Assembly: GCF_002890915.1 (NCBI RefSeq)
Contig: NZ_POUT01000010.1
Location: 1 to 64,000 of the forward strand
DNA: 64,000 nucleotides
Direction of reading: 5' to 3'
Origin: Stutzerimonas stutzeri
GTDB lineage: Bacteria > Pseudomonadota > Gammaproteobacteria > Pseudomonadales > Pseudomonadaceae
Positions 1 to 64,000 of this stretch are shown piece after piece. The stretch's first letter is position 1, and each line of letters starts with the position of its first letter. The notes under the pieces are model-generated. The model saw only the letters and a list, made by a program, of their open reading frames with translations, searched no databases and had not been told where the DNA came from. The position numbers were made by a program, and so were the translations under genes.

Positions 1-125
1 CAGATTACGCTCCACGCTTCCTCCCCACGCTCGGTCACCCTTACGCAGTTGCGCTTCGCTTCGTTCACTGTGGCCAGCTCACGGGAGGACTTGCACCTCC
101 AAGAGTGCGCCCATGCTGGGCGCAC
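1..125 (-). mobile_element. Group II intron, 5' end (partial, runs off the left edge)
   Basis: Read on the minus strand, the sequence begins GTGCGCCCAGC at position 125, matching the GUGCG 5' end of bacterial group II introns. It continues with a domain I-like stretch containing GGAGGTGCAAGTCCTCC. Only the 5' part of the ribozyme is in the window; the intron-encoded reverse transcriptase would lie to the left. The 5' exon is a terminator hairpin followed by TTCTTT, the target type used by class C introns. The class is inferred from that context only. Confidence 0.72.
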
Positions 126-153
126 AAAGAATACCGCGCCCACAAGCGCGGTA
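126..153 (-). terminator. Intrinsic-terminator-like hairpin, 5' exon of the group II intron
   Basis: On the minus strand there is a perfect 8-bp stem (TACCGCGC and GCGCGGTA) with a 6-nt loop, followed by TTCTTT. It lies about 125 nt downstream of phbB and could terminate phbB transcription. The group II intron starts immediately after the T-rich tail. Confidence 0.6.
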
Positions 154-276
154 CGCCCAAAGGGGAATGCATGTTCGCCGGGGACGTGGCATGCAATTTC
201 GGGCATGTCTGCCCTAGGCGATAACCGGTGACTCAGCGTTCGTTGGTGGTGGCTATCGATACATCGGTCATGGTCG

Positions 277-1020
277 TTACTGCATGTTCATGCCGCCGTT
301 CACCGAGAAATCGGCACCGGTGGCGTAGGCGGATTCCTCGGAGGCCAACCAGGCCACGATGGAGGCGATTTCCTCGGGATGGCCAAGGCGGCCGACGGGG
401 ATGCCGGCGATCATGCCGTCGAGGATGTCGGGACGGATGGCGGCGGTCATGTCGGTCTCGATGTAGCCGGGGGAGACGGTGTTGACGGTCACGCCCTTGC
501 CGCTCACCTCCCGGGCCAGGGCCATGCTGAAACCGTGGATGCCGGCCTTGGCCGCCGAATAGTTGGTCTGGCCGAACTGGCCACGCTGGCCGTTGATTGA
601 GGAGATGTTGATGATCCGTCCCCAACGGCGCTCCAGCATGCCCTCGATGACCTGCTTGGTGGTGTTGAACAGGCCATTGAGGTTGGTATCGATCACCGCA
701 CGCCAGTTTTCCGGGGTCAGTTTGCGGAAGGTGGCGTCGCGCGTGATGCCAGCGTTGTTCACCAGCACGTCGATCGGGCCGACATCCTCGCGTACCCGTT
801 CGAGGCCCTTGCGGGTGCTGTCCCAGTCGGAGATGTCGCAATCGATGCAATGGAAGTGGAAACCGGCCTCGAGCTGTTTCGCGATCCAGGAATCCTTGCG
901 GCTCGAATCGAGGCTGCAGCCGACGACCACAGTGAAACCATCCTGGTACAGACGCCGGCTGATCGCAGTTCCGATGCCGCCCATTCCACCAGTGACCAGT
1001 GCGATACGTGTCTCAGACAT
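277..1020 (-). CDS. phbB: Acetoacetyl-CoA reductase (NADPH-dependent, PHB synthesis)
   Basis: Short-chain dehydrogenase of 247 aa, the usual PhaB/PhbB length. It reduces acetoacetyl-CoA to (R)-3-hydroxybutyryl-CoA, the monomer for polyhydroxybutyrate. The N-terminal Rossmann motif TGGMGGIG is at residues 10-17, NNAG is near residue 88, and the catalytic Tyr154 and Lys158 lie in NYSAAKAG. The start at 1020 is preferred over an ATG 24 nt upstream because GAGGGGG lies 5 nt before it and the upstream ATG has no ribosome binding site. It is divergent from the AraC-type activator, as in Azotobacter and other PHB-making Pseudomonas. The thiolase and synthase genes usually found downstream are not next to it: a terminator and an intron follow instead. 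Confidence 0.9.
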   Translation of the reverse strand: MSETRIALVTGGMGGIGTAISRRLYQDGFTVVVGCSLDSSRKDSWIAKQLEAGFHFHCIDCDISDWDSTRKGLERVREDVGPIDVLVNNAGITRDATFRKLTPENWRAVIDTNLNGLFNTTKQVIEGMLERRWGRIINISSINGQRGQFGQTNYSAAKAGIHGFSMALAREVSGKGVTVNTVSPGYIETDMTAAIRPDILDGMIAGIPVGRLGHPEEIASIVAWLASEESAYATGADFSVNGGMNMQ

Positions 1021-1229
1021 CGGAGCCCCCTCGTGACCATTCAATACGTGAGGGGATTGTCGGTTCGGTATCTACCTCGATCAATGTCTCTGGGCGCCTC
1101 TGGGGTGTCCGCAGGCGCCATCCTAGAGGCTTGCAGGCCATTTCCACCTGATTGATCCAGGTCACTGGGGAGTGGCGTTGCCAACGTGTTAATTTCTTGT
1201 CGGTTGCCGTTCATATTGGTAGGGAGGCT

Positions 1230-2588
1230 ATGCACAGGATCAACAGCAGCTTTGTCGCTCAATTGGCTAACGCCCTGGAAGGGGAAGGCCTCGATTCGGC
1301 CCGCCTGTGCCGGGTGGCAGGTATCGATCCGGCTCTGTTGAGGCAGCCGGACAGCTTCGTGTCGCGGGCGGATGCCTATCGCCTGATGACACTGGCGCAG
1401 ATCGAGTCCGAGGATCCGGACATCGGCCTGCGCGCCTATCGGCATTTTCTGCCCGGAGGATTCCATCTGGTGGGCTATACGATGATGTCCAGCCCGAACC
1501 TGAAGGGGGCCCTGGATTCCCTGGTTCGCTATCTGCCCCTGCTCGGTACCGGCGTCAAGCTCGGTTTGTTGCGGGAAGAGGTGGGGCAGCGTCTCTGGGC
1601 GGTCCATGATCTCGAGGAGGTAGCGAAGCCCAGGGCGTTCGAAGACGCCGGCTTGGCCATGCTGCTGGGCTTCTGCCGCTGGCTGACCGGAGGCAGCCTG
1701 CCGTGCCTGCGAGAGATCGAGTTCACCTACCCCGAACCGCTGGACACGGCCGAGCACCAGCGGCTGTTCGGTTGCGCCCTGCGCTTCGGCGCGCCGCGCA
1801 ACGGCATTCTGTTCGACCAGCAGGCCCTGTTGCATCCGCTGAGTACCGCCAACGAGGCGCTGGCACTGCTGCATGGCCGTTTCGCCGAACACCGCATGAA
1901 CCAATTGCGCGAGGCGACCTACTCGGAGCGTACCAGGGCGTGGGTCATCGAGCGTCTCAGCCTGGGTGGCTACGACATGGATTCGGTGGCAAGGGGGCTC
2001 GGTGTCAGCAAGCGTACCCTGCAGCGCGGGCTTGCCCGCGAAGGGACGAACTTTCGCGACGTGCTGGACGGGGCGCGTCGACAATTGACCGACTACTATC
2101 TGCGGAAATCATCCTACAGCCTGGCACAGGTAGGCGATCTGCTGGGCTTCAGGGAACCGAGCAGCTTTCACAAGGCCTGTCTGCGCTGGTTTGGCGTACC
2201 GCCCGGCCGCTACCGGGCGCAACTGTTCAAGGAGCGCCACCACGCATCCGGATGGAGCGCCCCGGGCACGTTGCAGGCCTACTCAGACACCGCTCATCAG
2301 GCCGATGATCAGCGCATTGGCGACATCGATGAAAAAACCGCAGACCAGGGGCACGATGATGAACGCCTGGTGCGCCGCGCCATGCCGCTGGGTGACCGCG
2401 GTCATGTTGACGATGGCTGTGGCGGTGGAGCCCAGCGCGATCCCGCCGAAGCCGGAGGCGATCACGCTGGCCTCGTAGTTGCGGCCCATGCAGCGGAACA
2501 CCAGCAATACGGTGTAGAGGACCGTCAGCAGTACCTGCAATGCCAGGACGCTGAGGACGAAGACCAGCACACCACCCAGCTGCCATAG
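1230..2588 (+). CDS. phbR: AraC-family transcriptional activator, PhbR-like, with C-terminal extension
   Basis: Protein of 452 aa. The N-terminal half is an AraC ligand-binding type domain. The C-terminal two-helix HTH region lies at about residues 225-325 (SVARGLGVSKRTLQRGL, then SLAQVGDLLGFREPSSFHKA). The start at 1230 is chosen because GGGAGG sits 2-8 nt upstream. Position and orientation, divergent from phbB, match the PhbR activator of PHB genes. Homology normally ends around GRYRAQLF (about residue 330). The remaining roughly 120 residues are hydrophilic and overlap the 3' end of gltS antisense by 306 nt. They look like read-through, either from loss of the original stop or from a sequencing frameshift. 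The DNA-binding part is intact. Confidence 0.8.
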   Translation: MHRINSSFVAQLANALEGEGLDSARLCRVAGIDPALLRQPDSFVSRADAYRLMTLAQIESEDPDIGLRAYRHFLPGGFHLVGYTMMSSPNLKGALDSLVRYLPLLGTGVKLGLLREEVGQRLWAVHDLEEVAKPRAFEDAGLAMLLGFCRWLTGGSLPCLREIEFTYPEPLDTAEHQRLFGCALRFGAPRNGILFDQQALLHPLSTANEALALLHGRFAEHRMNQLREATYSERTRAWVIERLSLGGYDMDSVARGLGVSKRTLQRGLAREGTNFRDVLDGARRQLTDYYLRKSSYSLAQVGDLLGFREPSSFHKACLRWFGVPPGRYRAQLFKERHHASGWSAPGTLQAYSDTAHQADDQRIGDIDEKTADQGHDDERLVRRAMPLGDRGHVDDGCGGGAQRDPAEAGGDHAGLVVAAHAAEHQQYGVEDRQQYLQCQDAEDEDQHTTQLP

Positions 2589-3503
2589 TTGCAGTCCCAT
2601 CAGGGCCATGACCAGGAACATGCCCAGGCAGATGTCGGAGATCAGCGCCAGCCCCTGGCCGGCGCCGCTCCACTGCTTGATGCGCTGGCTGCCGATGGCC
2701 CCGAGCGCCAGGTTGCGAATGATGATTCCCGCCATCAGGCAACTGACGAACGAGGGAAAGGTGATACCGCTGTTGACCAGCAGCAGGTTGAGACCGTGGC
2801 CCAGCATCAACGCCATGTTCAGCCACATCCAGGCCCACAGGACGTCGTAATAGCTCATCGAGGCGGCGGCGCCTGCCTCGGCCACCGGCGCTCCAACCTC
2901 CAGGTCCGGATCGCGGGAGGGGATCAAGGCATGGCGGCGTATCAGGTAATTGGCGATCGGCCCGCCGATGCAGCAGGCGGCGATCAGGCCCACGGTGTTG
3001 CTGGCGATGCCCAGCTCCATGGCATTGCCGATGCCCAGGCGCTCGCTGAAGATCGGCGCCCAAGCCAGGGTGGTGCCGACGCCGCCGGTCAGCGAGACCG
3101 AGCCCAGCATCAGACCCGTCTTGGGATCCAGGCCGAAACCGCTGGCCACGGCCATGCCCAGCAGGTTCTGCAGCACGATGAACAGGCTGGCGAGCACCAG
3201 CAGGATCAGCAGCGGGCGGCCGCCCTTGACCAGGTTGCGGATATCCGATTTCAGGCCGATGCCGGCGAAGAAATAGAGCAGCAGCACATCGCGCACTTCC
3301 AGGTCGAAGGCCACTTCGATATCCAGCGCGAAGAACAGAACGGCGGTGATGGCGGCGCAGAGGAAGCCGCCGAGCACCGGTTCCGGAATGCTGTAGCGGC
3401 GCAGCAACTCGTAGCGCTGGACGAGGCTCTTGCCGACGAACAGCAGCATGATCGCCAGGGTGAAACTGACCAGTCCATGGATGTGGAAACTATTGTCCTG
3501 CAT
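2283..3503 (-). CDS. gltS: Sodium/glutamate symporter
   Basis: Inner-membrane protein of 406 aa, the normal GltS length, with about ten hydrophobic segments arranged as an inverted repeat. It imports glutamate together with Na+. Diagnostic stretches include the glycine-rich loops SLTGGVGTTLAWAP (about residues 137-150) and GFGGIALGSTATAIVN (about 350-365), which are the re-entrant loops of the family. The gene lies between phbR and the fabI-like gene. Its 3' end overlaps the phbR reading frame on the opposite strand. No terminator is visible between the convergent genes. Confidence 0.93.
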   Translation of the reverse strand: MQDNSFHIHGLVSFTLAIMLLFVGKSLVQRYELLRRYSIPEPVLGGFLCAAITAVLFFALDIEVAFDLEVRDVLLLYFFAGIGLKSDIRNLVKGGRPLLILLVLASLFIVLQNLLGMAVASGFGLDPKTGLMLGSVSLTGGVGTTLAWAPIFSERLGIGNAMELGIASNTVGLIAACCIGGPIANYLIRRHALIPSRDPDLEVGAPVAEAGAAASMSYYDVLWAWMWLNMALMLGHGLNLLLVNSGITFPSFVSCLMAGIIIRNLALGAIGSQRIKQWSGAGQGLALISDICLGMFLVMALMGLQLWQLGGVLVFVLSVLALQVLLTVLYTVLLVFRCMGRNYEASVIASGFGGIALGSTATAIVNMTAVTQRHGAAHQAFIIVPLVCGFFIDVANALIIGLMSGV

Positions 3504-3518
3504 GTAAGAACCTAATAA

Positions 3519-4298
3519 TCAACCGAGAATGTTGAGACCGCCATCGACGAAGTGGATGCCGCCGGTCTGCCCGCGGCTGGCGTCGCAGACCAGCCAGGCA
3601 CATAGCCCGCCAACCTCGTCCAGGGTGACCAGACGGCGCAGCGGCGCCCGGTGCGCGGACTCCTCGAGCAGGTTGTCGAAGTCGCGCAGGCCGGAAGCGG
3701 CACGGGTCGGCATCGGCCCCGGGGAGATGGCGTGCACGCGGATGCCGCGCGGTCCGAGCTCGTCGGCCAGGTAGCGCACGCTGGATTCCAGCGCGGCCTT
3801 GACCGGGCCCATCAGCGCGTAGCCATCGATGGCTTCCTGGGCGCCCAGGTAGCTCATGGTCACCAGAGCGCCCCCGTCGACCATCAGTGGTTCGGCCAGG
3901 CGCGCCATGCGGATGAAGGAATGGCAGGAAATGTCCATCGCCTGCAGGAAACCGTCGCTGGAGCTGTCCAGCAGGCGCCCGCGGATTTCTTCCTTGGGAG
4001 CGCTAGCCAGGGAGTGGACGACGAAATCCAAGTGACCCCAGCGCAGGGCGATCTTCTCGAAAATACTCTCCAGCTCACCGGGGCGGGTCACGTCGAGGGC
4101 CTGGGTCAGCGAGGCCTGGACCTGACTGGCCAGGGGCTCGACATGTACCCTGGCCTTGTCGTTCAACCAGGTGATGGCCAGCTCCGCGCCCAGTTCGTGC
4201 AGCGCCTTGGCGCAGCCCCAGGCGATCGAGTGCTGGTTGGCGATGCCGACCACCAGGCCGCGCTTGCCTTGCAGGGACAGATTTTGCAGAAGGCTCAT
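3519..4298 (-). CDS. fabI: FabI-like enoyl-[acyl-carrier-protein] reductase
   Basis: Protein of 259 aa, FabI-sized. The NAD-binding motif VGIANQHSIAWGCAKAL spans residues 17-33. The FabI active site is present, with Tyr150 and the Tyr160-x6-Lys167 motif (YALMGPVK). The expected reaction is reduction of trans-2-enoyl-ACP or -CoA. It is the last gene of a four-gene operon and overlaps the ackA stop codon as ATGA. It is probably not the housekeeping FabI. FabI-like genes next to pta-ackA occur in PHB-accumulating bacteria, suggesting a role in acyl-CoA or redox balance. The true substrate is unknown. Confidence 0.8.
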   Translation of the reverse strand: MSLLQNLSLQGKRGLVVGIANQHSIAWGCAKALHELGAELAITWLNDKARVHVEPLASQVQASLTQALDVTRPGELESIFEKIALRWGHLDFVVHSLASAPKEEIRGRLLDSSSDGFLQAMDISCHSFIRMARLAEPLMVDGGALVTMSYLGAQEAIDGYALMGPVKAALESSVRYLADELGPRGIRVHAISPGPMPTRAASGLRDFDNLLEESAHRAPLRRLVTLDEVGGLCAWLVCDASRGQTGGIHFVDGGLNILG

Positions 4299-5503
4299 GC
4301 CGAACCCTCCTGATACAGCCGCCAGGCATGCCGGGCCAGCATGCTTTCTTCGTCGGTGGGGATGACCAGCAACTGGCGGGCGCTGTCGGTGGTGGAGATG
4401 CGCTCGGCATGACGCCGGTTGGCCTCGTCGTCCAGCCGGAGGTCGAGCAGAGGAGCCAGACGCTTCACTATCTGGGCGCGCAGTTCCGCATCCTTCTCGC
4501 CGATGCCGGCGGTGAACACAAGGGCATCCAGCCCGCCGATGCTGGCGGCCATGCGACCCACTTCCTGAGCAATGCGGTAGGCATAGTGGTCGATGGCCAG
4601 CCGTGCCCGCGGTTCCCGGCTGGCGCGCAGGATAAGCATGTCGCTGCTGACGTCCGAGATGCCGAGCAGCCCCGAGCGGTGATACAGCAGCTCCTGCAGG
4701 CTGTCCTCGTCATCGCCCTGGGCCAGCAGGTGAAGCAGTACACCGGGGTCCAGGGCGCCGCAGCGGCTCCCCATCGGCAGGCCGTCCAGGGCGCTGAAAC
4801 TGGTGGTCACCTCAACGCTATGCCCTGCCTCCATGGCGCATAGGCTGGAGCCGTTGCCCAGGTGGGCTATCACCACTTTGCCAGCGGCGATCTCCGGCGC
4901 CACCCCGGCAAGATGCAGGCTGACGTATTCGAAGGACAGACCGTGGAAGCCATAGCGGCGTATGCCCTGCTCGTACAGTGGGTAGGGTAGGGCGAACATC
5001 TGGCTGATTTCGCTGCGTCCGGCATGGAAGGCTGTGTCGAAGCAGGCGACCTGAACCAGTTCGGGGCTGTCGTCGAGAAGCGCCTGGATCGGCGCCAGGT
5101 TGTAGGGCTGGTGCAGTGGAGCCAGGGATTCGAAGCCGCGCAACTGTTCCAGCACTTCGCGATCGACTCGTATCGGATCGCTGAAGCGCGCACCACCATG
5201 TACCACCCGATGCCCGATCACTGCCGGGCGCTCGCCGCGCAGACCAAAGCTCAATGCCAGCTCCACCAGGTGGAAGGCAGCCGGCATGTCGGCGACCTGT
5301 TCGACCGGGAAATCCTGATCGAGCAGGCATGTACCATCGGCCAGCGTCGCAGTGAGCCGAGGACGGACGCCGATGCCGTCCAGCTTGCCGCGCGCCAGCA
5401 GTGTCGGTGCCGCCTGCCCCGGCTGACCGTAGAACAGGCCGATGCGTACGCTCGAGGAGCCCGCGTTGACGGTGAGGATGCGTTCGCCTGCGGTTGCATT
5501 CAT
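4295..5503 (-). CDS. ackA: Acetate kinase (acetate/propionate/butyrate kinase family)
   Basis: Protein of 402 aa, typical of AckA. The N-terminal ASKHA phosphate-binding motif ILTVNAGSSSVRIGLF is at about residues 8-23. VIGHRVVHGG (about 96-105), VIAHLGNGSSL (about 212-222) and VFTAGIGE (about 331-338) are all present. It interconverts acyl-phosphate plus ADP with the acid plus ATP. The start at 5503 overlaps the upstream pta stop (ATGA); an in-frame ATG 57 nt further up would lie deep inside pta. Partnered with the phosphotransacylase, it could convert acyl-CoA to acid plus ATP or the reverse. Chain-length preference cannot be read from sequence. Confidence 0.9.
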   Translation of the reverse strand: MNATAGERILTVNAGSSSVRIGLFYGQPGQAAPTLLARGKLDGIGVRPRLTATLADGTCLLDQDFPVEQVADMPAAFHLVELALSFGLRGERPAVIGHRVVHGGARFSDPIRVDREVLEQLRGFESLAPLHQPYNLAPIQALLDDSPELVQVACFDTAFHAGRSEISQMFALPYPLYEQGIRRYGFHGLSFEYVSLHLAGVAPEIAAGKVVIAHLGNGSSLCAMEAGHSVEVTTSFSALDGLPMGSRCGALDPGVLLHLLAQGDDEDSLQELLYHRSGLLGISDVSSDMLILRASREPRARLAIDHYAYRIAQEVGRMAASIGGLDALVFTAGIGEKDAELRAQIVKRLAPLLDLRLDDEANRRHAERISTTDSARQLLVIPTDEESMLARHAWRLYQEGSA

Positions 5504-6432
5504 ACCTGTGTTTCCCAAGTGGAGTGCCGGGCCTCGGCCAGTAATGCGCCAAGGGCGCAACTGGCGACTCGTGCGCGCATGCTGTCGGAACGGCTGGTGA
5601 AGATGATGGGCACCCGGGCGCCGAGTACCAGCCCGGCGGACTCCGCTCCAGCCAGATAAATCAGTTGCTTGGCCAGGATGTTGCCTGCTTCCAGGTCGGG
5701 AACCAGGAGGATGTCCGGATCGCCCGAGACATCCGAGGCGATGCCCTTGATCCGCGCGGCCTCCGCGCTGATGGCATTGTCGAAGGCCAGCGGTCCGTCG
5801 AGCAGTGCGCCCTCGATCTGCCCGCGCAGCGACATCACCACCAGCGCCGCGGCTTCCAGGGTCGAGGGCAGCCTGGCGTTGATGGTCTCCACGGCCGATA
5901 GCAGGGCGACCTTGGGCCGTGCGATGCCGAGGACATGCAGCAGGTCGATGGCGTTGCGGCAGATATCGGCCTTGTCGTCCAGGCCGGGAAAGATGTTCAC
6001 CGCAGCATCGGTGACGAACAATGGCTTGTGGTAGCTGGGCACACTCATGGCGAACACGTGGCTCAGGCGCCGCTCGGTACGCAGGCCGCCCTCCCTGGCA
6101 AGCACCTCATGGAGCAGTTCGTCGCTGTGCAGGCTGCCCTTCATCAGCAGCGTGGCGCGACCTTCGCGCACCAGCGCGACACTCCGTGCAGCTGCGGCGT
6201 GGCTATGCGGCACGTCCTCCAGCGGCAGGTCGCCGAGTTCCAGGCCGGCGGCCGTGGCGACGGCTTCGATCTTCTCCCGCGGGCCGACCAGGATCGGCGC
6301 TATAAGCCCCAACCGGGCGGATTCCAGGGCGCCCTGCAGAGCGCCTGCCTCGCAAGGGTGGACCACGGCGGTGGGCTGTGGGGGCAGTCCAGCGCAATGC
6401 TGCAGCAATCCTGCAAAATGATCCTGGCTCAT
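5500..6432 (-). CDS. pta: Phosphate acetyl/butyryltransferase, single-domain
   Basis: Protein of 310 aa in the PTA/PTB family. It exchanges CoA for phosphate on a short acyl group, giving an acyl-phosphate for AckA. Family stretches include LLMKGSLHSDELLH (about residues 95-108), VTDAAVNIFPGLDDKADICRN (140s-150s) and GDPDILLVPDLEAGNIL (about 236-252). The protein is just the catalytic domain. It lacks the N-terminal MaoC-like hydratase domain fused to homologues in some betaproteobacteria, and the long regulatory N-terminus of the housekeeping Pta. Both ends overlap neighbours by 4 nt, indicating translational coupling with the upstream PHA-synthase-like gene and with ackA. Confidence 0.85.
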   Translation of the reverse strand: MSQDHFAGLLQHCAGLPPQPTAVVHPCEAGALQGALESARLGLIAPILVGPREKIEAVATAAGLELGDLPLEDVPHSHAAAARSVALVREGRATLLMKGSLHSDELLHEVLAREGGLRTERRLSHVFAMSVPSYHKPLFVTDAAVNIFPGLDDKADICRNAIDLLHVLGIARPKVALLSAVETINARLPSTLEAAALVVMSLRGQIEGALLDGPLAFDNAISAEAARIKGIASDVSGDPDILLVPDLEAGNILAKQLIYLAGAESAGLVLGARVPIIFTSRSDSMRARVASCALGALLAEARHSTWETQV

Positions 6433-9035
6433 GGGATGTCGTCACCTTTTTTCGTTTTGCGCGTTGGCTGGCTGCGCTTTGGCTTCTCAGTGGAGGCACC
6501 GGCTGCGGTATCGGTATTCGGTTTTTCCGCGTCGTCTGCTGGCATGGGTTGGGAAGGCGATGGTGTCTTGGGCACGGCGGCCTTGCGCTTGGTCGACGTC
6601 CTACGGGGCGTCGGGGCGACCTGCTGCGCCGTGCTTTGCGCAGCGGCCGATTCTCCTGGCTCGATGATGGCTTCCTGGACGGCGCCGATCTGTCGATCGG
6701 CGATGACTTCCGGTTCGGGGCCGGTCTGTAGATCTGCAATGGTTTCCTGCACCTGCGCTGTGCCTGCTATCTGGACGAAGTCGGGCAGTGGGCGTTCCAG
6801 CACGCGATGCACGTCCTGCCAGCGTTCGGCGGCCGGGTTGTCGGCGATTTTCAGTTCCGGCACCAGTTGGGCGACGGCGTCGAGTATCGGCTGGCGATGC
6901 TCGACGGGAATCAGCAGCGGCAACGTCTTCAGGCTTTCCTCCGGATGGGCGAAGACCAGCAGGCCCTGAAGCCGGACGGTATCGCGCAGCGCCAGTGGGT
7001 CGATGTCGTACGGCTCGATCAGCGCCCGGCCCTGCCGGGCGAGCTGTTCGATACGCTCCTTGCCGATCTTTCCACCTCCCTGGCCGAGCAGGAACAGGAT
7101 GCGTGCCAGGCCTTCCAGGTCACCGCCGCGCGGCAGTGCGTCTTCCAGGCGAGCGGCCAGCGCCTGGTCCCAATGCGGGGCGCGATCCTCCAGGTTCACC
7201 GGCCGCTTTCCGCCGGTCAGCGTGCTGAGGCTACCGTAGAAGACGTGGAAGGCCATTTCCTGCATGGCGTCGCGGATGTCACGGTAGGTATCCAACTGCG
7301 CTTCGACCAGACTGGCGGTCCAGTCCTGCCAAGTGAACAGCGGATTGTCCGACGGCGCTGGGCGGCGGTTCTCGCGAACCCGTTCGGCCGTGCCCGGCAG
7401 CCACCAGAGTGCCGGATTCAGGCTGCTCCAGACGATCTGCTGCTGGTGGAATGGATGCAGGCGGCGCGACAGATCGGCCAGGGGCTCGTTGACGATCTGG
7501 CGCATCCAGGGCCGCGCCAGCCAGTCGTAGAGCGTGCTGTTGAGCTCCGAGGCACGCTGCACCAGGGCGAATTCACGCTCATCGTCGCGACCATCCTGGT
7601 CATCGGCGAGGATGTCTGCGATCTTGCGTGACTCGAAGTGCACGGCGTACTCCGCCTGCGCGTTCGGTGACGCGCCGGGAAGGTCGTCGATGACCAACTC
7701 GAACAAGCCCGGTGGCAGCAGGCCGATGGCTTCCACCGCGCCCAGCAACTGACGGTGTTCGCGGCGCGCGACCTGCCCGGAAACGAAGATACCGAGATGG
7801 CCGATGCTGGCATGGCGCAGGTAGACGATGGTACGGCCAGCACTGCGCAGGGCGAGGTCGCTGGGATAGACGTCGGCGATCCAGTTGAGTGCCTGCTGCG
7901 GCGGGGTGATGTTGTCGCCGTAGGAGCAGAACACCACCACTGGCGCCTCGATGCGGCGCAGGTCGATGCCCGTGCTGCGACGCGACAGACCGCTGGCCAG
8001 CCGGTTGCCGATGAACAGGTCGTCGACGATGGTTTCGATCTCCTCGCTGTTGAGCAGCGTGGGGCTGCCCCACCAGCGCTCGAACTCGAGGAAGCGCGGG
8101 GCTTCGCTGTCGACCTTGCTGAACAGGTTGTAGTACTTGGTCCAGAGTGCGTTGGCCGGGTTGAGGCTCTCGAAATTGCTCACCAGCCAGGTGCCGTCGA
8201 AGCGGCCGTTGCCGAGGTCGCTTCCGAACCGGGTCATCCAGGCGCCACCGAGCAGGCCGCCGGCGTAGCGCATCGGGTTGCGACCGTTGACGCCGGCCCA
8301 GTAGGACAGCGGCGCCCCGTTGATGATCACCAGTCCGGGCAGTTCCGGCCGTGCTGCCGCCAGCCCCATCAGCGCCCAGCCGGCCTGGCAGTTGCCGATC
8401 ACCACCGGCTTGTCGGCATCGGGATGGTGGTCGCTGACGTGTTCGATGAAGCGCGCCTCGGCCTCGGCGATGTCGAGCAGGGTCTGTCCCGCTTCGGGCG
8501 AGTGACTGAAGGCGATGAAGTAGGTCGGGTGGCCGGCGCGCAGGCTCTCGCCGATTTCCGAATCCTGCTTGAACCCACCGATGCCGGCGCCGTGGCCACC
8601 ACGTGGGTCGATGACGATCACCGGACGGCGCTGTTCGTCTACCGGCAGGTCCTCCGGCGGGAGAATGCGCAGCAGGGAATAGTTGACCGGATGGGGCAGG
8701 TCGCGTCCGTCGATCAGTACCTCGTAGGCGAACTTCAGGACCAGCGGGTAACCGGCGCGCTCGTGGGCCAGGGTGTTGTCGCCGCGCTGGCGTAGCGTGT
8801 CCCAGTACAGCAGGGTGCGCTGACTCAGGTCCGCCAGGTACTCCCAGCACTGCTCGGCGCTCGGTTGTTGCAGGCGACCGGCGAGGATGGGTGCGAGTAC
8901 CTTCTTCTGTCGCTGGCCCAATGCCTCGAGAACGATATCCAGCTGCAGCCGCTGCAACTGACCAAGATGGTCGAGCAGGCCCTGGAAAGATGAAAAGCGG
9001 TCTTCGTGCATTGCAAGATAAGTCTTCGAAACCAT
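6429..9035 (-). CDS. PhaC-like alpha/beta hydrolase (DUF3141 family) with basic C-terminal tail
   Basis: Protein of 868 aa, first gene of the operon with pta, ackA and fabI. Residues about 90-430 are an alpha/beta-hydrolase fold resembling polyhydroxyalkanoate synthase. The lipase-box-like GNCQAG has a Cys nucleophile (Cys216) as in PhaC. Candidate triad partners are Asp374 (SYGDNITPP) and His413 (IGHLGIF). The rest is a long uncharacterised domain ending in about 55 Lys/Arg/Pro/Ser/Thr-rich residues (TPRRTSTKRKAAVPKT and KPKRSQPTRKTKK), resembling the DNA-binding tails of PhaF or PhaM. A good ribosome binding site (GGGAG) precedes 9035. Family members are annotated only as DUF3141 or PHA synthetase-like. 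Whether it polymerises, depolymerises or transfers acyl groups is not known. Confidence 0.8.
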   Translation of the reverse strand: MVSKTYLAMHEDRFSSFQGLLDHLGQLQRLQLDIVLEALGQRQKKVLAPILAGRLQQPSAEQCWEYLADLSQRTLLYWDTLRQRGDNTLAHERAGYPLVLKFAYEVLIDGRDLPHPVNYSLLRILPPEDLPVDEQRRPVIVIDPRGGHGAGIGGFKQDSEIGESLRAGHPTYFIAFSHSPEAGQTLLDIAEAEARFIEHVSDHHPDADKPVVIGNCQAGWALMGLAAARPELPGLVIINGAPLSYWAGVNGRNPMRYAGGLLGGAWMTRFGSDLGNGRFDGTWLVSNFESLNPANALWTKYYNLFSKVDSEAPRFLEFERWWGSPTLLNSEEIETIVDDLFIGNRLASGLSRRSTGIDLRRIEAPVVVFCSYGDNITPPQQALNWIADVYPSDLALRSAGRTIVYLRHASIGHLGIFVSGQVARREHRQLLGAVEAIGLLPPGLFELVIDDLPGASPNAQAEYAVHFESRKIADILADDQDGRDDEREFALVQRASELNSTLYDWLARPWMRQIVNEPLADLSRRLHPFHQQQIVWSSLNPALWWLPGTAERVRENRRPAPSDNPLFTWQDWTASLVEAQLDTYRDIRDAMQEMAFHVFYGSLSTLTGGKRPVNLEDRAPHWDQALAARLEDALPRGGDLEGLARILFLLGQGGGKIGKERIEQLARQGRALIEPYDIDPLALRDTVRLQGLLVFAHPEESLKTLPLLIPVEHRQPILDAVAQLVPELKIADNPAAERWQDVHRVLERPLPDFVQIAGTAQVQETIADLQTGPEPEVIADRQIGAVQEAIIEPGESAAAQSTAQQVAPTPRRTSTKRKAAVPKTPSPSQPMPADDAEKPNTDTAAGASTEKPKRSQPTRKTKKGDDIP

Positions 9036-9137
9036 GACTTCGCTCCCATTATTGGCTGTTCGGCTCGGAGCACCGCATGACTCGACTCAAGCGATGGGTG
9101 CAGGCCTCTTCTTATAGCCAATGGAGAAAGTGCTGCA

Positions 9138-9170
9138 AAGATTTTTTTGTGCATTGCACAAAAAAATCTT
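9138..9170. promoter_or_regulatory. Perfect 33-bp dyad, probable PhaR (PhbF) operator
   Basis: Two 16-bp arms, AAGATTTTTTTGTGCA and its exact complement, flank a single central T. The core TTGTGCA-T-TGCACAA contains two TGCA elements, the kind of TGC/GCA-rich site reported for PhaR/PhbF repressors. A second, weaker copy (TTGTGCA-G-TGCAAGA) lies at 9182-9196. The dyad sits between the divergent starts of the PHA-synthase-like operon (9035) and the phasin (9321), and a phaR gene lies 1.5 kb away. The regulator assignment is inference; a transcript hairpin is the alternative. Confidence 0.6.
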
Positions 9171-9320
9171 GATAGTGATGTTTGTGCAGTGCAAGAATGC
9201 AGCGTGCCTCTGGTTCGAAAGAGGCTTACGGCAGACTCGATCGGTACGCCAGGTATTTGCCTCGTGGTGCGATCGAGCCGGCATTTTCGCAATGCGGGCC
9301 ATTGCCCAGGAGACTCGATC

Positions 9321-9896
9321 ATGTCCCTTTTCGATACGGAAAAACTGACCAGTGCCCAGAAAGCCAATGTCGACCTGCTGCAGCAGGTCGCAGGCAAGCT
9401 GTTCGAGGGTGCCGAGCAACTCGGCCAACTGCAGCTCAAGACATTGCGCACCACTTCCGACGCGCAGTTCGACAGCCTGCGCGAACTGGCGGTGGCGCGC
9501 GATCCGCAAGCCTTTGCCGAATGGCAGGCATCCTTCGCCCAGCCCACCGCTCAGGCCGAGCGTCTGCTGGAGTACAACCGCCAGGTGTATGAGCTGATTT
9601 CGGGAACCCAAACGGAAATCGCCAAACTTGCCGAACGCCAGGCCGAGGCGGCGACCAAGCAGGTACAGGAACTGGTCGAAGTGGTTGCCAAGAACGCACC
9701 GGCGGGTTCGGAGCCGGTGGTGGCGATATTCAAATCAGCTCTGGAAACCGCTGGCAGCGTTTATGACAGTGCCCAGAAGGCGGCCAAGCAGGCCGCCGAG
9801 ATCGCCGAGAACGGCATCGCCGCGGCAGCTTCCGCTGCCGGTCAGGCAGCCAGCGAGGCGGGCAAGGCTTCGGCTGGTACACGTAAACCGTCCTGA
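9321..9896 (+). CDS. phbP: Phasin (PHB granule-associated protein)
   Basis: Protein of 191 aa with no signal peptide. It is strongly helical and rich in Ala, Gln and Glu, as are phasin_2-family proteins that coat PHB granules. The N-terminal MSLFDTEKLTSAQKANVDLL is characteristic, followed by amphipathic helices through about residue 150 and a low-complexity Ala-rich tail with repeated AA-K-Q-A-A units ending in TRKPS. The start at 9321 has CAGGAG 9 nt upstream; longer in-frame starts run through the palindromic operator and are unlikely. It is divergent from the PHA-synthase-like operon and probably repressed by PhaR until granules form. Confidence 0.9.
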   Translation: MSLFDTEKLTSAQKANVDLLQQVAGKLFEGAEQLGQLQLKTLRTTSDAQFDSLRELAVARDPQAFAEWQASFAQPTAQAERLLEYNRQVYELISGTQTEIAKLAERQAEAATKQVQELVEVVAKNAPAGSEPVVAIFKSALETAGSVYDSAQKAAKQAAEIAENGIAAAASAAGQAASEAGKASAGTRKPS

Positions 9897-9911
9897 TCGC
9901 CGTCTGTCGTC

Positions 9912-9949
9912 GGGGGCCGCCAAAGCGTTTCCATAACGCCGTGGCCCCC
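9912..9949 (+). terminator. Hairpin terminator after the phasin gene
   Basis: The arms GGGGGCC (9912-9918) and GGCCCCC (9943-9949) enclose an inner stem GCGTT/AACGC. The structure lies 15 nt after the phasin stop. The T tract is weak (GTCTTC), so termination efficiency is uncertain. Confidence 0.55.
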
Positions 9950-9993
9950 GTCTTCATGCATACGCCATGGGATGGCAGTTTCGAGGAGTCTTA

Positions 9994-10512
9994 ATGAGAA
10001 AGGGTATTTCAATTGCCATGATCACGATGTTGTCGCTGGGGACAGTGACCATGGCACGGGCCGTCGATTTCAACGTAGCGGTCGGACGCACGGGGGAGTC
10101 GACCACGACCTATCGCGTCGGTGCGCAGTGGAATTTCCAGCGTAACTGGTTCGAGAGCGCTACCGGCAGACTGAGCGGGTACTGGGATGCCGGCTATACC
10201 TACTGGGAAGGGGACGAGAGGTCGAGCAACCACAGCCTGTCGCTGACGCCGGTGTTCGTCTACGAGTTCTCCGGGCGTTCGCTCAAACCCTATGTCGAAG
10301 CCGGGATCGGTATCGCCGTGTTCGAGCGTACTCGCCTGGAAGACAACCAACTGGGGTCCTCATTCCAGTTCGAGGATCGCATTGGCGCAGGGCTGCGTTT
10401 CACCGGCGGGCATGAGCTGGGTATTCGCGCCATCCACTATTCCAATGCCGGGATCAAGCAGCCCAATGACGGCGTGGAAAGCTATTCGCTGCACTATCGC
10501 CGCTCATTCTAG
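9994..10512 (+). CDS. pagL: Lipid A 3-O-deacylase, PagL-like
   Basis: Protein of 172 aa, close to Pseudomonas PagL in length. It begins with a signal peptide (MRKGISIAMITMLSLG, likely cut after ARA at about residue 23). The rest alternates in the manner of an 8-stranded outer-membrane beta-barrel and ends in an aromatic residue (RRSF). The C-terminal active-site region IRAIHYSNAG carries the His-x-Ser pair and a following Glu in GVES, matching the PagL His/Ser/Glu triad. It would remove the 3-position acyl chain from lipid A in the outer membrane. The start at 9994 follows GAGGAG by 5 nt. It has no evident link to PHB metabolism. Confidence 0.85.
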   Translation: MRKGISIAMITMLSLGTVTMARAVDFNVAVGRTGESTTTYRVGAQWNFQRNWFESATGRLSGYWDAGYTYWEGDERSSNHSLSLTPVFVYEFSGRSLKPYVEAGIGIAVFERTRLEDNQLGSSFQFEDRIGAGLRFTGGHELGIRAIHYSNAGIKQPNDGVESYSLHYRRSF

Positions 10513-10554
10513 GCATTGAGGTAATGCTGTTCAGGTAAAGAACAGAGAGTACTT

Positions 10555-10603
10555 TGTAGGAGCGCGCCATGCGCGCGAATCGCGGGCGTGGCCCGCTCCT
10601 ACA
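10555..10603. repeat. REP doublet (REPIN-like)
   Basis: TGTAGGAGC and GCTCCTACA form the outer arms of a 49-bp imperfect palindrome with GCGCGAATCGCGGGC in the middle. This is the usual Pseudomonas REP form, between pagL and phaR. Confidence 0.7.
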
Positions 10604-10696
10604 GATGATCCTGCAACCAGCTTGTGGCCTTTAAGTGAACGGCATTAAGGCATTGAGGGGCCTTTGCATACCGGACGGCCTGTCCGGTCGCTGGGG

Positions 10697-11275
10697 TCAT
10701 TCCTCGTCGTCGCTCTTCCTCTTTCCGTCCGCTCCGCTCCTGCCGGGTTTGTCCGCCGAGGGCATGTTGCCGAACAGGCCGAACAGATTCTGGGTATTCA
10801 GATAGAGATTCTTCGACTGGTCGATGTACTGCTGCATCAGGTTCTGCATCACGGGAACCTGCTTGTGCATGAATTCGCTCCAGGCCTGCGAGGACTGCAC
10901 TCCAGTCTGCGTCTGGATGTCGATGATGGTCTGGATACTCTTTTCCAGGTAGCTGCCCAGCATGCCCTGGAACGGGCCATAGAAGCGGATGATGCTCTTG
11001 AGCATGTCGCTGGAAAAGATCGGCTCGCCGTCGCTTTCCGCCTCCTGAATGATCTGCATCAGGATGCTGCGGGTCAGGTCCTCGCCGCTTTTGGCATCGA
11101 CGACCTGGAAGGGGATTTCGTCGATCACCATCTGCCGGATGTCCGCCAGCGTCACGTGAGTGCTGGTGTGAGTGTCATACAGACGACGATTGGAGTACTT
11201 CTTGATAAGGCGCGGGCTATTTCGACTGTCACCGGGCATACGGATTATCTCTGGTTCGACTGCCATTGTCGGCAT
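10697..11275 (-). CDS. phaR: Polyhydroxyalkanoate synthesis repressor PhaR (PhbF)
   Basis: Protein of 192 aa. The N-terminal PHB/PHA accumulation regulator domain (RLIKKYSNRRLYDTHTSTHVTL, residues about 18-39) is the DNA-binding signature of PhaR. It is followed by the family's polymer- and phasin-sensing region to about residue 170 and an acidic/basic tail (GKRKSDDEE). It represses phasin and PHB genes until nascent polymer titrates it away. The start at 11275 is chosen because AGGAGG lies upstream, though its 12-nt spacing is long; an ATG 9 nt further in is an alternative. TGC-rich half-sites around 11313-11330 (CGTGCA and TGCACG) could allow autoregulation. Confidence 0.92.
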   Translation of the reverse strand: MPTMAVEPEIIRMPGDSRNSPRLIKKYSNRRLYDTHTSTHVTLADIRQMVIDEIPFQVVDAKSGEDLTRSILMQIIQEAESDGEPIFSSDMLKSIIRFYGPFQGMLGSYLEKSIQTIIDIQTQTGVQSSQAWSEFMHKQVPVMQNLMQQYIDQSKNLYLNTQNLFGLFGNMPSADKPGRSGADGKRKSDDEE

Positions 11276-11507
11276 GGTATAGCAATTCCTCCTGGCACCC
11301 GATGGTTTGTGTCGTGCAAGGTGCGTGCACGGCAGGTGAAACTTCGCCTGGTGAAGCAAGTGTCACTCGGGGTGGACACTGACTATGGCGTCGCGGCACT
11401 GAGGCAGGCGTCCAGCCCTTGGCTTCGTATTCAGCATGGTGGGGTGTAGCGCGGGGCGAGAGGGCATGAACTTGGATCGATTGTTCGATCCGTGGTCAAG
11501 CAACGTG

Positions 11508-11954
11508 TCAGGCGATGGCCAGGGTCGTGGCGGTGAGCACCTGCTCATCGCTGAGGCCCTGTTCGCGCATCTGCTGGACCAGGCTGGCATTGGCCGAAGC
11601 CCATGCGCCGTTGAGCGTCGCCAGTTCCGACTGCAGCGCCTCCACCTTGACCCGCCTGGCCTCCGGATCGAGGCTCTGATCCGCCATCAGGGTCTTGAGC
11701 TCGGCTTCCTTCGCGGCGATTTGCGCTTTCAGTTCACGGATCATCTTCAGCAGTTGCTTGATGCTGTCGGGCAGTCCGCTCTCGTCGATGTCCTGGTTCT
11801 TTTCCCCGCTCTTGGCGGACAGGCTCCTGCCCAGTTCGGAAAGACTGACGCGCAAACCCTGGCGAAGCTCCTCAGGGGTTCGCTCGGCTGCTGTGCCTTG
11901 ACGCTGGACACTTCTGGCCAGATTGTTCAGCGGGGTGTTGGAGTCGATGCGCAT
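11508..11954 (-). CDS. Hypothetical coiled-coil protein, FlxA-like
   Basis: Protein of 148 aa without signal peptide or membrane segment. Residues about 60-120 (SIKQLLKMIRELKAQIAAKEAELKTL and on) are a clear coiled coil, resembling the FlxA-like family of unknown function. It ends in DEQVLTATTLAIA. AAGGA lies 7 nt before the start. It is followed by the amiR homologue on the same strand but is separated by more than 100 nt, so a shared function is not indicated. Confidence 0.6.
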   Translation of the reverse strand: MRIDSNTPLNNLARSVQRQGTAAERTPEELRQGLRVSLSELGRSLSAKSGEKNQDIDESGLPDSIKQLLKMIRELKAQIAAKEAELKTLMADQSLDPEARRVKVEALQSELATLNGAWASANASLVQQMREQGLSDEQVLTATTLAIA

Positions 11955-12077
11955 CGCGCGGTTCCTTGCATCGATCGTGGTCTCTTGAAGATCGACCGCG
12001 GAGCCGTGAACTTGAGTGCAGGTTTTCCCTATGCGGAACTCATCGAGGGCAGTGGCATCGATCGGCGAATCGCTGCT

Positions 12078-12710
12078 TCAACCGAGCGCCTTGGCATACA
12101 GCTCGTGGGCCTTGATCAGCGCTTCGGCGATTTTCTCCACCGGTTCCCGCTTGGCCATGGCCTGGTCGCGCAGGGCGTTGTAGGCATCGGTCTCGGACAA
12201 TCCCTTGGTCTCGATCAGGATGCTCTTGGCCTTCTGCACGGTTCGAGTCACGGCGAGGCGTCCTTCGAGGCGCTTGACGTGCTTTTCCCGGTCGCGAGCC
12301 TTGCGCGATTGATTGAGCGTCACCGAGAGGGCCGCCAGCAGGCCGAAGGACTTCACTGGCGAAGGGATCACGGCGAAAGCGTTCAACTGCAGCAGGGCCT
12401 CGACGATGATCGGGCTTTCGTAGGCGATCACCGGAATGACCGGTGGCGTGCCGGGCCGTCCCAGCCATGGTGCATTGGATGCAAGGGTTTCCGGCGCCAC
12501 CGAGAGGACGATCACGTCGGATTCCAGCGTCAATCGTTCGGGAATCGGCCACTGGGCCCGCACCTGGCAGCCGATACGCTGCAACTGGGCGATCAGCGCC
12601 CGGCCGTCTTCGTCGTCCGGGTGGATCACCAGCACGCTGGTTTCGCGTAGCTCCTTGATCCCGGAACTGCCGTCGCCGCGCTGGCGTTTCTTGGCGGCAC
12701 GCAGGGTCAT
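12078..12710 (-). CDS. amiR: ANTAR-domain transcription antiterminator, AmiR/NasT family
   Basis: Protein of 210 aa. Residues about 22-145 are a degenerate receiver (VLVIHPDDEDGRALIAQL; the phosphoacceptor region is not canonical). A coiled-coil linker follows (REKHVKRLEGRLAVTRTVQ), then the ANTAR RNA-binding domain (KAKSILIETKGLSETDAYNALRDQAMAKR, about 160-190). ANTAR proteins bind paired hexaloop RNA hairpins and prevent intrinsic termination. The start codon overlaps the amiC stop as ATGA, so the pair is co-translated as in the amidase operon of P. aeruginosa. No amidase is nearby. The likely target is the attenuator upstream of urtA at 14343-14424. Confidence 0.88.
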   Translation of the reverse strand: MTLRAAKKRQRGDGSSGIKELRETSVLVIHPDDEDGRALIAQLQRIGCQVRAQWPIPERLTLESDVIVLSVAPETLASNAPWLGRPGTPPVIPVIAYESPIIVEALLQLNAFAVIPSPVKSFGLLAALSVTLNQSRKARDREKHVKRLEGRLAVTRTVQKAKSILIETKGLSETDAYNALRDQAMAKREPVEKIAEALIKAHELYAKALG

Positions 12711-13852
12711 AGGTCGCTCCCCATCGAATTCGACCAGTCGTCCAGGCTTGGTGCGATGACGTACGGGTCCGGTTTCAGGTGATGGCGGCTCTCGAACAGC
12801 AGGTCGAACTGGCCCATGCGATTGACACGGCCGATGCGCGAGAACAGGAAGCTGTGATGGTTGTGCATGTCGATCCTGACCAGCCCTTGCGGCGCCTCGA
12901 ACTCCAGCCCGCGCAGGGCCTGGAGTATGTCCCCGACACGCTCGCGCCCGGCGCGGCGCAGCGCCTCCGCGAACAGATGGACCTGGAAGTAGGCGGCGTC
13001 CCAGCACATGTCCGTCACCTGGTTGGCGCCGAAGCGGGCCTGGTACGCGGCGACGCAATGGCGATTGGCCGGAGTGTCGACAGACTGGAAATAGGTCGCT
13101 GCGGTGATGTGCCCGGCGGCCAGCGCGGCGCCCATCTGCTGGATTTCCGTCTCGCTGGTCACCAGGCTGGCGATGGGCATTTCCTGAGGGTCCAGGCCAG
13201 CTTCCGCATAGGCCTGGTAAAGGTGACGCATGCTATCGCCGACCACCATCGAGAAGATGAACGAGGGCCGCAGTTGGCGGGCTTTCTCGATCACCTTGTC
13301 GAACTCGCTGCGGCCGGCGTTCAGCGGCAGGTAGTACTCGCCAAGCTTGGTGCCGCCACGCTCGTAGAGCAGGTCGCTCATCAGCCGGTTGGCTTCGTAG
13401 GGATAGACGTAGTCCGAGCCGACCATGAGCACGCGGGTGCCGTAGTGGCGGAACATGTACTCGGCGAGCGGCACGTTGTTGTGGTTCTGCGTGGCGCCGG
13501 TGTAGATGACGTTGCGCGAATATTCGAAGCCCTCGTAGAACACCGGGTAGAAGAGCAGGGCGTCGTGACGTTCCAGCACCGGCAGGGCGGCCTTGCGGGT
13601 GCTCGAGGTGTAGCAGCCGAAGAAGAACTGCAGGCCTTCGTCACGGATCAGCGACTCCAGGTGCCGGGCATACAGGTGTGGGGTCGAGTCCGGGTTGCGC
13701 AGCACCAGTTCCAGCGGGCGACCGTCGATACCACCGGCTTCGTTGATCTGCTCGATGGCGAACAGGGTGGCGCGGGTCATCGAGCGCTCGATGGCCGAGG
13801 TGACGCCGGTATCGGAAAACAGGCCGCCTATGCGGATCGGTTGGTCGGGCAT
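12707..13852 (-). CDS. amiC: AmiC-like negative regulator/ligand sensor (periplasmic-binding-protein fold, cytoplasmic)
   Basis: Protein of 381 aa, same length class as AmiC. It starts directly with PDQPIRIGGLFSDTGVTS and has no signal peptide, so it should be cytoplasmic. The two-lobed binding-protein fold resembles UrtA, encoded divergently: FFFGCYTSSTRKAALPVLERHDALLFYPVFYEG here and a similar block in UrtA. AmiC binds short amides and otherwise sequesters AmiR. Given the neighbouring urea genes, urea or a short amide is a reasonable ligand here (inference). The start at 13852 has AAGG upstream. A sigma-54 promoter candidate lies at 14079-14095. Confidence 0.85.
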   Translation of the reverse strand: MPDQPIRIGGLFSDTGVTSAIERSMTRATLFAIEQINEAGGIDGRPLELVLRNPDSTPHLYARHLESLIRDEGLQFFFGCYTSSTRKAALPVLERHDALLFYPVFYEGFEYSRNVIYTGATQNHNNVPLAEYMFRHYGTRVLMVGSDYVYPYEANRLMSDLLYERGGTKLGEYYLPLNAGRSEFDKVIEKARQLRPSFIFSMVVGDSMRHLYQAYAEAGLDPQEMPIASLVTSETEIQQMGAALAAGHITAATYFQSVDTPANRHCVAAYQARFGANQVTDMCWDAAYFQVHLFAEALRRAGRERVGDILQALRGLEFEAPQGLVRIDMHNHHSFLFSRIGRVNRMGQFDLLFESRHHLKPDPYVIAPSLDDWSNSMGSDL

Positions 13853-14078
13853 TGGTAAACCTTGTGTGAGGATTGGACCGGCGCGCAGGGCCGGTGGCTG
13901 TCCATGCGGAGGGCGCAGGTTCAGCGCGGCATGGTGACGCAGACTCTTATGGCCTGACTGGGCAGCCTGTGCCCGCTCTGGCAGGACCGCGCTGTCCCGA
14001 CCAGACGAGCGCGGCGAGTTCCAGGCCTGCCGGGGAGAGGCGCCTGGCAAATCGCCGCGCGAAAGATCGTCGGGACAA

Positions 14079-14095
14079 TGCAGTTTGCGGGCCAA
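14079..14095 (-). promoter_or_regulatory. Sigma-54 promoter candidate for amiC-amiR
   Basis: On the minus strand TTGGCCCGCAAACTGCA has GG and GC separated by exactly 10 nt and one mismatch in each half from TGGCACG-N4-TTGCA. Predicted transcription would begin near 14068, about 215 nt before the amiC start. Confidence 0.6.
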
Positions 14096-14167
14096 TCACG
14101 GCGAACGGATGGAGGCTCCGCTTTTCGGATGTTGCTTGTCACGTTCCGGTGCGTTCGGATGATCTAT

Positions 14168-14184
14168 TGCACCAAATGTGTGCG
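14168..14184. promoter_or_regulatory. Candidate NtrC binding site between divergent sigma-54 promoters
   Basis: TGCACCAAATGTGTGCG matches the NtrC consensus TGCACCA-N3-TGGTGCA perfectly in the left half and partially in the right. It lies about 80-95 bp from each of the two divergent sigma-54 -12 elements, a normal enhancer distance for both. Confidence 0.45.
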
Positions 14185-14247
14185 CCATTCTCCAGGGGCA
14201 TGCTGTATTCCCAGGGGGAAATAAGGCGGATGCGCCGTATTCGGCAC

Positions 14248-14263
14248 TTGGCATCGCTCTTGC
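14248..14263 (+). promoter_or_regulatory. Sigma-54 promoter candidate for the urt-ure operon
   Basis: TTGGCATCGCTCTTGC has the -24 GG (14250-14251) and -12 GC (14262-14263) with 10 nt between them, and TGGCA and TTGCT match the consensus. Transcription would start near 14275, giving a leader of about 180 nt before urtA that contains an ANTAR hairpin and a terminator. Confidence 0.65.
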
Positions 14264-14342
14264 TGTGTCTCGTCTCGAAAGACAATGCGGGCCATTTGCC
14301 ATACGCCTTTTCGCGGCAGGTATGGAAACGTCTCGCCCATGA

Positions 14343-14376
14343 CTGGCTTGGACAATGTCGTCCCGCCAGATTCGGC
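14343..14376 (+). promoter_or_regulatory. ANTAR-type RNA hairpin in the urtA leader
   Basis: A stem GGAC/GTCC closes the hexaloop AATGTC (14354-14359), supported by an outer CTGGC/GCCAG stem (14343-14347 with 14365-14369). ANTAR targets carry A at loop position 1 and G at position 4, as here. A second, weaker hairpin (GGC, loop ACAAGAA, GCC at 14374-14386) overlaps the 5' arm of the following terminator, the expected place for the second ANTAR hairpin, but its loop is 7 nt with G at position 5. Confidence 0.55.
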
Positions 14377-14382
14377 ACAAGA

Positions 14383-14424
14383 AGCCTGACTCCCGGTCAC
14401 CAGACCGGAGGTCGGGCTTTTTTT
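14383..14424 (+). terminator. Leader intrinsic terminator (attenuator) upstream of urtA
   Basis: AGCCTGACTCCCGGTC pairs with GACCGGAGGTCGGGCT (two G-U pairs, one mismatch) around the loop ACCA, followed by seven T residues (14418-14424). It ends only 30 nt before the urtA ATG, inside the predicted leader, so it must be read through for the urea operon to be expressed. Confidence 0.85.
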
Positions 14425-14454
14425 ATTTCTGGCTTTTGTTCCTGGAGAAATGCG

Positions 14455-15642
14455 ATGCACAAGCAACGGCGTGGTTTCCTCAAGAAGGCGGTTCTGCTCG
14501 GTGCCGCCAGCCTGCTTCCTCTGGCCGCCTCGCTATCCGGCCCCGCGCTGGCGGAAGAGACGGTGAAGGTCGGTATCCTCCATTCGCTCACCGGAACCGT
14601 CGCGATCAGCGAGGCGTCCATCGTCGATGCCGAGCAACTGGCGATTGCCGAGATCAACGCGGCCGGAGGGGTACTGGGACGGACCATCGAGGCGATCGTC
14701 GAAGACGGCGCCAGCGACTGGCCGACCTATGCCGAGAAGGCGCGCAAGCTGCTCGAGAAGGATCGGGTCGCGGTGGTTTTCGGCGGCTATACCTCGGCGT
14801 CGCGCAAGGCGATCCTGCCGGTTTTCGAACGCAACAAGGGCTTGCTCTACTATCCGACCTTCTACGAGGGGCTGGAGCGCTCGCCGGCCATCATGTACAC
14901 CGGCCAGGAGGCCTCCCAGCAAACCATCGCCGCGGTCGACTGGCTGATGGAGAACAAGGGCAAGAGCGTCTACCTGATCGGTTCCGACTACATCTGGCCG
15001 CGCACCACCAACCGGATTTCGCGGGCGGCCATCGGCAAGAGGGGCGGCAGTGTGGTCGGGGAGGACTACTTCCCGCTGGGCCATATCGAGTTCTCCTCGG
15101 TAATCAACAAGATCAAGGCGGCCAAGCCGGACATCATCCTCTCGACCATGGTCGGTGGCTCCAACGTCGCTTTTCACAAGCAGCTACGAGCCGCCGGCAT
15201 CGACAGCAGCAACCAGACCCTGCTGGCCCTGGCGATTTCCGAGGAAGAGATCACCGGCATCGGTGCCGAGAACCTCGAGGGCTTCCTGACCTGCATGAGC
15301 TACTTCCAGAGCCTGCAGAATCCGGCCAACGAGCGCTTCGTCAAGGCCTTCAAGGCCCGCTACGGCGATAACCGGGTGATCGGCGACACCATGGCCGCGG
15401 CCTATACCGGCGTTCACCTGTGGAAGCAGGCGGTGGAAAAGGCGGGCAGCTTCGACGTACCCGCGGTGATCGCCGCATCCTCCGGACTGGTTCTCGAAGC
15501 GCCGGAAGGCGAAGTGCGGATGCACGAAAGCAACCACCATTTGTGGAAGCGCACCCGCATCGGCCAGATCCGTGCCGATGGTCAGATCGATGTGATCCAT
15601 GAGTCCGATCCCATCGAGCCCAATCCGTTCCCGTCTCTCTGA
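14455..15642 (+). CDS. urtA: Urea ABC transporter, substrate-binding protein
   Basis: Protein of 395 aa. It begins with a twin-arginine-type signal: MHKQRRGFLKKAV contains RRGFLK, then a hydrophobic stretch and a likely cut after ALA at residue 33. The mature part is a UrtA-type periplasmic binding protein (VKVGILHSLTGTVAISE; FGGYTSASRKAILPVFERNKGLLYYPTFYEG; DYIWPRTTNRISR). It binds urea and delivers it to UrtBCDE. GGAG precedes the start at 14455 with 9 nt spacing. It is the first gene of a long operon running through urease, preceded by a sigma-54 promoter and an attenuator. Confidence 0.93.
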   Translation: MHKQRRGFLKKAVLLGAASLLPLAASLSGPALAEETVKVGILHSLTGTVAISEASIVDAEQLAIAEINAAGGVLGRTIEAIVEDGASDWPTYAEKARKLLEKDRVAVVFGGYTSASRKAILPVFERNKGLLYYPTFYEGLERSPAIMYTGQEASQQTIAAVDWLMENKGKSVYLIGSDYIWPRTTNRISRAAIGKRGGSVVGEDYFPLGHIEFSSVINKIKAAKPDIILSTMVGGSNVAFHKQLRAAGIDSSNQTLLALAISEEEITGIGAENLEGFLTCMSYFQSLQNPANERFVKAFKARYGDNRVIGDTMAAAYTGVHLWKQAVEKAGSFDVPAVIAASSGLVLEAPEGEVRMHESNHHLWKRTRIGQIRADGQIDVIHESDPIEPNPFPSL

Positions 15643-15696
15643 CTCCGCTAGCGGGTGCGGCAAGTCTCGCGCCCGCCCTCGGCTACAGGTCTCGCA

Positions 15697-16599
15697 ATGA
15701 CTATCGAAACTCTGGCCTTACAGGTGTTCGGCGGCTTCTCGCTGTTCTCCGTGCTGGTGCTGATGGCCCTGGGGTTGACCATCGTGTTCGGCCTGATGGG
15801 CGTTATCAACATGGCTCACGGCGAGCTGATGGCGATGGGCGCCTACATGACCTACGTCACCGCGCAGGTCTTCCAGCGCTGGTTCCCCGAACTGATGGGC
15901 GCCTACTTCCTGGTCGGCATCCTGGTCGCCTTCGCCGCGACTTTCGCCTTCGGCTACCTGCTCGAACGCGGCTTCATCCGCTTCATGTACAACCGCCCGC
16001 TGGATACCCTGCTGGCCACCTGGGGGCTGTCGCTGGTGTTGCAGCAGGTCTTCCGCCAGGTCTTCGGTCCGAAGGAGGTCAGCGTACCCACCGTGGAGTG
16101 GCTGCAGGGCGCGGTGGTGCTCGCCGAGGGCGTGGCGCTGCCGCTCAATCGGATCTTCATCATCGGCCTCACGCTGGTGATCGCCGCGGCTGTCTTCCTG
16201 TTCCTCTATCGCAGCCGCTGGGGCCTGCGCATCCGCGCGGTGACGCAGAACCGCGCCATGGCCGGCGCCGCCGGGATCAACACGGCTCGGGTCGACGCGC
16301 TGACCTTCGCCCTCGGCTGTGGCCTGGCGGGCGTCGCAGGCAGCTCCTTCACCATGCTTGCCTCGACCGGTCCGGTGACGGGCCAACAGTATTTGGTGGA
16401 TACCTTCATCGTGGTGGTGTTCGGTGGTGTCGAGAGCCTGCTCGGGACCTTCCTCTCGGCCTTCGCGATCGGCCAGACGCAGATCCTGCTGGAGTACCTG
16501 ACCACCGGCTCGATGGCCAAGGCCATCACCCTGCTGGTGGTGATCGTCCTGCTGTTCTTCCGCCCCAACGGGCTGTTCGCTGCGAAAGTGAGACGCTGA
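15697..16599 (+). CDS. urtB: Urea ABC transporter permease UrtB
   Basis: Inner-membrane permease of 300 aa of the LivH type (about eight membrane segments). Signature stretches are LGLTIVFGLMGVINMAHGELMAMGAYMTY near the N-terminus and VVVFGGVESLLGTFLSAFAIGQTQILLEY near residues 240-268. It forms the urea channel with UrtC. The start at 15697 (MTIETLALQVFGG) is chosen from family alignment, with AGG 8 nt upstream; a start 42 nt further up would add an unlikely Pro/Ser-rich lead. UrtB proteins in some species carry a long periplasmic N-terminal domain; this one does not. Confidence 0.92.
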   Translation: MTIETLALQVFGGFSLFSVLVLMALGLTIVFGLMGVINMAHGELMAMGAYMTYVTAQVFQRWFPELMGAYFLVGILVAFAATFAFGYLLERGFIRFMYNRPLDTLLATWGLSLVLQQVFRQVFGPKEVSVPTVEWLQGAVVLAEGVALPLNRIFIIGLTLVIAAAVFLFLYRSRWGLRIRAVTQNRAMAGAAGINTARVDALTFALGCGLAGVAGSSFTMLASTGPVTGQQYLVDTFIVVVFGGVESLLGTFLSAFAIGQTQILLEYLTTGSMAKAITLLVVIVLLFFRPNGLFAAKVRR

Positions 16600-16600
16600 C

Positions 16601-17731
16601 ATGACCGACAAGACTTTCGGACGGCAGACGCTGTTCGATCCCAATCGCCGCCATTGGCGCGACGGGCTGCGGCTCGTCGAGCGCCACAGCCTCGCCTGGA
16701 TGGCCCTGCTGTTGCTGGTGGTGTTGCCGCTGTGCCTGGGTGACTTCCGCCTGGGCCTGGCCGGCAAGTACCTGAGCCTGGCGTTCTGCGCCGTCGGCAT
16801 GGTGCTGATCTGGGGCTACGGCGGCATTCTCAGCCTGGGGCAGGGGGTTTTCTTCGGCCTGGGCAGCTACATGACCGCCATGTTCCTCAAGCTGGAGGCC
16901 GCCGCCAACGACCCGGCGGCCAGCGCCCTGGCGTCGTTCTACGGATCGAGCCTGCCGGACTTCATGATCTGGAACAGCGTGGAGGCGCTGCCCTGGTGGT
17001 GGCGGCCGTTCGAGTCGGCGACCTTCACCCTGCTGGCGATCCTGACGATCCCGGCGTTGCTGGCCTTCGGGTTCAGCTACGCCTACTTCAAGAAGCGGGT
17101 CGGCGGGGTCTACTTCTCGATCATCACCCTGTCGCTGTCGGCGATCATGGCCCTGCTGATCATCGGCCAGCAGGGCTATACCGGCGGGGTGAACGGCCTG
17201 ACCGACTTCAAGACCGCGCTGGGCTTCGACCTGCAGGCGCCGAGCGCGCCGTGGATGCTCTACCTGGCCACCGTATTACTGCTGCTCGGCTGCGTGCTGG
17301 CAGGTCGCTTCATCGTCCACAGCCGGCTCGGCCGGGTGGTGGTGGCGATCCGCGACCGCGAGGATCGGGTGCGCTTCTCCGGCTACGACACGGCGCTGTT
17401 CAAGGCCTTCGTCTTCGCCGTGGCGGCGCTGTTCTCGGCCATTGGCGGAGTGATGTTCACCCTCCAGGTGGGGCTTGCCTCGCCGTCGCTGGTGGGCATC
17501 ATCCCGTCCACCGAGATCGTCATCTATGCCGCGCTCGGCGGGCGCCTGTCGCTGGTCGGAGCGATCTACGGGACCTTGCTGATTGGTGCGGCGAAGACCT
17601 ACTTCTCGGAGAACTTCGTCAGCGTCTGGCAGTACTTCATCGGCGTGCTGTTCATGGTGGTGGTGCTGTTCCTGCCCAGCGGCCTGGCCGGCCTGCTGCA
17701 ACGCCTGGGTGGCCGGAAGGAGGCACGATGA
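16601..17731 (+). CDS. urtC: Urea ABC transporter permease UrtC
   Basis: LivM-type inner-membrane permease of 376 aa. LCFAVGMVLIWGYGGILSLGQG-like sequence (here LAFCAVGMVLIWGYGG, about residues 60-75) and LIIGQQGYTGGVNGLTDF are typical of UrtC. The C-terminus has the EAA-like region and VLFLPSGLAGLL. It begins one base after the urtB stop codon and overlaps urtD by 4 nt. It pairs with UrtB and is driven by the UrtD and UrtE ATPases. Confidence 0.93.
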   Translation: MTDKTFGRQTLFDPNRRHWRDGLRLVERHSLAWMALLLLVVLPLCLGDFRLGLAGKYLSLAFCAVGMVLIWGYGGILSLGQGVFFGLGSYMTAMFLKLEAAANDPAASALASFYGSSLPDFMIWNSVEALPWWWRPFESATFTLLAILTIPALLAFGFSYAYFKKRVGGVYFSIITLSLSAIMALLIIGQQGYTGGVNGLTDFKTALGFDLQAPSAPWMLYLATVLLLLGCVLAGRFIVHSRLGRVVVAIRDREDRVRFSGYDTALFKAFVFAVAALFSAIGGVMFTLQVGLASPSLVGIIPSTEIVIYAALGGRLSLVGAIYGTLLIGAAKTYFSENFVSVWQYFIGVLFMVVVLFLPSGLAGLLQRLGGRKEAR

Positions 17732-18465
17732 GCAACCTGCTGCTGTCCGTCGAGGACCTGAGCGTGTCCTTCGACGGTTTCAAGGCGGTCGATGGCCTCA
17801 ACTTCTATGTCGAGGAAAACCAGGTGCACGTGGTGATCGGCCCCAACGGCGCGGGCAAGACCACGCTGCTGGACATGATCTGCGGCAAGACCCGGCCCAG
17901 CGCCGGCAGCATCCTGTTCCGCGACCTGCAGTTGGTGAACCGACCCGAGTACCTGATCACCCGCGCCGGTGTCGGCCGCAAGTTCCAGACTCCCTCGGTG
18001 TACGAGGATCTCACGGTGATGGAGAACCTCGACATCTCCTCGCCGCGCCAGCGCTCGCTGTTCGGCTGCCTGTTCTTCCGCCGCGACCGTGCGCTGGTCG
18101 AGCGGATCGAGGCGGTCGCCGAGCAGGTCTTTCTGCGCGACCAACTCGGGCGCAAGGCCGGGCTGCTGTCCCACGGCGAGAAACAATGGCTGGAGATCGG
18201 CATGCTGCTGATGCAGGAGCCGCAACTGCTGCTGCTCGACGAGCCGGTGGCGGGCATGAGCGCCGGCGAGCGCGAGAAAACCGCCATCCTGCTGCGGCAG
18301 ATCGCCCGGGGCCGCTCGATGGTGATCATCGAGCACGACATGGAGTTCGTGAAATCGGTCGCCGACCGGGTCACCGTGCTGCACCAGGGCCGGACCCTGG
18401 CCAGCGGCTCGATGGATCACGTGCAGAACGACCCGCGGGTCATCGACGTCTATCTGGGGCACTGA
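17728..18465 (+). CDS. urtD: Urea ABC transporter ATP-binding protein UrtD
   Basis: LivG-type ATPase of 245 aa. Walker A is GPNGAGKTT (about residues 37-45). The signature region reads LSHGEKQWLEIGMLL rather than the common LSGGQ, which is normal for this family, and Walker B LLLLDEPVAGM follows at about 166-176. The H-loop is IIEHDMEF. GGAGG lies 6 nt before the start, which overlaps the urtC stop (ATGA). It energises urea import at the cytoplasmic face with UrtE. Confidence 0.94.
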   Translation: MSNLLLSVEDLSVSFDGFKAVDGLNFYVEENQVHVVIGPNGAGKTTLLDMICGKTRPSAGSILFRDLQLVNRPEYLITRAGVGRKFQTPSVYEDLTVMENLDISSPRQRSLFGCLFFRRDRALVERIEAVAEQVFLRDQLGRKAGLLSHGEKQWLEIGMLLMQEPQLLLLDEPVAGMSAGEREKTAILLRQIARGRSMVIIEHDMEFVKSVADRVTVLHQGRTLASGSMDHVQNDPRVIDVYLGH

Positions 18466-18468
18466 AGC

Positions 18469-19158
18469 ATGCTGACGATCAAACACCTCGACGTTTTCTA
18501 TGGCGACAGCCAGGTGTTGCACGACATCGGCTTCGAGCTCGCGCCTGGCGAGTCTTTGGCGATCATGGGGCGCAACGGCATGGGCAAGACCACCCTGCTG
18601 AAAAGCCTGATCGGCCTGCTGCCGGCGCGCTCCGGCAGCATCGAGCTGGAAGGGCGTGAGTTGCTGGGATGCCGGAGCTACGAGCGGGTGGCCGCCGGAC
18701 TCGGCTTCGTCCCCCAGGGACGGATGATCTTTCCCTTCCTGAGCGTCGAGGAAAACATCCGCAGCGGCATGGAAGGCAGCCGCGACGGCCAGGTTCCCGA
18801 CTATGTCTATGAGTACTTCCCGGTCCTCTTCGAGATGCGCCGGCGCAAGGGCGGCAACCTGTCCGGTGGCCAGCAGCAGCAACTGGCAATCGCCCGGGCG
18901 CTGGTCTCCAACCCCCGGGCGCTGATCCTCGACGAGCCCACCGAGGGCATCCAGCCCTCGATCATCAAGGACATCGCGCGAACCCTGAACCTGCTGCGCA
19001 GGGACCGCGGCTTCGCGCTGATCGTCAGCGAGCAGGTGCTGTCGTTCGCCCTGGAGGTCGCCGACCGCTTCCTGATCATCGAGAAGGGCCGCTTCGTCCA
19101 CCACGACCGGCGGGAAGACGTCGATCGCGAAAAGATCCTGCGTTACCTGACCATCTGA
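18469..19158 (+). CDS. urtE: Urea ABC transporter ATP-binding protein UrtE
   Basis: LivF-type ATPase of 229 aa. Walker A is GRNGMGKTT (about residues 36-44), the signature [16 protein letters not shown] (about 132-147), Walker [14 protein letters not shown] (about 154-166) and the H-region ends SEQVLSF. It forms the ATPase pair with UrtD. It starts 3 nt after the urtD stop, and ureE follows after 11 nt, so transporter and urease genes lie in one transcript. Confidence 0.94.
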
Positions 19159-19169
19159 GGAGTCTTCCC

Positions 19170-19616
19170 ATGCTGATACTCGACCGCATCGTCGGGCAGG
19201 CCAGCGATCCGCGGATCGCCGAGCGCCTGCACACCCTGGAGCATGCCGGCCAGGTGGAGACACTGAGCCTTTCCGTCGCGGATATCCAGCGGCGTCGCCT
19301 GCGCCTGCTCAGCGACCGTGGCACGGACTGCGCGATCCGCCTGGAGCGCCACCAGCAACTGAGCAACGGCGCGGTGCTGGTGCTCGAAGGCGAGCGCGCC
19401 ATCGTCGTGCAGACGGAGGCGTCGCGCTATCTGGAGCTGTTTGCACGGGATGCCGCCGCCGCCCTGGAGCTGGGCTACTTCGCCGGCAACATGCATTGGA
19501 AAGTGCGTTTCGCCGGGGAGCGCCTGCAGGTGCTGCTGGCCGGCGCCGAAGCCGATTACCTGGAACGGCTCGCCCCGTTGCTGGCGGACGGCCGCGTGGA
19601 GCGTTGCCCGGCATGA
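19170..19616 (+). CDS. ureE: Urease accessory protein UreE (nickel metallochaperone)
   Basis: Protein of 148 aa. The N-terminal peptide-binding domain is followed by the metal-binding domain with the conserved block [16 protein letters not shown] (about residues 102-117), in which the His binds nickel at the dimer interface. The His-rich tail seen in Klebsiella UreE is absent. UreE hands nickel to UreG for insertion into urease. GGAG lies before the start, and the 3' end overlaps ureF by 4 nt (ATGA). Placement of ureE and ureF before the structural genes, directly after urtE, is unusual. Confidence 0.88.
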
Positions 19617-20338
19617 GCGCACTGGCCAGCCGCCTGGCTGCATTGCAGCAGGCCGACAGTTTCTTTCCCGGCGGCGCGGTGGCCTGGTCCTGGGGCCTGG
19701 AGACACTGCTTGCCGACGGCCGTCTGGAGGCCGCGGTTGCCGGGCCTCGGCGTCAGCGTGGCATCCGCGTGGCCCGCAGCGACTGCCTGCTCGGCTTCGT
19801 CGAGGGCCAGTTGCGCCATCGTTGGAACGGCTTCGATCGTGCCTTCCTGATGGCCGCCTGGCAGGCGGCCGGGGAACTGCCACGCCTGCTGGAGCTGGAC
19901 GCGCGAATCGAGGCGCTGACGCTGGCCGCCGAGTTGCGCGAGGGCTCGCGGCGCCTGGGGCTGTCGTTGCTCGGCGTGCATGCCGGCCTGGGCACGCCGG
20001 GAGCCACAGGCTATCGCGGCGCAATACAGGCGGGGCGGGCACCTGGCCACTTGCCGGTGGTCCAGGGGTTGGTCTGGCGGGCATTGGGCATGAATGCCAT
20101 GGACTGCCAACTGGCCGCGGCGCACAGCCTTTGCACCGGCCTGGCCAGCGCCGCACTGCGCCTCGGACTGCTCGGCCATCTCGAGGCGCAGCAGGTGCTG
20201 ACGCGTATCCAGCCGGTGCTGCTCGAGCTGCTGGCCGAGCCGCCGGCCGACCCCGAACAGGTGCAGGGGTTCTCGCCGCTGGCGGAGATCGCCGTGATGC
20301 GCCACGAAACCCAGGCCCTGCGCCTGTTCGCCAACTGA
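19613..20338 (+). CDS. ureF: Urease accessory protein UreF
   Basis: All-helical protein of 241 aa. The UreF N-terminal signature is visible as [20 protein letters not shown] (residues about 14-33). Further family blocks are [16 protein letters not shown], and [20 protein letters not shown] (about 140-160). It forms the UreDFG complex that carboxylates the active-site Lys and delivers nickel. The start at 19613 overlaps ureE by ATGA. The central part ([20 protein letters not shown]) is more basic than usual and diverges from typical Pseudomonas UreF. Confidence 0.85.
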
Positions 20339-20366
20339 CCCTGTTTTTTACCGAGAGGACACAGCG

Positions 20367-21062
20367 ATGCTGCTGACCCCCACCGAGCTCGAACGGCTCA
20401 CCCTGTATACGGCCGCCGAACTGGCGCGCAAACGGCGTGGCAAGGGCCTGCGCCTGAACTTCCCCGAAGCCTCGGCGCTGATCGCCGACGAGATACTGGA
20501 AGGCGCCCGCGAGGGGCGCAGCGTCGCCGAGCTGATCGGCTTCGGCTCGACCCTGCTGAGCAGCGACGACGTGATGTCCGGCGTCGCCGAGTTGCTGCCG
20601 GTGCTGCAGGTCGAGGCGACCTTTCCCGATGGCACCAAGCTGGTCACCGTGCACCAGCCGATCCGTCCCGGCCGCGAGATGCGCACGCTGGAACGGTTGC
20701 CCGGCGAGGTCATCACCCCGGACGGCGAGATTCGCCTCAACAGCGGCCGCCGGCGAGCCGCCCTGCGCGCACTGAATACCGGCGACCGGCCGGTGCAGGT
20801 CGGCAGCCACTACCACTTCTTCGAGGTCAATCGGAACCTCGATTTCCCCCGTGAACTGGCGTTCGGCATGCACCTCGACATTCCCGCCGGCACCGCCGTG
20901 CGCTTCGAGCCCGGCGAGGAACGCGAGGTGGAGCTGGTCGAGTTCGGCGGCAGCGGCGACATCCACGGCTTCAGCGGCCTGACCAACGGCAACCTGCGCG
21001 ACCCGGCGTGCAGGGCGGCTGCCCTGGAGAAGGCCCGGGCACAGGGTTTCAAGGGAGCGTGA
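20367..21062 (+). CDS. ureAB: Urease gamma/beta subunit fusion (UreAB)
   Basis: Protein of 231 aa combining two urease subunits. Residues 1-100 are the gamma subunit ([48 protein letters not shown]). From about residue 108 comes the beta subunit ([66 protein letters not shown]). Most pseudomonads encode these as separate ureA and ureB. Fused forms are known from Helicobacter and from some accessory ureases. GAGAGG precedes the start, and ureC follows after one base. Confidence 0.93.
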
Positions 21063-21063
21063 C

Positions 21064-22776
21064 ATGGCGACCATGACGAGAAAGGACTATGCGGCCATGT
21101 TCGGCCCGACCACCGGCGACGCGGTTCGCCTCGGCGATACCTCGCTGCTGGCCGAGGTCGAGCACGACTACGCGGTGCCCGGCGACGAGTGCCTACACGG
21201 CGGCGGCAAGACACTGCGCGACGGCATGGGCCTGATGCCCGGCCATGACAGTGCCGACGGTGCGCTGGACATGCTGATCTGCAATGCGCTGATCATCGAT
21301 CCGGTGCTGGGCGTGGTGAAGGGCGACATCGGCATCAAGGACGGCCTGATCGTCGCCGTCGGCAAGGCCGGCAACCCGCAGACCATGGACGGCGTGCATC
21401 CGCGGCTGATCTGCGGCGTGGCCACCACGGTGCGTGATGCCGAAGGACTGATCGTCACGCCGGGCGGAATCGACGTGCATGTTCACTTCGACTCGGCACA
21501 GCTCTGCGAGCACGCCCTGGCCAGCGGCCTGACCACCCTGATCGGTGGCTCGCTGGGCCCTATCACCGTCGGCATCGACTGCGGCGGCGAATGGAACGTC
21601 GGCAAGATGCTGCAGGCCTCGGAGGCCTGGCCGATCAACTTCGGCTTCCTCGGTCGCGGCAATTCCAGCAAGCCGGAGTCTCTGCTCGGCCAACTCCGCG
21701 GCGGCTGCCTGGGCCTGAAGATCCACGAGGACTGGGGCGCCATGCCGGCGGTGATCGACACCTGTCTGACGGTGGCCGACGAGCACGACTTCCAGGTGCA
21801 GCTGCATACCGACACCCTCAACGAGTCGGGTTTCCTCGAGGACACCCTGGCCGCTATCGGCGAGCGCACCATCCACATGTATCACACCGAAGGCGCCGGC
21901 GGCGGCCATGCGCCGGACATCATCAGCGTCGCCGGCAAGGCCAACTGCATTCCTTCGTCGACCAACCCGACCAATCCCTACACGATCAATACCTTCGACG
22001 AACACCTGGACATGATCATGGTCTGCCATCACCTCAACCCCGCGGTGCCGGAGGACGTGGCCTTCGCCGAATCGCGAGTGCGGGCGCAGACCATCGCCGC
22101 CGAGGACATCCTGCACGACACCGGGGCGATTTCCATTCTCGGCTCCGACAGCCAGGGCATGGGGCGCATCAACGAGGTGATCACCCGTACCTGGCAACTG
22201 GCCTCGAAGATGAAGGACCAGCGCGGCCGCCTGCCGCAGGAGCGCAGCCGTATCGGTGACAACGAGCGGATCAAGCGCTACATCGCCAAGTACACCATCA
22301 ACGCCGCCAGGGTATTCGGTATCGACCGCTACATCGGCTCCATCGAACCGGGCAAGCTCGCCGACCTGGTGCTCTGGCGCCCGGCGTTCTTCGGCAGCAA
22401 ACCGGAACTGGTGATCAAGGGCGGCTTCATCGTGCACGCCGTGATGGGCGATTCGGCCGCCTCGCTGTACACCTGCGAGCCCCTGGTGATGCGCCCGCAA
22501 TGGGGTGCCTTCGGCGAGGCCAAGCAGGCGCTGTCGGTGAACTTCGTCAATCGCCTGGCCGTCGAGGCGGACACTGCCGCCAGACTCGGACTGAAGAAGC
22601 CGCTGCTGCCGGCGGTCGGCACGCGCGGCCTGAGCAAGGCCGACATGCTGCACAACGATGCCTGCCCGGACATTCGCGTCGACCCGCAGACCTTCGATGT
22701 CTACGCCGACGGCGAGCGTCTGTCCTGCGACCCGGTGAGCGAAGTGCCGCTGGGGCAACGCTACATGCTGCGCTGA
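21064..22776 (+). CDS. ureC: Urease alpha subunit (catalytic)
   Basis: Protein of 570 aa that hydrolyses urea to ammonia and carbamate. The dinuclear nickel ligands are identifiable: His139 and His141 (GIDVHVHF), the carbamylated Lys219 ([10 protein letters not shown]), His248, His274 ([14 protein letters not shown]) and Asp362 (GSDSQ). The flap Cys321-His322 (VCHHL) is conserved. The sequence after the first His pair, [10 protein letters not shown], departs from the usual HxHFI-PQ motif, and numbering is shifted by about three residues there, marking a divergent urease lineage. Nothing essential is missing. It is transcribed with ureAB and its maturation genes. Confidence 0.96.
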
Positions 22777-22790
22777 TACGAGGAACCATC

Positions 22791-23432
22791 ATGCATTCAT
22801 CGACCGCACCGGCCTGCGTCCATCCGGGGGCCGCCCGCGTCGGCATCGGCGGCCCGGTAGGGTCGGGCAAGACCCGCCTGCTGGAACAGTTGATTCCACG
22901 CTTCATTGCCCGCGGCACGCAACTGGCCGTGATCACCAACGACCTGGCGACCCGAGAGGACGCCGAGCGCGTCCAGCGCAGCGGCCTGATCGACCCGCGA
23001 CGGGTACGCGCGGTGGAGACCGGCGCCTGCCCGCACACCGCGATCCGCGAGGACCCGACGCTGAACCTGCAGACCGCCGACGAGCTGGAGGCGCTGTATC
23101 CGGATCTGGACCTGATTCTCATCGAGTCCGGCGGCGACAACCTGGCCTCGACCTTCTCGCTGGATCTGGTCGACTATTGGCTCTTCGTCATCGACGTCGC
23201 CGGTGGCGACGACATTCCACGAAAGCGGGGGCCCGGCGTGCTCGGCTGCGACCTGCTGGTGGTCAACAAGTACGACCTGGCGCCCCATGTCGGGGTCGAT
23301 CTGGCGCGCATGCGCCACGAATCCGCTCTGGCGCGTGGAGAGCGGCCGGTGCTGTTCACCAACTGCGCCAGTGGCGACGGCGTCGAGGCGGTGGTCGAAG
23401 CCATCGCCCAATCCGTGTTGTTCGATCGATGA
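22791..23432 (+). CDS. ureG: Urease accessory GTPase UreG
   Basis: SIMIBI-class GTPase of 213 aa. The P-loop is GGPVGSGKT (about residues 20-28), the metal/invariant CPH motif is [14 protein letters not shown] (about 72-85), with ESGGDNL (about 110-116) and the guanine-specificity NKYD (about 161-164). It hydrolyses GTP to drive nickel insertion with UreDEF. AGGAA precedes the start. There is no His-rich N-terminus. The stop codon overlaps the ureD start. Confidence 0.94.
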
Positions 23433-24274
23433 TGACGTCCGCACTCTGGTCCTGCGAATCGTCCGAGCAGGCGCGGCTGTCGTTCGCCCGGGCGCCGGAT
23501 GGTACCAGCTACATTGCCCGTCAGCAGGTCGGCTATCCGTTCCATCTTGGTCGCAACCTGCGGCTGCCCGGCGATCCGCCTGGAATGGCCGCGGCCTATC
23601 TGCAGTCGTGTTCAGGCGGCGTTTTCGCCGGCGAGGACCTCGGCCTGCTCCTGCATGCGGGAGCAGGCGCCCAGGCTCACCTGAGCACAGGGGCGGCGAC
23701 CATCGCCCACGCCATGCGCGAGCGTCCTGCGCGCCAGCGCGTGCGACTCGAGGCCGAGTCCGGCGCGCTGCTGGAATACCTGCCGCTGGCGACCATCCTG
23801 TTTCCCGGCGCGCGCCTGCACAGCCGGATCGAGGCGGTGCTGCATCCGGGCGCACGGATGCTGCTCAGCGATGCCTTCTGTGCGCATGCGCCGGAGGGCG
23901 AGGGCGGGGTGTTCGGCTGGTACCGCGCCGACCTCGACGTGCGCACGGTGGATGGCCGCTTGTTGGCCGCCGACCGGCTGTACGTCGAGGGCGCGGATTT
24001 CCAGCGCGGCCTGCCCGGTATCAGCGACGGCGTGCGTGTACTCGGTACCTTCCTGTCGCTCGGCGAGGGGCCGCCGCCGTGCGCTGCGCTGCGTGCCGCG
24101 CTGGAGGGGATCGACGGGCTGTACGCCGGTGTCAGTGTGCTGCCCGGCGATTGCGGGGCGATGGTGCGCCTGGCCGCAGTCGGCGCGCCCGAGCTGCGCC
24201 GGGGCCTGCATGCGGCCTGGGCAGCGATGCGCCTGGAGTTCACCGGCAGGGCACCGGCGATGCGGCGCAGGTAG
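23429..24274 (+). CDS. ureD: Urease accessory protein UreD (UreH)
   Basis: Protein of 281 aa of the UreD family, the scaffold that docks UreFG onto apo-urease. Matching blocks are [35 protein letters not shown] (about residues 54-88) and [18 protein letters not shown] (about 104-121). ATGATG allows a start at 23429 or 23432; the first overlaps the ureG stop. ureD is last in this operon, whereas in many bacteria it comes first. Downstream it converges with nikR. Confidence 0.87.
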
Positions 24275-24286
24275 GGCGGTCGCAGC

Positions 24287-24298
24287 AACAGACCCTAG
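24287..24298. repeat. Solitary MITE terminal sequence, AACAGACCCTAG
   Basis: Twelve bases identical to the right end of the MITE at 30362-30632, lying between the convergent ureD and nikR genes. No partner end is visible nearby, so it is a remnant or chance. Confidence 0.35.
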
Positions 24299-24316
24299 AT
24301 GCAGATGCTCGCGCTT

Positions 24317-24787
24317 CTAGTCCACCGGGCGGAAGTGCCGGTGGCTGGCCGAAAGGCCTCGCACGTGGCGGTGCTCGGCACCGTCCTCGGTCAGCGACAC
24401 CAGGTTGAGATGGCCGTGGCGGACTCCGCTTTCCGCCATGATGCGCTCGGCCAGCTGGCGCACCAGCCGGGTCGGTCCGCGCAGGATCGAGCAGGCCAGG
24501 CAGTGCTCATGGTCAAGATACGACTGCAGGGTCGACACGCTCAGGTCGTGGTGGGCGTGATGATGGCGGGCGAGGCGTTCGGCGAGCTCGCGTTCCTGGT
24601 GGTTGTAGACGTAGCTGAGGCTGGCGACGCAATGCGCGCTGGCGTCGCGGCGTTGCCGCGAGCGTTCCAGTTCGGCGCGCAGCAGGTCGCGCATGGCTTC
24701 CGAGCGGTTGCGGTAGCCGCGCTCCGCGATCAGCGCGTCGAAGGCTTCGGCCAGTTCGGCCTCCAGCGAGATGGTGATGCGTTCCAT
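24317..24787 (-). CDS. nikR: NikR-family nickel-responsive regulator with altered metal site
   Basis: Protein of 156 aa. The ribbon-helix-helix DNA-binding domain (ERITISLEAELAEAFDALIAERG, then NRSEAMRDLLR) is intact at residues 2-37, followed by the ACT-like metal-binding domain. Against the E. coli nickel ligands His76, His87, His89 and Cys95, this protein has His77, Gln88, Tyr90 and Cys96, so two of the four are replaced. Extra potential ligands lie alongside (DHEHCLAC, with His93, His95 and Cys99), and the C-terminal tail is His-rich (EHRHV, SHRHF). AGAGG precedes the start. It is the last gene of the nickel uptake operon and may sense nickel differently from classical NikR. Confidence 0.85.
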   Translation of the reverse strand: MERITISLEAELAEAFDALIAERGYRNRSEAMRDLLRAELERSRQRRDASAHCVASLSYVYNHQERELAERLARHHHAHHDLSVSTLQSYLDHEHCLACSILRGPTRLVRQLAERIMAESGVRHGHLNLVSLTEDGAEHRHVRGLSASHRHFRPVD

Positions 24788-24802
24788 CGGGCATCCTCTT
24801 GT

Positions 24803-25429
24803 TCACAACGACAGGGTACGGGTGCCGAGCCGGTGGACCAGCTCCTGGTCATGGCTGGCGACCAGCATCGGCAGTCCGGTTTCCAACAGGCAGGCCAGCA
24901 GGCGCGCGCAGGCGTTCTCGTCGAGTCCGCTGCTGGGTTCGTCGAGCAGCAGCATGCGGGGTTTCATGGCCAGCACCCCAGCCAACGCCACCAGGCGCTG
25001 TTCTCCACCGGAAAGCTGCTGTACCGGGCGTTCGGCCAGCCGTTCGAGGCCAAGCGCGGTGAGCGTTTCCAGCGCCAGCGCATGCGCCGCTCGGTGCTCC
25101 AGGCCCTGGTTGAGGGGGCCGAAGGCGACGTCCTCGAGCGCCGTCGGGCCGAACAGCTGGTCCGCCGGGTCCTGGAACAGCAGACCCAGCGGGCCGCGCA
25201 GGGGGATGAAGTCGGCCTCGCTGCGCCGCTCGCGTCCGAACACCTGCAGGCTGCCTTCGTGCACCGGCACGAAACCGAGCAAAGCGTGCAGCAGGCTGGT
25301 CTTGCCGCGACCGCTGGCGCCGAGCAGGCAGAGGCGTTCGCCGGCCTCCAGGCTGAAGTCTGGCGGGCTCAGCAGGCGGTCCGCGGAACGCGCCAGACGC
25401 AGCCCGCGGGTTTCGATCAGCGTGAGCAT
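24803..25429 (-). CDS. nikO: Nickel ECF-type transporter ATPase (NikO/CbiO family)
   Basis: ATPase of 208 aa. Walker A is GASGRGKTS (about residues 37-45), the Q-loop is LLFQDPADQLFGPTALEDVAFGP (about 83-105), the signature LSGGEQRLVALAGVLA (about 138-153), Walker B MLLLDEPSSGLD and the switch His VASHD. Compared with typical CbiO it is short at the C-terminus. It energises uptake through the NikMQ membrane part. The start at 25429 lies inside the 3' end of nikQ. A nickel rather than cobalt substrate is inferred from NikR and the adjacent urease. Confidence 0.88.
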   Translation of the reverse strand: MLTLIETRGLRLARSADRLLSPPDFSLEAGERLCLLGASGRGKTSLLHALLGFVPVHEGSLQVFGRERRSEADFIPLRGPLGLLFQDPADQLFGPTALEDVAFGPLNQGLEHRAAHALALETLTALGLERLAERPVQQLSGGEQRLVALAGVLAMKPRMLLLDEPSSGLDENACARLLACLLETGLPMLVASHDQELVHRLGTRTLSL

Positions 25430-26079
25430 GGGCGTTCTTCCAAGGATGTGGCGGGTCGTTTGGCGCGACCGGTCAGGCGCTGGATGCCGAAACCCCGTGC
25501 GCGCAGCGCCAGGTCGACTCGTTCTGCACGCAGCAGGGCATGGACCAGGATGAGCGCGACCTGCAGCGCCAGCACTTCGCAGGTACGCCGGTCGCAGCGC
25601 GGCCGGAAGCCCCGCGCCTGCATGGCCCGCTGCAGGCGCGCGCGGGTGTCGTGCATCAGCGTCAGGTAGCGCACGGTCAGGGCCAGCAAGCGTGCGAGGC
25701 GTGGCGGCAGGCCCAGGCGCGCCGCCGCCGCGGCCACGGCGAAACCGTCCAGGCCAGCGAGCAGTGCAATGCACAGCAGGCCGGCGGCGTTGCCGCGCAG
25801 GCTGATGTGCACGGCGGCTTCGACGCCTTCGGTACTCAGCCGCAACCCTTCGGCGTCGAGCTGCCAGGGCAGGCTGAGCCAGACGCAGCCGACGAACAGG
25901 TTGAGCGTCGCCCAGCGGCGCAGCAGCACCCCGGTCGGCGCCTGGCGCAGCAGCAGGGCGAGCAGCAACGCCACGCCGCCCAGCGCACAGGCGGCAAGCA
26001 GTTCGGCGGTGTCCGTCAACAAGGCGATGCCCAGGCTGCCGAGCAGGGCCGACAGCAGGCGCCAGGCTGCGCCGTTCAT
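25417..26079 (-). CDS. nikQ: ECF transporter transmembrane protein (NikQ/CbiQ family)
   Basis: Inner-membrane protein of 220 aa with several hydrophobic segments (RLLSALLGSLGIALL; AACALGGVALLLALLL; LCIALLAGLDGFAVAAAA). The CbiQ coupling region is seen as LQRAMQARGFRP (about residue 150) and ALRARGF (about 195), the short Ala-Arg-Gly motifs that contact the ATPase. It overlaps nikM by 4 nt and nikO by 13 nt. It is the T-component of the nickel transporter. Confidence 0.85.
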   Translation of the reverse strand: MNGAAWRLLSALLGSLGIALLTDTAELLAACALGGVALLLALLLRQAPTGVLLRRWATLNLFVGCVWLSLPWQLDAEGLRLSTEGVEAAVHISLRGNAAGLLCIALLAGLDGFAVAAAAARLGLPPRLARLLALTVRYLTLMHDTRARLQRAMQARGFRPRCDRRTCEVLALQVALILVHALLRAERVDLALRARGFGIQRLTGRAKRPATSLEERPCSR

Positions 26080-26690
26080 GGCCGTCTTTCCTGCAACAGT
26101 GCCGGCGACATGCGCCAGAGCAACCCCAGAACGAGCGCGCCGATCAGCGAATCGACGACGATCACCGGCAGGTGGGCGACCAGCAGCAGGCCGATCAACT
26201 GGTCGAACAGCCGTCCACCGCTCAGCGCCAGCAGCAGGCTGGCGATCGCCGCGGCGCCGCCGACGCCGATCAGACCGCAACCGATGCCGATGCCGAACAG
26301 CCGGCGCGGGCCTGGCGTACCGCGCAACAGCGGCCCCAGCAGCAGATGACAGAGTATCGCCGGCAGCGCCATGCACAGCAGGTTGGCGCCGAGCACCAGG
26401 AAACCGCCGAACGAGAACAGCGCGGCCTGCAGCAGCAGGGCGACGAAGAACAACGGGAAAACGCCCCAGCCGAGCAGCAGACCGGCCAGGCCGTTGAGCA
26501 CCAGGTGTACGCTGCCCACGCCCACCGGTACGTGCACGGTGCTGGCGACGAAGAAGGCGGCGCCGAGCAGCGCGGCGAGCGGCATGCGCGCATCGTCCAG
26601 ACGCCGCAGGCCGAACAGCAGCCCACCGGCCGACAGCACCGTGCAGCCGACCAGCAGCGGGGTGGCGAGCACGCCCTCGGCGATATGCAT
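26076..26690 (-). CDS. nikM: ECF transporter substrate-binding membrane protein (NikM/CbiM family)
   Basis: Protein of 204 aa beginning MHIAEGVL. The conserved N-terminal Met-His of this family coordinates Ni2+ or Co2+, which fixes the start at 26690 rather than an ATG 99 nt upstream. About six hydrophobic segments follow, with HVPVGVGSVHLVLNGLAGLLLG (about residues 66-87) carrying the conserved His residues. It is the S-component that captures the metal. Its ATG overlaps the last base of the nikL stop (TGATG). Confidence 0.9.
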   Translation of the reverse strand: MHIAEGVLATPLLVGCTVLSAGGLLFGLRRLDDARMPLAALLGAAFFVASTVHVPVGVGSVHLVLNGLAGLLLGWGVFPLFFVALLLQAALFSFGGFLVLGANLLCMALPAILCHLLLGPLLRGTPGPRRLFGIGIGCGLIGVGGAAAIASLLLALSGGRLFDQLIGLLLVAHLPVIVVDSLIGALVLGLLWRMSPALLQERRP

Positions 26691-27178
26691 CAGCGCCTCC
26701 CCTCGGCGCTGCCGCGCCGGCTTCGCCACAAGGCCCAGAGTCCGAAAATACCGAGCAGGTAGCCAAGCCCGCCCAGCACGTCGCGCCACCAGAGCCGCTG
26801 CTCCAGGCGGCCGATATCCTCGCGCAGCAGGAGCAGCGTCTCGTGGTTCGCGCCGGCCGCCGGTACGTCGCTGGCCAACGCCGTGGCGCGATGGCCTTCC
26901 TCGCCCTCGGCGACCACGCGTATCCGGGAAACCGCTGGCACCTGCAGCTCGAAGCGTCCGGCGGTATCGGTCTTGCCCTCGGCGAGACTGCCGGATCGGC
27001 CGTCGGCGTCCAGGGCCTCGACAAAAATGCCGGCGGCGGGCGTGCGGTCGCTGTACAGCGCGATGCCGGTGAGCCGCTCGCCGCTCCGCTGGGCCAGCAC
27101 GTCCAGGCCGTGGGCGTGCAGGAAGGGAGAGCCGGCCAGCAACAACAGACCGGCGAGGAGGCGGCAGCGATCATTCAT
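26690..27178 (-). CDS. nikL: Nickel transport auxiliary membrane protein, NikL-like
   Basis: Protein of 162 aa. It has a signal peptide (MNDRCRLLAGLLLLAGSPFLHAHG), a periplasmic immunoglobulin-like/carboxypeptidase-regulatory domain (GIALYSDRTPAAGIFVEALDADGRSGSLAEGKTDTAGRFEL) and a C-terminal membrane anchor (LGGLGYLLGIFGLWALW). This layout matches NikL, which accompanies NikMQO in nickel ECF systems. An ATG 6 nt upstream (27184) is an equally possible start. It overlaps the preceding DUF4198 gene by 8 nt. Confidence 0.7.
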   Translation of the reverse strand: MNDRCRLLAGLLLLAGSPFLHAHGLDVLAQRSGERLTGIALYSDRTPAAGIFVEALDADGRSGSLAEGKTDTAGRFELQVPAVSRIRVVAEGEEGHRATALASDVPAAGANHETLLLLREDIGRLEQRLWWRDVLGGLGYLLGIFGLWALWRSRRGSAEGRR

Positions 27179-27887
27179 CGGCATGGAACACCAGGCTGTA
27201 TTCGGTACTGAGTTCGGTGAGGCGCGGATCATCGCTCACCGCCAGTCGCTGCCCGGCCCAGATACGGTTGCTGCCCGGGCGAACCACCAGGCTGGCGCGG
27301 CCATTGGCATCGCTGCGGGCCAGCTCGCCTTCCTCGTCGAAGGCCAGGGCGATGCCGGCGGCCGGACGGCCGTCGATCAGCACCTGCAGTTCGAGCGGCT
27401 GCCCGGCCCTGGGCTTGCGGTCCGCCAGCGGCACCAGCTCGAAGGCCTGGCCCAGGGGCCGGCTGGCCTGTGCGTTCCAGTGCAGGATGCTCTTGTGGTG
27501 CTTCACGGCCCGCACGCCGCTGACCGCGCCGGGCACTTGGTCCATCGGCCGGTTCTCGCTGCGGCCGCTGTCCAGCCTGCTCCAGTAGCCGTTGTCGAAG
27601 AACAGCGTCATCAGCGCCGCATCGCCCTCGGGGACGAGGCGTACGCCATCGGCGCGGTCGTGGCGCACGACGCCGAGTTCGGCGCCCTGGCGATCGTAGG
27701 CATGGACCTGCTGGAGTTTTTCCGCTGGATAGTCTTCCAGCACGCCGGCGTGGCCGCCGAAGCGCACGACATGGCCGGGGCCCTGCGGATTGGCTTCCAG
27801 CCAGACGCTGTGGGCCAGGGCGGCACGGCTGCCGAGCAGCGCCAGCAGCGTGGCGAAAGCCAGGATGAGCGGTGTGGGGCGGAACAT
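27171..27887 (-). CDS. nikK: Periplasmic DUF4198 protein, NikK-like nickel-handling component
   Basis: Protein of 238 aa with a clear signal peptide (MFRPTPLILAFATLLALLGSRAALA), so the mature protein would begin at HSVWLEAN with a His at its N-terminus, typical of DUF4198 proteins linked to NikMLQO. Beta-rich domains follow (RFGGHAGVLEDYPAEKLQQ; PLELQVLIDGRPAAGIALAFDEEGE). It probably receives nickel from the outer-membrane receptor or donates it to NikM. It follows the receptor gene by 15 nt and overlaps nikL. Confidence 0.7.
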   Translation of the reverse strand: MFRPTPLILAFATLLALLGSRAALAHSVWLEANPQGPGHVVRFGGHAGVLEDYPAEKLQQVHAYDRQGAELGVVRHDRADGVRLVPEGDAALMTLFFDNGYWSRLDSGRSENRPMDQVPGAVSGVRAVKHHKSILHWNAQASRPLGQAFELVPLADRKPRAGQPLELQVLIDGRPAAGIALAFDEEGELARSDANGRASLVVRPGSNRIWAGQRLAVSDDPRLTELSTEYSLVFHADE

Positions 27888-27902
27888 GGAACTCTCCTCT
27901 GA

Positions 27903-29942
27903 TCAGAAACTGGCCTGGACGCCCAGGCTCACGCGGCGCGGCGCACCGCTGGCATAGCCGATGGTGGACACCGCGGCGGCATAGACCTCGTCGGTCAGGT
28001 TTTCCACGGCCAGGTAGGTGCGCACGCCGGGGGCGAAGGCGAGGGTGTGGGCGATGCTGAGATCGGCCACGTGATAGCTGCCGGTGATCTGCCGGTTGGC
28101 CGCGTCGAGAGCGTAGTCGCCGATCTGCCGCCAGGTCAGGCTGCCTTCCCAGTCGGCGACCGGGCGCCAGTTGGCGGTGAGCGTGGTGGTATGGCTGGGC
28201 ACGCCGGTCACGCGATTGCCTTCCAGGGCCGGGTCGGCGTTGCGACGAATTTCCGACTGCGCGGTGGCCCAGGCCAGCGACAGGTCGAAGGAATCGCTGA
28301 GATACCAGTGCCCGGCGGCTTCGAAGCCGGTACGCCGGGTTTCGCCGAAGTTCTCGTATTCGCCGGCCGGATTTTCGCCGATCTCGTCGGTGGAATCGAT
28401 GCGGTAGAGCGCCAGGTCCAGGCTCAGGTCGCCCCAGACGAGGTTGGCACCCACTTCGGTCTGGCGGAACACGTTGGGGTCGACGCGCGCGGTGCCGAGG
28501 GAATACTTGGCGGTCTCCTCGGCCAGGGCGAAACCTTCCGCCCAGCTGGCGCGCAGTTCGAGCCAGTCGGCGGGCCGCGAGCGCAGGCTGAACTTGGGGC
28601 TGGCATGGCTGACCGGCGCCAGTCGCGCGCATTCGCCACCGACGGTTTCCGCGCCCTGGATGGCGCAATCGCCGGTGAAACGGTCCCAGCGCCAGCCCAG
28701 CGTCGGCGTGAACAGCGGGTCGATCTGCCATTCGAGCTCGCCGAAGGCGGCCAGGTTGTTGAGCGTGAAGCGCCGGTCCAGGTTGGGCGTAGCGTTGCGC
28801 TGGCGATAGTGGATGCCGTCGTGCTTCAGGTAATCGGTGCGCTCGCGATAGCTTTCCACTCCGGCGACCCAGTTCAGTGGGCGTTCGGCCAGGCTGCCCT
28901 GACCGTTGAGGTTGAAGCCGCCGCCGAGCACGGCGCGGTCGTAGGTCTCCTCGCGCTGGCTCCAGGTGCCGGCGACCGGGCGGGTGAACCAGCGGCTGAA
29001 GTCCTGGCGGGTGGTGTAGAGGAACGAGAGCAGCTTGAGGTCGTCGGCGAGGCGGTAGTTGGCATCCAGACGCAGGCTCCGGTAGTCCTTTTCCGAGCCG
29101 TCGTTCTGCACGCCGGCGTATTTGCCATAGGGATCGCGCTTGTATTCGGCGTAGGGCAGGTAGGACGGATTGTCGGCCTCGGCCTGGTGCACGCGGGTCG
29201 ACAGGGCGACTTCCAGCGCCGGGCTGAAATCGATCGCCCAACGCCCGGCGAAGGTCTGCCGCTCGCTCTGCGACTGGTTGCGGAAGCCGTCGTCGTGCAC
29301 CGCCTGGGCGGCCAGGTTGATCCGCTGGTTGCCGTTGTATTCGAAGCCGGCGGCGGCCTGCAGGTCGACCTTGCCGTATTCGCCGGCGGAGAGGTCCAGC
29401 TCACGGTAGTCACCGCCGCGCCGTGTCTGCAGGGTGACGCTGCCGGCGCGGTTGTAGTTACCGTAGAGCGCCGAGACGGGGCCGCGCAGGACCTTGATGC
29501 GCTCCAGTTCCAGCGGAACGATCAGGTTCAGGTCCGCATAGCCGTCGGCGTGGGACATCGCTTCGTTGAGCGGGATGCCATCGACGATGAAGCCGATGTC
29601 GCCGCCGTGCCCGCCATTGCCGAAGCCGCGCAGCGAGATGTTGTCGGCCACGCCCGGGAGGCCGAGGTCGCGCACGTTCATCCCCGGCACCTTGCGCAGC
29701 AGGTCCTGTACCTGGTCGACGTGCTCCTGGCGGATCTCGTTGGCCTCGATCAGGGTGGTGGAATAAGCCTTGTCGGTGGCCTGTTGCATGGCCGAGCCCT
29801 TGACGGTCAGGGAATCGAGCAGCAGCGGTGCAGGTGTACCGACGGCGAAGGCCGCGCATGGGAAAAATACCAGGCCGGCTAGCTGGACGAATGGCGGACA
29901 CGCGCGCGAATGCGTCTTCAGGATAGGAAATGGGGTAGGCAT
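27903..29942 (-). CDS. TonB-dependent outer-membrane receptor, probable nickel (chelate) transporter
   Basis: Protein of 679 aa. It has an N-terminal signal (cut near FAVGTPA), a TonB-box-like start (LLLDSLTVKG), a plug domain (LLRKVPGMNVRDLGLPGVADNISLRGFG; GDIGFIVDGIPLNEAMSHADGYADLN; ERIKVLRGPVSALYGNYNRAGSV) and a 22-strand-type barrel ending in VQASF. It is the first gene of the operon with NikK, L, M, Q, O and R homologues, so nickel or a nickel complex is the inferred cargo. CTGGAG precedes the start by 6 nt. Upstream lie a 10-codon leader ORF within overlapping hairpins and a NikR-like inverted repeat. Confidence 0.85.
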   Translation of the reverse strand: MPTPFPILKTHSRACPPFVQLAGLVFFPCAAFAVGTPAPLLLDSLTVKGSAMQQATDKAYSTTLIEANEIRQEHVDQVQDLLRKVPGMNVRDLGLPGVADNISLRGFGNGGHGGDIGFIVDGIPLNEAMSHADGYADLNLIVPLELERIKVLRGPVSALYGNYNRAGSVTLQTRRGGDYRELDLSAGEYGKVDLQAAAGFEYNGNQRINLAAQAVHDDGFRNQSQSERQTFAGRWAIDFSPALEVALSTRVHQAEADNPSYLPYAEYKRDPYGKYAGVQNDGSEKDYRSLRLDANYRLADDLKLLSFLYTTRQDFSRWFTRPVAGTWSQREETYDRAVLGGGFNLNGQGSLAERPLNWVAGVESYRERTDYLKHDGIHYRQRNATPNLDRRFTLNNLAAFGELEWQIDPLFTPTLGWRWDRFTGDCAIQGAETVGGECARLAPVSHASPKFSLRSRPADWLELRASWAEGFALAEETAKYSLGTARVDPNVFRQTEVGANLVWGDLSLDLALYRIDSTDEIGENPAGEYENFGETRRTGFEAAGHWYLSDSFDLSLAWATAQSEIRRNADPALEGNRVTGVPSHTTTLTANWRPVADWEGSLTWRQIGDYALDAANRQITGSYHVADLSIAHTLAFAPGVRTYLAVENLTDEVYAAAVSTIGYASGAPRRVSLGVQASF

Positions 29943-29970
29943 GGGAAGCTCCAGGCGATTGATGGATCGT

Positions 29971-29997
29971 CGGGCCTGCTGTGCCCGCTACGGCGGG
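29971..29997 (-). promoter_or_regulatory. Mutually exclusive leader hairpins at the end of the upstream ORF
   Basis: On the minus-strand RNA, CCCGC-CGTA-GCGGG (29984-29997) forms a tight hairpin spanning the stop codon of the leader ORF. The same GCGGGC segment can instead pair downstream as CGGGC, loop ACAGCAG, GCCCG (29971-29987). The two stems share bases and cannot coexist, as expected for a ribosome-controlled switch 30-45 nt before the receptor ATG. Confidence 0.55.
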
Positions 29998-30020
29998 ACT
30001 TCGTTGTCACCGCCGCTCAT
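29988..30020 (-). CDS. Leader peptide MSGGDNEVPP upstream of the nickel receptor gene
   Basis: A complete 10-codon ORF (MSGGDNEVPP, stop TAG) ends 45 nt before the receptor start. The last two sense codons are both Pro, directly before the stop, a configuration known to slow peptide bond formation and termination. The stop codon lies in the loop of a perfect 5-bp stem. Upstream GGAC is only a weak ribosome binding site. No other small ORF in this leader is framed by RNA structure in this way. Translation is inferred. Confidence 0.5.
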   Translation of the reverse strand: MSGGDNEVPP

Positions 30021-30098
30021 CGTCCAGAGTGCTTCAGGCATGCCGGGATGACTGGCGCCTGACAACGCAATAGAACAGTCCCTAGGCCGAAGCGTCGG

Positions 30099-30127
30099 GT
30101 GTGAAGAAAATAGCAATCTTCATACCA
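30099..30127. promoter_or_regulatory. NikR-like operator candidate upstream of the nickel operon
   Basis: GGTGTGAAGA and TCTTCATACC form an inverted repeat (9 of 10 pairs) around 9 nt. It contains the half-sites GTGTGA and TCATAC, close to the E. coli NikR operator GTATGA-N16-TCATAC but with a 15-nt spacer. It lies about 160 bp upstream of the receptor gene, in an operon that encodes NikR. Confidence 0.5.
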
Positions 30128-30361
30128 GCCATGATCTGCGACGGTTCCGAGCGGAAAACGCCGGTTTTTCCCATTTCTTTGCCTTATTTTGGTGCGCTTT
30201 CCGGGTTGAGCGCATCGATAGAGGGCGGCAGGCCCGAGGTGGATCGGATACAGAGCGCGTTATGCGCACCACCGGTGCTTCGCTGTATTGCCACCTCAAC
30301 CGTGACGTATCGTAGGTACAAGGTTGATTGAGCCTGCGAAGCCCAACGCGCTCCAATTACG

Positions 30362-30632
30362 CTAGGGTCTGTTCCCGCTTCATTCGCGGCCGCGCCGGAG
30401 CCTGTTTTACCGCGAGGCAAGGCACGAGATGCGAAGTTTAGTCGTCTAAATGAGCCATCGAGTAACGCCGCATCGCGGTAAAACAGGCCCGGCCCTTCGG
30501 GTTGCGCGGGAAATAGTCCCCGCTGTCGTTGCAGGACTTGGCAAGGGAATGACCATTACCTGCGTCCTGCGCCTAACCGGGGGCTATTTCTCGCAGCAAC
30601 GCGGCTCGCGATGAAACGGGAACAGACCCTAG
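30362..30632. mobile_element. 271-bp MITE with IS5-type ends and CTAG target duplication
   Basis: The ends are imperfect inverted repeats of about 33 bp (CTAGGGTCTGTTCCCG on the left, CGGGAACAGACCCTAG on the right). CTAG at both borders is consistent with target duplication by an IS5-family transposase. A second internal inverted repeat, GCCTGTTTTACCGCG (30400-30414) and CGCGGTAAAACAGGC (30474-30488), gives a large secondary structure. No transposase is encoded. The right border coincides with the TAG stop of the TAXI-protein gene. Confidence 0.75.
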
Positions 30633-31603
30633 AGCCAGCCTTTTTCCTTGTAGTAGCGCTCGGCGCCTTCGTGCAGCGGTGCGGTCAGGCCGACGCGGAT
30701 CATGTCCTCGGCCTGCAGCTCGGCGAAGGCCGGGTGCAGGCGCTTGAAGCGCTCGAGGTTGTCGAATACCGACTTGACCAGCTGGTACACCACCTCCGGG
30801 TCGGTTTTCGCGGTGGTGGCCAGCACCGCCTTGCCGCCGATGGAGGGCACCGGCGCGTCCACGCCCGGGTAGAGCCCGGCGGGGATCTCGGCGGCGGTGT
30901 AGTAGTCGGCACCCTTGAGGAACGCGTCGATCTGCGGGCCGCTGACCGGGATCAGCGTGGCTTGCACGTTGGTCAGCGCCTCCTGGATGGCGCCGCTGGG
31001 GTGGCCGACCACATAGGTGATGGCGTCGAGGTTGTTGTCGCCCAGCGCGGAGGCCATCTCCGCCGGCTTCAGTTCGCCGGCCAGGGCGAAGTCGGCATTG
31101 GTCCAGCCCTTGGCCTTCATGACTTCGTCGAAGGTATCGCGGCTGCCGGAGCCGGGCACGCCGATGTTCACCCGCTTGCCCTTGAGGTCGTCGAAGGTTG
31201 CGATGCCGCTGTCGTGCCGGGCGACGACGGTGAGAATCTCGGTCTGCAGCGAGAACACCGCGCGCAGCTCTCCGATCGGCCCGCCCTTGTCGAACGGGGC
31301 CAGCCCGTTCAGCGCCTTGTGCTGGTGGTCGGACTGGATGAAGCCGAATTCGAACTCGCCGTTCTGCAGCGAGACGATATTGGTCACGCTGCCGGCGGTG
31401 GAGGGCGCGTTGCACTTGATCGCCGGCTGCGTCTCGGCGCGATTGAGGAAGCGGCACACCGACTGCCCGGCGGTGTAGTAGACGCCGGTCTGGCCGCCGG
31501 TGCCGATGGTCACGAAGCGCTCCTGGGCCATGCCGGTGGTGGCGCCCAGGGCGCCGGCGAGGAGGGTGCAGCCAAGCAGGCCGACACGTGTTTTCTTGTT
31601 CAT
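30629..31603 (-). CDS. TAXI-family TRAP transporter solute-binding protein
   Basis: Periplasmic protein of 324 aa. It has a signal peptide (MNKKTRVGLLGCTLLAGALGATTGMA) and a TAXI-type binding domain: FVTIGTGGQTGVYYTAGQSVCRFLN at the mature N-terminus, then GEFEFGFIQSDHQHKALNG and VNIGVPGSGSRDTF. TAXI proteins work with a large fused DctQM membrane protein, but no such gene is present here. It lies upstream of ridA and dadA on the same strand, so an amino-acid-like ligand is plausible. AAGAGG precedes the start. The stop codon TAG belongs to the CTAG target of the MITE. Confidence 0.88.
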   Translation of the reverse strand: MNKKTRVGLLGCTLLAGALGATTGMAQERFVTIGTGGQTGVYYTAGQSVCRFLNRAETQPAIKCNAPSTAGSVTNIVSLQNGEFEFGFIQSDHQHKALNGLAPFDKGGPIGELRAVFSLQTEILTVVARHDSGIATFDDLKGKRVNIGVPGSGSRDTFDEVMKAKGWTNADFALAGELKPAEMASALGDNNLDAITYVVGHPSGAIQEALTNVQATLIPVSGPQIDAFLKGADYYTAAEIPAGLYPGVDAPVPSIGGKAVLATTAKTDPEVVYQLVKSVFDNLERFKRLHPAFAELQAEDMIRVGLTAPLHEGAERYYKEKGWL

Positions 31604-31665
31604 TGTTGTTCCTCTTGCGTGTGGTTGGGTGAAACGGGGTGCATCCAGGGCGCAGCAGCCGGCGA

Positions 31666-32019
31666 TCAGCTGGCGGCTGCGATCACCATGATCTCCACGC
31701 GCACGTCCGCCGAGGCGAGCCGCGCCTCGACGGTGGCCCGCGCGGGGGCGCAGCCTGCGGGCAGCCAGGCGCTCCAGATGGCGTTCATCGCGGCGAAGTC
31801 GGCCTCGATGTCCTTCAGCCAGATCTGCGCGCTGAGCAGCCGGGTGCGATCGGAGCCGCTTGCGGCGAGCAGCGCATCGATTTTGTCCAGCACCTGGCGG
31901 GTCTGCCCGCTGGCGTCCTGGGTACGGTCGTCGGGTACCTGGCCGGAAAGGAATACCAGATTGGCGAACGTTACCGCAGCGGACATGCGTTCGTTCGGGG
32001 CGATGCGTTGCAAGGACAT
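31666..32019 (-). CDS. RidA-family enamine/imine deaminase-like protein
   Basis: Protein of 117 aa, the usual RidA (YjgF/YER057c/UK114) size. The conserved region VFLSGQVPDD and the C-terminal CAPARATVEARLASADVRVEIMVIA include the Arg that binds the substrate carboxylate. RidA hydrolyses reactive enamines or imines released by amino-acid oxidation. It lies directly downstream of the dadA-like oxidase, whose products are imines. The start at 32019 has GAGGAG upstream. Confidence 0.88.
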   Translation of the reverse strand: MSLQRIAPNERMSAAVTFANLVFLSGQVPDDRTQDASGQTRQVLDKIDALLAASGSDRTRLLSAQIWLKDIEADFAAMNAIWSAWLPAGCAPARATVEARLASADVRVEIMVIAAAS

Positions 32020-32041
32020 GGTTCTTCTCCTCGTCGGGGGT

Positions 32042-33286
32042 TCAGGAAGCAAGCACCAGGCCATCCAGCGCCACGGCTGGATGCTGGCCATCGATCAGGT
32101 CGCAGAGCAGGTCGGCGCTGCCGCAGGCCAGGGTGAAACCGAGGCTGCCGTGGCCGACGTTGAGCCAGAGATTGCCCATGCCGCAGGCGCCCAGCAGTGG
32201 CGTGCCCTCGGGCGTTGCAGGGCGCAGTCCGGCCCATTGCGTGGCTTGGCGATAATCGCCCGCAGCGGGAAAGGTCTCGCTGGCCAGACGCTGCAGCATG
32301 GCGATGCGCCGGCGGTCGAGGCTGGCATCCCAGCCACCGATGTCGACCATGGCGGCGACCCGCAGCCGATCGCCGAGGCGCGCGTAGACCACCTTGTTGT
32401 CGTAGTCGGTCACGTTGGTTTCGGGGATGCTGGCATGGCTGTGCAGCGGCAGGGTCAGGCTGTAGCCCTTGAGCGGGTAGATCGGCAGCTCGATGCCCAG
32501 CGGTCGCAGCAGCGCCACGCTGGCGGCTCCGGCGGCGATCACCAGATGATCCAGCGGCAACTCCTGCTCGCCGAGGGTCAACGAACGAATCCTGCCGTCT
32601 TCGCGGCGCAGCCGCCTGGCCGCCTGGCCGCAATGCAGGCGAAAGTTCGCCGATCGTTCGAGGCGCTGCAGCAGCCGCTTGCAGAACAGATGGCAGTCGG
32701 CGACTTCGTCGCCGGGGGAGTAGATGCCACCTTGCAGCCTGTCGATCAGCGGCAGCAGGGCGGGCTCGACCAGGCCGCAGCCGCGGGCATCGAGCAGCTG
32801 CTGGTCGGCGCTGGCATCGATCCCGGCCGCGGCCTTGTCCAGGTGCGCCCGGTCGCGGTAGATCACCAGCTTGCCGTTGGCGCGCCAGGCGAAGTCATCC
32901 AGCCCGTCCTGCTCGCGCCAGTCCCGCAGCACCTGCTGGCTGTGCAGCGCCAGGCGCAGCAGGTGCGCGGCGTTGCGGCGGTTGGTCGAGCGGCGACAGG
33001 CGAGCAGGAAACGCAGGCACCAGCGCCACTGGCGCAGGCTCATCGTCGGCCGGAAACGCAGCGGCGCCTCGTCGCCGCGCAGCATCCAGGCCAGGGCCTG
33101 CAGCGGCACGCCGGTATCGGCCAGCGGCGAGACGTAGCGATAGCTCAGTTGGCCGCCATTGGCGAAGCTGGTTTCCAGCGCCACCTGGTCGCGCTGCTCG
33201 ATCAGGTCCACCCGATGGCCCTGGCGGACCAGCGCATAGGCCGTGGTGAGGCCGATCACGCCGGCACCGATTACCGCAACTCGCAT
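32042..33286 (-). CDS. dadA: D-amino acid dehydrogenase / FAD-dependent amino acid oxidase (DadA-like)
   Basis: Flavoprotein of 414 aa. The FAD-binding motif VIGAGVIGLTTAYALVRQGHRVDLIE is at residues 4-29, with ETSFANGGQLSYRYVSPLADTG typical of DadA (about 38-59). The C-terminal FAD/substrate region reads WAGLRPATPEGTPLLGACGMGNLWLNVGHGSLGFTLACGSA. It oxidises an amino acid to the imino acid, which RidA can hydrolyse. CAGGGAG precedes the start at 33286. It is divergent from a LysR-type regulator, the likely controller. Whether it is the main alanine-catabolic DadA is doubtful, because there is no dadX neighbour. Confidence 0.87.
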   Translation of the reverse strand: MRVAVIGAGVIGLTTAYALVRQGHRVDLIEQRDQVALETSFANGGQLSYRYVSPLADTGVPLQALAWMLRGDEAPLRFRPTMSLRQWRWCLRFLLACRRSTNRRNAAHLLRLALHSQQVLRDWREQDGLDDFAWRANGKLVIYRDRAHLDKAAAGIDASADQQLLDARGCGLVEPALLPLIDRLQGGIYSPGDEVADCHLFCKRLLQRLERSANFRLHCGQAARRLRREDGRIRSLTLGEQELPLDHLVIAAGAASVALLRPLGIELPIYPLKGYSLTLPLHSHASIPETNVTDYDNKVVYARLGDRLRVAAMVDIGGWDASLDRRRIAMLQRLASETFPAAGDYRQATQWAGLRPATPEGTPLLGACGMGNLWLNVGHGSLGFTLACGSADLLCDLIDGQHPAVALDGLVLAS

Positions 33287-33402
33287 CGCTTCGCTCCCTG
33301 AAAGGTGATGCCGGAAGCCTAGGGCGAATGCGGCCGGGGCGGCCAATGAAAGGATGGAGGCAAGCCATAACCCGGGGTTATGCTCTGGCGGGTCGAAACC
33401 CC

Positions 33403-33414
33403 AACAGACCCTAG
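33403..33414. repeat. Solitary MITE terminal sequence, AACAGACCCTAG
   Basis: Identical to the right end of the MITE at 30362-30632 and to 24287-24298. It abuts the lysR start codon, so it sits where a ribosome binding site would be. Confidence 0.35.
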
Positions 33415-33416
33415 CC

Positions 33417-34313
33417 ATGCGTCTTCGCCATATCGAACTGTTCCAGGCCATTCTGCAGACCGGCAGCCTGACGGCGGCCGCGCAGTTGCTGCACATCTCG
33501 CAGCCGGCGGCGAGCAAGATCCTCAAGCATGCCGAGCAGCAACTGGGCTTCGCCCTGTTCAGCCGGGTTCGCGGCAAGCTGCAGCCCACCGCCGAGGCGC
33601 GCATCCTGCAACAGGAAACCGAGCGCCTGGCGGCCGACCTGCAGAACCTGCGACGCCTGGCGGACAACCTCGGGCGTGGCGAGGAGCGTGCGTTGCGCCT
33701 GATCTGCACGCCGGCGCTGGCCCAGGCGCTGCTGCCGGAAGCGCTGCGGCGCTGGCGCGGCCGCTTCGCCAACACGCCCTGCCAGATGGCCACCCAGCAC
33801 ACCGCCGAGATCGTCGAGGCGCTGCTGCTGCGCGAAGCGGACCTGGGGCTGACGCTGCAGGCCGTCGAGCATCCGGGCCTGAGCAGCCAGCTGCTGGCGC
33901 AAGGGCAGATGACGGTGATCGCGCCGGCTGGTTGGTGGCCGGCCGACAGGCTGTCGCAACCGCTGCGGCTGCCGGAACTGGCCGGTGCGCCGCTGATCGG
34001 CCTGGATACCCGCGATGCGCTGGGCGGCCTGCTGCGCGGGCATCTGGAGGAGCTCGATCCACCGCCGCGCATCGATACCTGGGTGCAGACCTACCAGCTG
34101 GCGTGTTCCCTGGTCGCCGCCGGGCAGGGGCTGGCACTGGTCGATCCGCTTACGGCGGCGGCGGGCGGGAGCACGGTCGAGCAGCGCCCGCTGGAACCAT
34201 CGATACCGGTGCGGCTGTATGCGCTGACACGTGCCCAGGAGGCGCCGTCGACCGCGCAGCTGGCGTTGCTGGAACAGGTGCGCGAGCAGGCCGGGCAACT
34301 GATGGGCGATTGA
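33417..34313 (+). CDS. LysR-family transcriptional regulator
   Basis: Protein of 298 aa. The N-terminal winged helix-turn-helix reads MRLRHIELFQAILQTGSLTAAAQLLHISQPAASKILKHAEQQLG, followed by the LysR effector domain. It is divergent from dadA-ridA-TAXI and probably regulates them; the ligand is unknown. The start at 33417 is fixed by the HTH. No Shine-Dalgarno is visible: the bases before it are a MITE-end remnant (AACAGACCCTAG), so translation may be weak or leaderless. Confidence 0.9.
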   Translation: MRLRHIELFQAILQTGSLTAAAQLLHISQPAASKILKHAEQQLGFALFSRVRGKLQPTAEARILQQETERLAADLQNLRRLADNLGRGEERALRLICTPALAQALLPEALRRWRGRFANTPCQMATQHTAEIVEALLLREADLGLTLQAVEHPGLSSQLLAQGQMTVIAPAGWWPADRLSQPLRLPELAGAPLIGLDTRDALGGLLRGHLEELDPPPRIDTWVQTYQLACSLVAAGQGLALVDPLTAAAGGSTVEQRPLEPSIPVRLYALTRAQEAPSTAQLALLEQVREQAGQLMGD

Positions 34314-34382
34314 TGCTCCTGCTGCCGCTTCCGGCGAGGCTGCGTTACCATCGCGGGCCGTTTCTTCAACCAGCCGGTCGCC

Positions 34383-35486
34383 ATGGAACATCCATCCCCC
34401 TTCGCCCTGTACGAGCAAGCCGTCGACCGTGAGGGCTTCGTCAGCGATGCCGCCCAGCTGCGCGCGGTGGAGCTGCTGCAGCATTGCCACGACGCGCTGC
34501 GGCAGGAGGCGGTACCGGCCGGCATCTACCTGTGGGGGCCGGTGGGACGCGGCAAGACCTGGTTGATGGATATGTTCCATGCGAGCGTGCCGGTTCCCGC
34601 GCGCCGACAACACTTCCATCACTTCATGCGCTGGGTGCACATGCGCCTGTTCCAGCTCAGCGGCACCGCCGACCCGTTGCAGGCGCTGGCCCGGGAGCTT
34701 GGCGAGGAGATCCGCGTGCTGTGCTTCGACGAGCTGTTCGTCGGCGATATCGGCGATGCGATCATCCTCGGCCGCCTGTTCCGGGTGATGTTCGAGCAGG
34801 GCGTGGTGATCGTCGCCACCTCCAACCAGCCGCCGGAGCAGCTGTATGCCGATGGCTTCAATCGCGAGCGCTTCCTGCCGGCCATCGAGGCCATCGAGCA
34901 GCACATGCAGGTGGTCAACGTGGACGGCGGCGCGGATCATCGCCTGCGCCCCGGTGCCGTGCTGCAGCGCTACTGGGTGCGTGCCCCCGGCAGCCCCAGC
35001 GTTCTGCCGGAGCTGTTCGAGGCATTGGCCGAAGGCGCCGCCAGCGACGAACCGGCAACGCTCGGCCGACGTCCCTTGCCGGTGCTGCGCCGCAGCGAGT
35101 CGGTGCTCTGGTGTCGCTTCGCCGACCTGTGCGAGCAACCCTTCAGCGCGCTGGATTTCATCGAGTTGTGCGACCGCTTCCGAGCGATCCTGATCGACGA
35201 CGTGCCGAAACTGGGCAGCGCGCAAAAGGACGGCCGCATCGCCCGTGGCACCGAGGATGCCGCCGCGCGGGTGGCGGCGGGGGACCGCGAGCTGCCCCGG
35301 CTCGCCGCCCGCGACGACGGTGTGCGGCGCTTCATCGCGCTGGTGGACGAGTGCTACGACCGCCGTGTTCCGCTGTACATCGAGGCGCAGGTGGCGCTGG
35401 ACGAGCTCTACACCGAGGGCTATCTGTCGTTTCCGTTCCGCCGTACCCTGAGCCGCCTGCGCGAGATGCAGTTGCAGCGCTTCTGA
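34383..35486 (+). CDS. zapE: AFG1-family ATPase, ZapE-like cell-division protein
   Basis: P-loop ATPase of 367 aa. Walker A is GPVGRGKTW (about residues 52-60), Walker B LCFDELFVGDIGDAIIL (about 114-130), sensor-1 region VIVATSNQPPEQLY (about 140-153), and the C-terminal part contains CDRFRAILIDDVPKL. ZapE is reported to act on the Z-ring under stress and AFG1 on membrane protein turnover. It stands alone with the lysR upstream and ppiC converging downstream. Confidence 0.85.
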   Translation: MEHPSPFALYEQAVDREGFVSDAAQLRAVELLQHCHDALRQEAVPAGIYLWGPVGRGKTWLMDMFHASVPVPARRQHFHHFMRWVHMRLFQLSGTADPLQALARELGEEIRVLCFDELFVGDIGDAIILGRLFRVMFEQGVVIVATSNQPPEQLYADGFNRERFLPAIEAIEQHMQVVNVDGGADHRLRPGAVLQRYWVRAPGSPSVLPELFEALAEGAASDEPATLGRRPLPVLRRSESVLWCRFADLCEQPFSALDFIELCDRFRAILIDDVPKLGSAQKDGRIARGTEDAAARVAAGDRELPRLAARDDGVRRFIALVDECYDRRVPLYIEAQVALDELYTEGYLSFPFRRTLSRLREMQLQRF

Positions 35487-35489
35487 GCG

Positions 35490-35768
35490 TCAGTCGCGGT
35501 AGAACACCTGCACCAGGTGGTAGCCGAACTGGCTCTTCACCGGGCCGTGGATCTCCCGCAGCGGCTTCTTGAAGATCACCTGGTCGATGCTGCGCACCAT
35601 CTGCCCCGGGCGAACCTCGCCGAGATCGCCGCCTTTCTTGCCGGATGGGCAGGTGGAGTACTTGCGCGCCAGCACGTCGAACGCCTCGCCGTTGGCCAGG
35701 CGTTTCTTCAGCTGCGCGGCTTCGGCTTCGGTCTTGACCAGGATGTGGCGGGCCATGGCTTTGGGCAT
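35490..35768 (-). CDS. ppiC: Parvulin-type peptidyl-prolyl cis-trans isomerase
   Basis: Protein of 92 aa, the size of the stand-alone cytoplasmic parvulin PpiC. Conserved blocks are ARHILVKTEAEA, FDVLARKYSTCPSGKKGGDLGEVRPGQMV and FGYHLVQV. It catalyses prolyl isomerisation. GAGGAG lies 6 nt before the start at 35768; an internal ATG at 35756 is less well placed. It converges with zapE, with stop codons nearly adjacent. Confidence 0.93.
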   Translation of the reverse strand: MPKAMARHILVKTEAEAAQLKKRLANGEAFDVLARKYSTCPSGKKGGDLGEVRPGQMVRSIDQVIFKKPLREIHGPVKSQFGYHLVQVFYRD

Positions 35769-35822
35769 CGGGTACTCCTCGGGGAACAGAGGCGGCGATT
35801 GTAGGGTAATGGCGGCTGAGTT

Positions 35823-36740
35823 CTAGTCGGTCTTGTCCTGCTGCGCGGTGACCTGCTGGGCGATCTCGATCATCTGTTCGCGCATCCAGCGGTTCGCCGG
35901 GTCCTGGTCGGTGCTTTCGTGCCAGTAGATGTGGGTTTCCAGCGGCGCGACGTCCACCGGCAGGTCGACCTGGTGCAGGTTGTGGCGGCGGGCGAAGCGT
36001 TCGGGAACGGTGACCACCATGTCAGTCTGCTCGATCACCTGGGTCGCCATCAGGTAGTGCTGCGAGCGCAGGGCGATCTTGCGCTGCAGGCCCATTTTGC
36101 CCAAGGCGAGGTCCACCAGGCCGAGGCCGCTGCGGCGGCTGGAAATATGAATGTGCGACAGCCCCAGGTACTGCTCCAGGCTCAGCTTGTCCTTGGCCAG
36201 CGGATGGCCACGGCGCATGGCGCAGATGTAGCGGTCTTCCAGCAGCTTGGCGTGGCGCACCTGCGGGTCGGTGTTGAGCGGGACGTCCATGGCGAAGTCC
36301 AGGCGGCCGGCGGCCAGTTCCTTGGTGGTCTCGCGGCGCTTGGCCAGCATGCTCTCGATCTTCACGTTCGGCGCCAGGCGGCGCAGGCGCTGGAACAGCG
36401 GCGGCAGCATCACCGCCTCGGTGAGGTCGGTCATGCTGATACGAAACACCTTGTTCGCCTGCGCCGGATTGAACGTCCGGCTTTCCTGCACGGACACGCG
36501 CAGCAGCTGCAGGGCGTTGCGCACCGGGCCGATGATGTTCTGCGCCATGGGCGTCGGCACCATGCCCTGCGCGGTGCGCACGAACAGCGGGTCGTTGAAG
36601 GTCTCGCGCAGGCGGGCCAGGGCATTGGACACGGCGGGTTGGGTGATGCCGACGATCTGCCCGGCGCGGGTCAGGTTGGCTTCGGTATAGATGGCATCGA
36701 AGACGATGAACAGATTCAGGTCGACCTTGTTCAGGTTCAT
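35823..36740 (-). CDS. LysR-family transcriptional regulator, divergent from acyl-CoA dehydrogenase
   Basis: Protein of 305 aa. The HTH region is MNLNKVDLNLFIVFDAIYTEANLTRAGQIVGITQPAVSNALARLRETF, followed by a NodD/LeuO-like effector domain (IYWHESTDQDPANRWMREQ near the C-terminus). The start at 36740 is preferred (GGAGAG upstream); an in-frame ATG at 36758 exists. It shares a 140-bp divergent promoter region with the acyl-CoA dehydrogenase gene, which it probably regulates. Confidence 0.9.
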   Translation of the reverse strand: MNLNKVDLNLFIVFDAIYTEANLTRAGQIVGITQPAVSNALARLRETFNDPLFVRTAQGMVPTPMAQNIIGPVRNALQLLRVSVQESRTFNPAQANKVFRISMTDLTEAVMLPPLFQRLRRLAPNVKIESMLAKRRETTKELAAGRLDFAMDVPLNTDPQVRHAKLLEDRYICAMRRGHPLAKDKLSLEQYLGLSHIHISSRRSGLGLVDLALGKMGLQRKIALRSQHYLMATQVIEQTDMVVTVPERFARRHNLHQVDLPVDVAPLETHIYWHESTDQDPANRWMREQMIEIAQQVTAQQDKTD

Positions 36741-36881
36741 TGTTGTGCTCTCCGGCATGTAACGGATGCGCCGATCATATATCGGTTATGAATGTTTATA
36801 CACGAGGAAAATAGCTTAGATAAATCGAAAGCCGTCCTCTAGCATCCTTGCTTACATACACACCCGCAGAAGGTCGTCGCC

Positions 36882-38108
36882 ATGAATTTCGCCTACTCCC
36901 CCAAGGTTCAAGAGCTGAGAGCGCGCGTGCAGGCGTTCATGGACGCTCATGTCTATCCGGCCGAAAAGGTCTTCTACCAGCAGGTCGCCGAAGGCGATCG
37001 CTGGCAGCCGACCGCGATCGTCGAAGAGCTCAAGGCCAGGGCCAAGGCAGAGGGGCTGTGGAACCTGTTCCTGCCGGAATCGGAACTGGGCGCCGGCCTG
37101 AGCAATACCGAATATGCGCCGCTGGCGGAGATCATGGGCAGCTCCGGCCTCGGCCCGGAAGCCTTCAACTGCTCCGCGCCGGATACCGGCAACATGGAGG
37201 TGCTGGTGCGCTACGGCAGCGAGGCGCAGAAGCGCCAGTGGCTGGAGCCGCTGCTGCGCGGGGAGATCCGTTCCGCCTTCGGCATGACCGAGCCGGCGGT
37301 GGCGTCCTCCGACGCCACCAACATGCAGGCGCGCGCCGTGCGCGAAGGGGACGAGTGGGTGATCAACGGTCGCAAGTGGTGGACGTCGGGCGCCTGCGAT
37401 CCACGCTGCAAGGTGATGATCTTCATGGGTCTGACCAATCCGGATGCGCCGCGCCACCAGCAGCACTCGATGATCCTGGTGCCGATGGACGCGCCGGGGC
37501 TGAAGGTGTTGCGCCCGCTGCCGGTGTTCGGCTACGACGACGCGCCGCATGGCCATGCCGAAGTGCTGCTGGAAAACGTCCGCGTCCCCTACGAGAACGT
37601 CATCCTCGGCGAAGGCCGCGGCTTCGAGATCGCCCAGGGGCGTCTCGGCCCGGGCCGTATCCACCACTGCATGCGTTCCATCGGCGTCGCCGAGCGGGCG
37701 CTGAAGCTGCTGTGCGAACGCGCCGTCAGCCGTACCGCGTTCGGCAAGCCGCTGGCGCGGCTGGGCGGCAACCTCGACCATATCGCCCAGTCGCGCATCG
37801 AGATCAACATGGCGCGCCTGCTGACGCTCAATGCCGCCTACATGATGGACACCGTGGGCAACAAGATCGCCGCCAGCGAAATCGCGCAGATCAAGGTGGT
37901 GGCGCCGAACGTCGCGCTCAAGGTGATCGACCGCGCCATCCAGATCCATGGCGGCGCCGGGGTGTCCGAGGACTTCCCGCTGGCGCATTGGTACGCCATG
38001 CAGCGGACCCTGCGCCTGGCCGATGGTCCGGATGAGGTACACCTGGCTTCCATCGGCAAGCACGAGCTGGGCAAGTACGTGCCGCGGGACATGCTGCGCG
38101 GGCATTGA
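36882..38108 (+). CDS. Acyl-CoA dehydrogenase (FAD-dependent, ACAD10/11-like)
   Basis: Soluble flavoprotein of 408 aa. The N-terminal helical domain is followed by the FAD-binding middle domain ([19 protein letters not shown], then [18 protein letters not shown]) and the C-terminal domain with [13 protein letters not shown] and [20 protein letters not shown]. It introduces the trans-2 double bond in an acyl-CoA. Length and the DHVYPAE-like N-terminus point to the ACAD10/11-like group rather than FadE. AAGG lies upstream. Chain-length specificity is not apparent. Confidence 0.9.
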
Positions 38109-38136
38109 TGAGCCAGAAGCCAGAAGCTTGAAGCCA

Positions 38137-38572
38137 AAAAGCATCGCCCCGAGGTCGGGCCTCCCACGAAGGCAGCCGGTGTACACCGAACCGGTGGGAG
38201 GCGCGCCCTCGCGGCGACTGCAGGCCGCAGGACTGCCCGGGGCTCAAAAGCATCGCCCCGAGGTCGGGCCTCCCACGAAGGCAGCCGGTGCACACCGAAC
38301 CGGAGGGAGGCGCGCCCTCGCGGCGATTGCAGGCCGCAGGACTGCCCGAGGCTCAAAAGCATCGCCCCGAGGTCGGGGCTCCCACAAGAACAGCAAGCCC
38401 ACGCCGAACCGGTGGGAGGCGCGCCCTCGCGGCGACTGCAGGCCGCAGGACTGCCCGAGGCTCAAAATCATCGCCTCGAGGTCGGGCCTCCCACGAAGGC
38501 AGCCGGTGCACACCGAACCGGTGGGAGGCGCGCCCTCGCGGCGATTGCAGGCCGCAAGGCCTGCCCGGAGCA
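38137..38572. repeat. Tandem array of four 109-bp repeats (REP-like palindromes)
   Basis: Units begin at 38137, 38246, 38355 and 38464 (AAAAGCATCGCC or a close variant), an exact 109-bp period with a few substitutions. Each contains GGTCGGGCCTCCCAC and GTGGGAGGCGCGCCC, which can pair into a long hairpin, and then GCAGGCCGCAGGACTGCCC. The array fills the gap between the convergent acyl-CoA dehydrogenase and PstS-OmpA genes. Confidence 0.85.
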
Positions 38573-38578
38573 GGGGGC

Positions 38579-39955
38579 TCAGTAAACCCAGATCTCGACG
38601 CGCCGGTTCTTCACCCGGCCGCTGCCCTGATCATTCGAAGCGACTGGAAGTTCTGATCCCATTCCATTGATTTCTCTAAAGAAAGCGCCGCGCTTGCTCA
38701 GCTCGCGGCGCACCGTCATGGCGCGCAGTTTGGACAGCAGGGCGGCACGCGTGGGGTCGCTCTTGGTGTCGCCGAAGCCGATCAAGGCCGCACTGCCGAC
38801 GAGCTTGCCGTGGGCGCGCAGGTAATCCGCCACCCGGTCGAGATCGCGCTGGGCCTTGTTGTCCAGTTGCGCGGTGCCTTCCTCGAAACGGAAGTTGACC
38901 GTCAACCGCTGGGCCTCGCTGGCCAGACGCTGGTAGAACGCGGGCATGTCCGCCTGGGGCGCCTGCCTGACCACGTCGACGTGCTGCGCCACGTAGCCGG
39001 ACTGCTCGACGATCTGCTGGCCGGTGCTGCTGTGGATGAACTCGATGTAGGCCTGGGTCCATGGGGTCTGGCCGCTCGGGCGCGCATAGAGGAACAGGCG
39101 ACGGGACAACGGGTAGTCCTCGGTGGCGACCAGCGCGTTGAGCGGCAGCATCGGCTGCGACTTGCCATCGGCGATGGCCAGTGCCTTGGCCTTGCCCAGC
39201 GAGGCCAGCCCGGTGAAACCGATGGCGCCGCGATTCAGCGTCACCGCGCGCGACAGTGCGTCGTTGGATTCGTAGCGCCTGGCGCTATCGGAGAGGGTCT
39301 TGCCCTGGCGCGCCAGGACCAGCTCGTTGAACGTGTCCCAGGTGCCCGAGCGATTGTCGCGGGCATGCAGCTGGACCGCCAGGTCCGGCCCGCCCAGCTC
39401 GCGCCAGTTGCGAATCTCGCCGGCGAACAGCTCGGCCAGTTGGCCGGTGGTCAGCGATTGCACGGGGTTGTCCGGGTGGACCACGATGGCCAGGCCATCG
39501 ATGGCGATCACCTGTTCCGCCTGGGCGCTGCGCATGTCGCCCAGTGCCACCAGCTCGGCGCGCTCGGCGGCCTTGATCGGGCGGGAAGCGGCGGCCAGGT
39601 CGCCATAGCCGTCCTTCAATCCGGCAAAACCGGTGCCGGTGCCGTGCGCGGCCACCGTGGCGTAGACGGGGCGGCCTTCCGGGGTACGGGCGCTGATGCG
39701 CTGCTCGTTTTCCACCTCGGTGGGCTGGGTGCGTACCTCCTGCAGGCCCTGGGCCTCGAACAGCCCGGCGATGAGCATCGGCGCGAGCTTGGCCCCCACG
39801 GTATTGGAGCCGTGAATGCGCAGCACCGGCGTGTCGTCGGCAGGTAGCGGGAGTGCGGCGAGGACCTGCGCGGGGATGCTGCAACCAGCCAAGCCGAGCA
39901 ACAGCAGCCTCAGAACCCGGGCCCGGAACCTCTCTACGGTGATACGTGGCGACAT
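38579..39955 (-). CDS. PstS-like phosphate-binding domain fused to OmpA-type peptidoglycan-binding domain (lipoprotein)
   Basis: Protein of 458 aa. The signal ends in a lipobox-like LAGC at residues 22-25, so it may be a lipoprotein; signal peptidase I cleavage after VLA is the alternative. Residues about 40-330 are a PstS-type binding fold (LRIHGSNTVGAKLAP; RDNRSGTWDTFNELVL). Residues about 350-458 are an OmpA-like domain (VNFRFEEGTAQLDNKAQRDLDRVADYL; GFGDTKSD; RVKNRRVEIWVY) that binds peptidoglycan. It would hold a phosphate-binding module at the cell wall. No pst permease genes are near. It converges with the acd gene across a repeat array. Confidence 0.85.
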   Translation of the reverse strand: MSPRITVERFRARVLRLLLLGLAGCSIPAQVLAALPLPADDTPVLRIHGSNTVGAKLAPMLIAGLFEAQGLQEVRTQPTEVENEQRISARTPEGRPVYATVAAHGTGTGFAGLKDGYGDLAAASRPIKAAERAELVALGDMRSAQAEQVIAIDGLAIVVHPDNPVQSLTTGQLAELFAGEIRNWRELGGPDLAVQLHARDNRSGTWDTFNELVLARQGKTLSDSARRYESNDALSRAVTLNRGAIGFTGLASLGKAKALAIADGKSQPMLPLNALVATEDYPLSRRLFLYARPSGQTPWTQAYIEFIHSSTGQQIVEQSGYVAQHVDVVRQAPQADMPAFYQRLASEAQRLTVNFRFEEGTAQLDNKAQRDLDRVADYLRAHGKLVGSAALIGFGDTKSDPTRAALLSKLRAMTVRRELSKRGAFFREINGMGSELPVASNDQGSGRVKNRRVEIWVY

Positions 39956-40077
39956 CTCGCGACCTCCCTGTATGAAGGTCGCGAGATTAAGACGATTCGG
40001 TTACCGAAATATGACGGCGCGCCGTGCCCGTTGGTTATCGCGCCAGAATGCAAACTGGCGCAAGTTCGGCACGGGGA

Positions 40078-40890
40078 TCAGGCCAGTTCGATCCACACCG
40101 GGCAATGATCGGACGGCTTCTCCATCGCACGGATATCGTAGTCGACGCCGCAATCGGTGACCCGTTCGTGCAGCGCCGCGGTGGTCAGGATGTAGTCGAT
40201 GCGCAGGCCCCGGCGCGGCTCGTCCTCGAAGCCGCGGCTGCGGTAGTCGAACCAGCTGAAGCGGTCGACGACTTCCGGATTGAGGGTGCGAAAGCTGTCC
40301 TGCAGGCCCCAGCCCTTGAGCCTGCCGAGCCATTCGCGCTCTTCCGGCAGGAAGCTGCATTTGCCGGTGCGCAGCCAGCGCTTGGCGTTCGCCTCGCCGA
40401 TGCCGATGTCGCAATCTTCCGGCGAGATGTTGAAATCGCCCATCACCGCCAGCGCCAGGTCCGGGCTGAACTGCTGTTCGAGCAGTGCCTGCAGGTCGGC
40501 GTAGAAACGGGTCTTGGCGGGGAACTTGACCGGGTGGGCGCGGCTTTCGCCTTGCGGGAAATAGCCGTTCATGACCGTCACCGGCTGGCCGTTGGCATCG
40601 GCGAAACGGCCCCAGATGAAACGCTTCTGCGACTCCTCGCCGTCGCCGGGGAAGCCCTTGTGGATTTCCAGCGGTGCCTGGCGCGAAAGCAGGGCGACGC
40701 CGTAGTGCCCCTTCTGGCCGTGGTAATGCACGTGGTAGCCGAGCGCCTCGATTTCCGCCCGGGGGAACTGCTCGTCGGCTACCTTGGTTTCCTGCAGGCC
40801 GATGATGTCCGGCTGGTGTTTTTCTATCAGCGCAGAAAGCTGATGAGGTCTTGCGCGTAACCCATTGATGTTGAAGGAAACGATTTTCAT
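40078..40890 (-). CDS. xthA: Exodeoxyribonuclease III
   Basis: Protein of 270 aa, normal for XthA. It acts in base-excision repair as an AP endonuclease and 3'-5' exonuclease. Motifs of the EEP superfamily are present: FNINGLRAR (6-14), LQETK with the metal-binding Glu, GDFNI (about 150), LRIDYIL (about 226-232) and the terminal [10 protein letters not shown] with the catalytic Asp-His. GGAT precedes the start at 40890. Confidence 0.95.
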
Positions 40891-41157
40891 AAGATATCCA
40901 TGCGTGTTGCCTGGGGGCGACGCTCGCAGGTGACGGTCCACCCGGGGCGTCAACCACTGCGCCGGCCTGCGGCGCCGGGAGTGGACGAAAGCCGTGATTC
41001 TAGTGACTCGCCGCCGTGCATACCAAGCGCGTTTCCGTAGCATGCTGGCTGCCGCCTGCTGCAGGGCCGCCATGCGGATGGAGAGGGCGCTCGTGGCGGG
41101 CTGGGCGGCCGGCTGCTAAGTTGCAATCATCCTTGCAAAAAACAGCCGAGAGTCGCC

Positions 41158-41793
41158 ATGACGATACCTGCCGAGGTCCGTACGCTCGATAGCGGTTACG
41201 ACCGCGAAACCCGCTCGTTGCTGTATCACGCCTATCGTCACGAACCCACCTTCGCTTACCTGTTCGAGGCGGATCGCCCTGGTTACGAACAGCGCGTGCG
41301 TGCGACCGTGCGCGAGCTGGTGAACCAGCATTTCCTGCAGCAGCAACCGGCGCTCGGCCTGCTGCAGGAGGACCGGCTGATCGCGGTCGCGCTGATCGCG
41401 CCACCGCAACGGCGGCTGGACATCACCGAGAGCTGGGCCTGGCGCGCGCGCATGCTGCTGACCGCCGGGTTTCGCTGTACGCGGCGCTATCTGGACTATC
41501 ACGATGCGGTGCTGGCCTGCCTGCCGGCCGGGGCTGTCCATCTGCTGCCGCTGCTGGGCGTGCATCCGCAGTTCCAGGGCCAGCACTACGGCGAGCAGTT
41601 GCTGGCGGCGGTGCACGACTGGTGTGCCGAGGACGAGAGCTCCGAGGGCCTGGTGATCGATACCGGCAACCCGCGTTACCTGAATTTCTACCAGCGCCAG
41701 GGCTACCAGGAGATCGGCCAGGTGGCGGTCGGGCCGGTGGTCGAGCATGTGTTCTTCCACCCGGCACCGCGGCGCTTGGAGGCGACGCGCTAG
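41158..41793 (+). CDS. GNAT-family N-acetyltransferase
   Basis: Protein of 211 aa. The acetyl-CoA-binding motif A is LLPLLGVHPQFQGQHYGEQLLAAVHDWC (about residues 127-154), followed by GLVIDTGNPRYLNFYQRQGYQEIG typical of GNAT enzymes. The substrate is unknown. It lies alone between divergent xthA and tamA. Confidence 0.85.
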   Translation: MTIPAEVRTLDSGYDRETRSLLYHAYRHEPTFAYLFEADRPGYEQRVRATVRELVNQHFLQQQPALGLLQEDRLIAVALIAPPQRRLDITESWAWRARMLLTAGFRCTRRYLDYHDAVLACLPAGAVHLLPLLGVHPQFQGQHYGEQLLAAVHDWCAEDESSEGLVIDTGNPRYLNFYQRQGYQEIGQVAVGPVVEHVFFHPAPRRLEATR

Positions 41794-41942
41794 GCGCGCC
41801 GAATTTTATCGTGCCGGGCCAGTCTGAGTGGCCTGACACCCGACGATGCCAGCCCATGCCCGGACCACCGCACGAACACCCTGCCGACCGCCTCGCCGCT
41901 GCGTTCGGGCATGCCGGGTGGGGCATGCTAGCATTGCGCGCC

Positions 41943-43670
41943 ATGTGCAAATCGAACCGACTCGGCCTGCTGGTAGCCGTACTTGTGATGTTGACCGGGA
42001 TCGGTGCCGGCGCCGCCGAGCTCGATGTGCGCATCGAGCCGGCGAACCGGGCGCTACGGGAAAATATCGAAAACTACATCGGCGACCTGGGCGACCGCGA
42101 CGCCCGCGAACTGCTGCGCTACAGCCGGGTCGCGCAAAGCCAGGCGGAAAAGGCACTGCAGGCGCTGGGCTACTACCGCAGCCGGATTCGCAGCGACGTG
42201 AGCGAAGGCGAGGAGCCGACGCTGATCCTGCATGTGCGGACCGGCGAGCCGGTGCGCCTGCGCAATATCGAGGTGCGCCTGGACGGGCCGGCGGCGCAGT
42301 TCTCCGGCTTCCGGGTGGCCGAGCGCACCCTGCGCCAGGGCGATGTGCTCAACCATGGGCGCTACGAAGAAGTGAAGCAGCAGTTCCTCAACCAGGCCTC
42401 GCGCTACGGCTATTTCGATGGCCGCTTCACCCGCCAGCGGCTGGCGATTGACCCGCGCGAGAACACGGCGGACGTCGAACTGGTGTTCGACAGCGGCCCG
42501 CGCTACCGGCTGGGCGACGTGCGTTTCGAGGGCGACGCGCCGTTCGACGACGATCTGCTGATGCGCATGGTGCCGTTCAAGGCCGATACCCCCTATGACT
42601 CCGAGCTGATCGCCGAACTCAGCCAGGCGCTGCAGTCGAGCGGCTATTTCGAGGGTGTCCGGGTCGATGCCAATCCGACCACTGCCAGCGAGCAGCGCAT
42701 TCCGGTGGCGGTCCGGCTGGCCACCCGCAAGCCGCGTACCTTCGGCCTGGGCCTGGGCTATTCCACCGACGTGGGGCCGCGCATCCGCCTGAACTGGACG
42801 CGCCACTGGGTCAACCCGCAGGGCCACAGCTACGGCGCCGAAACCGAGCTGTCGGCGCCACGGCAGAACGTCGGGCTCTGGTACGACATCCCGCTCGACC
42901 CGCCGTTGACCGACAAGCTGCGCTTCGTCGGCGGCTACCAGAACGAGGAAATCGCCGGCACCGACAGCCTGAGCCGCCTGCTCAAGGTCGGTCCGGAGTG
43001 GCACAGCCAGTTGCCCAGCGGCTGGCAGCGGGTGCTGTCGCTGAAGTGGCAGCACGAGGAATACCGCCTCGGCGACGATTCGGGCCTGAGCACCCTGTTG
43101 ATGCCCGGCGTCGCCTACAGCTACCTGCGCAGTGACAACCGCATCGATCCGAGCCAGGGCTACCGTCTGCAGTTCGAGGTGGCGGCGGCCAAGGATGGCG
43201 TGTTCTCGGATGCCGACCTGATCCACGCCAACATGCTGCTGCGCGGCCTGACCACGCTCGGCCAGCGCCATCGCTTCCTCGGCCGCGTGCAGCTCGGCGG
43301 CAACTGGACCGACGAGTACGTCAACGTGCCGCCGTCGCTGCGCTACTTCGCCGGTGGCGACCAGAGCGTGCGCGGCTACGACTACCAGAGCCTGTCGCCG
43401 ACCAATTCCGATGGCGACCGGATCGGCGGCCGCTACCAGTTCGCGGTCAGCGCCGAGTACCAGTATTCGATCGCCGAACGCTGGCGCATCGCGACCTTCG
43501 TCGACCAGGGCAATGCCTTCAATTCGCTGGAGTTCCCGACCCTCAAGAGCAGCGTCGGCGCCGGCGTGCGCTGGGTTTCGCCGGTGGGACCGATTCGCGT
43601 CGACCTGGCGCACCCGCTCGATGGCGATGGCGGCGTGCGTCTGCACTTCTCGATGGGGCCTGAATTGTGA
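41943..43670 (+). CDS. tamA: Translocation and assembly module protein TamA (Omp85 family)
   Basis: Outer-membrane protein of 575 aa. It has a signal peptide (MCKSNRLGLLVAVLVMLTGIGAGAA), three POTRA domains to about residue 260 (for example KALQALGYYRSRIRSDV; YGYFDGRFT; GYFEGVRV) and a C-terminal 16-strand beta-barrel with the Omp85 signature RYFAGGDQSVRGYDYQSL (about 460-477), ending SMGPEL. It works with TamB in outer-membrane protein and lipid delivery. The start at 41943 follows from the signal peptide. The stop overlaps the tamB GTG start. Confidence 0.93.
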   Translation: MCKSNRLGLLVAVLVMLTGIGAGAAELDVRIEPANRALRENIENYIGDLGDRDARELLRYSRVAQSQAEKALQALGYYRSRIRSDVSEGEEPTLILHVRTGEPVRLRNIEVRLDGPAAQFSGFRVAERTLRQGDVLNHGRYEEVKQQFLNQASRYGYFDGRFTRQRLAIDPRENTADVELVFDSGPRYRLGDVRFEGDAPFDDDLLMRMVPFKADTPYDSELIAELSQALQSSGYFEGVRVDANPTTASEQRIPVAVRLATRKPRTFGLGLGYSTDVGPRIRLNWTRHWVNPQGHSYGAETELSAPRQNVGLWYDIPLDPPLTDKLRFVGGYQNEEIAGTDSLSRLLKVGPEWHSQLPSGWQRVLSLKWQHEEYRLGDDSGLSTLLMPGVAYSYLRSDNRIDPSQGYRLQFEVAAAKDGVFSDADLIHANMLLRGLTTLGQRHRFLGRVQLGGNWTDEYVNVPPSLRYFAGGDQSVRGYDYQSLSPTNSDGDRIGGRYQFAVSAEYQYSIAERWRIATFVDQGNAFNSLEFPTLKSSVGAGVRWVSPVGPIRVDLAHPLDGDGGVRLHFSMGPEL

Positions 43671-46600
43671 GGCGGGCATGGCGAGGCGTCGGCTGGACGC
43701 TGCTTGGCGCACTCCTGCTGCTGATCGTCGCCCTGGGCGCGCTGCTCGGCACCACCGGCGGCAGCCGCTGGCTGCTGGCCCAGGTGCCGGGGCTGACAGT
43801 CGAGGCGTTCGACGGCACCCTCGGCCGGCGCTGGCAAGCCGAGCGACTGTTGTGGGAGCAGGGCGGCAACCGGGTCGAAATCGAGCGTCCGCGGCTTGCC
43901 TGGTCGCCGGCCTGCCTGCTGAAGCGGACCCTGTGCATCGACGAACTGCTCGCCGGCGATATCGAACTGGTCTTCCCGCCCGCCGAGCCGGAGCCGGACG
44001 CCGAGCCCTTCAGCCTGCCGGACATCGACCTGCCGTTGGCGCTGCAGGTCGGCCGCATCGAGATCGGCCGCCTGCGGCTGAATGCTGCCGAACAACTGCG
44101 CAGTCTCGACCTGCAGGCGGACTGGCGCGCCGCCGGGCTGGACATCCAGCGCCTGACGCTGCGCCGCGCCGATCTCGATCTGGAAATGCGGGGGCGGTTG
44201 CAACCCCGGGGAACCTGGCCGCTGGCGCTGCAGGGCCAGGCGGCGCTGCGCTCGCCGGACATGCAAGCCTGGGCGCTGATGATCGACCTCGAAGGCGACT
44301 TGCGCGAACAGGTCCGCCTCGCCGTACAGAGCCAGGGCTATCTCGAGGGTTCGCTCGATGGCCAGCTGCGCCCGCTCGACCCGCAGCTGCCGGCGACGCT
44401 GAAACTCCGTGCCGATGGGTTCAAGGCCATGCCCGAGCTGCCCGATACCCTGCGCCTGGACGAACTGGAACTGATCGCGGACGGGAACCTGGAGGACGGC
44501 TATCGCTTGCTCGGCACCGGCCTTCTGCCGGGCGAGGGCGGCAATGTGCGCCTGGCGCTGGAAGGGCTGCTCGAGGCGAGCGGGGCGCGGCTCGACACCC
44601 TCGAACTGGATGCCGGCGAGCAACGCCGGGTGCGCCTGAATGGCGATGTTGACTGGCAGCAAGGCCTGGTCGCCAATGCCGATCTGGCCTGGCGGGACTT
44701 CCCCTGGCGCCGGCTCTACCCGCAGATCGACGAACCGCCGGTGGCGCTGCGCGAGCTGACGGCGCAGCTGCAGTACGACAACGGCAACTACCTCGGCCAC
44801 TTCGACTCGGCCATGAGCGGGCCGGCGGGCGACTTCACCCTGGCCAGCCCGGTCAGCGGCAATCTCGAGGTGGTGCATCTGCCGCAATTGCAGTTGCACG
44901 CGGGGCAGGGCAGCGCCAGCGGCTCGCTCAGCGTCGGCTTCGCCGACGGCATCTCCTGGAATACCGACCTGAGTCTGAGCGAACTCGATCCTTCCTACTG
45001 GCTCGCCGAGCTGCCCGGCAAGCTCGGCGGCTCGCTGAAAAGCCGTGGCGCCTTGCGCGAAACCCGGCTGCAGGCCGAGGCCGCCCTCGACATCTCCGGC
45101 CGCCTGCGCGGCCAGGCCACCAGCCTGCGACTGCAGGCCAGCGGAGAGGACGGCCGCTGGGCGCTGCCTGGCATCGACCTGCGCATGGGCGATAACCGTA
45201 TCCACGGCCAGGGCACTTGGGCGCAGACCCTGGATGGCCAGCTGCAACTGCAACTCGGCCGCCTGGCCCAGCTGTGGCCGGGCCTGCGCGGCCAGTTGAA
45301 CGGGCAGGTCGGACTCGCCGGCACGCCTTCGGCGCCGCAGGGGCATGCCGAACTGAGCGGCCGTAACCTCGGCTATCAGGACAACCGGCTACGCCGGCTC
45401 AGCCTCGACGCCCGGCTGGCCGAAGGCGAGCAGGCGCGCCTGACCTTGAGCGCCGAGCGGATTCGCGCCGGCGAAACCGATCTTGGCGCACTGCGGGTGG
45501 AAGCCGACGGCACCCGCGAGCGGCACCAGGCGAACCTGCAGCTGCAGGGGCCGCTGCTGAACCTGGCGCTGGCCTTCGACGGCGGCCTGCGCGACGGCGA
45601 CTGGCGCGGCCGCCTGTTGCGCGGCAGCCTCAGCGCCGAGCAACAGGACTGGACTCTGCAACAGCCCGCGGCACTCCGCCGCTTCGCCGATGGCCGGCTC
45701 GAGTTCGGCGCGCATTGCTGGCTGTCCGGCCCCGCCAGCCTCTGCGCGGAGGACCAGCGGCTGCTGCCCGACCCACGCATCCGCTATCGCCTGCGCGATT
45801 TCCCGCTGCAGACCTTGGCGGGTTATCTGCCCGACGACTTCGGCTGGCAGGGTGAGCTGAACGCGGACATCGAACTGGACCTGCCGGCGCGAGGCCCCAG
45901 CGGCCGGATCAGCCTGGATGCCGGCCCCGGCGTGCTGCGCATGCGCGAAGGCGACGAGTGGTACGACTTTCCCTACGCGACCCTGGCGCTGGACAGCCGG
46001 CTGCTGCCCGAGCGCATCGACAGCCAGCTGCGCTTCCAGGGCGGCGAGCTGGGCGAACTGGAGCTGCAGGCACGCATCGATCCGCGCCGTGAGATCAAGC
46101 CCCTCTCCGGCGAGTTCCGCCTGAATGGCCTGGACCTGGCCGTGGCGCGCCCGTTCGTGCCGATGGTCGAGCGTCTCAAGGGCGAGCTGAACGGCAGCGG
46201 CCAGCTCTCCGGCAGCCTGCAGCACCCGCAGTTGAACGGCCAGCTGGCCCTCAGCGGCGGCGAGGTTTCCGGCAGCGAATTGCCGACCACCTTCGAAGAC
46301 CTGCAGGTGCGCCTGCTGATCGATGGCGAAAGCCTGCGCATCGACGGCGACTGGCGCGCGGGCGAGCAGGGCCGTGGCACGCTGGCCGGCACACTGGCTT
46401 GGGCCGAGGCGTTGGACCTGGACATGCGGGTCAGCGGCAATCGCCTGCCGGTGGTGGTCGAGCCCTATGCGGAGCTGGAAGTGGAGCCGGATCTGCGCAT
46501 CGTCCTGAGCGGCCAGCAACTGGCGGTGAGTGGTCGGGTCGAGGTGCCCCGGGGCGCCATCACCGTGCGCGAACTGCCGCCCTCGACCGTGCGGGTTTCG

Positions 46601-47347
46601 GAGGATGCGGTCATCGTCGGGCGCGAGGCCGAGGAGCCGGCGACGCCGATGGCGGTGAAGATGGATATCGATGTCGAGGTCGGCCAGGATCGCCTGCGCT
46701 TTTCCGGCTTCGGCCTGACCGCCGATCTCGCCGGCTACCTGCACATCGGCGACAACCTGGACGCCCGCGGCGAACTGCAGCTCAAGAACGGCCGCTACCG
46801 TGCCTACGGCCAGCGCCTGACCATCCGCCGCGCCGAGTTGCTGTTCACCGGAGTGCTGAGCCAGCCATTCCTGAATATCGAGGCGATCCGCCGTATCGAT
46901 GCCGAAAACGTGGTGGCGGGGCTGCGCATCACCGGCAGCGCCGAGCAGCCGCGCGTCGACGTGTTCGCCGAGCCGGCCATGAGCCAGGAGCAGGCGCTTT
47001 CCTACCTGGTCCTCGGACGGGCGCTGGGCGCCGATAGCGGCGACAGCAATCTGCTGGCGCAGGCGGCGCTCGGCCTGGGGCTGGCCGGCAGCTCGTCGAT
47101 CACCGGCGGCCTGGCACAGCGCCTGGGCATCCAGGATTTCCAGCTGGATACCGAAGGCACCGGCGCCACCACCAGCGTGGTCGCTACCGGCCGCCTGACC
47201 GAGCGCCTGGCACTGCGCTACGGCGTCGGCGTGTTCGAGCCGTCCAACACCATCGGCCTGCGCTACCAGTTGACCCGGCGGATCTTCCTCGAGGCCGCCA
47301 GCGGCCTGGCCAGCTCACTGGACCTGTTCTACCGGCGCGATTTCTAG
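43667..47347 (+). CDS. tamB: Translocation and assembly module protein TamB
   Basis: Protein of 1226 aa, the usual TamB length. It has an N-terminal inner-membrane anchor (VGWTLLGALLLLIVALGALLG), a very long beta-helical periplasmic region with repeating hydrophobic strands, and a C-terminal DUF490 domain (QEQALSYLVLGRALG; RYGVGVFEPSNTIGLRYQLTRRIFLEAASG). It forms a hydrophobic groove bridging the membranes to TamA. It starts with GTG overlapping the tamA stop (GTGA), indicating coupled translation. Confidence 0.93.
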   Translation: MRRAWRGVGWTLLGALLLLIVALGALLGTTGGSRWLLAQVPGLTVEAFDGTLGRRWQAERLLWEQGGNRVEIERPRLAWSPACLLKRTLCIDELLAGDIELVFPPAEPEPDAEPFSLPDIDLPLALQVGRIEIGRLRLNAAEQLRSLDLQADWRAAGLDIQRLTLRRADLDLEMRGRLQPRGTWPLALQGQAALRSPDMQAWALMIDLEGDLREQVRLAVQSQGYLEGSLDGQLRPLDPQLPATLKLRADGFKAMPELPDTLRLDELELIADGNLEDGYRLLGTGLLPGEGGNVRLALEGLLEASGARLDTLELDAGEQRRVRLNGDVDWQQGLVANADLAWRDFPWRRLYPQIDEPPVALRELTAQLQYDNGNYLGHFDSAMSGPAGDFTLASPVSGNLEVVHLPQLQLHAGQGSASGSLSVGFADGISWNTDLSLSELDPSYWLAELPGKLGGSLKSRGALRETRLQAEAALDISGRLRGQATSLRLQASGEDGRWALPGIDLRMGDNRIHGQGTWAQTLDGQLQLQLGRLAQLWPGLRGQLNGQVGLAGTPSAPQGHAELSGRNLGYQDNRLRRLSLDARLAEGEQARLTLSAERIRAGETDLGALRVEADGTRERHQANLQLQGPLLNLALAFDGGLRDGDWRGRLLRGSLSAEQQDWTLQQPAALRRFADGRLEFGAHCWLSGPASLCAEDQRLLPDPRIRYRLRDFPLQTLAGYLPDDFGWQGELNADIELDLPARGPSGRISLDAGPGVLRMREGDEWYDFPYATLALDSRLLPERIDSQLRFQGGELGELELQARIDPRREIKPLSGEFRLNGLDLAVARPFVPMVERLKGELNGSGQLSGSLQHPQLNGQLALSGGEVSGSELPTTFEDLQVRLLIDGESLRIDGDWRAGEQGRGTLAGTLAWAEALDLDMRVSGNRLPVVVEPYAELEVEPDLRIVLSGQQLAVSGRVEVPRGAITVRELPPSTVRVSEDAVIVGREAEEPATPMAVKMDIDVEVGQDRLRFSGFGLTADLAGYLHIGDNLDARGELQLKNGRYRAYGQRLTIRRAELLFTGVLSQPFLNIEAIRRIDAENVVAGLRITGSAEQPRVDVFAEPAMSQEQALSYLVLGRALGADSGDSNLLAQAALGLGLAGSSSITGGLAQRLGIQDFQLDTEGTGATTSVVATGRLTERLALRYGVGVFEPSNTIGLRYQLTRRIFLEAASGLASSLDLFYRRDF

Positions 47348-47377
47348 GGTAGGCCTTCCGCGCTGCCGCCGTGGACC

Positions 47378-47434
47378 TGTAGGGGCCAGCTTGCTGGCGA
47401 TCCGTGCGCAACGCCGATGATCGCCGGCAAGGAC
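47378..47434. repeat. REP element pair
   Basis: GTAGGGGCCAGCTTGCTGGCGATC and the inverted GATCGCCGGCAAGG are standard Pseudomonas REP sequences. They lie in the 577-bp space (47348-47924) between tamB and alsT. The rest of that space (47435-47822) shows no convincing gene or RNA. Confidence 0.65.
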
Positions 47435-47822
47435 TCGGCGTCCCCCGGCTGCCTTTTGGATGGGGGCTTCCAGGAGCGCCGCCCAGGTGCCTTCTAGGTA
47501 CGCTTTCGGGCCATCGCACCGTTTCGAAGCGGGCGCCGACTGGCGCGCGCACCAACTTGGACTACGCTCGCTTTTCGTGCGGTCAGCGGCTGGTGAAGCG
47601 GTGGCGCCGGGAATCCTGATCGTCCGGTCGGTTTCCTACGCCGCGTCGATCACCGAAACTGGCGCAATCGACCCGCGCGCCAGGGGCCGGGGCAGTGGTA
47701 GCATCCGCTCTCCGGATCTGTGCGGAATGCCGCTACAAGGCTCTAGCATGAGTCTTGCAGTGGTGGCTTTGAGGTTCATCGTCATTACCTTGACGATGGC
47801 TCGAAACTCGTCGTTACCAGGC

Positions 47823-47862
47823 CGTTGAAAAACCATCGTCACGAGCGTCATGTTTTTCAACG
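47823..47862. other. Strong inverted repeat upstream of the alanine symporter gene
   Basis: CGTTGAAAAAC and GTTTTTCAACG (11-bp perfect arms, 18-nt loop) lie 62 nt before the alsT start. This could be a leader hairpin or terminator for read-through from the left. No T tract follows the second arm beyond the stem itself. Confidence 0.5.
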
Positions 47863-47924
47863 ACCTCCATGGTGGCGCGACACTAACGCGAGCGTGACTC
47901 GCAATAAGAAAATAAGGTGCTCGA

Positions 47925-49268
47925 ATGGAATTCCTGAACAACCTGGTCAACAGCATCAACGCCCTCGTCTGGGGCCCACCCATGCTGGTGCTGATCCTGG
48001 GGACCGGCCTGATCCTCATGATCATGCTCAAATTCATGCCACTGGCCCGCATCGGCACCGGCTTCGCCCTGATGTGGCGCGGCCGGGCCAAGGGGGATGC
48101 GGAAACCGGTGAAATCAGCCCGTTCCAGGCGCTGATGACGTCCCTGGCGGCTACCGTCGGTACCGGCAACATCGCCGGTGTCGCCACGGCGATCTTCCTC
48201 GGCGGCCCGGGGGCGCTGTTCTGGATGTGGTGTACCGCGCTGGTGGGCATGGCGACCAAGTACTGCGAAGTGGTACTGGCGGTGCACTACCGCGAGAAGG
48301 ACGACCGCGGCGAGCACGTCGGCGGACCGATGTACGCGATCAAGAACGGCCTGGGCAAGAAGTGGATCTGGCTTGGCACCGCCTTCGCCATCTTCGGCGG
48401 TTTCGCCGGTTTCGGCATCGGCAACATGGTGCAGGTCAACAGCATGGCCCATGCACTGCAAACCACCTTTTCCGTACCGCTGTGGCTGACCGGCCTGGGC
48501 ACCATGGTGATCGTCGGCCTGGTGATCCTCGGCGGTATCCGCCGTATCGGCGTGGTCGCGGCGTCGCTGGTGCCGTTCATGTGCCTGGCCTACCTGATCG
48601 CCGCGGTGGTGGTGCTGGTGGTGAACGCCGAGGCGATTCCCGCTGCCTTCGGCCTGATCTTCACCCATGCCTTCACGCCGATTGCGGCCACCGGCGGCTT
48701 TGCCGGCGCGGCGGTGATGGCGGCGATCCGTTTCGGTGTGGCGCGCGGCATCTTCTCCAACGAGGCGGGCCTGGGTACCGCCGGTATCGCCCAGGCAGCC
48801 GGGACCACCACCAGCTCGGTGCGCTCGGGCATGATCGGCATGCTGGGTACGTTCATCGATACCATCATCGTCTGCTCGATGACCGGCCTGGCGATCATCT
48901 GCACCGGCGTCTGGACCAGCGGCGAGAGCGGCGCGGCACTGTCCGCGGCGGCCTTCGAGTCGGCCATGCCGGGCATCGGCGGGGCGATCCTGACCGTTGC
49001 GCTGGTGGTTTTCGCTTTCACCACCATCCTCGGCTGGAGCTACTTCGGTGAAAAGTGCTGGGAGTTTCTCGTCGGTACCAAGGCCATCTGGCCGTTCCGC
49101 CTGATCTGGGTCATCGCGGTGCCGTTCGGTGCCATCGCCCAGCTGGATTTCGCCTGGTTGCTGGCCGACACCCTCAACGGCCTGATGGCGATTCCCAACC
49201 TGATCTCGCTGCTGCTGCTGAGCCCGGTAGTGGTCAAGCTGACCAGGGAATACTTCGCGCGCGGCTGA
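47925..49268 (+). CDS. Sodium:alanine (glycine) symporter, AGCS family
   Basis: Inner-membrane protein of 447 aa with about 11 hydrophobic segments. AGCS signatures include FQALMTSLAATVGTGNIAGVATAIFLGGPGALFWMW (about residues 67-102) and FGVARGIFSNEAGLGTAGIAQAA (about 271-293). It imports alanine or glycine with Na+. AAGG precedes the start. It is followed by a strong terminator, so it is monocistronic. Confidence 0.93.
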   Translation: MEFLNNLVNSINALVWGPPMLVLILGTGLILMIMLKFMPLARIGTGFALMWRGRAKGDAETGEISPFQALMTSLAATVGTGNIAGVATAIFLGGPGALFWMWCTALVGMATKYCEVVLAVHYREKDDRGEHVGGPMYAIKNGLGKKWIWLGTAFAIFGGFAGFGIGNMVQVNSMAHALQTTFSVPLWLTGLGTMVIVGLVILGGIRRIGVVAASLVPFMCLAYLIAAVVVLVVNAEAIPAAFGLIFTHAFTPIAATGGFAGAAVMAAIRFGVARGIFSNEAGLGTAGIAQAAGTTTSSVRSGMIGMLGTFIDTIIVCSMTGLAIICTGVWTSGESGAALSAAAFESAMPGIGGAILTVALVVFAFTTILGWSYFGEKCWEFLVGTKAIWPFRLIWVIAVPFGAIAQLDFAWLLADTLNGLMAIPNLISLLLLSPVVVKLTREYFARG

Positions 49269-49306
49269 CGTGCGTATCGGCAGCTACACTCGGACTGCCT
49301 TCCTGC

Positions 49307-49340
49307 AGGCCGTGGGGGCAAATGCCTCCACGGCCTTTTT
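49307..49340 (+). terminator. Intrinsic terminator after the alanine symporter gene
   Basis: AGGCCGTGG and CCACGGCCT pair around an inner GGC-AAAT-GCC, followed by TTTTT. It lies 38 nt after the stop codon and 25 nt before tpx. Confidence 0.85.
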
Positions 49341-49364
49341 ACATGCATATCGAGGAGTGAAAAC

Positions 49365-49865
49365 ATGACTGAAGTGACTCTGCGCGGCGCCCCGATCCAG
49401 GTCGCCGGCGACTTTCCCCAGGCCGGCGACCAAGCCAAGGCGTTCCGCCTGGTCGGCACTGACCTTGCCGATGTGGAGCTGTCGGCCTTCGCCGGCAAGC
49501 GCAAGGTGCTGAACATCTTCCCGAGCATCGATACGCCGATCTGCGCCACCTCGGTGCGCAAGTTCAATGCCCAGGCGAGCGGGCTGAGCAATACCGTCGT
49601 GCTGTGCATCTCCGCCGACCTGCCATTCGCGCAGAAACGCTTCTGCGGCGCCGAAGGCCTGGAAAACGTCGTCAGCCTGTCCACCATGCGCGGCGCACAA
49701 TTCCTCGACGATTACGGCGTGGCGATCGCCAGTGGCCCGCTGGCGGGCGTCGCAGCCCGCGCGGTGGTCGTTCTAGACGAGCAGGATCGTGTGCTCTATA
49801 GCGAGCTGGTCGGCGAAATCGGTACCGAGCCGAACTACGAGGCGGCTATCGCTTCGCTGGCTTGA
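49365..49865 (+). CDS. tpx: Thiol peroxidase (atypical 2-Cys peroxiredoxin)
   Basis: Protein of 166 aa. The peroxidatic Cys60 is in DTPICATS and the resolving Cys94 in QKRFCGAEG, the spacing of Tpx. It reduces hydroperoxides with thioredoxin. A start-proximal GAGG lies about 9 nt upstream. The gene is bounded by terminators on both sides. Confidence 0.96.
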
Positions 49866-49886
49866 TTCGCATAGGAAGTAGGCATT

Positions 49887-49919
49887 ACGGCGAGCGCTCT
49901 TGAGGGCGCTCGCCGTTTC
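49887..49919 (+). terminator. Intrinsic terminator after tpx
   Basis: ACGGCGAGCGC and GCGCTCGCCGT form an 11-bp perfect stem with an 8-nt loop, followed by a T-containing tail (TTCGTTTC), 22 nt after the tpx stop. Confidence 0.8.
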
Positions 49920-50054
49920 GTTTCTGACGACGGGAAACCACCGGAAGGCTGCGCACCGCTTGTCGCTCTCAATTAGCACAACGTCGGCGCGGGCACTAGC
50001 TTCAGCCATGCCGCCCCCCACGCTGGACAGGGTGAGCAGAAGCCGGCAAGCGAT

Positions 50055-50088
50055 GGCAAAAGATATTTTGTAAAAAAATTTTTTTGCC
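50055..50088. promoter_or_regulatory. AT-rich hairpin in the promoter region of the SAF-domain dehydrogenase gene
   Basis: GGCAAAA and TTTTGCC flank a stretch containing AAAAAAATTTTTTT (14-bp palindrome, 50072-50085). It is far more AT-rich than its surroundings and lies 44 nt before the start codon. It may be a promoter or a site for an H-NS/MvaT-type silencer. The rest of 49920-50131 shows nothing else. Confidence 0.4.
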
Positions 50089-50131
50089 CCGTTGCTGTCA
50101 TAAAGCTGATGCCCATTGAACGGATTCAGTT

Positions 50132-51352
50132 ATGCCTACTTCACAGATCAAGAAAATTGGTGTTTCGGGGACGGGAATGATCGCTCACGGCTTCGTGAGG
50201 TTGATCAAGCAGCACTATCGGGACATGGAGATTTCCCGCGTGCTGACCCGCCGTCCGCTCACATCCCTCGCCGACTTTCCCCTGGCCGACGCACTCACCA
50301 ACTCGCTCGATGAGCTCATCGACAATTCGGACCTGATCGTCGAGTGCAGCGGTGATGTCTTTCACGGTACCTCGGTCATCGAGCGCGCCTTCGAGGCCGG
50401 GTTGCCGGTGGTGACGGTCAATGCCGAACTGCAAGTGACCACGGGTTCCTACCTCGCGGGCAGGGGCTTCATCACCGAGGCGGAAGGCGACCAGCCGGGC
50501 TCTCTTGCGGCACTGCGCGAGGAGGCCCTGCAGATGGGCTTCCAGCCGCTGGTCTACGGCAACATGAAGGGTTACCTGAACCATGACCCATCGCTGGAAG
50601 ACATGACCTACTGGGCCCAGCGCCAGGGTATCAGTGTCGACCAGACCACCTCGTTCACCGACGGCACCAAGGTGCAGATCGAGCAGGTGATCATCGGCAA
50701 CGGGCTGGGCGCCACCATCACCCGGCAGGGCATGGAAGGCCTGGCTTCGACCAGCCTCGACGACAGCGCGAGCCTGCTGGCGATGATGGCCGAACGTGCA
50801 GGGCAGCCGATCGTCGACTACGTGATCCCCTCCGGCTATCCGGCCGGTGGCGTGTTCCTGGTGGGCCGGCACGACGAGAACCAGGCGCGTGCCATCGAAT
50901 ACTTCAAGCTCGGCCGCGGCCCGTTCTACACCCTGCTGCGGCCGTTCCACCTCTGCTCGCTGGAGGTCGGCAAGACGGTGCGGCGGGTCCTCGCCGGCGG
51001 TGGCGTGCTGCTCAACAACTCCACCGAGCCGACTCTGGGCGTCGGTGCCATCGCCAAGCGCGCGATGAAGGCGGGCGAGCTGATCGAGCGGGGCATCGGT
51101 GGTTTCCAGTTCCGTGGCGAAGCGATCAAGCTCGCCCAGCACCCCGACCACGTGCCGATCGGCCTGCTGCGCAAGACGGCCCTCAAGCGCGCCGTGGAGC
51201 CCGGCCAGTTGATCACCTTCGACGACGTCGACATCCTCCCGAGCCGGGCGCTGGACATCGTCATGGCGCAGCGCAAGCGCTTGATCGAAGGCACGCCCGC
51301 TGCCTGGCAGACGCCTCCCAGCGCCATGGGGATGCTCGCCCTCGGCGGCTGA
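50132..51352 (+). CDS. Homoserine dehydrogenase-like NAD(P)-dependent oxidoreductase with C-terminal SAF domain
   Basis: Protein of 406 aa. The N-terminal Rossmann motif is GVSGTGMIAHGFVRL (about residues 10-24), with DLIVECSG and VVTVNAELQVTTGSYLAGRG following as in the predicted homoserine dehydrogenase group. The C-terminal roughly 80 residues (HVPIGLLRKTALKRAVEPGQLITFDDVDI) are an SAF domain. These proteins are often encoded in surface-polysaccharide clusters. Here the only neighbour that fits is the MurJ-like flippase gene downstream on the opposite strand. The substrate is unknown. No clear Shine-Dalgarno is seen. Confidence 0.75.
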   Translation: MPTSQIKKIGVSGTGMIAHGFVRLIKQHYRDMEISRVLTRRPLTSLADFPLADALTNSLDELIDNSDLIVECSGDVFHGTSVIERAFEAGLPVVTVNAELQVTTGSYLAGRGFITEAEGDQPGSLAALREEALQMGFQPLVYGNMKGYLNHDPSLEDMTYWAQRQGISVDQTTSFTDGTKVQIEQVIIGNGLGATITRQGMEGLASTSLDDSASLLAMMAERAGQPIVDYVIPSGYPAGGVFLVGRHDENQARAIEYFKLGRGPFYTLLRPFHLCSLEVGKTVRRVLAGGGVLLNNSTEPTLGVGAIAKRAMKAGELIERGIGGFQFRGEAIKLAQHPDHVPIGLLRKTALKRAVEPGQLITFDDVDILPSRALDIVMAQRKRLIEGTPAAWQTPPSAMGMLALGG

Positions 51353-51438
51353 GCATCTTCCTGCCACACCAATCGCGCCGCGCCCGTCGCCACAACGACG
51401 GGGCGGCGACAACGCATTCGCCCGGCCAAAAGCAGGAA

Positions 51439-51462
51439 GGCCGCTGTCGGACGACAGCGGCC
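51439..51462. terminator. Perfect 10-bp hairpin between convergent genes
   Basis: GGCCGCTGTC and GACAGCGGCC close the tetraloop GGAC. It could serve as a bidirectional terminator for the convergent dehydrogenase-like and murJ-like genes, although no T tract follows. Confidence 0.5.
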
Positions 51463-51507
51463 CAACACCGATCGGACAGGGTTCCCGTTACGCTTGCGCA
51501 TGCTTTG

Positions 51508-51565
51508 CGTAGGACCGCTTGCGGGCGATCGGCGAAAGAGCTCGCCGGCAAGCCGGCTCCTACGC
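51508..51565. repeat. REP doublet (REPIN-like)
   Basis: GCGTAGGACCGCTTGCGGGCGA and the inverted TCGCCGGCAAGCCGGC plus TCCTACGC form a long imperfect hairpin of typical Pseudomonas REP type, just beyond the murJ-like stop codon. Confidence 0.75.
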
Positions 51566-51575
51566 ACTTGGATGC

Positions 51576-53042
51576 TCAGGTCTTGCGCATCGACCAGTAG
51601 CGCGGCTTGAACAGATCGCGCTCGCCGAGCAGCGTCACCCCGATGGCGAACCCCACCAGCACCAGGCCGATGTATAGGCACAGCTCCAGCAGCCCCTGCG
51701 GCTTGGGCAGGTAGTGCAGGGCTATGGCCAGCGAGGCGGCGGTGGCCAGCCAGCGCGCCAGCACGGCCACGGCGAGCCCCTTGGGCGAGGCGCGATAGAC
51801 GTACAGCCCCATGAACAGCGCCTGCAGCGCGGCGCCGCAGGAAAAGGCCATCGCCAGCCCCGCGGCACCGTAGACCCGGTAGAGCGCCGCATCGAGGCCG
51901 ATGGTCATCGCCGAGCTGATCAGGGTGACGATCAGGAACAGGCGGGCCTGGTGTTGGGCGAGCAGGGCGCGTCCCCAGAGCAGCGCGAGGCCCATCGCCG
52001 GCAAGCCCAGGGCATAGATGACCATCAGCGACGCGGTGGCCTGGGTTTGCGCGGGGCCGAACTGGCCGCGTTCCAGCAGCACCGAGACCACCGCCACGGG
52101 GGAGGAGCAGAGCACCACCGTCGCCGGCACCAGGAACAGCAGGGTGGCCAGCAGGCCCTTGCGGATCACGGCGGCGTGGCCGCGGTGGTCGTCGTCGTTC
52201 CAACTGGCGGAAAACTGCGGGAAAAGCACCGACAGCACGGACATCGCGTACAGCGTCAGCGGAATCGTGACGATGCGAAACGCGAAGGACAGCATGGTGA
52301 TGCTGCCTTCTTCGAGGAACGAGGCGAACATTCGTTCGGCCAGGATGCACGCCTGCTGGGCACCAGCTGCCAGCAGCACGGGGGCGAAGGCGAGCCCGAA
52401 CTGGCTGCCGTGGCCTTTCTCCAGCGGCATCGCTTCCCCGCGCAGGTAGCGGATGCGCCGATGCTGCACGACGATCAGCGCCACCTGCGGCAGCAGCATG
52501 CCGGCGAAGATCACCATCCCGCTGGGCTCGAACAGCAGGATGCCGATGATCGCGCCGGCGTTGAGCAGCAGGGTGCGAGTCATCGGCATGATGAACACGT
52601 TGTCCATGTTCAGCAGCGCGCCCTGGCAATACAGCGCGGCCTGCACGGCGATGAGCAGGGCGCCGATGCAGAACACCAGTTGGCCGTCGGCCACCTGCTC
52701 CGGCGTCCACCCCGGCGCCAGTGCGTTGAGGACCCAGTAGCTGGAAAGAACGATCAGCGCGCAGGTGGCGGCGCCCATCAACATGACGCGCCAGTACAGC
52801 CAGCGGGCCACCGACTCGAACAGGGCCTGCGACTGGCTGCGCAGTTTCTGCAGGAAGGGGATCATGGCGTCGCGCAGGGCCAGGCCGAGGAAGTTCTCGA
52901 AGAACAGCGGCAGGATCAGGGCGACGAAGATGAGGTCCGCTTCCCAACTGAGGCCGAAGGCGCGGGCGATGAACAGATCGCGAAGAAAACCGAGGAGAAA
53001 ACTGGCTACGGTGAGCGCCAGGATGGCCAGCGATGCATTCAT
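51576..53042 (-). CDS. MurJ/MviN-like flippase (MOP superfamily)
   Basis: Inner-membrane protein of 488 aa with about 13-14 hydrophobic segments. FLLGFLRDLFIARAFGLSWEADLIFVALILPLFFENF near the N-terminus is the MurJ signature, and AERMFASFLEEGSITMLSFAFRIVTIPLTLYAMSVLSVLFPQFS occupies the middle. MurJ flips lipid II; extra paralogues often move other polyprenol-linked sugars. It is probably a paralogue rather than the essential MurJ, because it lies beside an accessory dehydrogenase and not in a core locus. No good ribosome binding site is evident at 53042. Confidence 0.82.
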   Translation of the reverse strand: MNASLAILALTVASFLLGFLRDLFIARAFGLSWEADLIFVALILPLFFENFLGLALRDAMIPFLQKLRSQSQALFESVARWLYWRVMLMGAATCALIVLSSYWVLNALAPGWTPEQVADGQLVFCIGALLIAVQAALYCQGALLNMDNVFIMPMTRTLLLNAGAIIGILLFEPSGMVIFAGMLLPQVALIVVQHRRIRYLRGEAMPLEKGHGSQFGLAFAPVLLAAGAQQACILAERMFASFLEEGSITMLSFAFRIVTIPLTLYAMSVLSVLFPQFSASWNDDDHRGHAAVIRKGLLATLLFLVPATVVLCSSPVAVVSVLLERGQFGPAQTQATASLMVIYALGLPAMGLALLWGRALLAQHQARLFLIVTLISSAMTIGLDAALYRVYGAAGLAMAFSCGAALQALFMGLYVYRASPKGLAVAVLARWLATAASLAIALHYLPKPQGLLELCLYIGLVLVGFAIGVTLLGERDLFKPRYWSMRKT

Positions 53043-53319
53043 TCCTTGATCCTATGTGGGCCACCGGGGCGATGGCCGGTTTTAACGACACGACAACGTC
53101 CGATTCGACGTGCTGGCAGGACCGGGGAGCCTGCTGCGGATGCATTGCCCTGCGGCGAGCAGGACGTTGAATAGACTGAGCACGTGGTGCATGGTTCCGG
53201 GCCGGAGCGGTCGCGTGGCGCTGCGTATAAGTGCTGATACGTAAAAATGCCGTAAAGGCACTTTGCGAGCGGTTCGCAACTGCTTAAGGTTCACGCTCCT
53301 TCCCAAGCGAACCCTGTTC

Positions 53320-54561
53320 ATGTCCGAGGCTCATTCCACTCCCGCTCGTTCCCGCCTTCGCTGGCTGTTCCTCATCGTTGCCGTCGCGGTCGTCGCGCTG
53401 CTCATCTGGTGGCTATGGCCGAGCGCCGCGCAGACGCCGCAGCGTCCCGGCGGCCGCCCGGGTTTCGGCGCGTTCACCGGGCCGGTGCCGGTGCGCGTGG
53501 CGCAGGTCGAGCAGGGCGCGTTCGAGGTCTACAACAAGGCGCTCGGCACCGTTACCCCGCTCAATACGGTCAGCCTGCGCAGCCGCGTCGCCGGCGAGCT
53601 GGTCGAGTTGCGTTTCGAGGAGGGGCAACGGGTCAAGGCCGGCGATCTGTTGGCCGTTATCGATCCGCGGCCGTACCAGGTGGCCCTGCAGCAGGCCGAA
53701 GGCACGCTGCAGCAGAATCGTGCGCAGTTGAGGAACGCCCAGGTCGACCTGGAGCGCTATCGCGGGCTGTACGCCGAGGACAGCATCGCCAAGCAGACCC
53801 TGGATACCCAGGAGGCGCTCGTCAGCCAGTACCAGGGCACCCTGGCGGCCAACCAGGCCGCGGTCAACGAAGCACGCCTGAACCTCGAGTTCACCCAGAT
53901 CCGTTCGCCCATCGATGGTCGCCTGGGCCTGCGCCAGCTGGACCTGGGCAACCTGGTCGCAGCCAACGACACCACGCCGCTGGTGGTGATCACCCAGACC
54001 CAGCCGATGTCGATCAGCTTCACCCTGCCCGAGGGTGACCTGCTGCCGGTGCTGACCCGCTACCGGCAGGGCGACGAACTCGCCGTGCAGGCCTGGGACC
54101 GCGGCGAGAAACTGCTCTTCGGCGAGGGCGTGCTGGAAAGTGTCGACAACCAGATCGACGCGACGACCGGCACCCTGCGGCTGAAGGCGCGCTTCGACAA
54201 CGAGGCCGAGCTGCTGCTGCCCAATCAGTTCGTCAACGTACGCTTGCGCGTGCAGACCCTCCGCGACGCCATCCTGATTCCTTCCGCGGCGCTGCAGTTC
54301 GGCTCGCGCGGCACCTTCGCCTATGTGGTGGGTGATGACGGCAAGGTCGAGATGCGCCTGCTCGAAGCAGGGCCGAGCAATGGCGAGACGACCGTGGTGC
54401 TCGAGGGCTTGCAGGTCGGCGAGCGGGTGGTGATGGAAGGCACCGACCGCTTGCGCGATGGCGCCGAGGTCGAAGTCGTCGACAGCCGCCGCATGGCCGA
54501 ACAGGCCGCGGAGAACCCGGTGCTCGGCGGCGGCGAGGCCGAGGAGCGCGAAGCGCGATGA
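53320..54561 (+). CDS. muxA: RND efflux periplasmic adaptor (MuxA/MdtA-like)
   Basis: Membrane-fusion protein of 413 aa. The N-terminal anchor is [20 protein letters not shown] (about residues 14-33). The barrel-sandwich and coiled-coil hairpin follow ([63 protein letters not shown]). It links the MuxBC pump to the OpmB channel. The start at 53320 is chosen over one 57 nt upstream for its fit to the family. It overlaps muxB by 4 nt. Confidence 0.9.
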
Positions 54562-57500
54562 ACATCTCCCGGCTGTTCATCCTGCGGCCGGTGGCAACCA
54601 CGCTGAGCATGGTCGCCATCCTCCTGGCCGGGCTCATCGCCTACCGCATGCTGCCGGTAGCCGCGCTGCCGCAGGTGGATTACCCGACCATCCGGGTGAT
54701 GACGCTCTATCCCGGCGCCAGCCCCGAGGTCATGACCAGTGCGGTCACCGCGCCGCTGGAACGCCAGTTCGGGCAGATGCCGGGGCTCACCCAGATGTCC
54801 TCCACCAGCTCCGGCGGGGCCTCGGTCATCACCCTGCGGTTTTCCCTGGAGGTCGCGCTGGACGTGGCCGAACAAGAGGTCCAGGCGGCGATCAACGCGG
54901 CGGACAACCTGCTGCCCAACGACCTGCCGGCGCCGCCGGTGTACAACAAGGTCAACCCGGCCGATACGCCGGTGCTGACCCTGGCGGTGACCTCCGCCAG
55001 CCTGCCGCTGCCCCAGCTGCACGATCTGGTCGACACCCGCATGGCGCAGAAACTGGCGCAGATCAGCGGCGTCGGCATGGTCAGCCTGGCCGGCGGCCAG
55101 CGCCCGGCGGTGCGCATCCGCACCAATCCCGAGGCGCTCGCCGCCTACGGCCTGTCGTTGTCCGACGTGCGCTCGCTGATCACCAGCTCCAACGTCAACC
55201 AGCCCAAGGGCAACTTCGACGGCCCGACTCGCGTCTCCATGCTCGATGCCAACGACCAGCTGAAGACGCCCGAGGAATACGCCGAGCTGATCCTCACCTA
55301 CCAGGACGGTGCCGCACTGCGCCTGAAGGATGTCGCCGAGATCGTCGACGGCGCCGAGAACGAACGCCTCGCCGCCTGGGCCAACCAGAGCCAGGCGGTG
55401 CTGCTGAACATCCAGCGCCAGCCCGGCGCCAACGTCATCGAGGTGGTCGAACGCATCCAGGCGCTGCTGCCGGAGGTGACCGCCAGCATGCCGGCGGGGC
55501 TCGACGTGGTGGTGCTCACCGACCGCACCCAGACCATCCGCGCCGCGGTGACCGACGTGCAGCACGAGCTGATGCTGGCCACCTTCCTGGTGGTGATGGT
55601 CACCTTCGTGTTCCTCAAGAAGCTTTCGGCCACCATCATTCCGTCCATCGCCGTGCCGCTGTCGCTGGTGGGCACCTTCGCGGTGATGTACCTGTGCGGC
55701 TTCTCGCTGAACAACCTGTCGCTGATGGCGCTGACCATCGCCACCGGCTTCGTGGTGGACGACGCCATCGTCATGCTGGAAAACATCGCGCGGCACCTGG
55801 AGGAGGGCGAAACGCCGCTGAACGCCGCGCTCAAGGGCGCCAGGCAGATCGGCTTCACCCTGATCTCGCTGACCTTCTCGCTGATCGCCGTGCTGATCCC
55901 GCTGCTGTTCATGCAGGATGTGGTCGGCCGGCTGTTCCGCGAGTTCGCCATCACCCTGGCGGTGGCCATCCTGATTTCGCTGGTGGTGTCGCTGACGCTG
56001 ACGCCGATGATGTGCGCCAAGCTGCTCAAGGCGCAAACCGCGGCCGAGGCCAAGCCGGACTGGGTCGAGCGGCTGATCGCCGGCTATTCGCGCTGGCTGA
56101 GCTGGGTGCTCGGGCACCAGACGCTGACCCTGCTCGTCGCCGTCGCGACCCTGGGGCTCACCGTCGTGCTCTACCTGGCGGTGCCCAAGGGCTTCTTCCC
56201 GGTGCAGGACACCGGCGTGATCCAGGGCATCAGCGAGGCCCCGCAGTCGATTTCGTTCCGCGCCATGAGCGAGCGCCAGCAGGAACTGGCCCGGGTCATC
56301 CTGGCCGATCCGGCGGTGGCGAGCCTGTCGTCCTACATCGGCGTGGATGGCGACAACGTCACCCTCAACAGCGGCCGCCTGCTGATCAACCTCAAGCCCC
56401 ATGGCGAGCGTGACCTGACCGCCAGCCAGGTGATCGACCGCCTGCGCCCGGAACTGGCCAGGCTGCCGGGCATCGAGCTGTACCTGCAGCCGGTGCAGGA
56501 CCTGTCCATCGAGGATCGGGTCAGCCGCACGCAGTTCCAGTTCAGCCTGGAAACCCCGGACAGCGAACTGCTGCAGGAGTGGACGCCGCGGCTGGTCGAG
56601 GCGCTGCGCGAGCGGCCGGAGCTCACCGACGTCGCCAGCGACCTGCAGAGCAGCGGCCTGCAGATCTACCTGGACATCGACCGCGACGCCGCCGCGCGCC
56701 TGGGCATCCAGGTCGCGGACATCACCGATGCGCTCTACGACGCCTTCGGCCAGCGGCAGATCTCGACCATCTTCACCCAGGCCAGCCAATACCGCGTGGT
56801 GCTCGAGGTCGAGGCGGGCAACCGCCTCGGTCCGCAGGCGCTGGAGCAACTGTTCGTGCAGAGCGAGGGCGGCACGCCGGTGCGGCTGTCGAGCCTGGCG
56901 CGGCTGGAACAGCGCAACGCGCCGCTGCTGATCAACCACATCGGCCAGTTCCCGGCGGTGACCCTGTCGTTCAACCTGGCCGAAGGCGTGTCGCTGGGCA
57001 AGGCGGTGGAGGTGATCGAGGCGGTGGAGCAGCAGATCGGCCTGCCGGCCGGCATCCAGACCCGCTTCCAGGGTGCGGCCGAGGCTTTCCGTGCCTCGCT
57101 GTCCAGCACGCTGCTGCTGATCCTCGCCGCGGTGGTGACCATGTACATCGTGCTCGGCGTGCTCTACGAGAGCTACATCCACCCGGTCACCATTCTTTCC
57201 ACCTTGCCGTCGGCGGCGGTTGGCGCGCTGCTGGCCTTGCTGCTGACCGGCAACGACCTCGGGCTGATCGCCATCATCGGCATCATCCTGTTGATCGGCA
57301 TCGTCAAGAAGAACGCGATCATGATGATCGACTTCGCCCTGGAAGCCGAGCGACAGCAGGGCATGAGCCCGCGGGACGCCATCTACCGCGCCGCGCTGCT
57401 GCGCTTCCGGCCGATCCTGATGACCACCCTGGCGGCGTTGTTCGGCGCCATCCCGCTGATGCTGGCCTCCGGCTCCGGCGCCGAACTGCGCCAGCCGCTG

Positions 57501-57638
57501 GGCCTGGTGCTGGTCGGCGGGCTGCTGCTCAGCCAGTTGCTGACGCTGTTCACCACGCCGGTGATCTATCTGTTCTTCGATCGACTGGGCAATCGCTTCT
57601 CCCGGCGGGACGAAGTGGGGCGGGAGGTTGAAGCATGA
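54558..57638 (+). CDS. muxB: RND efflux pump subunit (MuxB/MdtB-like)
   Basis: Inner-membrane proton-driven transporter of 1026 aa with the two-fold RND layout: TM1 at the N-terminus ([33 protein letters not shown]), porter domains, and TM4 with the proton-relay acidic residues in [21 protein letters not shown] (about 397-417). It pairs with MuxC as a heteromultimeric pump for antibiotics such as novobiocin and macrolides (established for MuxABC-OpmB and MdtABC). The start overlaps muxA (ATGA). Confidence 0.92.
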
Positions 57639-57822
57639 GTGTGCAGCCAGGAGCTGGAAGCTGGAAGCTGGAAGCAGAGCAATGCGTGCATGCTGGAAAG
57701 CGCCCGATATTGGCCAAGACGGGTGGTCGCTCCGTTCGGTCGGCAGCAGGTATTGCCACGAGCCGTGCTTTTAGCTTCCAGCTTCCGGCTTCCGGCTTCC
57801 AGCGCCCCTCTGGGGCGCATCC
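57639..57822. repeat. Inverted GCTGGAAGC repeat cluster between muxB and muxC
   Basis: Three tandem GCTGGAAGC-type units near 57654-57680 face GCTTCCAGCTTCCGG-type units near 57776-57803, so the spacer can fold into a long stem. A GCGCCCC/GGGGCGC hairpin follows just before the muxC ATG. A shorter copy of a related repeat lies at 38111-38135. No gene is recognised in this spacer. Confidence 0.65.
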
Positions 57823-60800
57823 ATGAACCTTTCCGCCCCCTTCATCGCCCGCCCGGTGGCGACCATGCTGATGAGCCTGGCGATCCTGCTGCTCGGCGGG
57901 GTCAGCTTCGGCCTGCTGCCGGTATCGCCCTTGCCGAACATGGATTTCCCGGTGATCACCGTGCAGGCCAGCCTGCCGGGAGCGAGCCCGGAGATCATGG
58001 CCTCCAGCGTGGCGACGCCGCTGGAGCGCTCGCTCGGCAGCATCGCCGGGGTCAGCCAGATGACCAGCCGCAGCAGCCAGGGCTCGACGCGGATCATCAT
58101 CCAGTTCGACCTGGAGCGTGACATCAATGGCGCCGCGCGCGACGTGCAGGCGGCGATCAATGCCGCGCGCAACCTGCTGCCCAGCGGCATGCGCAGCATG
58201 CCCACCTACCGCAAGATCAACCCCTCGCAGGCGCCGATCATGGTGCTCTCGCTGACCTCCGAAGTGCTCGACAAGGCCGAGCTGTACGACCTCGGCTCGA
58301 CCATCCTGGCGCAGAAGCTCTCGCAGGTCCCCGGCGTCGGCGAGATCCAGGTCGGCGGCAGCTCGCTGCCGGCGGTGCGGGTTGAACTGCAGCCGCAGCA
58401 GCTCGAGCAGTACGGCGTATCGCTGGACGAGGTGCGTCAGACTATCGCCAACGGCAACGTGCGCCGGCCCAAGGGCATGGTCGAGGATGCCGACCAGCAC
58501 TGGCAGGTGCGCGCCAACGACCAGTTGCACCACGCCGCCGACTACACGCCGCTGATCATCCGCTACCAGGATGGCGCGACGCTGCGCCTGGGCGATATCG
58601 CCAAGGTCCGCGACTCGGTGGAAGACCGCTACAACAGCGGCTTCTTCAACAACGAGCAGGCGGTGCTGCTGATCGTCAACCGCCAGGCCGGCGCCAACAT
58701 CATCGAAACCATCGAGGGCATCCGCAGCGAGCTGCCGGCCCTGCAGGCGATCATGCCCGGCAGCGTCGAGCTCAACGTCGCCATGGACCGCTCGCCGGTG
58801 ATCCGCGCCACGCTGCACGAGGCCGAGCGCACGCTGCTGATCGCCGTGGCCCTGGTCATCGTGCTGGTGTTCCTGTTCCTCGGCCGGCTGCGCACGGCAT
58901 TGATCCCGGCGCTGGCGGTGCCGGTGTCGCTGGTCGGCACCTTCGCGGTGATGTACCTGTGCGGTTTCTCGCTCAACGTGCTGTCATTGATGGCGCTGAT
59001 CCTTGCCGCCGGGTTGGTGGTGGACGACGCCATCGTGGTGCTGGAGAACATCGCCCGGCACATCGACGATGGCGTGCCGCCGCTGCGCGCGGCCTATATC
59101 GGCACGCGCGAGGTCGGCTTCACCTTGCTGTCGATGAACCTGTCGCTGGTGGTGGTGTTCGTCTCGATCCTGTTCATGGGCGGCATCGTCGAGCGGCTGT
59201 TCCGCGAGTTCTCCATCACCCTGGCCGCGGCGATCCTGGTCTCGCTGCTGGTGTCGCTGACCCTGACGCCGATGCTCTGTGCGCGCTGGCTCAAGGCCCA
59301 CGAGCCGAAAAAGGACGGCCGCCTGCAGCGCTGGAGCCACGAGGCCCACCAGTGGCTGCTGCGCCACTACGACCGTTCGCTGAGCTGGGCCCTGCGTCAC
59401 CGGCGCATCACCCTGCTGAGCCTGCTGGCGACCATCGCGCTGAACGTGGTGCTCTACGTGCAGGTCCCCAAGACCTTTCTGCCGCAGCAGGATACCGGCC
59501 AGCTCACCGGCTTCATCCGTGGCGACGACGGCATGTCCTTCCAGGTCATGCAGCCGAAGATGGAGATCTTCCGCAAGGCGGTGCTGGCCGATCCGGCGGT
59601 GGAGAGCGTCGCCGGCTTCATCGGCGGGCAGGGCGGCATCAACAATGCCTTCATGATCGTGCGGCTCAAGCCGTTGAGCGAGCGCGGCATCTCGGCGCAG
59701 AAGGTCATCGAGCGCATCCGCCGGAACCAGCCCAAGGTCCCCGGTGGGCGCATGTTCCTGATGGCCGACCAGGACCTGCAGTTCGGTGGCGGCCGGCAGA
59801 GCAGCTCGGCCTATGCCTACACCCTGTTGGCCAGCGACCTGACCGACCTGCGCACCTGGGTGCCGCGGGTCAACCAGGCGCTGATGGCGCTGCCCGAGTT
59901 GACCAGCATCGACGCCAACGATGGCGAGGGCGCCCAGCAGATCACCCTGAAGGTCGATCGCGATGCCGCCAAGCGGCTGGGCATCGACATGAGCACGGTC
60001 ACGGCGCTGCTCAACAACGCCTTCAGCCAGCGGCAGATCTCCACCATCTACGAGTCGCTCAACCAGTACCAGGTGGTGATGGAGATCGACCCGAGCTACG
60101 CGCAATATCCCGAGGTGCTCGAGCAGGTCCATGTCGTCACCGAGGATGGCCGCCGCGTGCCGCTGGCCGCCTTCGCCCACTACGAGCGCAGCCTGGAAGA
60201 GGACCGGGTCAGCCACGACGGCCAGTTCGCCGCCGAGAACATCGATTTCGACCTGGCCCCTGGCGTCAGCCTCGACCAGGCGACGCTCGCCATCGAGCGC
60301 GCGGTCGCCGCCATCGGCCTGCCGAGCGCAGTGCAGGGCCGCCTGGGTGGCACCGGCAGCGCCTTCCTCGACACCCAGCAGGGGCAACCGCTGATGATTC
60401 TCGGCGCCTTGCTGCTGGTCTACATCGTGCTGGGCATCCTCTACGAGAGCTACATCCACCCGCTGACCATTCTCTCGACGCTGCCATCGGCGGGCGTGGG
60501 CGCCTTGCTGGCGATCATCCTCACCGGCGACCAGTTCAGCCTGATCTCGCTACTCGGGCTGTTCCTGCTGATCGGCGTGGTGAAGAAGAATGCCATCCTG
60601 ATGATCGACCTGGCGCTGCAGTTCGAGCGCAACGAGCGGCTGTCGCCGGCCGAATCGATCCGCCGCGCCTGCCTGCTGCGCTTCCGCCCGATCCTGATGA
60701 CCACCATGGCCGCCATTCTCGGTGCGCTGCCGCTGCTGCTCGGCGGCGCGGAGGGCGCCGAGATGCGCCAGCCGCTGGGCCTGACCATCATCGGCGGGCT

Positions 60801-60927
60801 GCTGCTGAGCCAGGTCCTGACCCTCTACACCACGCCGGTGGTCTACCTGTACCTGGACCGCCTGCGTCATCGTTTCAACAGCTGGCGCGGTGTGCGCACC
60901 GATGCCGCCCTGGAAAATTCGCTATGA
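57823..60927 (+). CDS. muxC: RND efflux pump subunit (MuxC/MdtC-like)
   Basis: Inner-membrane RND transporter of 1034 aa and clear paralogue of muxB. The proton-relay region is GLVVDDAIVVLENIARHIDDG (about residues 397-417), and the C-terminal TM10-12 region includes GVVKKNAILMIDLALQFERNERLSPAESI. Together with MuxB it forms the trimeric pump. It is separated from muxB by a 184-bp repeat-filled spacer, although the other genes of the operon overlap. It overlaps opmB by 4 nt. Confidence 0.92.
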   Translation: MNLSAPFIARPVATMLMSLAILLLGGVSFGLLPVSPLPNMDFPVITVQASLPGASPEIMASSVATPLERSLGSIAGVSQMTSRSSQGSTRIIIQFDLERDINGAARDVQAAINAARNLLPSGMRSMPTYRKINPSQAPIMVLSLTSEVLDKAELYDLGSTILAQKLSQVPGVGEIQVGGSSLPAVRVELQPQQLEQYGVSLDEVRQTIANGNVRRPKGMVEDADQHWQVRANDQLHHAADYTPLIIRYQDGATLRLGDIAKVRDSVEDRYNSGFFNNEQAVLLIVNRQAGANIIETIEGIRSELPALQAIMPGSVELNVAMDRSPVIRATLHEAERTLLIAVALVIVLVFLFLGRLRTALIPALAVPVSLVGTFAVMYLCGFSLNVLSLMALILAAGLVVDDAIVVLENIARHIDDGVPPLRAAYIGTREVGFTLLSMNLSLVVVFVSILFMGGIVERLFREFSITLAAAILVSLLVSLTLTPMLCARWLKAHEPKKDGRLQRWSHEAHQWLLRHYDRSLSWALRHRRITLLSLLATIALNVVLYVQVPKTFLPQQDTGQLTGFIRGDDGMSFQVMQPKMEIFRKAVLADPAVESVAGFIGGQGGINNAFMIVRLKPLSERGISAQKVIERIRRNQPKVPGGRMFLMADQDLQFGGGRQSSSAYAYTLLASDLTDLRTWVPRVNQALMALPELTSIDANDGEGAQQITLKVDRDAAKRLGIDMSTVTALLNNAFSQRQISTIYESLNQYQVVMEIDPSYAQYPEVLEQVHVVTEDGRRVPLAAFAHYERSLEEDRVSHDGQFAAENIDFDLAPGVSLDQATLAIERAVAAIGLPSAVQGRLGGTGSAFLDTQQGQPLMILGALLLVYIVLGILYESYIHPLTILSTLPSAGVGALLAIILTGDQFSLISLLGLFLLIGVVKKNAILMIDLALQFERNERLSPAESIRRACLLRFRPILMTTMAAILGALPLLLGGAEGAEMRQPLGLTIIGGLLLSQVLTLYTTPVVYLYLDRLRHRFNSWRGVRTDAALENSL

Positions 60928-62393
60928 ACCCGTTGCTTCCGAATGCCACGCTGCGCCCACTGGCCATCGCCGTCCTCGCCCTGTCGCTGGGTGCCTGTAC
61001 CCTCGGCCCCGACTACCAGCGGCCGGAGCTGCCCACGGCCGCCGAATTCAAGCAGGCCGAAGGCTGGAAGAGCGCGGCGCCGGCCGACGTGCTGCAGCGC
61101 GGCGACTGGTGGCAGCTGTATGGCGATGCCGAGCTGGATGCGCTGGTGGCGCGGTTGAACGTCTCCAACCAGAACCTGGCCGCCGCCGAGGCGCAGTATC
61201 GCCAGGCCCGCGCGCTGGTCCGCGGGGCGCGTTCGCAGCTGTTCCCGATCGTCTCCGCCAGTGCCGGTGTCACCCGCTCGGCGCAGGGCGGCGGCAGCTC
61301 GGGCAGCAGCACGAGCAGCCTGAACAGCGGCGTCGGCGAGAGCTACGAGGCCGGGCTCAGCGCTTCCTGGGAGGCGGACATCTGGGGTCGGCTGCGGCGC
61401 AACCTGGAGGCCAACCGGGCCAACATGCAGGCCAGCGCCGCCGATCTCGCCGCGGTCAGGCTGAGCCTGCAGGCGGAACTGGTGCAGACCTACCTGCAGT
61501 TGCGGGTGATCGACGAACACCAGCGCCTGCTGGACCAGACCGTCGAGGCCTATGCGCGCTCGCTGCGCCTGACCGAGAACCAGTATCGGGCGGGGATCGT
61601 GCCCAAGTCCGACGTCACCCAGGCGCAGACCCAGCTCAAGAGCACCCAGGCCCAGGCGATCGACCTCGAGTGGCAGCGCGCGCAGATGGAACACGCGATC
61701 GCCGTGCTGATCGGCGTCGCGCCAGCGGAGCTGGGCATCGCCGTGCGCGAGGACATTCCCCGGCTGCCCGAGGTGCCGCTGGCGTTGCCTTCGCAGTTGC
61801 TGGAGCGGCGTCCGGACATCGCCTCGGCCGAGCGCCTGGTCATGGCGGCCAATGCCAACATCGGCGTCGCCAAGGCGGCCTGGTTCCCGGACCTGACGCT
61901 GTCGGCCACCGGCGGCTACCGCAACAGCAGTTTCAGTGACCTGTTCAGCGTGCCGAACCGCTTCTGGTCGCTGGGCCCGCAGCTGGCGCTGACGCTGCTC
62001 GACTTCGGCAGCCGTCGTGCCGAACTGGAGCAGGCCGAAGCCAGCTACGACCAGACCGTGGCCAGCTACCGGCAGACGGTGCTCGACAGCTTCCGCGAAG
62101 TCGAGGATTACCTGGTGCAATTGCGCGTGCTCGGGCAGGAGGCGCTGGTGCAGCGCGAAGCGCTGGAGTCGGCGCAGGAATCGCTACGGTTGATCGAGAA
62201 CCAGTACCGCGCCGGCACCGTCGACTACCTGAGCGTGGCGACCATGCAGACCACCGCGTTGAACAACCAGCGCACCAACCTGACCCTGCTCGGCGATCGC
62301 CTGACCGCCAGCGTGCTGCTGATCGCGGCGCTGGGCGGCGGCTGGGAGATCGACCAGCTCGCCCGGGAACCGGAGCTGTCCAACGCGCGCTGA
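60924..62393 (+). CDS. opmB: Outer-membrane efflux channel lipoprotein (OpmB/OprM family)
   Basis: Protein of 489 aa. The lipobox LGAC places the lipidated Cys at residue 25, followed by TLGPDYQRPELPTAAEF, which is typical of OprM-type channels. Two TolC-like repeats contain long helices (NLAAAEAQYRQARALVRGARSQLFPIVSASAG; LLERRPDIASAERLVMAANANIGVAKAAWFPDLTLSA). It forms the exit duct for MuxABC. The start overlaps the muxC stop (ATGA). Confidence 0.93.
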   Translation: MNPLLPNATLRPLAIAVLALSLGACTLGPDYQRPELPTAAEFKQAEGWKSAAPADVLQRGDWWQLYGDAELDALVARLNVSNQNLAAAEAQYRQARALVRGARSQLFPIVSASAGVTRSAQGGGSSGSSTSSLNSGVGESYEAGLSASWEADIWGRLRRNLEANRANMQASAADLAAVRLSLQAELVQTYLQLRVIDEHQRLLDQTVEAYARSLRLTENQYRAGIVPKSDVTQAQTQLKSTQAQAIDLEWQRAQMEHAIAVLIGVAPAELGIAVREDIPRLPEVPLALPSQLLERRPDIASAERLVMAANANIGVAKAAWFPDLTLSATGGYRNSSFSDLFSVPNRFWSLGPQLALTLLDFGSRRAELEQAEASYDQTVASYRQTVLDSFREVEDYLVQLRVLGQEALVQREALESAQESLRLIENQYRAGTVDYLSVATMQTTALNNQRTNLTLLGDRLTASVLLIAALGGGWEIDQLAREPELSNAR

Positions 62394-62423
62394 CGGGCCG
62401 GGAATCAGGTCGCCAGCGCGTGG

Positions 62424-63662
62424 TCATTGCAGTACCAGCTGGTCGCCGCGTTCCTGCTGCCAGTCCTCCAGGCTCGGCGCGGCTTCGTCGCCGTCCATGC
62501 GGTGGATGATGGTGAAGTAGTCCTGCTTGAAGCGGTCCTGCATGACCTCGCTGCGATTCCTCACCCGCACCGCGTAGATGCTCTGCACGTTCTGGTGGTC
62601 GAAGTCGCGCCAGTACTGTTCGCCCTTGAGCAGGCTATAGCGATGGTTCTCCAGGGCGCCGATCACCGCCTCGCTGTTCAGGCTGCCGGCCCGCTGCACG
62701 GCGGCGGCCCATTGGCGGACGATGCCGTAGGCCGAGGCGGCGGTGCTGCCGGGGTAGGCCTGGTGCAGGGCGATGTAGCGGTCGACGAAGGCCTGGCCTT
62801 CGGCGCTCTTCTCCATGGGCGGCACGCGCCAGGTCCAGGCTTCGGTGCCGATGACGTGCTCCATCACCAGCGGCCCGGCCTGTTCGACGATGCTCTGGGT
62901 GAGGTTGGGCACGATGATCTGCATGCGCTTGCCAAGTTCGAGCGAGTGCGCCAGGCGCATGGTCTGCACCAGGTCCTGGCCGAGCAGGCTGATCACCAGC
63001 ATGTCCGCATCGCTGGCCGCGGCCTTCTGCAGCGCGCCCAGGTAGTCGCTGCGGCGCGCCCCGCGCGAGGGAATCTTCGAGTAGCCGTGGCGGGCGCGGT
63101 CGCGGCTGCGGGTCGCCTCGCGCAGCGCCTGTTCCATGCTGCTGCCCCAGGCATCGTCGAGACTGATGTAGTGGTAGCGCCGGTTCGGCATGTGCCAGCT
63201 CAGGTATTCGCCCAGTACCCGGGCGCTCATCCAGGCGCTGTTGGATTCGCGAAACAGATGGCGATGGCCCTCGTGCCCGGTGACTGCGTTGGCGTAGGCG
63301 AGGGTCGGGAAGTACAGCAGGCCCAGTTCGCGGGCGCGCTGGCCGGCGGCCAGGGCTTCCTCGCTGCTGGCTCCGCCGAGGATCATGGCCGCGCCCTGAT
63401 CGGCGAAGCGCTCGACATTGGCCTGTGCCTTCTGCGCCCGCGCCGCCGAGTTGAGGCTGACCAGTTGCAATGGCCGGCCGAGGATGCCGCCTTGCTGATT
63501 GAGCTGATCGATGGCGAGCAGCGCACCGCGGCGCAGCTCCAGCCCTTCGGACTTGTAGTTGCCGGTGCTCGGATGGTTGAGGCCGATGCGGATGGGCTCG
63601 GCCGCCTGCAGGGCGGGCAGGGCGCAGACGTACAGCACGGCAACCAGAACGGTTCGGAACAT
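62424..63662 (-). CDS. Orphan ABC transporter substrate-binding protein (LivJ/UrtA-like)
   Basis: Periplasmic protein of 412 aa. It has a signal peptide (MFRTVLVAVLYVCALPALQA) and a two-lobed branched-chain-amino-acid/urea-type binding fold (IRIGLNHPSTGNYKSEGLELRRGALLAIDQLNQQGGILGR; LGLLYFPTLAYANAVTGHEGHRHLF). No permease or ATPase gene is adjacent, so it may serve a distant transporter or act as a sensory binding protein. It is convergent with opmB and divergent from the partial gene at 63941. Confidence 0.83.
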   Translation of the reverse strand: MFRTVLVAVLYVCALPALQAAEPIRIGLNHPSTGNYKSEGLELRRGALLAIDQLNQQGGILGRPLQLVSLNSAARAQKAQANVERFADQGAAMILGGASSEEALAAGQRARELGLLYFPTLAYANAVTGHEGHRHLFRESNSAWMSARVLGEYLSWHMPNRRYHYISLDDAWGSSMEQALREATRSRDRARHGYSKIPSRGARRSDYLGALQKAAASDADMLVISLLGQDLVQTMRLAHSLELGKRMQIIVPNLTQSIVEQAGPLVMEHVIGTEAWTWRVPPMEKSAEGQAFVDRYIALHQAYPGSTAASAYGIVRQWAAAVQRAGSLNSEAVIGALENHRYSLLKGEQYWRDFDHQNVQSIYAVRVRNRSEVMQDRFKQDYFTIIHRMDGDEAAPSLEDWQQERGDQLVLQ

Positions 63663-63940
63663 GGCTCGTATCCTTGGGAGCAGGGAGCCTTCGTTGTACG
63701 GATTCGCGGGCGGCCGATGGAATTGTCTTTTCCGGCCGATCGGCTGCGACTTCGGTGCCGGTCCGGCCTCGCATATTTGCGCAAACCCGCGCCAGCCGTG
63801 GCTTCGGGCGGGGTATTGCTACCAAGGGAGGAGGAAAATCGACACTGCGGGCAATTGTTGCAGGGGCGGGGCGAACCAAGAATCTGCAGCAGACCGGGAA
63901 AATTTCCCGGCATAACAATGAACCCGCAGAGGTAGCCGCA

Positions 63941-64000
63941 ATGAAGCACACCGGTCTTCGCAAGCCCTTCGCCCTGACGGCGCTATGCGCCGCGGTGGCG
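63941..64000 (+). CDS. Start of a secreted or membrane protein (partial, runs off the right edge)
   Basis: Twenty codons reading MKHTGLRKPFALTALCAAVA look like a signal peptide. AGAGG lies 7 nt upstream of the ATG. The mature part is outside the window, so the family cannot be named. Confidence 0.6.
   Translation, partial: MKHTGLRKPFALTALCAAVA

Follow-up and report, generated by a model that had tools for sequence, protein, structure and literature searches.

A divergent livK-type RNA ahead of a nickel-uptake operon in Stutzerimonas stutzeri, a probable target of an AmiR-like ANTAR protein

AmiR is an ANTAR antiterminator. The targets of AmiR, NasR, and EutV are defined by A1/G4 hexaloops in two successive hairpins (Ramesh et al. 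2012, PMC3369931), and a single hexaloop is the minimal ANTAR binding unit (PMC8934654). A terminator is not strictly required, as predicted ANTAR targets without terminators have been published (PMC3369931). The livK RNA (RF01744), which precedes amide and urea genes, was described as a candidate cis-regulatory RNA whose ligand is not known (Weinberg et al. 2010, PMC2864571). A third relevant system is the Halopseudomonas-type operon for a nickel TonB receptor and ECF transporter, which is controlled by NikR and has a short leader without an RNA element.

The stretch of S. stutzeri DNA analyzed here (64,000 nucleotides, hereafter the window) contains an operon with the same gene order and operator as the Halopseudomonas-type operon. 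Its leader, in contrast, carries an RNA element. The receptor gene (ATG at 29942, minus strand) and the genes for a DUF4198 protein, NikL, CbiM, CbiQ, CbiO, and NikR form one same-strand run. A preliminary description had called the receptor a nickel receptor, and that assignment is sound because the receptor heads a run with NikL, CbiM, CbiQ, CbiO, and NikR; its basis is thus the neighboring genes and NikR, not the receptor itself. A gene for a TAXI-type TRAP transporter solute-binding protein (30629–31603) precedes the nickel operon in the same orientation. In our reading, which we hold to be probably correct, the nickel leader is a divergent livK-type RNA and a target of the AmiR-like ANTAR protein, with NikR acting at the same promoter (Table 1).

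Table 1. Features of the nickel leader, its operon, and the livK/AmiR loci (window coordinates)
Feature	Position	Strand	Evidence
NikR-type operator GTATGAAGATTGCTATTTTCTTCACAC, half-sites spaced by 15	30099..30125	-	conserved in eight receptor orthologs
livK-type RNA element, whole	29960..30073	-	RF01744 30.9 bits; R1 52.1 bits
P1 hairpin UCAGGC-GCC-loop-GGC-AU-GCCUGA	30034..30062	-	compensatory changes relative to other copies
P2 hairpin CGGCGG-U-GAC-AACGAA-GUC-CCGCCG	29991..30015	-	fold and alignment
P3 hairpin CGGGC-ACAGCAG-GCCCG	29971..29987	-	counterpart of GGC-ACAR-GCC in other copies
Alternative hairpin CCCGC-CGUA-GCGGG (stem of the preliminary description)	29984..29997	-	excludes P2 and P3
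Chance ORF MSGGDNEVPP-stop	29988..30020	-	coincides with P2
Shine-Dalgarno GGAG of receptor gene	29949..29952	-	sequence
TonB-dependent receptor, first gene of nickel operon	27903..29942	-	PF00593 and PF07715
Remaining operon: DUF4198 protein, NikL, CbiM, CbiQ, CbiO, NikR	24317..27887	-	Halopseudomonas-type orthologs with same order
AmiR-like ANTAR protein, proposed regulator	12078..12710	-	PF21332 and PF03861; PDB 1qo0_D AmiR E 5.6e-25
AmiC-like ligand sensor, no signal peptide	12707..13852	-	PF13433; PDB 1pea AmiC E 1.4e-105
livK RNA before amiC-amiR	13948..14058	-	RF01744 60.1 bits (14057-13975); R1 86.3 bits, in R1 training set
livK RNA before urea/amide ABC transporter and urease genes	14288..14399	+	RF01744 77.6 bits (14288-14372)

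The RF01744 match to the nickel leader spans 30073–29987 and has a genome-wide E of 0.018, and its score is under the gathering cut-off of 65 bits. Up to an E of 5, no sub-threshold match was found in the genome beyond the nickel leader and the two better copies. A covariance model built from 17 livK copies with the nickel leader left out (R1) recognized the leader clearly (E 4.5e-12 in the window and 3.3e-10 genome-wide, both rough as the calibration was shortened), with the next match in the window at 10 bits. Both of the accepted livK copies that this genome carries were used to train R1, and this may raise the score of the nickel leader; the RF01744 match is free of that bias. Sequence and predicted structure identify the leader of the nickel operon as a diverged Rfam livK RNA, and the genome has no clear copy beyond these three. 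It resembles the published livK RNA in the sequence and structure of P1 and P2 and in its gene neighborhood, and differs in preceding nickel-uptake genes and in scoring below the gathering cut-off (PMC2864571). Across 391 genomes of the order, R1 gave clear matches solely in this genome. Inspection of weaker matches of 19–24 bits to a model R2 in other genomes gave no clear new target, three of them being one repeated, apparently protein-coding stretch, and plasmid records gave nothing useful.

The helices were examined in an alignment of 27 rows with ~30 nt of downstream sequence; besides the nickel leader and the two accepted copies, it included 24 from elsewhere in the Pseudomonadaceae. Changes on both sides of a pair were observed in 41 cells versus 10.5 in shuffles, counts that are not independent events as the copies come from related genomes, and sliding the helix partners abolished the signal. 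P1 was paired in 100% of cells over all 27 rows, with both-side changes at four pairs; its arms are UCAGGC/GCCUGA in the nickel copy versus CCAUAC/GUAUGG in most copies. In the nickel leader both P1 and P2 are kept through compensatory change and the invariant livK positions are retained. The P2 hexaloop AACGAA (30005–30000), with A1 and G4 present, is identical to the loop of two amidase-class leaders, and GAC-AACGAA-GUC has the form of the first hairpin of an ANTAR target. Among the 27 copies A1 is found in 26 and G4 in all, and only two copies depart from a six-base loop.

A second hairpin, GGC-ACA[AG]-N2/3-GCC, lies directly after P2 and outside the Rfam model in 17/17 transporter- and amiC-class copies. 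Loop position 4 is A or G in these other copies; the P3 loop of the nickel copy has A1 and G4, but is 7 nt long and lies 17 nt from the P2 loop. Amidase-class copies have CGG-A.CGA.-CCG instead, or a slightly broken form of it; the loop has six bases, with A1 and G4 present. Two adjacent A1/G4 hexaloops (GGAC-AACGAA-GUCC-U-CCGG-AACGAA-CCG) were observed in amidase-class copies L047–L050, L054, L057, and L060–L062, in which the Rfam model ends ahead of the second hexaloop. An alternative second hairpin nearer P2 (GCC-A.....-GGC in other copies) was rejected, as most of its loops are without G4.

The preliminary description had proposed that the nickel-uptake operon is preceded by a structured regulatory leader whose hairpins exclude one another, and this is supported. 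The hairpins are beyond chance, in that the leader fits the livK covariance model, and both the CCCGC-CGTA-GCGGG stem at 29997–29984 and the alternative pairing of part of it with bases downstream are present: CGGGC (29987–29983) can pair with GCCCG (29975–29971), and either hairpin has -7.8 kcal/mol. When folding began at the likely transcription start, the best fold lacked the competing hairpin. Folding with enforced states gave competing structures over the Shine-Dalgarno sequence and no clear switch, the sequence being largely paired in both states, and a U-tract terminator that could overlap the hairpins is absent from the nickel copy. In the best free fold, CGUUGUCA upstream of P1 (~30067–30060) pairs perfectly with UGACAACG of P2 (30009–30002, minus strand). 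The former is a possible anti-P2 arm in the nickel leader, and is not obvious in other copies.

The window pair of AmiR- and AmiC-like proteins has as best solved matches the P. aeruginosa proteins AmiR (1qo0) and AmiC (1pea), and urea-binding proteins are also among the structure matches of the sensor. The amiC-amiR pair lies right behind one livK copy, with the AmiR gene ~17 kb from the nickel leader. Two further ANTAR proteins are encoded in the genome. Among 398 genomes of the family, livK RNA was found in 11 and a strong AmiR (90 bits or more) in 19, and 11/11 livK genomes were within those 19 (hypergeometric p 9e-17, ignoring the relatedness of the genomes). An AmiR gene was near a livK copy in each of the 11. 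In a genome with a classical amidase operon, the amiE leader reads CAUC-AGCGUC-GAUG-UCG-CCGG-ACCGAA-CC, with two A1/G4 loops, much like amidase-class livK. The second stem has just two clean pairs, so these loops were identified by eye; a simple scan of amidase loci for neighboring A1/G4 hexaloops gave no convincing pair. Like the known targets of AmiR, NasR, and EutV (Ramesh et al. 2012, PMC3369931; PMC8934654), the nickel leader has an A1/G4 hexaloop hairpin followed by a second hairpin, and as with AmiR-type targets AmiR and AmiC are encoded nearby. It differs in its 7-nt second loop, its loop spacing (11 nt in the amiE leader), its extra P1 domain, and the lack of an intrinsic terminator.

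The operator GTATGAAGATTGCTATTTTCTTCACAC matches the NikR pattern GTATGA-N-TCATAC with one mismatch, in the right half, and was the sole match of its kind upstream of any gene in the window. The spacing between half-sites is 16 in the E. coli NikR operator; the N15 spacing seen here is kept in the receptor orthologs. Overlap of the operator with an extended -10-like TGCTATTTT predicts a promoter at this site, and transcription of the nickel operon would start near 30100. Eight close orthologs of the receptor, some possibly one species present in two collections, have GTRTGAACTTTGCTRATTTGTTCATAC at the corresponding place and a leader of ~70 nt without livK RNA, and in the three whose flanking sequence is long enough the operon is the same as far as NikR. 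A ninth, more distant ortholog had neither an operator-pattern match nor livK RNA. Five of the orthologs came from the family sample, and 0/5 of their genomes were among those with a strong AmiR. Because the orthologs keep the operator without the RNA, a lineage with the nickel operon beside the urea cluster probably acquired the livK RNA, between operator and gene.

The preliminary description had attributed control of the operon to a leader peptide, MSGGDNEVPP, whose Pro-Pro-stop would stall ribosomes and so choose the hairpin. The ORF on which this was based (ATG AGC GGC GGT GAC AAC GAA GTC CCG CCG TAG, 30020–29988, minus strand) does exist 45 nt before the receptor ATG, as do its stop codon and the competing hairpins, and a short ORF and competing hairpins are what the leader has in common with Pro-Pro-stop leader peptides. 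The stop codon (TAG, 29990–29988) had been placed in the hairpin loop, which holds for its T and A; the G is in the stem. In contrast to such leader peptides, however, the reading frame is not conserved. The start column has ATG in seven of the 26 homologous RNAs and ACG, GCG, GTG, or TCG in the other 19, indels shift the frame in three (L046, L058, and L059), and stop positions vary, so that many copies have either a shifted frame or no stop. Pro-Pro-stop is unique to the nickel leader, and both peptide and livK element were absent upstream of all nine receptor orthologs examined. The ORF is also without a well-placed Shine-Dalgarno sequence, and is at chance level: when the 159-nt leader was shuffled with its dinucleotides preserved, an ATG ORF of 5–40 codons turned up in 53% of the shuffles. 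It is an accident of reading one frame of the P2 hairpin as codons; the Asp-Asn-x-Val likeness among copies arises because the RNA GAC-AACGxx-GUC is conserved. A peptide attenuator is thus very improbable, and this case is a caution that GC-rich hairpins can yield Pro-Pro-stop mini-ORFs.

That livK RNA is a riboswitch for a small molecule, or binds another factor, with AmiR a mere neighbor, would agree with its published description as a candidate regulatory RNA without a known ligand (PMC2864571) and with the strong conservation of P1, which ANTAR binding leaves unexplained. The strict co-occurrence of livK with AmiR, the A1/G4 hexaloops, and the same pattern in the amiE leader all speak against this, and we give it little credence. 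It is slightly less doubtful, though still unlikely, that the nickel copy is a degenerate former AmiR target that has lost its function and is now a passive 5' leader under NikR alone. Its score below those of the other two copies, its lack of a terminator, and the failure to find an orthologous leader with the element would fit such decay. Against it, P1 and P2 pairing is kept by compensatory changes, A1/G4 is kept in both loops along with the invariant livK positions, and the divergence from the amiC copy is no more than that between the two accepted copies (61% identity each). Counted against the AmiR reading itself were the element being known before nickel genes in one genome alone, the nine orthologs without it, the missing U-tract terminator and clean on/off fold, the 7-nt P3 loop with its wider spacing, and the two other ANTAR proteins.

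The likely trans-acting factors are AmiR on the RNA and NikR on the DNA, not a stalled ribosome. We infer that AmiR binds the nickel leader and that it acts there in the activating direction. AmiC would keep AmiR inactive until bound to its ligand, which, based on the gene neighborhood, would be urea or a short amide. Freed AmiR would bind P2 at its A1/G4 loop, probably bind P3 as well, and hold both hairpins. Neither the rival CCCGC/GCGGG hairpin nor the structure that covers the ribosome-binding site would then form, and the operon would be expressed. The output may be translation, or Rho-dependent or intrinsic termination; because the nickel copy has no U-tract and no clear folding switch, translational or Rho-dependent control is put forward as a suggestion. 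When nickel is plentiful NikR would repress the same promoter, so that uptake would need both low nickel and a urease substrate. As urease needs nickel, the cell probably activates nickel uptake along with urea use.

Taken singly, livK RNA, antitermination by AmiR, and repression by NikR were known before. In a literature search, with most subscription papers outside it, we found no report linking livK RNA to ANTAR proteins, ANTAR control to nickel uptake, or ANTAR with urease. We lean slightly toward the broader view that the livK family is the target of urea/amide-sensing AmiR-type ANTAR proteins, and that the regulon is extended here to nickel uptake via a terminator-less leader under NikR. 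If true, an RNA family listed since 2010 without a regulator gains one, and an ANTAR regulon joins a substrate (urea, amides) to the metal of its enzyme (nickel for urease) through a two-input gate of low nickel and urease substrate present.

The other livK copies precede amiC-amiR, amidase, urea/amide transporter, and, in one genome, ureE genes; in the window the urease genes lie at 19–24 kb. The transporter copy is followed by an intrinsic terminator (AAGCCTGAC...GTCGGGCTTTTTTT) ending at ~14426 (window 14288–14430), whose 5' arm overlaps the second hairpin (P3), which is the classical ANTAR layout. Because P3 overlaps the 5' arm of this strong terminator, ANTAR antitermination is proposed for this copy, in which AmiR would block termination by holding P2 and P3. 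In another species of the genus (G027), a livK RNA with a terminator was observed directly before ureE of the urease operon (L120, ~5898–5976).
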